Positions 1 to 36,428 of a stretch of 36,428 nucleotides of DNA are shown one piece after another. This DNA comes from Actinomycetota bacterium (GTDB lineage: Bacteria; Actinomycetota; Thermoleophilia; RBG-16-64-13). Numbering within the stretch: position 1 is the first letter of the stretch; every line of letters begins with the position of its first letter. The stretch lies in contig JAAYZX010000115.1 of assembly GCA_012514635.1 (NCBI GenBank), forward strand, positions 1-36,428. The letters are read 5' to 3'. The notes beneath the pieces were generated by a model. The model was not told the DNA's origin. It saw nothing but the letters and a program-made list of their open reading frames with translations, and searched no databases. The position numbers were made by a program, and so were the translations under genes.

Positions 1-945
1 ACGCTTCTGTAGGATGGCAATACGGGTCTCGAGATCCGGAGGTTGGATGTCGGTGATGAGACCCCACTCGAAACGAGAGACCAGACGATCCTCGAGAGTT
101 TGAAGTGCTTTGGGATGCCGGTCACAGGTTAGGACGATCTGTTTGCCGGCTTCGTATAGCGCATTAAATGTGTGGAAAAATTCCTCCTGCGTCTGCTCTT
201 TGCGCTCTAAGAACTGCACATCGTCTATAAGTAGGACGTCGTTGGTGCGATAGCGCCGCTTGAATCCCTCAATGCTGTCATCACGCAAGGAATTGATGAA
301 GTCGTTTGTGAAGACCTCAATAGTAACGAAGCGGACTTTCAGTTCTGGAGTATTGCGCAGAACATAGTGACCAATGGCTTGAAGGAGATGAGTCTTGCCG
401 AGACCTACGCCGCCGTATATGAAGAGAGGATTATAGTTGGTCCCGGGTGACTCTGCTGTGGCGAGAGCGGCGGCATGCGCAAAACGATTGGACGGGCCGG
501 TGACAAAGCTTTCAAATGTGTATTTCTCATTGAGTCCCACCACAGGTCCGGCGCCGGGAGACGCAGCAGGCGGCATGTTTGCTCTTTTATCTGCACGAAC
601 GGTGCCGCCGTCAGAGGAGGAGTCCTGCGTACCATCAGGATCGTTGCCCTCATTTTCGGAGTCGTCGCTGCGACCAAGCTTGTGAGCTAAGTCCGGCGAC
701 ACGACAATACGACACTCAACATTGTCGCCCAGTACTTCGCTAAGTGAGTCTTCTATAAGCGTGGCAAAACGCGTTTGAATCCAGTCTCGAGCAAAATCTG
801 ACGTGACTCCTACCAGGAAGGCGTCATCCAGGAAGCCAAGACCGGCAGTAGGCCCAAACCAGATACGGAACGTCCCTTCGTTGAGCCGCTGGGAGATGAG
901 GGCCAGGGTCTCCTTCCATATGACGTCAGCGTGGTGAGTCTCCAC
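1..945 (-). CDS. dnaA: Chromosomal replication initiator DnaA (3' part cut by window edge)
   Basis: DnaA binds DnaA boxes at oriC and opens the duplex using ATP. The window holds 315 codons from the start; the DNA-binding C-terminus lies beyond the left edge. The reading frame is open from 945 to 1. Domain I is at residues 1-80. A variable acidic linker follows. The AAA+ domain has Walker A (GGVGLGKTH, residues 178-186) and Walker B (LLIDDVQF, about 238-245), followed by the DnaA-typical [16 protein letters not shown] at the truncated end. The start is GTG at 945, chosen because GGAGG lies 6 nt upstream and because domain I begins there. The gene follows the GHKL ATPase gene with a 39-nt gap, so the two are probably cotranscribed away from oriC. 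The family assignment is secure. Confidence 0.97.
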
Positions 946-984
946 AGGCAACCTCCGGTCGCGTTCTCTCGCGGGGGGAGGTAT

Positions 985-1779
985 CTATAGTACCCCGTCC
1001 AAGTAATGAAGTCCCTCTTTCGTGATCGAACGCTTGCCGTCGGCTGCCGACAGGACCAAGCCCAGCGTCTCCAGAGCCACGAGATCTCGGTATGAGGTAG
1101 AAGCGGAGATTGACAACTCCTTGCCGATGCGAGAGGGCCCACTGGAGCCCAGCTCCAGCAGTAGAAATAGAATTTTTATTTGGCGCTCGGGGAGTGTCGG
1201 TCTGATTGCGGTGCGGACTGCGGGCGCCGGGTCCTCACCAACGGCGGGTAGGGACAGAGTGACCACAGTACCTTGGCCCAGATTGTCCTCGATATCCAGA
1301 ATGCCTTTCATCAGAGAGAGGGATTCGTGAGCGACAGGTAAACCGGAGCCAACTCCTTTGATAAAGCGTTTGATTTCCGGACCGGCTGTAGAGAACCCTG
1401 GAAGCAAAGCCTTCTCTTTCTCTGGGATTCCCGGGCCACGATCGGCGATGCGTATGGTGTTGCCGTCGTCTAGGATGGTGATGACTACGTCTGCAAACCA
1501 CGCGTGAATGAGATTCTCGATGACTTCGCGGAGGATGGTGTACGGAACCTTGCTGCCCTGTTGCTTGGCAAGGTCGTACGTACGGGATGCCAGAGCGTCG
1601 ATGAGGTCGGGGAGTTCAGCTTCGGGAACGGAGACCACGCGTGGGGGGGCGGTGGCGCTGTCATACACGGCTATGCGCGGAGCCGTCTCGTCCATGCCGG
1701 GCGGCTCCATTCCGACGCGATCCTGACCTTCTAAGATCTGTTGCCTAATCTCGTCTACGAACACGTGATTTCTCACCAT
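985..1779 (-). CDS. GHKL-type ATPase with C-terminal winged-helix domain, upstream of dnaA
   Basis: This predicted cytoplasmic ATP-binding protein (about 264 aa) has no recognised name. From the start at 1779, the histidine-kinase-type ATPase fold shows an N-box (REVIEN, residues 84-89), G1 (DRGPGI, 113-118), G2 (GVGSGL, 142-147) and G3 (GQGT, 168-171). There is no phospho-accepting H-box and no membrane segment, so it is not a normal sensor kinase. The last 70 residues look like a winged helix-turn-helix (RIGKELSISASTSYRDLVALETLGLV). The frame stays open back to 2019, but that extension would run through a consensus DnaA box and encodes unconvincing sequence, so the ATG at 1779 is preferred; a GTG at 1776 or the ATG in MEPPGMDE is possible. 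The gene lies directly beside oriC and in line with dnaA, which suggests a role in controlling dnaA or initiation (inference). Confidence 0.8.
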   Translation of the reverse strand: MVRNHVFVDEIRQQILEGQDRVGMEPPGMDETAPRIAVYDSATAPPRVVSVPEAELPDLIDALASRTYDLAKQQGSKVPYTILREVIENLIHAWFADVVITILDDGNTIRIADRGPGIPEKEKALLPGFSTAGPEIKRFIKGVGSGLPVAHESLSLMKGILDIEDNLGQGTVVTLSLPAVGEDPAPAVRTAIRPTLPERQIKILFLLLELGSSGPSRIGKELSISASTSYRDLVALETLGLVLSAADGKRSITKEGLHYLDGVL

Positions 1780-1859
1780 CTCCGGTCGTTCTTCTGGTCG
1801 GCAAGGCGCACGGCAGATGCCGGTACCGCCCGCTGCAGAACGGATGAAACCCACCGTTA

Positions 1860-2110
1860 TTCTATCCGTGACCGACGTTGTTTTCCACAGACTGTAGCTT
1901 TGCAGGCGCCCGCAAATTGCGGTAGGAAGAGACTGATCAAGACGATGTTCGCAAACTCTTGACCGGACAGTGGTCCCCAATTTGCAGGGAAATTTTGAGT
2001 TATCCACAGAACATTCCACAGCTGTTGATAATCAAGCCCGAGTTTCCGTTGCGCTTGCCTGTAACTATGCGGAATTTGAGGAAAGTGTGGACAAACCTAT
2101 TTCATGTCCG
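1860..2110. other. oriC: Probable oriC: cluster of DnaA boxes
   Basis: This gene-free interval between the minus-strand GHKL/dnaA unit and plus-strand rpmH holds a consensus DnaA box TTATCCACA at 2000-2008. It also holds CATTCCACA at 2012-2020, TTATCAACA on the minus strand at 2023-2031, TTGTCCACA on the minus strand at 2086-2094 and TTTTCCACA at 1881-1889. The block around 1990-2035 is more AT-rich than its surroundings and could serve as the unwinding region. Position beside dnaA and rpmH is the usual bacterial arrangement. The whole gene-free stretch is 1780-2319; outside the boxes and the rpmH promoter I see nothing further in it. Confidence 0.85.
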
Positions 2111-2201
2111 TCCCGCTGAACGGTCTGGAACGGCAGAATCTACAAACGGGATTCAGGATGACGTTCCGGGACGGCGTGGGAGCGTGCTGCGGTGTGCTGC
2201 G

Positions 2202-2230
2202 TTGACCGTGTCGTCGGCCATGCGTATACT
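2202..2230 (+). promoter_or_regulatory. Promoter of the rpmH-rnpA-yidD-yidC run
   Basis: TTGACC at 2202-2207 and TATACT at 2225-2230 are separated by 17 nt, a near-consensus housekeeping sigma promoter about 90 nt before the rpmH start codon. Confidence 0.75.
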
Positions 2231-2319
2231 TCACTTCCTTTGCGGAGGCCGTGTGGATTGGTGTGGCGTGCTCCGCTGGAGACCAGAAGCGTATCCGTCC
2301 AACCCAAAGGTTCGGGACA

Positions 2320-2454
2320 GTGAAGAGAACATATCAGCCTAACAAGAGAAAGCGCAGCAAGACCCATGGGTTCCGCGTGCGCATGAGCACGGCTGCAGGC
2401 CGCGCCATTATCAAGCGGCGGAGGCAGAAGGGCCGTAAACGTCTTTCGGTCTGA
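2320..2454 (+). CDS. rpmH: 50S ribosomal protein L34
   Basis: L34 is a very small basic protein of the large ribosomal subunit. The 44-residue product begins with [18 protein letters not shown] and ends in the Arg/Lys-rich KGRKRLSV tail, which covers the complete family. The GTG at 2320 is chosen as start because L34 proteins begin precisely at M-KRTYQP; the frame remains open upstream to 2251 but that part is not L34-like. rnpA follows 7 nt downstream, the universal rpmH-rnpA pairing next to oriC. Confidence 0.97.
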
Positions 2455-2461
2455 CGGGACG

Positions 2462-2863
2462 GTGCTCCGGCGCAGGAACCGTCTGTCCCGATCGCGGGAC
2501 TTCGAGCGTGTATACAGAGTTGGACGGTCAGTTGCCAACCGATATGTTGTGTTGTATTACTTTCCTCGCTCGGCGGAAGAGACGGCAGGCGACGTGCCTG
2601 AACCGCAGGACGTCCGCGTTGGATTTTCAGTGTCCAAGCGCATCGGGACGGCGGTGGAGCGCAATAAGATCAAGCGCTCTCTGCGAGAGGTATTCTTCGT
2701 GAGCGAACATCAGGTGAAGAAAGGGTTCGACCTTGTCTTTATAGCGCGTACGGATCTCCGCACGCTTCTCGAAGAGCAGGGCAATGAAGCTGTGAGGGCC
2801 AAAATGCTGGAGGTTCTAAGAAAAGGGAACCTTCTGGTACCGACTGAGGGGGAGGGCCGGTGA
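2462..2863 (+). CDS. rnpA: Ribonuclease P protein component
   Basis: This is the protein subunit of RNase P, which helps the catalytic RNA bind the 5' leader of precursor tRNAs. The product is 133 aa, slightly longer than the usual 110-125, with an extra acidic stretch near residues 38-50. The family RNR signature ([11 protein letters not shown], residues 66-76) follows the conserved [10 protein letters not shown] strand, and the N-terminus has the usual [11 protein letters not shown]. The start is GTG at 2462. Its end overlaps the yidD start by 4 nt (GTGA), indicating translational coupling. Confidence 0.96.
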
Positions 2864-3147
2864 AGGCGCGGGCTTTCCTGATTCTGTTGGTTCGTGCTTA
2901 CCAACGGTGGATTTCTCCCTTCATACCGGCTCGCTGCCGTTTCTATCCTTCGTGTTCGCAATACGCCGTAGATGCAATCAGACAATACGGGGTGATCCGT
3001 GGCCTCATCCTCGGGATCTGGCGGATTATGCGCTGCAACCCGTTCAATTACGGAGGGTATGATCCGGTGTCGGCCCAACGAGTGTTCCCAGCCGGGGCGC
3101 GGCATAGTTCGCGGTACCCAGGGTCTGGAGCGGGGGTGTGCAGCTGA
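2860..3147 (+). CDS. yidD: Membrane protein insertion efficiency factor YidD
   Basis: YidD is a small amphipathic, membrane-associated protein that assists YidC-dependent insertion. The 95-residue product carries the diagnostic cysteine-rich core: [20 protein letters not shown] (about residues 16-35), then [13 protein letters not shown] (about 58-70). The start is the GTG at 2860, overlapping rnpA. The end overlaps the ATG of yidC (TGATG), so rnpA, yidD and yidC form a coupled series. Confidence 0.95.
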
Positions 3148-3926
3148 TGCAATCCATTCTGCAGCCCATCATGGATATTCTGTATGCCATTCTACAGTTT
3201 TTTCACGATAATCTAAGTTTTAGCTGGGGATGGTCCATAGTCGCATTGACGGTCATTGTTCGGATCGTGCTGCTTCCCCTTACCTACAAACAAATCAAGA
3301 GTATGCGGGCGATGCAGTTGCTCCAGCCCAAGATCAAGGAGCTGCAGGAGAAGTACAAGGGCAATCGCGAGCTCCTGAATCAGAAGCTGGCCGAGTTCTA
3401 CAAAGAGAACAAGTTCAATCCCATGGGCTCCTGCCTACCCCTTATCCTGCAGATGCCCGTCTTTTTCGCCTTGTTTTACATGCTACGGGCCCAAGAGTTT
3501 GCCGGTGACAATCATTGGCTGTGGATCGGTGCGTTTCAGAACGCGCCTGAGTGGCTTCACATCGCTGACAATATCACGCAGTTCGATCTACCGCTGATCC
3601 TGCTGTATGTAGCCAGCCAGTTCTTGAGTTCTTTAATGATGTCGGGAAAAGACCCCACGCAGAAGATGATGATGTACATAATGCCTATCGGTATTGGCAT
3701 CATCACCTACATCGGCAGGTGGCCGGCAGGCCTGTTGCTGTATTGGTTCACGTCTAATATCTGGACCATTGCGCAACAGTTCGTGATCATGAGAATAGTC
3801 AAGGCGCCGGAGCCGGTGGCCGCGGTGCCTGAAGGGAAGAAGGGCGCAATTGAAGCCAGAAAGAGCGCACCCGCGAGGAAGAAAACCGCAGCGAAAACCC
3901 GAGCGGCCAAGGGTGGCAAGAGCTAG
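3147..3926 (+). CDS. yidC: Membrane protein insertase YidC/Oxa1
   Basis: YidC inserts and folds inner-membrane proteins, alone or with SecYEG. The product (about 259 aa) is the short form without the large periplasmic P1 domain, as in Gram-positive and actinobacterial lineages. The first membrane segment is followed by the conserved R in VIVRIVLLPLT, then a coiled hairpin rich in Lys/Glu/Gln (QPKIKELQEKYKG), then the FNPMGSCLPLILQMPVFFALF segment split around a Cys, and two further membrane spans. The tail is Lys/Arg-rich and probably binds the ribosome. I prefer ATG 3147, overlapping the yidD stop, although GTG 3138 is in frame. There is no lipobox. Confidence 0.95.
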   Translation: MQSILQPIMDILYAILQFFHDNLSFSWGWSIVALTVIVRIVLLPLTYKQIKSMRAMQLLQPKIKELQEKYKGNRELLNQKLAEFYKENKFNPMGSCLPLILQMPVFFALFYMLRAQEFAGDNHWLWIGAFQNAPEWLHIADNITQFDLPLILLYVASQFLSSLMMSGKDPTQKMMMYIMPIGIGIITYIGRWPAGLLLYWFTSNIWTIAQQFVIMRIVKAPEPVAAVPEGKKGAIEARKSAPARKKTAAKTRAAKGGKS

Positions 3927-4635
3927 TGGCCCAAGCGTAACCATGGCCGTGCAACGGGCACTGGCGGAGCTCGATATAGCTCCCGGAGAGCTCCGCGAAG
4001 ATCAATACGCGGTGGAGGTGCTTGTCCAGCCCGAAGAAGGTTTCATGGGAGTGGAGGGGACGGACGCTCTCGTGGAGGTGCGGTTGACGCTGGACGACTC
4101 AGAACTGCCCGCTTTCCTCGCCAACGATGAGGACTTGGAAGATGGGCCGGACGATGAAGAGCTTGACGAGGTCTACATGCAGCCCGAAGCCGGTTCAACC
4201 AGGTTGCGTGAGCTTCTGTCCATCGTGCTCACCCATCTCGGGATAGACGGAAAGATCCGCATTGTGGAGCGGGCGGACGCGATATCGGCGGACATCAGCG
4301 GCGAGGATCTCGGCATCCTTATCGGGAAAAGAGGGCAGACAATCGACGCTTTGGAGTACCTGGCCAACGTGGCCCTCTATCCGAATCCGGCAGCGCGTAA
4401 ACAGGTGCGGATCGACGCGGAAGGATACAAGAAACGTCGACAGGCGGGCATAGAGCGCATCGCTCTTAAAAGGGCGGAGGAAGCGGTGAGGCGTGGGCGC
4501 TCGGTGCAGCTGGAGCCAATGACAGCGGCGGAACGCAAGATTGTCCACTTGGCGCTCAAGGACTGGCAGGATGTCGTAACGGAGAGCCGGGGAAGAGAGC
4601 CTTCTCGGGCCGTGGTGATATCGCCTGTGCGCTGA
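3913..4635 (+). CDS. jag: Jag/KhpB RNA-binding protein (Jag-N, KH, R3H)
   Basis: This RNA-binding protein, called Jag, EloR or KhpB, affects cell elongation and division in Firmicutes; its role here is unknown. The order is a Jag_N domain at the start (VQRALAELDI...GFMGVEG), an acidic linker, a KH domain with the GKRG loop (LIGKRGQTIDALEYL), and an R3H domain with ERKIVHLAL and GREPSRAVVI. The start is uncertain: the frame opens at 3850, inside yidC. GTG 3913 gives a complete Jag_N domain and a 14-nt overlap with yidC, while ATG 3943 would cut into that domain. The yidC-jag pairing is standard. Confidence 0.9.
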   Translation: MARASGPSVTMAVQRALAELDIAPGELREDQYAVEVLVQPEEGFMGVEGTDALVEVRLTLDDSELPAFLANDEDLEDGPDDEELDEVYMQPEAGSTRLRELLSIVLTHLGIDGKIRIVERADAISADISGEDLGILIGKRGQTIDALEYLANVALYPNPAARKQVRIDAEGYKKRRQAGIERIALKRAEEAVRRGRSVQLEPMTAAERKIVHLALKDWQDVVTESRGREPSRAVVISPVR

Positions 4636-4688
4636 CTCAGCTTTCGGCCCGCCCGAGAATTCTGCGCAGGGATTGGGGCTGACTGATT

Positions 4689-6182
4689 GTGGTCGATTAT
4701 TACACTCACGACACCATAGTCGCACTCGCTACACCGCCGGGAATGGGAGCCATTGGAGTGGTGCGGCTGAGTGGTTCGACAGCCTTGGAGATAGCGGATA
4801 AAGTCTTCCGCGCCGGTCGAGGGACTCCGCTATCCAGAGCCGACTCTCACCGGCTAACCCATGGCCATATCGTGGCCGCGGAATCCGGTCAGATCGTGGA
4901 CGAAGTGTTGCTCGCGGTTATGTACGGCCCGCATACATACACGCGCGAAGATATGGTGGAGATCGATTGTCACGGTGGCCTTGCCGCGCAGCGAGACATA
5001 GTTCGTACGCTCATCGCTGCGGGGGCGCGGCCGGCGGAACCGGGTGAGTTCACCAGGCGGGCGTTTCTGAACGGACGCATAGACCTGACACAGGCGGAGG
5101 CGGTTGCCGCGATCGTGCGTGCGCAGACGTCGGTGGCCCTGCGGGCGGCGGTGCGACAGCTGGAGGGAGGGTTAGCACAGCGCCTCCGAGGCCTCCGGGG
5201 GCGGTTGCTGGGTGTGCTGGCGCAATTGGAGGCCCAAATTGACTTTTCGGATGAGGACCCGGGGGATCTAAATCGTCCGGCGTTGGCGGAGGAGCTGGGC
5301 AAGATAGGTGCGGAGTTGGACGCTCTGTTGGCCACGTCCTTCTTAGGGCGGATGCTTGATAAGGGCGTACGCGTTGCCATTGTGGGGCGGCCCAACGTGG
5401 GCAAGTCCAGCCTGTTGAACGCGTTGGTTATGCGTGATCGGGCGATAGTGTCGGAGGTTCCCGGCACTACGCGGGATACGGTAGAGGAGTCTATTGAAAT
5501 AGCCGGACTCCCCGTGTGTCTGGTGGATACGGCCGGCCTGCGGGTCACCGGGGATCGTGTAGAGCGGGAAGGAGTGGAGCGGGCACACGGAGCACTCGAC
5601 AGTGCCGACGCGGTGTTGGTGGTGTTGGACCTCTCCGAGGAGGCGGCGGAGGAGTATGGGACAACCGAAGCGTTAGAAACGAAAGGGAAGGATCAGGCGG
5701 ACATTGTCGGCCCTCCCCATAGACTGGGTGATCTCGGTTTCGATCCCGAGAGGACCATCCTGGTAGGCAACAAAGAAGATTTGGTGTCGTCGGGCGAGAA
5801 GGTAAGGGGCACGGACGTGCGATTTGCAGAGGTCCTGCGCTTGGAGGGCATCCACGGAGAAGAGAGCCCTCGGTGTGTGGTCTCGGCTAAGAATGGGTCG
5901 GGTATTGAGGCCTTGAAAGAAACCATTCGAGAAATGATCATGGGCCCTGTCGGCGATGCGTGGCAGGAGCCGCTGTTGGCCACAGAGCGACAGAGGGTGC
6001 TGGTGGAGGAGGCAGGCACTTTTGTGGCCGTAGCAAAGGAAGGCCTTGTTCTAGGCATGTTTGAGGAGATGGTGGCAGAAGACGTGCGTTCGGCGGCCTC
6101 TAGTTTGGGGCGCATAACCGGGCAGGATCTCGTGGAGGATCTGCTGGATGAAGTCTTCAGTCGATTCTGCATCGGGAAGTAG
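4689..6182 (+). CDS. mnmE: tRNA uridine-5-carboxymethylaminomethyl(34) synthesis GTPase MnmE
   Basis: MnmE works with MnmG to modify the wobble uridine of certain tRNAs, using GTP and a folate one-carbon donor. The product is 497 aa, longer than the usual 450-460. The N-terminal folate-binding domain starts with DTIVALATPPG. The GTPase domain has G1 (GRPNVGKSS), G2 (PGTTRDT), G3 (DTAG) and G4 (NKED). The C-terminus carries the essential FCIGK motif with its catalytic Cys. The extra length is mostly an insertion between G3 and G4, a charged loop around the positions encoded by 5640-5750. The start is GTG 4689. The unusual MnmG-like gene starts inside its last codons. Confidence 0.97.
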   Translation: MVDYYTHDTIVALATPPGMGAIGVVRLSGSTALEIADKVFRAGRGTPLSRADSHRLTHGHIVAAESGQIVDEVLLAVMYGPHTYTREDMVEIDCHGGLAAQRDIVRTLIAAGARPAEPGEFTRRAFLNGRIDLTQAEAVAAIVRAQTSVALRAAVRQLEGGLAQRLRGLRGRLLGVLAQLEAQIDFSDEDPGDLNRPALAEELGKIGAELDALLATSFLGRMLDKGVRVAIVGRPNVGKSSLLNALVMRDRAIVSEVPGTTRDTVEESIEIAGLPVCLVDTAGLRVTGDRVEREGVERAHGALDSADAVLVVLDLSEEAAEEYGTTEALETKGKDQADIVGPPHRLGDLGFDPERTILVGNKEDLVSSGEKVRGTDVRFAEVLRLEGIHGEESPRCVVSAKNGSGIEALKETIREMIMGPVGDAWQEPLLATERQRVLVEEAGTFVAVAKEGLVLGMFEEMVAEDVRSAASSLGRITGQDLVEDLLDEVFSRFCIGK

Positions 6183-7419
6183 AGACGCGAGGGTGGCGGA
6201 TCGCAAGGAGAAGTTGGAGTGCGAGTCGTGTGTGGTGATCGGTGCCGGAGTTTCCGGCTGCGCCTGTGCTGCGGTGTTGGCCTCACGAGGAGTGGCGACG
6301 ACGTTGGTCAACTCTGCGCTCGATGTTACCGGCATGCCCGGCTACGGTCCGGTGCTTAGCCATGTGCGTCCGGAAGAAGCCCGTGCCGTTGTTGCCGCGC
6401 TGGATGCACTACCTATGGAGATGCGCTGCGCTTGGTTGAGCGGCTCGCTCTTGTGTCGCCCGGAGCTCACGGAGGTGGCGGGGCTGATTGTGGATCCGCG
6501 CGCGGTCTCGTTGCGTGTGAAGTGGGTGCTGGAGCAGTACCCGCAGCTGCAGTTGCGACAGGCGCTCGTGACTGCAGTGCAGGCGGATGGTGATGGCGGT
6601 TGGATTATTCGTTCGGCATTTGATGATGAGCTGAGGGCGTCGTACGTGGTGGTTGCAGTGGGCCTCAGTTTGGGTGGGCGTCTCACGGTGGGTATGCAAA
6701 CGCTCGAGGGTGGGCGGTACGGAGAGGTAGCCTCCGATGAGCTTCTCGAAGTGCTGCGGGGGCTGGGCGTCAAGTGCGAAGTGAGTAGTCTAAGTGTGGG
6801 ACACACAGAATGTGCCACGTTCACAGATTTGCCCAGCGGGTCTGTGGCCATGGAGCGACTTGACGATGCGCGGAGGAAGACGACGAAGCGAAGTAGTGCG
6901 GCAGTGTCTGCTGATCCATGGTTTGTTTGGCTTGAGGCTGTTGAGCGGTGGGGACGTGAATCAGCGGTGTGGGAAAGGGGAGTGTCGGGCGAAGAGCGGG
7001 GCCCGGCGCCACTGCTCAGCTATTCACTCGAAAGAAATGATTATGTCAGGCCGTCGTGGGCGCTGAGCGGTAGTACGCAGAATGAAGACTGTGGTGATGG
7101 AGCGAGGGACGCTGTTGTGCTCTATCCTGCAGGCCTAGCGACGGCGGAGTGGGCGACGGCGGAGCGGGCGACGGGAAACTCGGTGGACTGGGATATGCCT
7201 CAAGAGGCCCATCGGTCGCGACCGGGCTATGAAGTGCGTGCTTATGTGGTCAGGGATGTTGATGATGAGGGGCGGGTGTCGGGACTGGATGGAATCTGGG
7301 CTGTGGGGAGGGTGGCCGGTGCTTCGTCGTATGTAGAGAGCTTGGCGAGCGGGGTGAGGGCGGCCGCCGCCGTGGCGGCCGCCGCCGGCCCAACGACCTC
7401 CTGCCTGGAGAGCGAATGA
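6148..7419 (+). CDS. Degenerate MnmG-like FAD/NAD-binding paralogue
   Basis: This 423-residue Rossmann flavoprotein is of unknown function. A dinucleotide-binding fingerprint (VVIGAGVSGCACAAVL, residues 29-44) opens the protein. Comparison with the adjacent MnmG shows homology along most of its length: VVVAVGLSLGGRLTVG (167-182) matches VVLATGTFLEGKVVVG, then GGRYGEV matches AGRVGEL, RPGY (358-361) matches RPGY, and GIWAVGRVAGASSYVESLA (382-400) matches GLFAAGQINGTSGYEEAAA. The MnmG residue Cys47 (MPCNP) is replaced by Gly65 (MPGYG), and the RYCPS segment with the second catalytic Cys is absent. The C-terminal helical domain that binds tRNA and MnmE is also missing. The ATG at 6148 has GGAGG about 9 nt upstream but overlaps mnmE by 35 nt; GTG 6196 is an alternative. 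The end overlaps mnmG by 4 nt (ATGA). The small repeat TAEWATAERATG and an alanine run mark low-complexity parts. Confidence 0.85.
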   Translation: MKSSVDSASGSRDARVADRKEKLECESCVVIGAGVSGCACAAVLASRGVATTLVNSALDVTGMPGYGPVLSHVRPEEARAVVAALDALPMEMRCAWLSGSLLCRPELTEVAGLIVDPRAVSLRVKWVLEQYPQLQLRQALVTAVQADGDGGWIIRSAFDDELRASYVVVAVGLSLGGRLTVGMQTLEGGRYGEVASDELLEVLRGLGVKCEVSSLSVGHTECATFTDLPSGSVAMERLDDARRKTTKRSSAAVSADPWFVWLEAVERWGRESAVWERGVSGEERGPAPLLSYSLERNDYVRPSWALSGSTQNEDCGDGARDAVVLYPAGLATAEWATAERATGNSVDWDMPQEAHRSRPGYEVRAYVVRDVDDEGRVSGLDGIWAVGRVAGASSYVESLASGVRAAAAVAAAAGPTTSCLESE

Positions 7420-9338
7420 CGATGTTTGACCGATTCGACGTCGTTGTGGCGGGAGGAGGACACGCCGGGTGTGAGGCCGCGCTGTCCGCCGCCCGCATGG
7501 GTTGCAGCGTAGCGTTGGTGACTCTCAATATCGACAAGATCGTGCTGATGCCCTGCAATCCTGCAGTGGGAGGGGTCGGTAAAGGCCAGCTGACCAGGGA
7601 GATCGACGCGCTGGGCGGCGAGCAGGGAAGGAACACGGACAGAGCGTTTGTGCAGATCAAGATGCTCAACACGTCGAAGGGGCCTGCCGTACGAGCGCTG
7701 CGCGCACAGACCGATAAGCGTCTTTATGAGGACTGGATGAAGATTACGCTTGTGCACACTCCGGGCCTCTACGTGATCCAGGGGGAAGTCTGCGGCCTCG
7801 ATGTTTCACGTGAAACAATTGTAGGAGTGCGTTTGGCGGACGGCCGTTTCTTCGGCACACGGGCGGTTGTGCTGGCCACCGGGACTTTCCTGGAGGGGAA
7901 AGTAGTGGTGGGGGAGCATACGTATGCCGCCGGGCGTGTCGGGGAGCTACCAGCGGTCGGATTGTCGGCGTCGTTGCGCGAAATGGGTCTGGAGCTGGGA
8001 CGTTTTCAATCGGCCACACCGCCCCGCATAGACGGGCGCACCATCGATGCAACGAAAATGTCCGAACAACCGGGCGATCCAGACCCACTCGGCTTCTCGC
8101 ACTGGCAGAAGCCTCAGACGCGGAGGCAAATTCCCTGCTACTTAACGTATACCACTCCCCACACTCACGAGGTGGTGGCTGATCACCTTCACCTCAGCCC
8201 CATTCGCACGGGTTCCGTCAGCGGTAAAGGTCCTCGTTACTGCCCGTCCATAGATCGCAAGCTCATCAATTTCCCCGAGAAACGGCGGCACCCGGTATTT
8301 GTGGAACCGGAGGGTGCTACCACGTGTGAGATGTATCTCCAGGGCTTGACCACGAGCCTGCCCATCTTTGTACAGGAGATGATCATTCGTGCCGTTCCTG
8401 GCTTGGAGAACGCTCGGCTCATTCGTCCGGGCTATGCTGTGGAATACGACTTCCTTCTTCCACATCAGCTCACCCACAGCTTGGAGGCCAAGGCAGTGCA
8501 CGGTCTTTTCGCCGCCGGCCAGATCAACGGGACATCGGGCTATGAGGAGGCTGCGGCATTGGGGCTGATGGCCGGGATCAACGCGGCTTTGTACGTGAAC
8601 AATCAAGAGCCTTTCGTGCTCCGACGCGATCAAGCGTATATCGGGGTGTTGATCGATGATCTCGTGACCAAGGAGATAGACGAGCCTTACCGGATGTTCA
8701 CTTCGCGCGCCGAATACCGACTGCTTCTGCGTCACGACAATGCGGCGGAAAGACTCTCTCCGCTTGGACACACGCTGGGACTGATCGATGACGAACAGAT
8801 CGCCGAGATAGAGCAACGCGGCCGATTGCTGGCAGAAGGGGAGGCTCTTCTGGCGACGTCAACTGTTAAAGTGGGAGATGTTACCAACGACATCTTAAAG
8901 TCGCTTGGCAGCTCTCCCATCACTGAGTCGCAGTCGGCGGCGCGGATGCTGCGCAGACCGGAACTTTCTTTACAGGACATCGTGAGAATGCTGCCCGAAA
9001 TCCCGCGCGTGATTCTAGAGAATCTGCCGCCCGATATTGCTGATCAGCTCGCGGTTCGTGTCCAATATGACGGCTACATTCAGCGACAACTCGGAGATAT
9101 CCGCCGTCGCAGAGCCACCGAGGAAACTCATATACCAGAGGACTTCGACTACGCGGGCGTTGAAGGAATCACCGTTGAGGCTAGGCAGAAGTTGTGTCGT
9201 TTTAGACCCGCCACTCTGGGTCAGGCATCTCGAATTGCGGGCGTGTCTCCCGCAGATATCTCCTTGCTATTGATCCACGTGCACCGCCGCCGCGGTGGCA
9301 ACAGTGTGCGACAGGGGCGGGAGCCCGCAGTGCGTTGA
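7416..9338 (+). CDS. mnmG: tRNA uridine-5-carboxymethylaminomethyl(34) synthesis enzyme MnmG
   Basis: MnmG is the FAD- and NADH-dependent partner of MnmE. The 640-residue product is full length. It has the FAD fingerprint (VVVAGGGHAGCEAAL), Cys47 in MPCNPAVGG and Cys276 in RYCPSID, matching the two catalytic cysteines of E. coli MnmG. It also has the ATGTFLEG motif and GLFAAGQINGTSGYEEAAA at 363-381. The C-terminal helical domain ends near the stop. The start ATG overlaps the stop of the preceding MnmG-like gene, so the paralogue is translated just before the functional enzyme. A perfect parS site is embedded at 7802-7817. Confidence 0.98.
   Translation: MTMFDRFDVVVAGGGHAGCEAALSAARMGCSVALVTLNIDKIVLMPCNPAVGGVGKGQLTREIDALGGEQGRNTDRAFVQIKMLNTSKGPAVRALRAQTDKRLYEDWMKITLVHTPGLYVIQGEVCGLDVSRETIVGVRLADGRFFGTRAVVLATGTFLEGKVVVGEHTYAAGRVGELPAVGLSASLREMGLELGRFQSATPPRIDGRTIDATKMSEQPGDPDPLGFSHWQKPQTRRQIPCYLTYTTPHTHEVVADHLHLSPIRTGSVSGKGPRYCPSIDRKLINFPEKRRHPVFVEPEGATTCEMYLQGLTTSLPIFVQEMIIRAVPGLENARLIRPGYAVEYDFLLPHQLTHSLEAKAVHGLFAAGQINGTSGYEEAAALGLMAGINAALYVNNQEPFVLRRDQAYIGVLIDDLVTKEIDEPYRMFTSRAEYRLLLRHDNAAERLSPLGHTLGLIDDEQIAEIEQRGRLLAEGEALLATSTVKVGDVTNDILKSLGSSPITESQSAARMLRRPELSLQDIVRMLPEIPRVILENLPPDIADQLAVRVQYDGYIQRQLGDIRRRRATEETHIPEDFDYAGVEGITVEARQKLCRFRPATLGQASRIAGVSPADISLLLIHVHRRRGGNSVRQGREPAVR
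7802..7817. promoter_or_regulatory. parS: parS centromere site (ParB-binding)
   Basis: TGTTTCACGTGAAACA is a perfect 16-bp palindrome identical to the consensus chromosomal parS. It lies inside mnmG, encoding part of DVSRETI, about 6 kb from the DnaA boxes and 3 kb before parB. ParB loads here as a CTP-dependent clamp. I found no second copy in this window. Confidence 0.95.
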
Positions 9339-9348
9339 GTGGCGCAGG

Positions 9349-10086
9349 ATGGCGCGACTGACACAGGGCAAGGCGTATGCGGAAGCCGGGCTCAGCGAGG
9401 CTGCCCAGCAGCAACTGAGCCGGCTTGCCGACATCCTGCTTATGGCACCGGTCAACGTTACGGCGACACGGAGCACAGAGGACGTTGAACTTCGTCATTT
9501 TCTTGACTGCCTCGTACTTCTTGAGTTGCCCGCGGTTCGAGTGCCCGGCGCGCAGCTTGTCGATGTGGGAAGTGGCGGGGGTCTGCCGGCACTGGTGTTG
9601 GGCATTGCTCTGCCGCAGGCCAGGATTGTCGCTGTTGAGTCTATAGGCAAGAAGTGTGATTTCATTCGTGGGGCGGCAGCAGAACTGGAGTTGGACAATG
9701 TGGTCGTCGAGTGCGTACGGGCAGAGGAATTTGGACAGAGTGTGGGTCGCGAGCGTTTTGGAGTGGCGGTGTCACGGGCCGTGGGAGCGCTGGGCTTGGT
9801 GGCGGAGTTCTGCGCGCCGCTTGTGAAAGTCGATGGGTTCTTTGTTGCCATGAAAGGACGCCTGGACGTTTCGGAATGGAGCGAGGGTGTGATGGCGCTC
9901 GGTATACTGGGAGTGGAGCAGGTGGAGCAGATCCCGGTAGTCCCATTCGTTGGGGCAAGGAACCGATGCCTCGTGGTGGGGCGCAAAGTGCGCAGTACAC
10001 CCGCAGGGCTGCCCCGCCGACCGGGTATCGCTGCGAAGCGACCCCTCGGATCTGGAGCCGGCAAGTGGGGCGCAGCGCGGGAGTAG
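9349..10086 (+). CDS. rsmG: 16S rRNA (guanine(527)-N7)-methyltransferase RsmG
   Basis: RsmG methylates G527 of 16S rRNA using S-adenosylmethionine. The product (about 245 aa) has the family N-terminal feature NVTATRS...ELRHFLDCL, the SAM-binding loop LVDVGSGGGLPALVL, and VAVESIGKKCDFIRG in the next strand. The C-terminal 35 residues (after CLVVGRKV) are basic, low in complexity and longer than in most family members. ATG 9349 is preferred. An in-frame GTG at 9295 would overlap the mnmG end by 44 nt and adds only a non-conserved segment. The gene sits in the usual mnmG-rsmG-parA order. Confidence 0.95.
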   Translation: MARLTQGKAYAEAGLSEAAQQQLSRLADILLMAPVNVTATRSTEDVELRHFLDCLVLLELPAVRVPGAQLVDVGSGGGLPALVLGIALPQARIVAVESIGKKCDFIRGAAAELELDNVVVECVRAEEFGQSVGRERFGVAVSRAVGALGLVAEFCAPLVKVDGFFVAMKGRLDVSEWSEGVMALGILGVEQVEQIPVVPFVGARNRCLVVGRKVRSTPAGLPRRPGIAAKRPLGSGAGKWGAARE

Positions 10087-10097
10087 GGAGAAGATCT

Positions 10098-10865
10098 GTG
10101 ATCTACGCCATCGCCAATCAGAAAGGTGGAGTCGGAAAGACTACGACGGCCATTAATCTGGCGGCTACCATCGCGCAGGCGGGGGAGACGGTTTTGTTGG
10201 TGGATGCAGATCCGCAGAGCAACTCCACCACCGGCTTGGGGTTCTCTCTGCGCGACCCCCGTCACACGGTGTTCGAGCTTCTTCTTGGAGAGCACAGCCT
10301 CGAGGATGTCATTGTCCCCACGAGTGTCCCGGGTCTCATGCTTGCCCCTGCTTCTCCGGACATGGCGGGTGCGGCTGTGATCCTGCCGCGACTTCAGCGC
10401 CGGGAATATCGCCTGCGCATGGCTTTAGAGCCCGTGCGCGCGCCGTCGAAGCCGCGGTTCTCGTTTGCGTTCATAGATTGTCCGCCATCGCTAGATCTGC
10501 TGACCGTGAATGCGTTGGTGGCAGCGGATGCGGTTATTGTTCCGGTTCAGGCCGAATACTACGCCCTCGAGGGTTTGGCCCAGCTCTTAGGCACCGTCGA
10601 TGCCGTCAGGACCAGACTGAATCCAGATCTGCACGTGGCCGGTCTGGTGCTCACCATGGCGGACGCGCGCACGAAACTGGCTCGTGAGGTGGAGGAAGAG
10701 GTACGTCGCCACTTCCCCGATGTTACCTATCGCACCGTGGTCCCCAGGAACGTACGTCTGGCGGAAGCTCCCTCGCACGGAGTGCCGGTATCGCTCCTCG
10801 ATCCGCATTGCGCCGGGACCGATGCGTACTTCGATCTCGCCAAGGAGGTGGTAGCTCATGCTTGA
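10098..10865 (+). CDS. parA: Chromosome-partitioning ATPase ParA/Soj
   Basis: ParA is a deviant Walker ATPase that binds DNA nonspecifically and drives ParB-parS origin segregation. The 255-residue protein begins with IYAIANQKGGVGKTTTAINL (deviant Walker A with the signature Lys). It then has LLVDADPQSN (A') and FIDCPPSLDLLTVNAL (Walker B). The length is typical of Soj without an N-terminal HTH. GTG 10098 has GGGAG 8 nt upstream and gives the canonical N-terminus; the frame is open upstream to 9711 only because it shadows rsmG. The end overlaps parB by 8 nt. Confidence 0.97.
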   Translation: MIYAIANQKGGVGKTTTAINLAATIAQAGETVLLVDADPQSNSTTGLGFSLRDPRHTVFELLLGEHSLEDVIVPTSVPGLMLAPASPDMAGAAVILPRLQRREYRLRMALEPVRAPSKPRFSFAFIDCPPSLDLLTVNALVAADAVIVPVQAEYYALEGLAQLLGTVDAVRTRLNPDLHVAGLVLTMADARTKLAREVEEEVRRHFPDVTYRTVVPRNVRLAEAPSHGVPVSLLDPHCAGTDAYFDLAKEVVAHA

Positions 10866-11781
10866 GCGCAAAGCACGGTTGGGGCGCGGGCTGGCGGAAC
10901 TTCTGGGAGAAGGACGGGTGGGAAGCGACACTTACGCCGGCGACGGTAAAGAGGCCGGCGACGCGACTGCAGCCCGTAAAGCGACGGATGCTGCCCCGGT
11001 CGGTATCAGTGAATTGCCCGTATCTCAGCTTCGGCCCAATCCGCGTCAGCCGCGACGGGACATGGATCGGGAAGGGCTGGAAGAGTTGGCGGAATCCATG
11101 CGCTCGTTGGGGATCGTGCAACCGATTATTGTGCGTCCTGTCGACGGGGGGTTCGAGATCATCGCCGGGGAGCGTCGTTGGCGGGCGGCGCAGTTGGCGG
11201 GATTCACTGTTGTTCCCGTGATTGTGCGGGAGGCTTCCGATACTGAGAGTCTGGAGATCGCCCTAGTGGAAAACGTAGTCCGTCGTCAACTCAATCCCGT
11301 CGACGAAGCTTACGCGCTCCAGGTGCTGCTGGAGGATCTCGGCTCCACACAGGAGGCATTGGCTGCGCGCCTGGGACGCAGTCGTCCCGCGCTGACGAAC
11401 AAAATGCGCCTGCTGGATTTGCCGGGTCCCGTTCAGGAATTGGTGGCGAGTGGCGATCTCAGTGAGGGACACGGTCGCGCCCTGCTGGGCCTCCGTGGGC
11501 GGGGTGAGCAGATTCGGCTCGCACAGAGGGCGGTCGCTCGCGGCCTATCCGTGCGTTCAGTGGAGGCGGAAGTCAAGAAAATGACTGCGGGCAGTATGCT
11601 CGCCATCGATCGACCCAGGTTGTCTTTGCCGCCTGAGTTGTTGGACGAGGCTCGCGAGGGTTTCCAGGAGGCCTTCGGCGTCTTGCCCCGCATCAAACTG
11701 GGAGCCGCCGGTGGAAAGGTGGAGCTTCCTTTCCGAGACGAAGCGCAGCTGGCGGAGCTGTTGCGCCGGCTGGCTCGATAG
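10858..11781 (+). CDS. parB: Chromosome-partitioning protein ParB/Spo0J
   Basis: ParB is a CTPase clamp that loads at parS. The 307-residue product starts with the ParA-stimulating basic segment RKARLGRGLAELL. After a variable linker, the ParB/Srx domain shows NPRQPRR, IIAGERRWRAAQLAG (the CTP-binding GERR box) and LVENVVRRQLNPVDEA. The DNA-binding HTH follows (TQEALAARLGRSRPALTNKMRLL). The C-terminus is a predicted dimerisation helix. Its likely target is the parS at 7802-7817. The start ATG overlaps parA, so the two are coupled. Confidence 0.97.
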   Translation: MLERKARLGRGLAELLGEGRVGSDTYAGDGKEAGDATAARKATDAAPVGISELPVSQLRPNPRQPRRDMDREGLEELAESMRSLGIVQPIIVRPVDGGFEIIAGERRWRAAQLAGFTVVPVIVREASDTESLEIALVENVVRRQLNPVDEAYALQVLLEDLGSTQEALAARLGRSRPALTNKMRLLDLPGPVQELVASGDLSEGHGRALLGLRGRGEQIRLAQRAVARGLSVRSVEAEVKKMTAGSMLAIDRPRLSLPPELLDEAREGFQEAFGVLPRIKLGAAGGKVELPFRDEAQLAELLRRLAR

Positions 11782-11843
11782 TATCCGCCGCGTCGACCAA
11801 CTCTGCAGCAAGCATAGCCACATGGTGCTGTTATGATAGGGAT

Positions 11844-12545
11844 ATGCGGGTGGACACTGAGTGCATGCGGGATGAGGGGACCTGGAAGCTGGCCGTGCAT
11901 ATCGGGCTGGAGCGAGAGGAGTCTTCGCGACTTTTCCTCTTGGGCGACATCCTAGTGTCGTGGCCGACGGATGGACTTCTGGTATCGTCGTCTACCAGCA
12001 GGCCGTTGGCGCGCGGTTTCATGTATCTATCAGAAATTCAGTCACGATGTGATGGACTTCTTCTCGAGTTTGGAACGGAAACGCATGCCCGCCGGGCTCT
12101 TGCTGTGATAACGGCGCAACTAGAAACTGCCGCGCGTCGACTCGCTGTACGTACCAGGGGCGCAAAGGCCGAGACATCTGCGGTTACGCAACCAGGTGAC
12201 GCTGAGGCGCCTGTGCAGGAGGGTTCCATGCAGAGCTTGATCGCCGAGTACACGGAGATGGCGAACGTAGTGGCGGCGCTTCTGATATCGGATCAGGGGT
12301 TGGTCGTTGCCTGCGTGGAGAAGAGAAGCATAGAAGCCGAGACCATCGCGGCTCTGGTAGTTGAAACGTTGAGTGCTGCCTGCCGTTTCGGGGTTGTGGC
12401 AGGCATGGGCCCTCTTGACACCATGTCTCTAGAGTACGAGAGCATGGGTTTGGTCCTGGCACCCTTCACAGAGGACGTTACACTTGTGTTGGTGAAAGAA
12501 CTTCAGCCGTCGGACAGAAGGGAGGACAACACGCCTCCAGTCTGA
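11844..12545 (+). CDS. Protein with C-terminal roadblock/LC7 domain
   Basis: This 233-residue cytoplasmic protein has no assigned function. The C-terminal part (about residues 129-222) resembles a roadblock/LC7 (MglB-type) domain: LIAEYTEMANVVAALLISDQGLVVA, then ETIAALVVETLSAACRF and a closing strand set ending in DVTLVLV. Such domains often dimerise and act as partners of small Ras-like GTPases, but no such GTPase is visible here. The first 90 residues look like a separate compact alpha/beta domain with no recognisable family; a Thr/Ala/Glu linker joins the two. A TATGAT at 11832-11837 lies only 6 nt before the ATG, so transcription could be leaderless. The 3' end overlaps the convergent gene by 43 nt. 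Confidence 0.7.
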   Translation: MRVDTECMRDEGTWKLAVHIGLEREESSRLFLLGDILVSWPTDGLLVSSSTSRPLARGFMYLSEIQSRCDGLLLEFGTETHARRALAVITAQLETAARRLAVRTRGAKAETSAVTQPGDAEAPVQEGSMQSLIAEYTEMANVVAALLISDQGLVVACVEKRSIEAETIAALVVETLSAACRFGVVAGMGPLDTMSLEYESMGLVLAPFTEDVTLVLVKELQPSDRREDNTPPV

Positions 12546-12955
12546 TAGTCCAGCAAAGCGACTACGTCAGGCTGCTCTGAAGAAGGCGCGTCCGTGGCTT
12601 TCGCCCAGATCTCCCATACGAACGGTCCTTGTACCTCTGCCTGCAGAAGCGAGCCGGTACGCGTGCGGTACTCGTAATTTTGGGAGGAAGGGAAGAACAA
12701 TAGTTCGACCATGGTGGCTGAGGTGCCGGTTCCAGCTAGGAGCTCATGGGCACGATCCAGAGCCTTCCCCGATTGGCCCAGACGGGCGCCGTGACTGGCG
12801 CGTGCCGCCGCGATCACGAAGCCGTACGCGCGAATTGGATGAGTCAGGTATTGGCCGTCTTGAGTGGGAGAAGTGAACCTCTCCGCCAGCGGCATGGGCA
12901 ACAAGAGTACGACTACCAGCGCCGTCAGTATTGCCCAAAGCCAGAGTCTTCTCAC
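12503..12955 (-). CDS. Membrane-anchored hypothetical protein
   Basis: This 150-residue protein of unknown function is probably exported or anchored. After a short basic start (RRLWLW), a hydrophobic stretch (AILTALVVVLLLPMPLA, about residues 7-23) should span the membrane, leaving an outside domain without recognised motifs. GTG 12955 is chosen because GAGGGGG lies just upstream and the membrane segment then falls at the N-terminus; the frame is open to 13003, inside rlmN. It is the last gene of the minus-strand operon after rlmN and ends tail-to-tail over the roadblock gene. Confidence 0.6.
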   Translation of the reverse strand: MRRLWLWAILTALVVVLLLPMPLAERFTSPTQDGQYLTHPIRAYGFVIAAARASHGARLGQSGKALDRAHELLAGTGTSATMVELLFFPSSQNYEYRTRTGSLLQAEVQGPFVWEIWAKATDAPSSEQPDVVALLDYQTGGVLSSLLSDG

Positions 12956-12977
12956 CGCATCCCCCTCTATGCAGCCG

Positions 12978-14147
12978 TTAAAATGTCCGTCCACCGTGAT
13001 CATGCCACAGATCGATAGGTGGCGCTGAGGCCGGGCTCTGCTCGGCGGCGAGCTGTCCGCATGCAGCGTTGATGGAGTGCCCCAGACTTATTCTTATGCT
13101 CACATCAACCTGCAGGCTCCGGAGTTCATCCTGGAAGCGGGCGACGGCGTTACTTTGTGAGGGACTGAAATTCCCGCGGGCCTCGTTCCAGGTGATGAGG
13201 TTCACTGCGGCTACTCTACCGCGGAGAAGTCGCGCGAGGGCTCGAGCGTGAGAGACAGAGTCGTTTACTCCACGCAATAGCACGTATTCCACCATAAGCT
13301 TGCGACGTGTCAATGCAAAATGAGTGTCGGTGGCTGCCAGTATTGTTTGGAGGGGGTGCTTACGATTGGCGGGGATGAGACGATTGCGCAATTCGTTGGA
13401 TGTGGCATGTAGCGACAAGGCCAGATTGACCTGAGGCTCTCTGTGGGCGAGCTCTACAATGCCATCGGGTATGCCTACCGTCGACACGGAAATGCCTCGG
13501 GAGCGCAGGTCTAGGCCGCGCGGATCGCGCAGGAGGCGGATGGCCCCGAAGAGTGCCCGCCGGTTGAGCAGAGGCTCTCCCATGCCCATGAAGACCACGT
13601 TGGAGACTCGACGTCCCTCAGCTGTTACGAGGGCGCCTGCCAGTCGTACCTGGTCAATGATCTCCGCCACAGTAAGGTTTCTGTGGAATCCCATGCCTCC
13701 GGTAGCACAAAACGTGCATCCGAGAGCACAACCCACCTGAGTCGATACGCACACAGTGACGCGGTCCGTATAGCGCATTACCACAGTTTCCACCTGTAAG
13801 CCGTCGCTGAGGGATAAGACGAGTTTGGTCACAGCCCGGCCGTCGTCCGCTCTGCGGATCACAGTGGTCTCTTTGTTGGCCGCAGAGGCTAGAGTTCGGC
13901 GTATCTCCATGGGTAGAACTGTGCAGGCCGAGAGGGACGCGCCGGGCCTCCTCATGAGGTGTTCGTATATCTGCTGGTAGCGGAAGCGCGGCGCGGAGAG
14001 TGCTGTTAGGAGCTCGGCCAGGTCGGGTCGGTAAAGGGTCAGCGCTTCCTGCGCAGTGAGAGGAGAACTGATTGCGGCGGCGCCGGCGGGCCTTGGGGGC
14101 CCGCCGGCGCCGCTCCTATTTCGCCTCGTGCGGGCCATGCGGCGCAC
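12978..14147 (-). CDS. rlmN: 23S rRNA (adenine(2503)-C2) / tRNA methyltransferase RlmN
   Basis: RlmN is a radical-SAM methylase that makes 2-methyladenosine at A2503 of 23S rRNA and A37 of some tRNAs. The product is 389 aa. The [4Fe-4S] motif CALGCTFC places cysteines at about 140, 144 and 147. FMGMGEPLLN and the C-terminal INAACGQL, with the second catalytic Cys, complete the family pattern. The first 30 residues are an atypical Arg/Gly/Pro/Ala segment coded by a perfect GC-rich inverted repeat (14078-14112). No alternative start lies between it and the conserved domain, so the start at 14147 (or ATG 14138) is kept. The gene overlaps the upstream SAM hydrolase end by 32 nt. Confidence 0.95.
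   Translation of the reverse strand: MRRMARTRRNRSGAGGPPRPAGAAAISSPLTAQEALTLYRPDLAELLTALSAPRFRYQQIYEHLMRRPGASLSACTVLPMEIRRTLASAANKETTVIRRADDGRAVTKLVLSLSDGLQVETVVMRYTDRVTVCVSTQVGCALGCTFCATGGMGFHRNLTVAEIIDQVRLAGALVTAEGRRVSNVVFMGMGEPLLNRRALFGAIRLLRDPRGLDLRSRGISVSTVGIPDGIVELAHREPQVNLALSLHATSNELRNRLIPANRKHPLQTILAATDTHFALTRRKLMVEYVLLRGVNDSVSHARALARLLRGRVAAVNLITWNEARGNFSPSQSNAVARFQDELRSLQVDVSIRISLGHSINAACGQLAAEQSPASAPPIDLWHDHGGRTF
14078..14112. other. Perfect 15-bp GC inverted repeat at the rlmN start
   Basis: Arms 14078-14092 and 14098-14112 are exact reverse complements around a 5-nt loop. On the minus strand the hairpin begins just after the stop codon of the SAM hydrolase-family gene (14116-14118) and lies in codons about 12-24 of rlmN. 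There is no T-run after it, so it is not a textbook terminator; it could attenuate transcription or translation between the two genes. Confidence 0.8.
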
Positions 14148-15096
14148 GGTAGGGCGTGGGTACAGGGTTGCCCGGACGAGGTAGATTGCTCAGTTCGACA
14201 TGATCGTGCAAGCTAAGCTGCAGCATGTCGGCGGCCCGTTGTCCGCGCATCACAAGTGCCGCGCAACCCCACGAGTCCTCAAGGAGGCCCAACTCCCCAG
14301 GTTCGAGCTCCGCGTACGTGCGAACCTGCCGGGCTGCGTAGTCTCCGCCGTGTGCGCGGATTTGAACCCAAGCTGAGGCCGGGATGGCGACCTCTCCGCT
14401 TGGGATTGGCCCGCTCACGGTCCGGTCGCCGGCACCGCGTGAGGTCCCGTAGCTCGACGGATCGTCCGGCAGGTGTAGAGCACACATTGCCCGGCTCCAT
14501 TCTAGGGAAAGCTGCACGTTGCCGAAAACGTCCACTTCGCTTACAGCGGCACAGAGAGCGGCAGATGATGTCGAGGAGACGGTGTCCTCTAGGTGTACGA
14601 GTTCCGCCGGATGGATTGGGTCGCCCAAAGTACCGGGTAGTTCTCCTTGCAGGAGGAGGGCCACCGCGGGGGCGAATATGTCACGTCCGTGAAAGGTGTG
14701 TGAAGCGTCTCCGTCGATACCGGCCAGCTCCCTTATGCGTTCGTGGCTAAGCGCCCATGCCATAGTCGTGCCGCCCAGAGCGTCGGCGGCCGGTACCAGA
14801 AGACCGTTATCGGGACCCACCAGGTGGTCGCCTCGGCTACAGACGAGGCATAGGGCCCGGCGGGTTGTTCCCACTCCCGGATCCACCACGGCAAGGTGGG
14901 TGGCAGGAGGCCCCCAGGGAAGAAGTCTGCGCAAGAGCCAAGCACCTGCCGACACGTCACCTGGTGAAATGTCGTGCGATAGGTTCAGTACTCTGGCGGC
15001 CGGCGTCAGACGATAAATTACCAGCTCGCATGCGGCAGCATACCCGCTCTTGGCACCAAAGTCAGAGAGAAAGGTTACGAGGCGGGACGATTCCAT
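14116..15096 (-). CDS. SAM hydrolase / SAM hydroxide adenosyltransferase family (DUF62)
   Basis: This family, related to fluorinase and chlorinase, hydrolyses S-adenosylmethionine to adenosine and methionine in characterised members. The 326-residue product has SDFG (11-14), VDPGVGT (71-77), GPDNGLL (94-100) and FHGRDIFAP (135-143). The Asp-Arg-His set (Asp72, Arg79 or Arg80, His136) matches the family's water-activating triad. The C-terminal beta domain includes DVFGNVQL, and a Pro-rich tail closes the protein. It lies 12 nt after the GH57 glucanotransferase and overlaps rlmN, itself a SAM user. The substrate is inferred from the family, not from context. Confidence 0.85.
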   Translation of the reverse strand: MESSRLVTFLSDFGAKSGYAAACELVIYRLTPAARVLNLSHDISPGDVSAGAWLLRRLLPWGPPATHLAVVDPGVGTTRRALCLVCSRGDHLVGPDNGLLVPAADALGGTTMAWALSHERIRELAGIDGDASHTFHGRDIFAPAVALLLQGELPGTLGDPIHPAELVHLEDTVSSTSSAALCAAVSEVDVFGNVQLSLEWSRAMCALHLPDDPSSYGTSRGAGDRTVSGPIPSGEVAIPASAWVQIRAHGGDYAARQVRTYAELEPGELGLLEDSWGCAALVMRGQRAADMLQLSLHDHVELSNLPRPGNPVPTPYRAPHGPHEAK

Positions 15097-15108
15097 AGGG
15101 CGCCTCCT

Positions 15109-17337
15109 CTACGGCAAGGCTCGTACGGTAAGGACGATCCGAGCATCGAGGATCTCTCCTGTACGTAAGGATAAGGGCCAGGCTGGGATTAGCGCGGTGC
15201 CTTGGAAGACTTTTTCAAATCCGTCTTCGCTGAGCGATACCGTCCACACGCCGTGGCGATGCAGGGTGGCTGTGGTTGTCTGTTGGAAGGCAGTGCCGGA
15301 CGGAGGGAAGATCCAGTCGCCGGGTGGTGCGTCTGCGTCTGCGGGGTCATCGTGGCGGGAAGTGTAAGCCTCCCAGCACAAGGCGACCGATAGGTTGCGT
15401 GTACCATCTATCAAAGTCACCGATTCCGCGCCTACATGTGTTCCTTCATCGCCTAAGGCGTAGGCGGTGGGCTTCACGCCGTCAATCAGGACGCAATAGC
15501 CGGGGGCGCTTCCTCCAAGCAGGTTGACCGTCAACTCGGGTGCGAAATAGACGTCGGCTGGGCGTGAAGGACGCAATGCGGAATGCAGTATCTCCATGCG
15601 GTATGTCATGCGCAGGCGGTCGTCCTCGAGTTGGAGGCATTTAGATAACGCCACGTTCCATCCGGCTACAAGGCCGACCCGCCGGAGCTGGACCAGTGGC
15701 ATCTGCTGCTTGTCCTCGGCATGGTTGGGAAGGACTTCATACGATCCCGTGGCGAAATCACCAAGATCCACGATAGATGCATCTTGTAGATCTTGCCGGC
15801 GAAAAGCCTTGGGGTAGAAGTGATCCAAAAATGCGTCGCGGGGGAAAGGGTCGATCCGGAGGAGCCGATGCAGGCCGGGCTCTTTGACCCGAACCTCATC
15901 GTGGATACTGACTGCGCGCCCGCGCTTAGGTTTCGAGGTTGCCGGAGCGCCGTTCTCGAGCGCGTCGTGTTCCGGCTCGCGGCGGCGGCGCAGCGTGTCC
16001 AGCAGGGCGGCCTGCGTGGGAAGGTGATCCAAAGCCCATAGACTGCCACCCCTCTGCGGCGCCACCAGCGCCATCAAAGATCTACTCTGCAACTGCACGT
16101 CCACGTGTCCATCGTAGTCGGCATCGTAGAAGGATAGGGGCGGGCCTGGAGGCAGTAGGCTCTCGGTGTGGATGAGGTTTGCGTAGATCGCCTGGCGAAG
16201 GTGTGGTAGATAGAGGCCCCCAAAAACGCCGTGCCAGTAGGCGTCATTGCATTGCGCCTTCAACGCGCACTCATATGCCGCGGCGATAGAAGCGACCGGA
16301 ACGTCGCCCGCCGGGGCATCGTTGGCAGATGCACGGTCAATGTCACTGAGATGTTCGCGACAGCGGCGGCTGGTGGTAAGCATGCGCTTGTGCAGACGGT
16401 TTGCTTCCGCATAGCGCGATAGGAAGTTCCGGAAGTTGCCTTGGGACCATTCTTGCATCTCCGGGTAAGAGCCCGCTGCAAGATAGACAAGACGTCTGGG
16501 CGGATAGAGACTGCGATAGGCGGAGGGTGTCGTCAGCTTCAGCCACCCTTGATCGACACACTCTTGGAGGAGTGCGAGAAAGCGGTCAAGCCATCGCTGT
16601 TGGTACACGTGTTCGTATGTCTGTGGCCAGGCACCAAATTTTTCACCGTCGTCCTCGCACAGGACGAGGGGCGGGGGAGCGTCGGGAGAGATTGCGCCCA
16701 ACCTACGTTGCCGCTGATGTTCAACGAATATCTCTCGGAGAAAATCACGGGTAGCGGAGGGCTCTGAAAAGGGGATCAGATAGCGCAACCGACGGCTGAT
16801 GGGGAACAAATCGACGCCGTAACCCTGGTCTTCCGTGGTGTAGTAAGCGGCGTCGATTGCGGGTTGAACTGCGGCGGCCTCGAACTGGGTGTCATCCAGC
16901 ACAGTGTATTGCAGACCGGCCTCCGCTAGATCGCGGGCGAGCTGTGGCTCCCATACGCGTTCCGGGATCCAAGCACCCTGGGGTCGGACCCCTATGCGTT
17001 GTTCCAAATAGGTTTGCATACGATTTAGTTGAGCTGCGCGATCGCAAGAGTGGATGATGGGGAGGATGGCTTCGTAGAACGGTCCGCCCTTGATCTCGAT
17101 GCGCTCTTGCCGGGCCTGGTCGGCCACTTTGTCCAGATAAGAAGGGTGCGCTGCATTCAGCCATTCCAGCAATGGACCGGTTATGTGCAGCGAGAAAGGA
17201 ATGGACGAGTGCTGCAACATAGTGTTGAGCAACGGTTGGTAGGCTGAGCGATAGTTGCGCTCAAATACCTCTTCGAAGTTTCCGACGGGCTGGTGGCAGT
17301 GAAAGCCTAGGGCAAAATGAACCGGCGAAGGAAGCAC
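15109..17337 (-). CDS. GH57 4-alpha-glucanotransferase / alpha-amylase-like enzyme
   Basis: This glycoside hydrolase family 57 enzyme acts on alpha-1,4-glucans. The 742-residue protein starts with the family HQP motif (FHCHQPVGNF). The likely nucleophile is Glu126 in GAWIPERVWEP, and the acid/base Asp is in CEDDGEKFGAW (residues 227-236); both match the Thermococcus litoralis 4-alpha-glucanotransferase type. A middle helical domain and a C-terminal beta domain (roughly 460-742) follow, as in that group. No signal peptide is seen, so it probably works on intracellular glycogen-like polymer. The GTG start directly abuts the stop of the preceding GH57 gene (TGAGTG). Amylase versus transferase activity cannot be decided from sequence alone. 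Confidence 0.88.
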   Translation of the reverse strand: MLPSPVHFALGFHCHQPVGNFEEVFERNYRSAYQPLLNTMLQHSSIPFSLHITGPLLEWLNAAHPSYLDKVADQARQERIEIKGGPFYEAILPIIHSCDRAAQLNRMQTYLEQRIGVRPQGAWIPERVWEPQLARDLAEAGLQYTVLDDTQFEAAAVQPAIDAAYYTTEDQGYGVDLFPISRRLRYLIPFSEPSATRDFLREIFVEHQRQRRLGAISPDAPPPLVLCEDDGEKFGAWPQTYEHVYQQRWLDRFLALLQECVDQGWLKLTTPSAYRSLYPPRRLVYLAAGSYPEMQEWSQGNFRNFLSRYAEANRLHKRMLTTSRRCREHLSDIDRASANDAPAGDVPVASIAAAYECALKAQCNDAYWHGVFGGLYLPHLRQAIYANLIHTESLLPPGPPLSFYDADYDGHVDVQLQSRSLMALVAPQRGGSLWALDHLPTQAALLDTLRRRREPEHDALENGAPATSKPKRGRAVSIHDEVRVKEPGLHRLLRIDPFPRDAFLDHFYPKAFRRQDLQDASIVDLGDFATGSYEVLPNHAEDKQQMPLVQLRRVGLVAGWNVALSKCLQLEDDRLRMTYRMEILHSALRPSRPADVYFAPELTVNLLGGSAPGYCVLIDGVKPTAYALGDEGTHVGAESVTLIDGTRNLSVALCWEAYTSRHDDPADADAPPGDWIFPPSGTAFQQTTTATLHRHGVWTVSLSEDGFEKVFQGTALIPAWPLSLRTGEILDARIVLTVRALP

Positions 17338-18546
17338 TCAGGCGAACGCGTCCATGGCTCGAATGAAATTCTTGTAGACGTTCTGCTGCTCAAAGAGGAT
17401 GCGATCTCCACCCAAGGCCCACCACTCGTCGGGCGTGAAGTAAGCAGAAACCTCCGCTTCGGATCCGGTGCGTCCGGCCCATTGAATAAGGTGGAGGTTG
17501 TCCGATTGCAGCAGCCAGAGGGCTAGGTCCAGCAGGTCATTTCGTCGTGTGAGCCGCGCCTTGTTTAGGGTGGAAGCCATGAGTCGCAGGATGGCTTGTT
17601 GTGAAGCGTTTCCCAAGAAAAACTCCAGACCACCCGAGCCCGCCCAAGTAGTGCCGAATTCCGGGAGAGGAAGGTCGGGAACGTCGCTCCCGTGGCGCTC
17701 TACCGCCTCCGAAGGAAGTAGCATCTCCACTCCCTGAGCCGTGAGTTCGTCCACAAGGCGCCTCATGAAGTCGAAGATGCCGGTGTCGACGTTGTGATGT
17801 TCACCAAAAGTTTCGAAATCCCAGCCTAGAAAGACCATACGGCCCCACGTTTCGCGGATGAGCCGCGCGTACGTATCAGCGGTCAAGGGGTACCCGGACC
17901 AGCCGATATTACTGAAGCGATAACCTACATCGTCGGAGAGTTCGTGATGCCGACAGAAGATCTTGAGATTTTTGCCCGCGTGACTGTACAGACGGGTGGG
18001 CTCGCGCCACTCCATCACCCACGGACGACCATCCAGCATGGTGGCGGTATATCCGGCCTGCGCCAGCGCATAGTAGATTTCGTTGTTGAGCACCATCTCA
18101 GTGGTGTCGGTGACACGTATCTCCTTGTCGAAAAACTCTTCCACGTAGGCCTTGCCGCGCGCCATCTCCTCCTGGAAGAGTCGGATATCGAAGGCAAAAG
18201 AGAATGCGTGATAGGGATCCACCCCCACCGGTTCACAGTGGGGATGAGCCACTAATCGGCGGAAGCGGTTGGCCAACTTTCTGTCCCATTTACGGAGCTG
18301 CCATAAAAAGCTTACCGAGAAGCCGAGGCCCAGTTTGAAGCCGGCGTCCATCATGTCGAGAAACATGTCGATAGCCGGGTAATAGCACCACCGGGCGACC
18401 TTCTCGAAATAGCGGCGATTCATGGGATCGTCGAAGAGGAACGGCGCCATGTTACTGGGCTTGGTGCCTGCGGGGATTGTCCTGGCCGGGAGCAGGAGGC
18501 GCCTCGGTTGGTGAACGACGCAATATGTGACCAGAGTGTCGGCCAT
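17338..18546 (-). CDS. GH57 alpha-amylase-like protein
   Basis: This second family GH57 protein (402 aa) belongs to the shorter alpha-amylase-like group known from archaea and some bacteria. The HQP motif is at VVHQPRR (11-15). A Glu in TDTTEMVLNNEIYY (probably Glu156) is the presumed nucleophile, and Asp243 in GWDFETFGEHH is the presumed acid/base. There is no signal peptide. It lies between the GT4 gene (9-nt gap) and the larger GH57 gene (no gap), and the three together suggest synthesis and trimming of an internal alpha-glucan. Confidence 0.85.
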   Translation of the reverse strand: MADTLVTYCVVHQPRRLLLPARTIPAGTKPSNMAPFLFDDPMNRRYFEKVARWCYYPAIDMFLDMMDAGFKLGLGFSVSFLWQLRKWDRKLANRFRRLVAHPHCEPVGVDPYHAFSFAFDIRLFQEEMARGKAYVEEFFDKEIRVTDTTEMVLNNEIYYALAQAGYTATMLDGRPWVMEWREPTRLYSHAGKNLKIFCRHHELSDDVGYRFSNIGWSGYPLTADTYARLIRETWGRMVFLGWDFETFGEHHNVDTGIFDFMRRLVDELTAQGVEMLLPSEAVERHGSDVPDLPLPEFGTTWAGSGGLEFFLGNASQQAILRLMASTLNKARLTRRNDLLDLALWLLQSDNLHLIQWAGRTGSEAEVSAYFTPDEWWALGGDRILFEQQNVYKNFIRAMDAFA

Positions 18547-18555
18547 AAGCGGGGG

Positions 18556-19914
18556 TCAGCGCCGGGCGGGGCGCGTTTCACCTCTGGAATTGTAGGCGAT
18601 GGATCCAAGCAAGGGCCAAGGGGCCGAACGAACGTCCTGGCGCACTGCAGTATACTTTATCTTCTGAAGCAATGCATCCTCCACGATCTTGCTCCACGTG
18701 TAATTCTCCGCCGTAGCACGACCTTCCTGCCTCATTCGTATCTTGACCTCGGGGTATTCACGCAGATGCTGCAACGCTACGCGGATCTCAGCCGGATCGT
18801 CTGTATCGAGGACCACCGAGTTGAGCCAGGGGATGGCGTAGTCCTCCCCCGTGGAGCCCACCATAGCCACTCCACCGCCGGCCATGACTTCCAAGCCCAC
18901 CAGACCGAATGGTTCGTGACCGGAGTTGGCCAGTACGGCGTCGGAGGCGGCATAGAGGAGGGAGACGATCTCGTCGGTCATGAACGAGAGTACGTTGTAA
19001 ATATCGGCTCGAGGTACGTTATTGAATGCAGTGATGGCGTCGCTTGTATTCTCGGGGAGTTTCAAGTCGACGACCTTGAGTCCCCGTGTGTGTGCATTGT
19101 GCATGACTTCAAGGGCATGAGGTTCAATGCCGCCCCTGATAACCATGCTCATACTCCGACCGCGCAGTCGCTCCTCCGCAAGGGCCTCCACGGCCATGTT
19201 CCATCTCTTGTCCGGGCTCCAGCGCCCTATTTTGAACAGTATCTCGTTGGTACCGATAGCCGCCCGCAGGGCCTTGATGCTCTGTTCTGGAAGTTTCCGG
19301 ATGCGGGCACCGGGAATGCCGTTTGGGATGACAAGTGGATTCACATTTCGTGTCCACATCAAGTGTTTCATGTAGCGGGAAACGGCGGTGATCTGACTGC
19401 AGTAGTTCAGTCTTCCCCAGTCGATTTGGTCAAAACCCATGGTGTTGTTGGCATTCCAGAGAATGATAGCTTGGTCACGCAGGCCGGCGCGCCACAGTTG
19501 GTCTGAGACCAGGCACGTGGAATGGGCCGTGTGCCACTCCTCGGCCAGAATGGCCGTCAGTTTGCCCTCTTGCGCCGCAGGACGTACCAGGTCGGCTACT
19601 ACGAAGGGCGGCACGCTGTTATTCCAGTCGAGAAGTTTAGACTCTTCGCCCGCGTAAACTCCCGCAGGGTAGTGTTCAGAAAGCCAGCGGCACCATCTAT
19701 GGAGGGTCAAATTCTTGTGCGGGTGACTCCGTGCGGGCTTGGTGGGGTCGCCGATGAAGATATGGTGTGTGACAAATCCTTGTCGGGCGAGCTCCAGGCC
19801 CAGTTCCTTCATCCGGACGCCAAGCCCTCCGGCCATTGCGTATTGGTCGGGCCCCTCGAAAGACAGAAGTACGAACTGAAGTGTCTCGGGAAGTAGCTTC
19901 GGTAAGCGCGGCAT
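18556..19914 (-). CDS. GT4-type glycosyltransferase, probable glycogen synthase
   Basis: This family 4 retaining glycosyltransferase (452 aa) has a GT-B fold. The N-terminal domain has the acceptor-binding GGLGVRMKELGLELARQG loop (29-46) seen in glycogen and sucrose synthases. The C-terminal domain has FKIGRWSPDKRW and the donor-binding EPFGLVGLEVMA (about 334-345). GGAGG lies 5 nt before the ATG. As first gene of an operon with two GH57 enzymes, it most likely elongates an alpha-1,4-glucan from a nucleotide-glucose. Trehalose or other glycoside synthesis is a weaker alternative. Confidence 0.8.
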   Translation of the reverse strand: MPRLPKLLPETLQFVLLSFEGPDQYAMAGGLGVRMKELGLELARQGFVTHHIFIGDPTKPARSHPHKNLTLHRWCRWLSEHYPAGVYAGEESKLLDWNNSVPPFVVADLVRPAAQEGKLTAILAEEWHTAHSTCLVSDQLWRAGLRDQAIILWNANNTMGFDQIDWGRLNYCSQITAVSRYMKHLMWTRNVNPLVIPNGIPGARIRKLPEQSIKALRAAIGTNEILFKIGRWSPDKRWNMAVEALAEERLRGRSMSMVIRGGIEPHALEVMHNAHTRGLKVVDLKLPENTSDAITAFNNVPRADIYNVLSFMTDEIVSLLYAASDAVLANSGHEPFGLVGLEVMAGGGVAMVGSTGEDYAIPWLNSVVLDTDDPAEIRVALQHLREYPEVKIRMRQEGRATAENYTWSKIVEDALLQKIKYTAVRQDVRSAPWPLLGSIAYNSRGETRPARR

Positions 19915-20072
19915 CTATCCTCCAAGTCTCAGCCGCGATGCGGGCATTATTCTCGTTGCAAGAAGCATAGCAGAGGTGGGCCTTCTGTCCTCTTACTATT
20001 CGTGCAGAAGGTGAAGTAATGACATCGTCTGACGAGCGTTATGGGGCACATAGTCATCGCATCTTTGGGCTT

Positions 20073-20094
20073 GTGGGCAGTTTACGCTGCCCAC
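20073..20094. other. Hairpin with 8-bp perfect stem
   Basis: GTGGGCAG (20073-20080) and CTGCCCAC (20087-20094) flank TTTACG. It carries the stop codon that ends the DUF72 remnant. It lacks a T-run on either strand, so terminator function is doubtful. A second stem, CCACGCGG with CCGCGTGG, is at 20252-20270. The rest of 19915-20387 shows no gene. Confidence 0.6.
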
Positions 20095-20225
20095 AGGACG
20101 GCCGTTCTTACCGCCGGAATGCCGTAGAAGGTGAAGTCGATATCGGCTGTGTCAAACTGCGTGGCGTAGTAGCGAAGCCGCTCTGCAACTGAGATGCCTC
20201 CCCGCGAGTAGCAGACGGTTGCCAT
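20082..20225 (-). pseudogene. Truncated DUF72 (YecE-like) remnant
   Basis: This 47-codon minus-strand frame encodes SVAERLRYYATQFDTADIDF followed by TFYGIPAVRTAVLW. That matches the DUF72 family pattern (ssaeRLrYYaerFdtvEinsTFYg.P). A full DUF72 protein is about 240-300 aa. Here it lacks the N-terminal first strand and stops just after the tryptophan, at a TAA inside a hairpin (20073-20094). No continuation was seen downstream. It is best read as a decayed gene fragment. Confidence 0.6.
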
Positions 20226-20387
20226 GGTACGATCTGTTTAAGAACATGTTCCCACGCGGCAGCCGCGTGGACATCCGCGCGCACGGCCGAGAGGGGCTCC
20301 GGTTTCCGTTTGTGAGCCCGGTCGGGGAGTGGGGCGGCTAACGGGCGCGCGGCACGGCTGCCCGATCCAGTCTCATACTGAGGAGAT

Positions 20388-21140
20388 ATGGTGCTAGGGT
20401 TTTCCCGTACACAGGGTCCGAGGGATCGTTCCCCGTGGTTGCTGAGAACGATCTTTTCCCTGCTGGGTATCGTGCTGTGTGCAACCGGATGCAGTGACGC
20501 CGGCAAAGTGTCAAACCGCGAAGTGCCTCAGCAGAGTGTCACCTTCACCACGCAAGACGGAGTCACCTTGTCCGGACGCATATTCGGGAACAGTGACGTG
20601 GGTGTGGTGTTGGCGCACATGTATCCCAAAGATCAGTCGAGCTGGCACGAGTTCGCTGAAATTCTAGCTGTAGAAGGCTATCAGGCCCTGGCATTCGACT
20701 TCCGCGGTTACGGAATCTCTACAGGCAGCAAGGACATCAGTGTCATTGAGCGGGATATCCTGGCAGCCATGGCCGCCCTCAGGGAGCGAGGGGCTAAGCA
20801 TGTGTTCGTGGTGGGAGCGTCAATGGGAGGTACGGCGGCATTGGTGGCGGCTACACACGAGGACCCAGCGGGGATTGTCGCTCTGTCTCCCCCAGTTGAT
20901 TTCCAGGGGCTAGATGCATCGAAGGCGGTTTCCGCCTCTTCCTGCCCTAAGCTTTTTCTGGCTGCCGAAGGAGACGGCACTGTGTCATCCACCCAGACCC
21001 TATTTCAGTTGGCCAATGAACCTAAGCGTATTGTCATGGTTCCTGGTTTCGCTCATGGCAGCGAGCTACTCAAAGGCAAGGAAGGAGCGGGGGCCCAGAG
21101 ACTGGTGATTGACTTCCTTGCTGCGCACGCGGGGCCGTAG
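20388..21140 (+). CDS. Alpha/beta-hydrolase lipoprotein
   Basis: This exported esterase or peptidase-like hydrolase (250 aa) has a basic start and hydrophobic segment ending in the lipobox-like LCATGC (Cys about 35), so it is probably membrane-anchored outside the cytoplasm. The alpha/beta-hydrolase core has DFRGYG, the nucleophile elbow GASMGG, an acidic residue in EGDGTVS, and the catalytic His in GFAHGSEL. GAGGAG lies just before the ATG. The substrate is unknown. It precedes a second lipoprotein gene by 45 nt. Confidence 0.85.
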   Translation: MVLGFSRTQGPRDRSPWLLRTIFSLLGIVLCATGCSDAGKVSNREVPQQSVTFTTQDGVTLSGRIFGNSDVGVVLAHMYPKDQSSWHEFAEILAVEGYQALAFDFRGYGISTGSKDISVIERDILAAMAALRERGAKHVFVVGASMGGTAALVAATHEDPAGIVALSPPVDFQGLDASKAVSASSCPKLFLAAEGDGTVSSTQTLFQLANEPKRIVMVPGFAHGSELLKGKEGAGAQRLVIDFLAAHAGP

Positions 21141-21185
21141 AGCCGCGCGCGGCGCGCTGAGGGAGGATCGGGTAATATTCCTGAT

Positions 21186-21746
21186 ATGAACAAGTTTCTT
21201 TGCATGTGCTCGGCGTTTTGTCTGATCGGCACTCTTGCTGCTTTCGGGATATTCGTCGGCGGATGCAAAGATGAGGCGTCTACCACTACCGTGACTACGG
21301 GGACCGGTTCCAGTGGCAGGCCCACCACGCTGGAGTTCGAAGTGGGAGAGACCGCCGTAGCCGGAGATGTGAAGATTGATGTGCCGGTGTTGACACTGAC
21401 GGCGGTGCCCGCCCGCCCTCTTTATGCGCTGTCTTCAGGGATGGCTCTCACCACGGCGGAGGGCGAGACGTATTATCAGGCCATTGTGCGGATCGAGAAC
21501 GCCGGTGATGGAACCGTGCGGGTCGACCCGGCCGATTTTTCCGCGATGGTGGGACGTCATGTTGCTCCACTTGATCGGTTTCGCTCGGGGCCGGCGGCGC
21601 GTACACTTCTGCACGGCACAAGCCTTGAGTTGATCCTGACCTACGTGGTGCCTGAAGATTCCACGCCCGAGCTCGTTTACCATCCGCCTTGGTTGAACGG
21701 TACCATCATTTTTACCGGCGAACAGAAACCCCTCGGTGCCATCTGA
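21186..21746 (+). CDS. Lipoprotein with DUF4352-like Ig-fold domain
   Basis: This 186-residue exported lipoprotein has a signal segment (FCLIGTLAAFGIFVGGC, lipid-anchored Cys about 27) followed by a Thr/Ser/Gly-rich spacer. The rest is a beta-rich domain with YYQAIVRIENAGDGTVRVDP and a late strand TLLHGTSLELILTYVVPE, typical of the telokin-like DUF4352 fold that often serves as a surface binding module. TAATAT at 21173-21178 ends 7 nt before the ATG, suggesting a possible leaderless transcript. The exact function is unknown. Confidence 0.75.
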   Translation: MNKFLCMCSAFCLIGTLAAFGIFVGGCKDEASTTTVTTGTGSSGRPTTLEFEVGETAVAGDVKIDVPVLTLTAVPARPLYALSSGMALTTAEGETYYQAIVRIENAGDGTVRVDPADFSAMVGRHVAPLDRFRSGPAARTLLHGTSLELILTYVVPEDSTPELVYHPPWLNGTIIFTGEQKPLGAI

Positions 21747-21857
21747 CCGCAACGGCAGGTCGACTTCGCCGGGCGCTTGGTTTGGGCGTCCGACCAGGGC
21801 TGCGTTAGCGCACTTAGTTTGCGCTGGAGCGGACCGAGGGACCGGTCGGTGGCGGAT

Positions 21858-23225
21858 CTACTCGGCGGCGTCCGCCAATGCCTCCGATAGCGCAGGGTGC
21901 ACCAGCAAAGCGTCCACCAGATCAATGACCTTGAGATTGGCGGTTACGGCCAACGCTATGACCGATATCAGCTCCGCAGCATGCCTGCCGACGATGGACC
22001 CTCCCAACACCACACCAGTGGCAGGGTCGCTCACAATCTTCACGAACCCGCGAGGGTCGTTGTCGATGAGGGCTTTGGCGTTGGAGGAGAATGGTACCTT
22101 GGTTACGCGGATCTTGCGTCCACTGGAGAAGGCTTCCGCTTCCGCGAGGCCTACGTCGGCTATCTCCGGCTCCGTAAATATGGCGCTGGCGGCTTTATCG
22201 TAGTCCAGGCTGCGGTGGGTGAGTGCGTTCATTCCCATGACATGGTTGGCCACGCGCCTGCCCTGCATGGATGCCACCGACGATAGCGGTAGTTTGCCGC
22301 TGACATCACCGGCCGCATAAATTTGGGGCACGTTGGTCTGGCAGTTGTTGTTGATCGGTATGTAGCCGCCCTTATCGACCTTGATACCGGCGGTTTCCAG
22401 TCCTAGATCCTCAGTATTGGGCACCGATCCTATCGCCAACAATACGTGGCTACCCACTACGGTGCGTCCATCGTCGCAGCGGACAACGACTTCCTCCTCA
22501 TGCCGGTCGATGGCTATGGCCTTTGCGCCCTTGAGCAGAGAGACTCCTCTATCCAAAAACTCCTGCTCCAGCACGGCCGCTACCTCGGGGTCACGCCGAG
22601 GTAGCACTTGTTGGCGGCTCACGATCAGCGTTACTCTGGAGCCCAGGGAGGTGAACAGGTGTACAAATTCCACTCCGGTGACTCCTGAGCCCACTACAAT
22701 CAGATGTTGAGGCAGGTGGGGAGGCGGATAGCAGTCTCTGGTGGTGAGTATCCGTTCTCCATCCGGAACGCAGAAGCCCGGGACGCGTGGTCGGCTGCCG
22801 GTTGCCACAAGGATGGCATCGGCACGGATGTGTTCTGTTCCTGAATCGCTTTCCACTTCTACGCCATGGGGACCGGACAGACGCGCAGTGCCGCAAATCA
22901 TACGTACTCGCTGGCTGGTGAGGAGGTCTCTGATGGAGCTCTCCAACCACCTTTTGATGCCTTCGACACGATCCCGAAGGATTTCGATGTCTACCCTTGC
23001 GTCCAAGGGAGACAAACCCATGCCTGCGATGCGGCGGTTGAACGATATGGCGTGAGCCGTGGCAATCATGGTTTTAGAGGGGATGCAATCGAGTAGATGG
23101 GCCGCACCGCCCACGAGATCGCGCTCGATCAACGTTACACGGGCGCCCAGGCGGGCGGCGTATGTGGCCGCCTCGTGTCCTGCTGGACCGCCTCCGAGGA
23201 TGATAAATGCCGGTGATGACGACAT
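21858..23225 (-). CDS. LpdA-like NAD(P)H:quinone dehydrogenase (single redox Cys)
   Basis: This flavoprotein disulfide-reductase family enzyme (455 aa) has the FAD fingerprint IILGGGPAGHEAA (8-20), the NAD(P)H site VVGSGVTGVEF, the second FAD contact IYAAGDVSG, and C-terminal HPALSEAL. The redox motif reads GGAAHLLDCIPSK (39-51): only Cys47 remains and the partner cysteine of CxxxxC is missing. The same loss occurs in mycobacterial LpdA (Rv3303c), which reduces quinones rather than lipoamide. No E2 or E3 partner genes are nearby. It starts 1 nt after the histidine-kinase-like gene, within a trpS operon. Confidence 0.88.
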   Translation of the reverse strand: MSSSPAFIILGGGPAGHEAATYAARLGARVTLIERDLVGGAAHLLDCIPSKTMIATAHAISFNRRIAGMGLSPLDARVDIEILRDRVEGIKRWLESSIRDLLTSQRVRMICGTARLSGPHGVEVESDSGTEHIRADAILVATGSRPRVPGFCVPDGERILTTRDCYPPPHLPQHLIVVGSGVTGVEFVHLFTSLGSRVTLIVSRQQVLPRRDPEVAAVLEQEFLDRGVSLLKGAKAIAIDRHEEEVVVRCDDGRTVVGSHVLLAIGSVPNTEDLGLETAGIKVDKGGYIPINNNCQTNVPQIYAAGDVSGKLPLSSVASMQGRRVANHVMGMNALTHRSLDYDKAASAIFTEPEIADVGLAEAEAFSSGRKIRVTKVPFSSNAKALIDNDPRGFVKIVSDPATGVVLGGSIVGRHAAELISVIALAVTANLKVIDLVDALLVHPALSEALADAAE

Positions 23226-23226
23226 T

Positions 23227-23847
23227 TCAACCGCTCCGTTTTCGGGTATGGAGTTTCCCTAGGTCGCCGGTGGTAGAGATAGCAGGTATGTGACTACCCT
23301 CAAGGTTTGGTTGGTCTCCATTTGGCGCCGTCCCCCCCATCCTCCGAGCGATTGAGGTGCAGGCTTGGAAGATCGGCGAAAGCGAATCGGACCGGATGGC
23401 GACCGGGTTGCGGACTTCGAACTTTACGCAGCCCTCCGCCTCGAGCAACAGCAGCAAACCCATCAGCAGCAGATCTTCATAGCGACACAGCACCGCGGGG
23501 GCGGAGGGATAGAATGAGGTCTCCAAGACCAACCCTCTGGCCCTGGTTTCGTATCCACGAGTGTCTAGAACCTGGGAGAGGGCTGCATTGACGGCACATG
23601 GGGTGGCTTCGCTCTCGGGAGCGCGGGCAAAAGCACGCAGGTTGCGTACCACGGAGATGGCACGCGCCCCCTCCTGCGCGACCAATTCCAAGTCCTCACG
23701 TTTTTTGGGATCGGATTCCTCTTGGAGAATCAACTCGACGAGCCCCTGCACGACGGTCAGCGGGTTGTTGACCTCGTGACAGACGCCCGCGATAAGCCTG
23801 CGCAGGACCCAGAGCTGTACGGCCGATAAATCGTCGGAGCCGTCCAC
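23227..23847 (-). CDS. Decayed histidine-kinase-like protein (H-box kept, ATPase motifs lost)
   Basis: The N-terminal half of this 206-residue protein is a HisKA dimerisation domain with H-box VCHEVNNPLTVVQGL (His at about residue 24) and a second helix ending in RNLRAFARAP. The second half follows the order of a HATPase domain but has lost its motifs: the N-box region reads EDLLLMGLLLLLEAEG without Asn, DxGxG is absent, and only SIARRMGGTAP recalls the G2 region. It probably cannot bind ATP in the normal way and may be a phosphotransfer or scaffold protein. GTG start with GAGGG upstream. It sits between trpS and the LpdA-like gene. Confidence 0.7.
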   Translation of the reverse strand: MDGSDDLSAVQLWVLRRLIAGVCHEVNNPLTVVQGLVELILQEESDPKKREDLELVAQEGARAISVVRNLRAFARAPESEATPCAVNAALSQVLDTRGYETRARGLVLETSFYPSAPAVLCRYEDLLLMGLLLLLEAEGCVKFEVRNPVAIRSDSLSPIFQACTSIARRMGGTAPNGDQPNLEGSHIPAISTTGDLGKLHTRKRSG

Positions 23848-23861
23848 AACTCAACCCTCTT

Positions 23862-24848
23862 TCAATCAGGCGGAGCGTAACTGATGGGGAAACCGGTAGC
23901 TTCGCGAACCAGCTCCATGGTCTCGTGTGCCATCATGCGGGCTTTCCGACCACTCTCGCGCAGGACGTCTTCAACGTAGTCGGGGTCTCCAGCCAGCTCT
24001 CGCCTGCGATCCCGTAGTGGGGCGAAGTGTTCGTCCAGCAAAACGAGGAGTCGTTTTTTGATCTCGCCGTAGCCCATTCCGCCCGAACGATAGCGCTGAT
24101 CCCAGTGTTCTACCTCCTCCGGCGAAGCTACGAGTTTCAGGAGGACGAAAGGCGTGGATGTTTCCGGGTCTTTGGGATCCTCAACGGGGGTGGAGTCGGT
24201 GACTATACCCATGATGCGTCTCTTGAGGTCGGGGCCTTCATCGAAAATCTCGATTTCGTTTCCGTAGCTCTTGGACATCTTGCGGCCGTCCAAACCGGGA
24301 ACCACAGCGGTTTCTTCCAGGATGTATCCGTCCGGTAGGGGAAAGATTTCGCCGAACTGATTGTTAAACTTGGCGGCGATGTCTCTTGTGATCTCGATAT
24401 GCTGCTTCTGGTCCATCCCTACGGGCACTAGATGAGAGCGATAAATGAGGATGTCCGCTGCCATCAGTACTGGGTACGAAAAGAGGCCCACGTTGGGCAT
24501 GATCCCGCGAGCCACCTTGTCTTTGTAGCTGTGGGCCCGCTCCAGTAATCCCATGGGGGTTACGCACGAGAAGATCCACGTGAGCTCGGTGACTTCTGGG
24601 ACGTCCTGTTGGCGAAAAAGCAGCGTACGGGATGGATCGAGACCAAGCGTGAGATAGTCAAGGGCGACATCCAAAGTGTTCTGTCGCATCTCTTGGGGAT
24701 TCTGGACGGTGGTCAGCGCGTGGTACGAGGCCATGAAATACAGGCACTGGTTGTCTTGTTGTAGCGCGAGATGCTGGCGGAGGGCTCCAAAGTAGTTGCC
24801 GATATGAAGCCGTCCCGAGGGCTGAATGCCGGATAGTACTCTAACCAC
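23862..24848 (-). CDS. trpS: Tryptophanyl-tRNA synthetase
   Basis: TrpRS charges tRNA-Trp in the cytoplasm. The 328-residue class I synthetase has SGIQPSGRLHIGNYFGAL (HIGH-type motif HIGN) and the KMSKS loop in GRKMSKSYG. GTG 24848 has AGGAG at 6 nt and gives the family's usual N-terminus (RVLSGIQPSG). The frame opens at 24887, but that would add 13 non-conserved residues. No T-box or tryptophan attenuator was seen in the 135-nt divergent region. Confidence 0.95.
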   Translation of the reverse strand: MVRVLSGIQPSGRLHIGNYFGALRQHLALQQDNQCLYFMASYHALTTVQNPQEMRQNTLDVALDYLTLGLDPSRTLLFRQQDVPEVTELTWIFSCVTPMGLLERAHSYKDKVARGIMPNVGLFSYPVLMAADILIYRSHLVPVGMDQKQHIEITRDIAAKFNNQFGEIFPLPDGYILEETAVVPGLDGRKMSKSYGNEIEIFDEGPDLKRRIMGIVTDSTPVEDPKDPETSTPFVLLKLVASPEEVEHWDQRYRSGGMGYGEIKKRLLVLLDEHFAPLRDRRRELAGDPDYVEDVLRESGRKARMMAHETMELVREATGFPISYAPPD

Positions 24849-24942
24849 CGTTGTCTCCTGTGGGCCCAGTGGGCGCGTAAACTGCATCGCGCCGGCGATT
24901 TTCGCTAGTCTAGCTGAGAGGGTTGGTCAAGCCAAGCGCGAG

Positions 24943-24971
24943 TTTGGATATGCGCTATATCGCGATATGAT
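24943..24971 (+). promoter_or_regulatory. Possible fumarase promoter with overlapping palindrome
   Basis: TTTGGA (24943-24948) and TATGAT (24966-24971) are 17 nt apart, and the second lies 12 nt before the fumarase start. The perfect 12-bp palindrome ATATCGCGATAT (24957-24968) overlaps the -10 element and could be a repressor operator. Confidence 0.4.
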
Positions 24972-24983
24972 GGGTTGGCGCCC

Positions 24984-25829
24984 ATGAGAGAGATCCACAC
25001 GCAATCCATAGCTGATACCGTGAGCCGGCTGGTGCGCGAGGCCTGCACTTACCTCACAGACGACGTGCGTTGCGCTCTGGAGAGCGCTCTTGAGCGCGAG
25101 GCGTCGGAGCTGGGGCGCCGGGTGCTGCGCCAGTTGCTCCAAAACGCCTGCATTGCGGCGGAGGAGGGCGTTCCGCTCTGCCAAGACACGGGCTTGGCGG
25201 TTCTGTTTATCGAGCTGGGGCAAGATGCCCACATTGTTGGAGGGGACCTGAGCGCCGCACTCAACGAAGGGGTGCGTAGAGGCTACGTAGACGGTTTACT
25301 GCGGCGATCCTGTGTGGTTGAGCCCTGCCATAGTCGCACCAACACGGGTGACAACACGCCTGCCATCATCCATACGCGGATTGTGCCTGGTGATCAGCTG
25401 CGCATTGTGGCGCTCCCTAAGGGGGCGGGAGCTGAGAATAAGAGTGCCCTTGCCATGTTGGAGCCCTCTAAGGGGTGGGCAGGAGTGGTTGACTTCGTAG
25501 TGGAAGTGGTCTCCAAAGGTGGAGCCGGCGCATGCCCACCGTTGGTGGTGGGAGTGGGGCTGGGCGGAAACTTCGAACAGGTGGCCTTGTTGGCCAAAAC
25601 GGCCCTCCTTAGGCCTTTGGGAAGCCCCGCGAAGGACCCGCGTCTAGGCGGGCTGGAAGACCACATAGAACAGCGCTGCAATGCTTTGGGTATTGGCCCC
25701 ATGGGTCTCGGCGGAACCGTCACTGTGCTGGACGTCTTTGTGGAGGAAGCCCCGTGCCATATTGCTTCGCTTCCAGTAGCGGTCAATCTGCAGTGCCACG
25801 CGCAACGACACCGCGAGGCCCGGTTGTGA
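24984..25829 (+). CDS. Class I fumarate hydratase, alpha subunit
   Basis: This is the N-terminal subunit of the two-subunit, [4Fe-4S], oxygen-sensitive fumarase, which interconverts fumarate and malate. The 281-residue product contains three candidate cluster cysteines in conserved surroundings: PLCQDTGLA, EPCHSRTNTGDN and GGAGACPPL. VVGVGLGGNFEQ and the final ALGIGPMGLGGTVT also fit the family. The related L(+)-tartrate dehydratase alpha cannot be fully excluded. ATG 24984 is preferred over TTG 24975. The stop overlaps the beta-subunit start by 4 nt (GTGA). Confidence 0.9.
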   Translation: MREIHTQSIADTVSRLVREACTYLTDDVRCALESALEREASELGRRVLRQLLQNACIAAEEGVPLCQDTGLAVLFIELGQDAHIVGGDLSAALNEGVRRGYVDGLLRRSCVVEPCHSRTNTGDNTPAIIHTRIVPGDQLRIVALPKGAGAENKSALAMLEPSKGWAGVVDFVVEVVSKGGAGACPPLVVGVGLGGNFEQVALLAKTALLRPLGSPAKDPRLGGLEDHIEQRCNALGIGPMGLGGTVTVLDVFVEEAPCHIASLPVAVNLQCHAQRHREARL

Positions 25830-26395
25830 GCGATCGCATCGTGGGCAGACTCCCTTTGTCTGATATTTTTCTGAGAAGCCTCAGGGTGGGTGACCGAGTG
25901 CAGCTCACAGGGAGGTTGCTGGTTGCTCGAGATGCGGCTCACAGGAGGATGATAGAGACTCTGCGCGGCGGCGGCGGACTGCCCTTTGATATCGCGGGGC
26001 AGACCATCTACTACATGGGTCCGACGCCGCCGCCGCCCGGCCGGGCCGTGGGCGCGGCCGGGCCCACTACCTCCGGTCGTATGGACGCTTATATTGTCGA
26101 CTTGCTGGATGCCGGACTGGTGGCCACTATCGGCAAAGGGCCGCGCAGTCCGGAAGTGCGTAAGGCCATGCTGGAACGCGGCGCGGTCTATTTCGTGGCT
26201 ACGGGTGGGGCGGGAGCATTGTTATCTAGGGCAATCGTGGCGGCGCGTATTCTCGCCTACGCCGATTTGGGACCCGAGGCGGTTCGAGAGATCGAGGTGG
26301 TGGACTTCCCGGTTATTGTGGCTAACGATACGCAAGGCGGGGACGTATTTGAGGAGGGCCGGCGCAGGTTTGAGACGGCTCCGGGGGACGCGTGA
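25826..26395 (+). CDS. Class I fumarate hydratase, beta subunit
   Basis: This is the C-terminal subunit (189 aa) of the two-subunit fumarase. The characteristic core is YYMGPTPPPPGRAVG then GPTTSGRMD, with the later IGKGPRSPEVRKAM, YFVATGGAGALLS and the FPVIVANDTQGGD region. It starts at GTG 25826, overlapping the alpha gene; the frame is open upstream only as a shadow. The split form is typical of anaerobic bacteria and archaea. Confidence 0.92.
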   Translation: MSDRIVGRLPLSDIFLRSLRVGDRVQLTGRLLVARDAAHRRMIETLRGGGGLPFDIAGQTIYYMGPTPPPPGRAVGAAGPTTSGRMDAYIVDLLDAGLVATIGKGPRSPEVRKAMLERGAVYFVATGGAGALLSRAIVAARILAYADLGPEAVREIEVVDFPVIVANDTQGGDVFEEGRRRFETAPGDA

Positions 26396-26458
26396 GCCGG
26401 GGCCGGCCGCCGGGGCGCTGGTCTGCGAGACAGGGCCTGTGGGGCGGTTATTCTGGGG

Positions 26459-27142
26459 CTAGAGGCTGTCGCGCGCGAGCGGGACGAGCTTGTTTTCTTC
26501 GAGAAACACTGAGCGCATGGTCAGGTGTTCAATCTCCCGCCACTCATCGTAGAGGGCTGTCATGGTAGGACAGTCATACCTACGTAGAGGATAGTCCAAA
26601 GTGAGGGCGCGGATCTCCGCCACCAAGCGCGCGATCTTGAAATGATCGGCCTCCATTCTTTCAACCATTCGTTCCAGCTGACGAGAGTCCACCCTTTGTC
26701 CTCTGAGGAGCGGCGTGAGGTCGTTTTCTCCTCCCGTCCAATGTTGCTGTAGCTCGCGATCGAGTTGCTCGAAGAGTCGTCCGATATCGTAAAGCTCCGG
26801 ACTCTCAGAGCCGCATTCCAGCATGACGAATGAGAGTCGTTTCGCCATGGACGGCAGCAGCCGGCGTAGTTGGGCGTGGTAGACATCGCGGATCACAGTT
26901 GCAATCTCCACAGGGGTTGCAGCCACCCACTCTTCAGGAAAGGAGCGGTGATCGTGGAAGAGACTGTATGTGCCCTGCAATGATGTCAGGAGCGGTTCTA
27001 GTTCGGCCCCTGCCGCTGCGGCTGCAGCTTCAAGCGTAACTTCCGGCTGGTCCGCGTCGATGCCGTGACGCTCAAGAATCTCCCGTCCGGAGACCAAGGC
27101 CCACAGCACGTCGGCGATCCGGGTTTGAGGCGTGAATTGCAC
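26459..27142 (-). CDS. RIC/ScdA-like hemerythrin-domain protein lacking the N-terminal CC motif
   Basis: The 227-residue protein has the two-part layout of RIC (YtfE/ScdA) di-iron proteins that repair Fe-S clusters. The N-terminal DUF542-like segment (TRIADVLWALVSGREILERHGID, up to residue 29) is followed where RIC has CCGG by ADQP, so both cysteines are gone. The C-terminal hemerythrin-like bundle keeps metal-ligand candidates VYHAQL, QHWTGGE, ADHFKI and IEHLTMRSVFLEEN. GTG 27142 has AAGGGGA upstream. It is convergent with the fumarase genes, whose product carries a fragile Fe-S cluster; a protective role is inference. Confidence 0.75.
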   Translation of the reverse strand: MQFTPQTRIADVLWALVSGREILERHGIDADQPEVTLEAAAAAAGAELEPLLTSLQGTYSLFHDHRSFPEEWVAATPVEIATVIRDVYHAQLRRLLPSMAKRLSFVMLECGSESPELYDIGRLFEQLDRELQQHWTGGENDLTPLLRGQRVDSRQLERMVERMEADHFKIARLVAEIRALTLDYPLRRYDCPTMTALYDEWREIEHLTMRSVFLEENKLVPLARDSL

Positions 27143-27331
27143 TACGTGTCCCCTTTTTGGAGTTCGTGGTGATTCTATCTCTTTATAGCTTTATGTGGAA
27201 ACGCCGGAAGGGGCTCACTATTTCAATCGCCCAAAATAAATCATATCCATATGTCTTAATATCAAGCTAATACATACCAAGATACTTGACATGAAGAGGC
27301 ATTTGAGGCTTTCTGATGCGGAATTATCTGC

Positions 27332-27361
27332 TTGACATGTCGATTTAGCGGTAGATATAAT
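27332..27361 (+). promoter_or_regulatory. Strong promoter of the acyl-CoA mutase catabolic operon
   Basis: TTGACA (27332-27337) and TATAAT (27356-27361) are separated by 18 nt and match the sigma70 consensus at all twelve positions. Transcription should start near 27368, about 260 nt before the CoA-transferase gene. A second CTTGACATG copy lies at 27285-27293 but has no matching -10. Confidence 0.85.
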
Positions 27362-27628
27362 GCGCGCGCTCCCAACATGAAAGAAATTCTGTTGAAGGCA
27401 GTTGCAGATTTGTAGGTTTCGGAATGGCGGCCGGCCCCATCAGGCCGGATAGGTTCAGGCGATGAGTCGCTCGGCTCGCAGCTTCGCACCGGTTGTCCGG
27501 TGGCGCGGAGACAGGTACCAATCGGGGGATTGCTGTCCTTATGCGCTGCCGCGGAAGGAGGCTTCGTCTGAGTGGCCCCAATCAGGGTAGGAAGTGGGCG
27601 CAGCCCCCGACTAGGAAGAGGCTCAGAC
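27362..27628 (+). other. Long structured 5' leader of the catabolic operon
   Basis: No convincing gene lies between the promoter and the CoA-transferase start. Several stems can be drawn: CCGGCC with GGCCGG around 27430-27447, CACCGG with CCGGTG around 27485-27505, and CAATC with GATTG around 27518-27532. The upstream island 27171-27375 is markedly AT-rich for this window. The leader could be regulatory RNA; I could not match it to a known riboswitch. A 12-codon frame at 27377-27415 lacks a ribosome binding site. Confidence 0.4.
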
Positions 27629-28825
27629 ATGGCAAACCCGTTCCGCAACATCACGTTTCTCTCCATGGAGCAGGCCACTGTTCTTCCCTATCTCAGCTGG
27701 CGGTTTGCTCATGAAGGGGCCCGCGTCATCAGGTTCGAGCATCCCAAGTACGCGGACCCAAACCGGCGAATCGGCCAGCCGTATCGTGAGGGTGAAACCT
27801 CCATGTGCAGCTACTTCATGGCGTTCAACTCCGGCAAGGAGGCCATGACGCTGGACCTGGCGCAACCCAAGGCCAAAGAAATTCTCAAAGACGTCATCCA
27901 GAAACTCAACGTCGACATTTTCGCCGTAAACACACTGCCTAAAACTATAGGTAAGCTCAGTATCGACTATGAGGACATCAAGGCCATCAAGCCTGACATC
28001 ATTTGGGTCAGCCTCAACGGCTTTGGGCCGGATTCCAACGAAGCGGCCTATGATCCGGTACTCCAGGCTCGAGGCGGCCTCATGGATTTGACGGGCGAAG
28101 ACGGTGGAGAGCCGCAGGTGTGCGGTATTTACATTCCAGACCTGGGTACCAGCAACCACGCTTACGGCGAGATCATGAAGGCGCTCTACAAGCGGGCCAT
28201 CACAGGTGAGGGTAGCCGTATCGACGTGGCTATGATCCAGTCGACTGCCTCCTGGCTTCTGCAGCCTATTACTATGTATAAGACTTTCGATACCGTCATG
28301 CACCGTCGTGGGAACACGCACGAGTTCTTCTCGCCGGTCAGCGTGTTCCCAACTTCTGATGGCTGGGCGTACGTCGCTGTCGGTAACGATCTGCAGTGGG
28401 GTCGCCTCATCACGCTCCCCGGCTTCGAAGGCCTCGCCAACCCGGAGTGGGAAGCGAACAAGGGCCGCGTCAAGGATATGGACGAAGTTATTTCCCAGAT
28501 GGCTGAATGCACCAAGAAATACACTACGGCCGATCTTCTGAAGTTGTTCAACGAGAACACTATCGCCGCCGCCAAGGTTAATGACGTGACGGACGTCGTT
28601 GAGGACCCGTTTATCAAGCCACACCTGGTGAAGTCGGTGGAAGAGGAGACAGGCTTCGAGATCACCATGGCGCCGGCTCCCGTCACTTCTGAATGGCTGA
28701 AGGAAAACGACATGAAGATGTCCTTCCCACCGCGCCTAGGACAGGACAACGAGAAGATCATCGTCGGGGAACTCGGATGGACTCAAGAGCAGTATGAAGC
28801 TGCCAAGGCCGAGGGCGCAATCTAG
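27629..28825 (+). CDS. Type III (CaiB/BaiF-family) CoA-transferase
   Basis: Enzymes of this family move CoA between carboxylic acids through acyl-enzyme anhydride and thioester intermediates on an Asp. The 398-residue product has the family elements FNSGKEAMTLDL, VSLNGFGPDSNEAAYDPVLQ and RGGLMDLTGE. The catalytic Asp171 is in IYIPDLGTS, at the position of Asp169 in formyl-CoA transferase. The C-terminal domain closes normally. ATG 27629 is chosen because GGAAGAGG lies about 9 nt upstream; the frame is open from 27572. As the first gene of an operon with a dehydrogenase and mutase, it probably activates the pathway's carboxylic acid. The substrate is unknown. Confidence 0.88.
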   Translation: MANPFRNITFLSMEQATVLPYLSWRFAHEGARVIRFEHPKYADPNRRIGQPYREGETSMCSYFMAFNSGKEAMTLDLAQPKAKEILKDVIQKLNVDIFAVNTLPKTIGKLSIDYEDIKAIKPDIIWVSLNGFGPDSNEAAYDPVLQARGGLMDLTGEDGGEPQVCGIYIPDLGTSNHAYGEIMKALYKRAITGEGSRIDVAMIQSTASWLLQPITMYKTFDTVMHRRGNTHEFFSPVSVFPTSDGWAYVAVGNDLQWGRLITLPGFEGLANPEWEANKGRVKDMDEVISQMAECTKKYTTADLLKLFNENTIAAAKVNDVTDVVEDPFIKPHLVKSVEEETGFEITMAPAPVTSEWLKENDMKMSFPPRLGQDNEKIIVGELGWTQEQYEAAKAEGAI

Positions 28826-28872
28826 GTGCGGGCACACACGGAGAGTAGTCACCGGACACATCAGGAGGGGTA

Positions 28873-30054
28873 GTGGACTTCAAGCTCACGGAGGAACAAG
28901 AGTTCTTCCGCCAAACTATCGCTGACACCGTCGACCGCATGGTCATGCCCAAAGTCGAGCACATCGACGAACACCCGGACGACTTTCCCTGGGATCTCTG
29001 GAAGGAGTTCACCAGCCTCGGCTACCTGGGTCTGCGCTACCCCGAAGAAGTGGGCGGCATGGAGGCCGATACCACCACCTGCATGCTCTTCTATCAGGAA
29101 CTAGCACGCGCCTCGGCGGGATTCTCCATGGCTGTGACCATGAACATGCTGATGGGGACGTACTTCCTGCATCGCTTCGGCAGTGAAGACATCGTCAATC
29201 GCCTCATGGTCCCCGCCATCCGCGGAGAGAAGATCGGAGTCATTTGCTTCACCGAAGACCAGTCCGGTTCGGATGTGGGCGCTACCCGCACCACTGCCAC
29301 CAAAGTTGACGACGGTTGGGTCATCAATGGAGTCAAGACCTGGATCACCAATGGTCCCATCTGCGACTTCTGCACCGTTATCTGTCAGACTGATCCCAGC
29401 AAAGGTTCCAGGGGCCTCGACTTCTTCCTAATAGAGCGGGGCATGGAGGGCTTCTCCAGCGGCCAGATTCTGCACAAGATGGGTGCTCAGGGCCCCATCA
29501 CCGGTGAGCTCATCTTTGATAACGTGCTCGTCCCCGAGGACCACTTCCTAGGCGACGAAGTGGGTCGTGGCGTTCAGCACCTGACGGATATTCTCAACGA
29601 AGTGCGCTGCATGACGGCGGCTTCGGCCATCGGTATTGCAACCACCGCTATGAACGACGCCTTGGAGTATGCGCGGGCCCGCAAGGCTTTCGGTCGCACC
29701 ATTGGTGACTACCAGCTCATCCGAGAGAAGTTCGCCCGTATTGCCATGAACATGGAAGCTTCCAAACTGATGGTTTACCGTACCGCCTGGATGATCGACG
29801 AAGAGAAGGCCGGTAGGGGTCCCAATCCACGTGAGGAGGCGTTTCTTACCAAGATGTTCGCCACGGAAATGTGCATGGAGTGTGTGGACGAAGTCATGCG
29901 GATCTACGGGGGGAACGCTTTTGCCCGCGAGTACGGTCCGCAGCGTTACTTCCGTGATGCGCGCTTCCTGCTCTACGGCGGCGGCACGCACGAGATCATC
30001 AAAGACTTCATCGGCGGCCAGATGATCAGGGGTAGGTGGCAGTCACGAATGTAG
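28873..30054 (+). CDS. Acyl-CoA dehydrogenase, atypical catalytic site
   Basis: This FAD-dependent acyl-CoA dehydrogenase (393 aa, normal length) should pass electrons to the neighbouring ETF. Conserved parts are FTEDQSGSDVGATRTTA (126-142), WVINGVKTWITN (149-160) and RKAFGRTIGDYQ (270-281). The usual catalytic Glu in YEGT is replaced: the segment reads YGGGTHEI (368-375), with Gly370 at the Glu position. The alternative Glu used by isovaleryl-CoA dehydrogenase types sits before an Arg (ER); here LNEVR (241-245) has Val244, with Glu243 shifted by one. So either Glu243 serves as base or the chemistry differs. GTG 28873 is preceded by AGGAGGGG. Confidence 0.9.
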   Translation: MDFKLTEEQEFFRQTIADTVDRMVMPKVEHIDEHPDDFPWDLWKEFTSLGYLGLRYPEEVGGMEADTTTCMLFYQELARASAGFSMAVTMNMLMGTYFLHRFGSEDIVNRLMVPAIRGEKIGVICFTEDQSGSDVGATRTTATKVDDGWVINGVKTWITNGPICDFCTVICQTDPSKGSRGLDFFLIERGMEGFSSGQILHKMGAQGPITGELIFDNVLVPEDHFLGDEVGRGVQHLTDILNEVRCMTAASAIGIATTAMNDALEYARARKAFGRTIGDYQLIREKFARIAMNMEASKLMVYRTAWMIDEEKAGRGPNPREEAFLTKMFATEMCMECVDEVMRIYGGNAFAREYGPQRYFRDARFLLYGGGTHEIIKDFIGGQMIRGRWQSRM

Positions 30055-30090
30055 GAACTGATAAAGAGTAGGTCAAGGAACCAAGGTCGA

Positions 30091-30112
30091 GGCCCCGGCA
30101 ACCGCCGGGGCC
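30091..30112. other. GC-rich intercistronic hairpin between the dehydrogenase and etfB
   Basis: GGCCCCGGC (30091-30099) pairs perfectly with GCCGGGGCC (30104-30112) across AACC. There is no T-run, so full termination is unlikely; partial attenuation or mRNA stabilisation is plausible. Confidence 0.75.
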
Positions 30113-30136
30113 CTCAGGCCACTACGGAGGTCGGCC

Positions 30137-30901
30137 GTGAAGGTAGCCGTTCTAACGAAAGAGGTGCCGGACCTGGAGGCGCAGGTGAGGGTAGCCGCCG
30201 GGGGAGCGTCTCTCGATATTGAAAAGCAAAGAGTGCTCAACTTCTTTGATGAGATCGCAGTGGAAGCGGCACTCCAATTGAAGGAAAGTGCCGAGGCGGA
30301 AGCTTATGCTGTGACGGCCGGTGCCGGTACCGGCATTGACGCTTTGCGACGTGCTCTGGCCATGGGGATTCCAGGAGCGTTCCATGTTGACGATCCTGAG
30401 CTGGCGGATGCCAATCCCTTGACTGTGGCGCGGGCCCTGGCCGCTTTCTTGGAAAAGGAAGGCTTCGATCTCATCATCGCCGGCAAGCAGGCCACCGATG
30501 ACGAGGCGGGCCTCATTGGTCCTATGGTGGCAGAGATACTCGGGATCCCCTGCGTGGTCGGTATTACCGGCCTCGAAGCCTCGGGCTCGTCGGTTACGGT
30601 TACACGTCTGACGGACGCCGGGACAGAAAAATACGAGGTTCCGTTGCCGGCCTTGGTTACTGCTGAAAAAGGCCTCTTCGAGCCGCGCGTACCGGCGGTC
30701 ACGGGAGTGATGAAGGCTATGAGGGCCAAGATCGACAAGTACTCTTTGGCCGATCTCGGTGTCGAAGCTGCGCCTCCATTCAAGGTTTTGGGATATCAAC
30801 CCCCGGCCAAGCGCGCAGCGGTCAAGATGATCACGGGCGAACCCGCGGAAGTGGCTGCTGAACTGGTGCAGCTACTTCGCGATGAAGCCAAGGCGCTGTG
30901 A
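30137..30901 (+). CDS. etfB: Electron transfer flavoprotein beta subunit
   Basis: EtfB pairs with EtfA to accept electrons from acyl-CoA dehydrogenases. The 254-residue product has the family N-terminus VAVLTKEVPD, NFFDEIAVEAALQLKE, and the conserved GKQATDDEAGLIGPMVAEIL loop with the AMP-site region. GTG 30137 has GGAGG upstream. etfA starts 10 nt after the stop. Its place between the dehydrogenase and mutase genes makes it dedicated to this pathway (inference). Confidence 0.95.
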   Translation: MKVAVLTKEVPDLEAQVRVAAGGASLDIEKQRVLNFFDEIAVEAALQLKESAEAEAYAVTAGAGTGIDALRRALAMGIPGAFHVDDPELADANPLTVARALAAFLEKEGFDLIIAGKQATDDEAGLIGPMVAEILGIPCVVGITGLEASGSSVTVTRLTDAGTEKYEVPLPALVTAEKGLFEPRVPAVTGVMKAMRAKIDKYSLADLGVEAAPPFKVLGYQPPAKRAAVKMITGEPAEVAAELVQLLRDEAKAL

Positions 30902-30911
30902 GGAGGATGGT

Positions 30912-31868
30912 ATGTCGATTCTCGTGATAGCTGAGGCGGCGGGCGCCGGTTTCCGGCCCTCTACCTTCGAACTCCTCTCGCATGCGCGGGCGCTTGGTGA
31001 ACCGGCCTCGGTGATTTTAGTAGGCGACGACGCGGCCAACAAGGAGCAGTTGGATGGGCTGGCCGCAAAAGTGGTGACAGTGGCTGGGGCAAACCTTTCC
31101 CCGTACAGCGCCGACTCGTGGGTAGACGTGCTGGCGCAGGCAATCCAAGCCGAAGGCGCAGACGTGGTGCTGTTCAGTGAAGGCCAACGTACACGCGATC
31201 TCCTTCCGCGGATTGCTGCTCGGCTCGGCCTAAGCGCTGTTACGGCGGGCATGGGATTGACCAAGGACGGAGGCTCGTATGTCGTTCATCGTCCGGCCCA
31301 GGGCGGCAAGGCGTACATGGATCTGGTCGTGGAGGGTGGCTCAGCACTGATTGCGTTCCGACCCAACTCCTTCGCTACCGACGCCGCCCCTGTCGACGGT
31401 ACGGCTTATGAGGAGAAGACGATTGATGCCGCCGCTAATCGGACACCTGTAGTGGAACAGGTGGCTGAGGAGGGCAAAAAGATCGATGTCACTGAAGCAG
31501 CGGTCGTTATCTGTGGTGGCCGCGGGATGAAGTCTGAAGAGAACTTGGCCCTCCTAGAAGAACTGGCGGATATTCTGGGCGGTGCTTGGGGTGTTACTCG
31601 GGCGCTCGTGGACGCGGGTTGGAAGGGTGCGGATCACTCTATCCAGGTGGGCAAGTCCGGCAAGACGGTCTCGCCGGGCCTGTACTTCGCGTGCGGGATC
31701 TCCGGCGCTACCCACCACATCATGGGGATGGACACATCCAAAGTGGTGGTCGCGATCAACACAGACCCCGACGCGCTCATGTTCGAGTACGCCGACTACG
31801 GCATAACGGGGGATGCGCTGCAGGTGATCCCGGAGATCGTCAAGGAGGTGAGGGCTGTCAAGGGCTGA
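30912..31868 (+). CDS. etfA: Electron transfer flavoprotein alpha subunit
   Basis: EtfA (318 aa) carries the redox FAD. The C-terminal FAD domain shows VVICGGRGMKSEENLALLEE, TRALVDAGW, VGKSGKTVSPGLYFACGISGA and VAINTDPDALMFEYADYGITGD. The flavin contact usually written GQTGKTV is GKSGKTV here, and the AIQH Gln is His (ATHH), both of which may tune flavin potential. No ferredoxin domain is present. ATG 30912 has AGGAGG 5 nt upstream; the frame opens at 30882, inside etfB. Confidence 0.95.
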   Translation: MSILVIAEAAGAGFRPSTFELLSHARALGEPASVILVGDDAANKEQLDGLAAKVVTVAGANLSPYSADSWVDVLAQAIQAEGADVVLFSEGQRTRDLLPRIAARLGLSAVTAGMGLTKDGGSYVVHRPAQGGKAYMDLVVEGGSALIAFRPNSFATDAAPVDGTAYEEKTIDAAANRTPVVEQVAEEGKKIDVTEAAVVICGGRGMKSEENLALLEELADILGGAWGVTRALVDAGWKGADHSIQVGKSGKTVSPGLYFACGISGATHHIMGMDTSKVVVAINTDPDALMFEYADYGITGDALQVIPEIVKEVRAVKG

Positions 31869-31926
31869 GTGCCGGAGGCAGACACAACTGTAAGGATGTA
31901 AATGCCGCACATTGGGAGAGCGTGCT

Positions 31927-32322
31927 GTGGGAGATAAGCGAATCAAGGTGGTGGTGGCCAAGCCCGGCTTGGATGGTCACGACCGCGGCGCCAAGGTGGT
32001 AGCCCTGGCGCTCAAGGAAGCCGGGATGGAAGTAATCTATACCGGGCTTCACCAGAGCGTTGACAGTATTGTGAACACGGCCATCCAGGAAGATGCCGAC
32101 GTGCTGGGCCTCTCGGTTATGACCGGCGGCCACGTACATATCTGCAAAGAAGTGGTAGAAAAGCTGAGCGCCGAGGGCGCCTCCGATATCAAGGTAGCCG
32201 TGGGTGGCGTCATACCCTCGCGGGACATTCCTACACTCAAAGATCTGGGCGTGGCAGGCGTCTTCCCCGGTGGCACCCCCATTGACGAAGCAGTCGCCTG
32301 GATCCAGGCGACTGTGAACTAG
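31927..32322 (+). CDS. Acyl-CoA mutase, B12-binding small subunit
   Basis: This 131-residue cobalamin-binding subunit is of the methylmalonyl-CoA mutase C-terminal type. The base-off/His-on signature is KPGLDGHDRGAKVVA, with His18 as lower ligand. SVMTGGH and VGGVIPSRD complete the nucleotide-tail pocket. GTG 31927 is preferred because GGGAGAG lies 7 nt upstream; an in-frame TTG at 31912 is less likely. It lies 11 nt before the large-subunit gene, so the mutase is the split, two-gene type seen in isobutyryl- and 2-hydroxyisobutyryl-CoA mutases and many archaeal mutases. Confidence 0.95.
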   Translation: MGDKRIKVVVAKPGLDGHDRGAKVVALALKEAGMEVIYTGLHQSVDSIVNTAIQEDADVLGLSVMTGGHVHICKEVVEKLSAEGASDIKVAVGGVIPSRDIPTLKDLGVAGVFPGGTPIDEAVAWIQATVN

Positions 32323-32333
32323 GGGGTGTAGAT

Positions 32334-33965
32334 ATGTCTGACGTTGCACGGTATGTCCAAAATGAGAAGGGCGAGGTAACTAGCGTTACCTACCCCTCCG
32401 GTATCGAAGTGAAGGCCGTCTATGGCCCTGAGGATCTAGAGCGCATCGGCTTCGATTACGAGCAGGACCTGGGTGCACCCGGGACCTATCCTTTCACCCG
32501 CAACAATTTCCCTCTTGGCTATCGCAGCCGAGAGTGGACCACTCGCCAGTACGCAGGTTTCGGGACGCCCAAAGAGACCAATGAGCGCTGGCACATGCTG
32601 CTCTCGGCCGGTCAAACCGGTCTTAATGTAGCGTTTGACCTGCCTACTCAGATGGGACTCGACTCCGATGATCCGCGGGCTGCGGGCGAGGTGGGTCGGG
32701 TGGGCATGGCTATAGATTCTCTGCGCGATTTTGAGATCGCGTTTGAGGGTATCGACATGCATCGTGTGGGCACGGGTCTCACCATTAACGCCGTGGCCTC
32801 CATCATGATGGCCATGTACGAAGCTGTGGCCGAGAAGTACGGTTTCGATACCGGCAAGATCTCCTGCACGCCTCAGAACGACATCATCAAAGAAGTGCTT
32901 GGTCGCGGCGCCTGGATCTACGATCTGGATTCCGCCGTTAGGCTTATTGGTGACACTATTGAGTACGCTATTACCGCCCAGCCGAGGACCTACCCAACCA
33001 GCATCTGCGGCTACCATATTCGTGAGAGCGGCGCCAATTCCGCACAGGAGATGGCTTACGCGTTCTTGATCGCAAACACTTACATCGATGAGGTCGTCAA
33101 GCGCGGTTACGACGCCAAGGACTTCGCCGGTCGTATCAGCTACAACCTGAATATCTACGGCAACCTGTGGGAACAAGTTGCCAAATTCCGGGCCGGCCGC
33201 AAGGTTTGGGCGCGCAATCTGAAAGAACGCTACGGGGTGGAGAAGCGCTCAGATCTCATGCTGAAAGGGTTGTTTGCCGGTGGCGGTAGCGGCCTCATGA
33301 AGGCCGAGCCTGAGAATAACATCATGCGCGGTGCCTTCTACGGCCTGGCGGCGGCCCTCTCCGGCGCTCAGTCAACGGCACTGTGCTCGTTCGATGAGGC
33401 CTACTCCATTCCTAGCCCACGTGCTGCGCTGCTGTCCCTGCGTACGCTACAGATCATCATGGACGAAGTTGGTCTGCGCGACACCGTCGACCCGTTGGCG
33501 GGATCGTATTTCATCGAGACTATTACCAAAGAGATGGAAGAGAAAATCCTCGGCGAGATGAAGGAGATCGAGGATCGCGGCGGCATGCTGGAAAACGTCA
33601 AGAACGGGTATGTGGGTCGCAAGCTGTCTCGTCAAGCTTATGAGTGGGAGATAGGCATCGAGCGCGGCGAGCTGATCAAGGTGGGAGTCAACAAGTACGC
33701 CACTGCTCGCGAGGAAGAAGTAGAGCTGCACGAATACAACGAGAGCTGGCAGGATACCCAGATTGCCAACCTTAAGGAAGTGCGCCGCACACGTGACGAT
33801 AAGCAGGTTGCCGAGCGACTGAAGGCATTGACTGATGTGGCACGCAGTGGCAAGAATGTTATGTCGGCTCTTAAGGATGCCTGCCTCGCCTACTGCACGG
33901 TGGGCGAAATGAGCGATGTATTCCTGGAAGTCTTTGGTCCCTACAAAGAGCCGAACGTAGTGTGA
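32334..33965 (+). CDS. Acyl-CoA mutase, substrate-binding large subunit (divergent)
   Basis: This is the 543-residue TIM-barrel subunit of a B12-dependent acyl-CoA mutase. Residues matching Propionibacterium methylmalonyl-CoA mutase are Tyr73 (RQYAGF, Tyr89), Thr179 and Gln181 (CTPQND, Thr195/Gln197), Arg191 (Arg207), Tyr227-His228 (GYHIRESG, Tyr243/His244) and Gln346 (Gln361). The normally conserved HSQTSG is replaced by LFAGGG (Leu313, Ala315 in place of His328 and Gln330), and SLHTNS by STALCS (347-352). Tyr73 and Arg191 suggest a dicarboxylic acyl-CoA rather than isobutyryl- or 2-hydroxyisobutyryl-CoA, but the other changes argue for an unusual substrate. GGGGGTG lies before the ATG. Confidence 0.93.
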   Translation: MSDVARYVQNEKGEVTSVTYPSGIEVKAVYGPEDLERIGFDYEQDLGAPGTYPFTRNNFPLGYRSREWTTRQYAGFGTPKETNERWHMLLSAGQTGLNVAFDLPTQMGLDSDDPRAAGEVGRVGMAIDSLRDFEIAFEGIDMHRVGTGLTINAVASIMMAMYEAVAEKYGFDTGKISCTPQNDIIKEVLGRGAWIYDLDSAVRLIGDTIEYAITAQPRTYPTSICGYHIRESGANSAQEMAYAFLIANTYIDEVVKRGYDAKDFAGRISYNLNIYGNLWEQVAKFRAGRKVWARNLKERYGVEKRSDLMLKGLFAGGGSGLMKAEPENNIMRGAFYGLAAALSGAQSTALCSFDEAYSIPSPRAALLSLRTLQIIMDEVGLRDTVDPLAGSYFIETITKEMEEKILGEMKEIEDRGGMLENVKNGYVGRKLSRQAYEWEIGIERGELIKVGVNKYATAREEEVELHEYNESWQDTQIANLKEVRRTRDDKQVAERLKALTDVARSGKNVMSALKDACLAYCTVGEMSDVFLEVFGPYKEPNVV

Positions 33966-33970
33966 GAAGT

Positions 33971-34014
33971 GCATGTGGGGGCCTACTGCTTTGGAGCAGC
34001 AGGCCCCCACATGC
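33971..34014. other. Long intercistronic hairpin between the mutase and hyuA
   Basis: The arms 33971-33990 and 33995-34014 form a 20-bp stem with a single mismatch and a TTGG loop. It starts 6 nt after the mutase stop codon. No T-run follows, so it may be a partial terminator, an RNase barrier, or a processing site that sets different mRNA levels for the carboxylase-like genes. Confidence 0.85.
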
Positions 34015-34051
34015 AGGATGTACTCCCCCAACGTTAGTGGAGTGACAGAGC

Positions 34052-36181
34052 ATGGCGTACAAGATCGGAGTTGACGTTGGTGGTACCTTCACGGACTTCC
34101 TTTTAGCGGAAGACGACGGCACCGCCTACATATATAAGGTCTTATCCACCCCCAAGGATCCTTCCATTGCCACCATCCGCGGCATCGAGGAGATGGCCAA
34201 GGATCGCAACATGGGCACGGACGAGTTTCTGAGCCAGGTTACAACCATTGTGCACGGGACCACTGTGACCACTAACGCCACGCTCACTTATCGTGGCGCT
34301 AAGACCGGACTTCTCACCACAGAAGGGGTTCGCGACGCTCTGGAGATGCGCCGTGGCATCAGAGAAGAACAGTACAACAACCGCTATGAGAACGCCCGTC
34401 CTGTAGTCGAGCGCTATCTGCGTCGGCCGGTGAAGGAACGTCTCAATTACAAAGGCGACGTGATCGCTCCGCTGGATGAAGCTTGGCTGCGCAAGGAAAT
34501 GGAGTTTCTGAAGAGTGAAGGCTGTGAAGCCGTCGCCATTTGCTTCATGAACTCCTTTGCCAATGCCGATCACGAGAACAAAACGGCCGAGATCGTCCGC
34601 GAGTATTTGCCTGAGGCATTCCTCTCCATCTCCAGCGAGATTCTTCCCGCTATTCGTTTCTACGACCGCGTCTCCACCACTGCCCTAAACGCCTATATCG
34701 GCCCGGTACTCGATCTTTATCTGGGCCCCAAGCTGGGACTACTGAACAAGCTGTCCAAATACAACTTCCAGGGCGTCCTGCTTATCATGGCGTCCAATGG
34801 CGGAGTCATATCGCCGGAAGTGGCTATGCACATCCCGGGTCTCACTCTCCTTTCCGGCCCGGCAGGCGGTCCGGTGGCGGGCCTGGCGTATGCCGAAGGC
34901 CAGGGCTTCCCCGATGTTATTACCTGTGACATGGGTGGCACCTCTTTCGACGTTGCCCTGATCAAAGACAAGAAACCACTCACTACCACTGAGGGTGAGA
35001 TCGAGCGGCTGCGTATCAGCTGGCCCATGCTGGATGTGGTTACCATTGGGGCCGGCGGCGGCTCTATCGGTTGGATCGATGAAGTGGGTCTGCTGAGGAT
35101 GGGACCGCAGAGCGCAGGCGCCGACCCGGGACCTGCCTGCTACGATTTGGGCGGTGAAGAGCCCGCCTGCTCCGACGCCGACTTGGTGCTCGGCTATCTG
35201 GATCCTAACTTCTTCGCCGGCGGCAAGATGAAGCTGTCTGTGGACAAGGCACGCAAGGCCATCGAAGAGAAGGTTGGCAAGAAGCTCGGCATGACTGCGG
35301 AAGAGGCAGCCGCAGGCATGTACGAAGTCATCAACGTAAGCATGGCATCCGCCGTCCGCGAGATCGCGGTAAAGGCGGGATACGATCCGCGTGATTTCCC
35401 ACTGGTTACGGCCGGTGGTGCCGGTCCCAATCATGCCTGCCAGATCGCACTGGCCCTCTCCATACCTGAGATTCTGGTACCGCGGGAATCCTCCATTTTC
35501 TGCGCCGCGGGCATGCTGCGCACCGATCTCAAACACGACTTCGTTCGCACTTACCCCACTGTTCTGGGCTCGCTGGATGTAGAGCGCTTCCGCAAGCTGT
35601 ACGCGGAGATGAAAACAGAGGGCGACTCCATGCTTGAGGAAGAAGGCATTCCTGAAGATCGCATCTCATACGTGCTGCAACTAGATCTGCGCTATGTGCG
35701 TCAGTTCCATGAAGTCTCAGTGCAACTCTCCTGGGACGAAGCCAATAGTGGCGACCTTTCGGCTGTAGCCAAACGCTTCCATGCGGCTCACGATGCTCTT
35801 TACGGCTACTCGTTGGAAGATAGGAACACTCCGGTGGAACTGATCAATATGCGTCTCACTGCTATTGGCACCACCGAGAAACCAGACCTGCCAGCCCAGC
35901 CGTACACCGGTCCGGATCCATCTGCCGCCTATAAGCATGACCGCTCTGCATATGTTCCTTCCGTGAAGGCGTACCAGGAAGTCCCGGTCTACGACGGTTT
36001 CGCGCTTACGTACGGCATGCGTCTGGCCAGCCCCTGCATCATTGAGCAGGTCAACACCACCACGTTTGTCACGCCCGAGTTTGACGCGATCGTCGATCGG
36101 CTGGGCACATACACCATCTATCTCAAAGAAAACGAAGCCGATGTGCTGGCGCGAGTCCTCAAGGACGTGGAGGCCGCCTGA
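34052..36181 (+). CDS. HyuA-type hydantoinase / ATP-dependent ketone carboxylase subunit
   Basis: This 709-residue ASKHA-fold subunit belongs to the hydantoinase A / 5-oxoprolinase / acetone and acetophenone carboxylase superfamily. Phosphate loop 1 is DVGGTFTD (8-15). HGTTVTTNA follows, and phosphate loop 2 is DMGGTSFD (293-300). GADPGPACYDLGG and DADLVLGYLDPNFFAGG are typical of the family, and the C-terminal domain is complete. ATP use is thus expected; hydrolytic versus carboxylating activity cannot be told by sequence alone. The end overlaps the hyuB ATG (TGATG). Confidence 0.92.
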   Translation: MAYKIGVDVGGTFTDFLLAEDDGTAYIYKVLSTPKDPSIATIRGIEEMAKDRNMGTDEFLSQVTTIVHGTTVTTNATLTYRGAKTGLLTTEGVRDALEMRRGIREEQYNNRYENARPVVERYLRRPVKERLNYKGDVIAPLDEAWLRKEMEFLKSEGCEAVAICFMNSFANADHENKTAEIVREYLPEAFLSISSEILPAIRFYDRVSTTALNAYIGPVLDLYLGPKLGLLNKLSKYNFQGVLLIMASNGGVISPEVAMHIPGLTLLSGPAGGPVAGLAYAEGQGFPDVITCDMGGTSFDVALIKDKKPLTTTEGEIERLRISWPMLDVVTIGAGGGSIGWIDEVGLLRMGPQSAGADPGPACYDLGGEEPACSDADLVLGYLDPNFFAGGKMKLSVDKARKAIEEKVGKKLGMTAEEAAAGMYEVINVSMASAVREIAVKAGYDPRDFPLVTAGGAGPNHACQIALALSIPEILVPRESSIFCAAGMLRTDLKHDFVRTYPTVLGSLDVERFRKLYAEMKTEGDSMLEEEGIPEDRISYVLQLDLRYVRQFHEVSVQLSWDEANSGDLSAVAKRFHAAHDALYGYSLEDRNTPVELINMRLTAIGTTEKPDLPAQPYTGPDPSAAYKHDRSAYVPSVKAYQEVPVYDGFALTYGMRLASPCIIEQVNTTTFVTPEFDAIVDRLGTYTIYLKENEADVLARVLKDVEAA

Positions 36182-36428
36182 TGAAGCAATATGAAGTGGA
36201 CAAATCCATCCCCATCGACCGCATCCTGGTCTCCATTCTCCAGAAGCGGCTCAAGAGCATCACCGAAGAGATGAGTATCGCCATGGTACGGACCACGCGG
36301 TCCCCCATCCTTTGCGAGGCGCGCGACTTCGTGACCGGTCTCTACGACTACAAGGGCGATATGCTGGAGCAGAAGGAGAACCTGCCCATCCTTGCCTTCT
36401 CGCTGCAGCCGGTGTGCAAATACATCAT
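36181..36428 (+). CDS. HyuB-type hydantoinase / ketone carboxylase subunit (cut by window edge)
   Basis: The first 82 codons match the N-terminus of hydantoinase B / acetone carboxylase alpha-type proteins: ITEEMSIAMVRTTRSPILCE, then DFVTGLYDYKGDML. Full family members have about 510-780 residues, so most of it lies past the edge. It overlaps hyuA and should form the catalytic partner of the HyuA ATPase. QKENLPILAFSL departs from the usual IPVHLGSM stretch of hydantoinases, consistent with a divergent substrate. Confidence 0.9.
   Translation, partial: MKQYEVDKSIPIDRILVSILQKRLKSITEEMSIAMVRTTRSPILCEARDFVTGLYDYKGDMLEQKENLPILAFSLQPVCKYI

Follow-up and report, generated by a model that had tools for sequence, protein, structure and literature searches.

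Anaerobic bacterial metabolism of indoleacetate, a plant hormone, offers the closest described system: IaaF (ebA2055), the benzylmalonyl-CoA dehydrogenase of Aromatoleum aromaticum, whose gene belongs to the iaa operon of this pathway (Schühle et al. 2021, PMC8360864). As described there, all IaaF orthologues carry GGG instead of YEG, and the 2-carboxyl group is proposed to leave as CO2, substituting for proton abstraction at C2; the reaction was demonstrated for the Aromatoleum enzyme, and the mechanism is the authors' proposal. The same account reports that this enzyme had no activity on phenylpropionyl-CoA, weak activity on butyl- to hexylmalonyl-CoA and no reaction with ETF, and that several strict anaerobes have an ETF paralogue within the iaa operon. 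Other acyl-CoA dehydrogenases (ACADs) are more distant analogues. Isovaleryl-CoA and long-chain ACADs have the fold in common; their YEGT Glu position holds Gly or Ala and their catalytic Glu lies on helix G before a conserved Arg, whereas short- and medium-chain ACADs and glutaryl-CoA dehydrogenase carry it in YEG(T). Glutaryl-CoA dehydrogenase also couples oxidation to loss of CO2, but it keeps YEG, begins by taking the C2 proton and expels the gamma-carboxyl.

We analysed a 36,428-nucleotide stretch of an Actinomycetota contig (the window), which encodes an ACAD with neither glutamate. The gene (28873-30054, + strand) has a GTG start codon preceded by AGGAGGGG, and its 393-residue product contains three Pfam acyl-CoA dehydrogenase domains and a GGG motif replacing YEG. 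We conclude that it is very probably an iaaF orthologue, most likely specifying a decarboxylating, FAD-dependent dehydrogenase that acts on (2-aminobenzyl)malonyl-CoA, or on a closely related arylmalonyl-CoA, during anaerobic breakdown of indoleacetate or tryptophan. Thus, the usual catalytic glutamate appears to be absent because the enzyme most likely belongs to the IaaF family, expelling CO2 rather than removing a proton.

A previous sequence-only reading had placed Gly370 at the Glu position of YEGT and Val244 at that of the isovaleryl type, with Glu243 off by one residue, and alignment to solved structures bears out all three assignments. The segment ILNEVRCM lies gaplessly opposite GLDYERVV of the isovaleryl-CoA dehydrogenase structure 4o5m, which sets Val244 against the catalytic Glu and Glu243 against a Tyr (Glu243-Val244 codons, 29599-29604, +); a misalignment concealing a canonical Glu is ruled out by this helix alignment. 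Near the C terminus, LYGGGTHEI falls opposite YEIGAGTSEI of 4o5m and aligns with the YEGT motif in both 4l1f and 5lnx; the Glu position is thus occupied by Gly370 (Gly369-Gly370-Gly371 codons, 29977-29985, +). An AlphaFold model built with 40 aligned sequences (mean pLDDT 92.3) has ACADs as its nearest solved structures, isovaleryl- and glutaryl-CoA dehydrogenase among them.

Comparison with close homologues, suggested by the earlier reading as a check, identifies the absent Glu as a fixed trait of a clade of 60 distinct sequences. Gly-Gly-Gly occupies positions 369-371 in all 59 readable rows of the 60 members, position 244 is Val or Ile in every member, and Glu243 is kept in 59, with a single Gln, although position 242 varies. 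None of 18 ordinary ACADs has Val or Ile at 244, and most carry E370 or a Glu at 244. With this pattern across 60 distinct relatives, the missing Glu is not a product of chance or sequencing error. The FAD-site residues T127, E128, G132, D134, W157 and T159 are also invariant across the clade, which agrees with the earlier judgement, based on intact FAD motifs, that the gene is not dead.

Orthologues of this ACAD occur in several phyla. Six genomes of the same family, the window's own among them, carry it at 64-100% identity, and scanning of contigs from GTDB genomes recovered 30 orthologues at 52-85% identity from Actinomycetota, Deferrisomatales, Syntrophorhabdus and other Deltaproteobacteria-type MAGs, and Bacillota MAGs. 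Additional searches found orthologues in Desulfobacterota-type genomes and Pseudomonadota. In the plasmid collection, the window's ACAD had no match at 1e-80, and a Pseudomonadota IaaF query matched one Massilia plasmid ACAD at 44%. A further ACAD of GGG type, sharing 46-48% identity with that of the window, immediately precedes the IaaF orthologue in two genomes, of which one is a Syntrophaceae MAG (L044, 2217-3476; L079, 328 onward, equivalent to L098, 7089-8246, where it is itself preceded by a MeaB-type GTPase). Such tandem genes possibly represent a two-gene enzyme or serve a second substrate.

In a maximum-likelihood tree of 75 ACADs, the window's gene and seven Pseudomonadota IaaF-type genes form one clade (support 100/99), separate from 17 ordinary ACADs; the reference rows are ACADs of iaa operons, not the A. 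aromaticum protein itself, and two rows with GGGA or GGGC that the motif filter had tagged 'other' lie inside the clade. All or nearly all of the seven Pseudomonadota operons have HyuA, HyuB, the ACAD and a B12 mutase, and they mostly add Mo-hydroxylase subunits, CaiB, a thiolase or CoA ligase, and an SDR. Their IaaF termini (MDFDLTD... and ...IAKEVSS) match the A. aromaticum iaaF cloning primers given in the published account, and comparison with the A. aromaticum enzyme was made through these termini and the motif. A search with the published primer sequence in three groups gave no useful match, the one exact match lying at a contig end.

The surrounding genes strengthen the resemblance to iaa operons. 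On the same strand (+), the window encodes a family III (CaiB-type) CoA-transferase, a putative iaaL-like phenylsuccinyl-CoA transferase (27629-28825; 37-38% identity to CaiB of gammaproteobacterial iaa operons); the ACAD; an ETF beta subunit (30137-30901), presumed to be part of a dedicated electron acceptor and kept beside the ACAD in strict-anaerobe loci; an ETF alpha subunit (30912-31868; the ORF start may be 30882); the B12-binding small subunit (31912-32322) and the large subunit (32334-33965) of an iaaG/H-like acyl-CoA mutase, a candidate phenylsuccinyl/benzylmalonyl-CoA mutase; a HyuA-type subunit of an ATP-dependent lactam hydrolase (34052-36181; iaaC/E-like, with a predicted role in oxindole ring opening); and the start of a HyuB-type subunit (36181-36428), which overlaps the HyuA stop (TGATG) and runs to the contig end. 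This HyuB fragment of ~82 codons is 74% identical to HyuB of locus L027 over 94 aligned positions, and the nearest relative has the same operon order at 80-89% identity. Thus, CaiB, ACAD, B12 subunit, mutase, HyuA and HyuB form a core common to the window and iaa operons. Relative to the Pseudomonadota IaaF group, identity is only 39-41% for the ACAD and 37-38% for CaiB, so substrates could differ. The window's operon also differs from that described for A. aromaticum in having ETF genes and in lacking an adjoining Mo-hydroxylase or CoA ligase; within the window, no thiolase adjoins it either. In its ETF genes it resembles the iaa operons of the strict anaerobes Desulfatiglans anilini and Ferroglobus placidus, which belong to other phyla and have IaaF orthologues with an operon-borne ETF paralogue, as described in PMC8360864.

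In most loci ETF genes lie directly downstream of the ACAD, and in Deferrisomatales and others FixC and FixX follow the ETF and Mo-hydroxylase genes lie beyond CaiB. In Syntrophorhabdus-type genomes (L030-L040; for example L030, 3687-14274), yqeY-mutS2-dnaG-rpoD is followed immediately by an ACAD-EtfBA-FixC(-FixX) block that has no adjoining mutase or HyuAB. EtfB identity to the window (30137-31868 compared with L029-L040) is 60-67% in the majority of operons that include mutase and HyuAB and ~37-44% in most other Deltaproteobacteria-type loci, yet the ACAD there exceeds 60%. These sequence comparisons suggest that the ETF partner may have been exchanged between lineages. Upstream of the window's operon are a fumarate hydratase alpha-type gene (24975-25829) and a RIC/YtfE-like hemerythrin-domain iron-sulfur repair protein that scores below the NCBIfam cut-off (26459-27142).

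The neighbouring mutase is informative about the substrate. Its RQYAGF and KEVLGR motifs align with RQYAGF and KEFMVR of human MCM, whereas 2-hydroxyisobutyryl-CoA mutase has RQIAGF and KEYMAQ at the same sites (Ile and Gln in place of Tyr and Arg). We take this Tyr and Arg to be the carboxylate site of methylmalonyl-CoA mutases. Their retention is consistent with a substrate of the dicarboxylyl-CoA type, for example phenylsuccinyl/benzylmalonyl-CoA, and led us to reject acetone or 2-hydroxyisobutyryl chemistry. Acetophenone-type carboxylation was likewise rejected, HyuA scoring 668.5 bits against caprolactamase alpha and 370 against ApcC, neither over the cut-off.

We infer the following route. 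HyuAB, with ATP, would open an oxindole-type lactam ring; CaiB (IaaL) would transfer CoA, yielding phenylsuccinyl-CoA; and the B12 mutase would convert this to a benzylmalonyl-CoA. On the window's ACAD, the 2-carboxyl would depart as CO2 while FAD accepts a hydride from C3, so that a cinnamoyl-CoA results, and the three glycines may give space for the 2-carboxyl. With no C2 proton taken, a catalytic Glu would not be needed. The ETF encoded next door would reoxidize FADH2, an electron route that we infer for this enzyme, as the A. aromaticum enzyme is reported to be unreactive with ETF. The IaaF-type clade, the operon and the mutase Tyr and Arg indicate that the earlier suggestion, in which the neighbouring mutase supplies a carboxylated acyl-CoA, was essentially right; the different base proposed with it finds no support, since CO2 would leave instead of a proton.

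Other parts of the pathway are partly visible in the genome and its relatives. In two relatives (L122, equivalent to G002, 7006-9503; and G012), the operon is immediately preceded by genes for indolepyruvate ferredoxin oxidoreductase, an enzyme that could connect tryptophan to indoleacetyl-CoA by way of indolepyruvate. The window's genome itself has an IorA over the curated cut-off, close to a Mo-hydroxylase resembling 4-hydroxybenzoyl-CoA reductase on contig C41. The C41 cluster (L121, G000:C41, 4947-15370) comprises an adenine-deaminase-like protein, this Mo-hydroxylase, UbiX and the indolepyruvate ferredoxin oxidoreductase, the last consisting of IorA and a POR-domain subunit. No gene of this genome (G000) could be assigned with confidence as a dedicated indoleacetyl-CoA hydroxylase; outside the window, only generic 4-hydroxybenzoyl-CoA-reductase-like genes were found, with ~36-41% identity to their iaa-linked counterpart in L023.

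The same family and chemistry could instead serve another aryl- or alkylmalonyl-CoA, derived from a different lactam or arylsuccinate rather than from indoleacetate. The ~40% identity to the Pseudomonadota IaaF group, the Syntrophorhabdus-type orthologues, which occur with ETF and FixCX away from HyuAB and often downstream of dnaG-rpoD, and the weak alkylmalonyl-CoA activity reported for A. aromaticum IaaF (PMC8360864) all lend this some credence. However, HyuAB, CaiB and the mutase are all kept with the ACAD in the window and its near relatives, and IorAB adjoins the operon in two relatives, so we consider another natural substrate unlikely. Departures from the redox chemistry are far less probable still. 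A 3-sulfinopropionyl-CoA desulfinase, a non-redox enzyme of ACAD fold, likewise has no Glu, is described as carrying AGG in place of YEG (PMC8360864) and is among the NCBIfam matches of the window's ACAD, but the score is 195.6 bits against a cut-off of 600, ETF genes lie directly downstream in most loci and the tree places the ACAD in the IaaF-type clade, making this highly improbable. That both known base positions are empty might even suggest a degenerate, non-catalytic ACAD, a reading with next to no probability given that FAD-site residues and GGG are invariant in ~60 distinct orthologues spanning several phyla, a pattern indicative of purifying selection.

Glu243 poses a subtler question, as its near invariance beside a variable position 242 suggests that it probably matters. 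The sequence-only reading had offered it as a substitute base, displaced but able to take the C2 or another proton. Yet it occupies the helix position just preceding the one that faces C-alpha, and pairs with Tyr, not Glu, of isovaleryl-CoA dehydrogenase, so by alignment and helix geometry its side chain should point ~100 degrees from C-alpha. Pseudomonadota IaaF genes bear the same Glu (for example L069), and the reported inactivity of Aromatoleum IaaF on phenylpropionyl-CoA, whose oxidation would be expected of a working C2 base, argues against any displaced base, Glu243 included (PMC8360864). We therefore regard a catalytic base at Glu243 as very unlikely. Somewhat less improbable, though still doubtful, is that Glu243 has a real clade-specific catalytic duty (for instance in directing decarboxylation, in binding the 2-amino group, or as a base towards a substrate not so far described), which together with the own-ETF lineage would define a functionally separate ETF-linked arylmalonyl-CoA dehydrogenase. 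We favour membership in the IaaF family as set out above.

Under IaaF membership, the absence of the catalytic Glu most likely already has a published explanation in the IaaF work (PMC8360864). To the points taken from that work, our data add the near-invariant Glu243 as a clade signature and the actinobacterial lineage, and the remaining novelty is modest: an uncultured anaerobic actinobacterial IaaF member with a presumably dedicated ETF. GGG is a sharp sequence-level marker of an unusual mechanism, in which CO2 rather than a proton is lost, published in 2021 for one enzyme. Because an ETF adjoins the gene, the identity of the natural electron acceptor can be tested directly. That anaerobic members of the Actinomycetota and lineages of Desulfobacterota type share this signature and operon widens the likely range of anaerobic indoleacetate breakdown.
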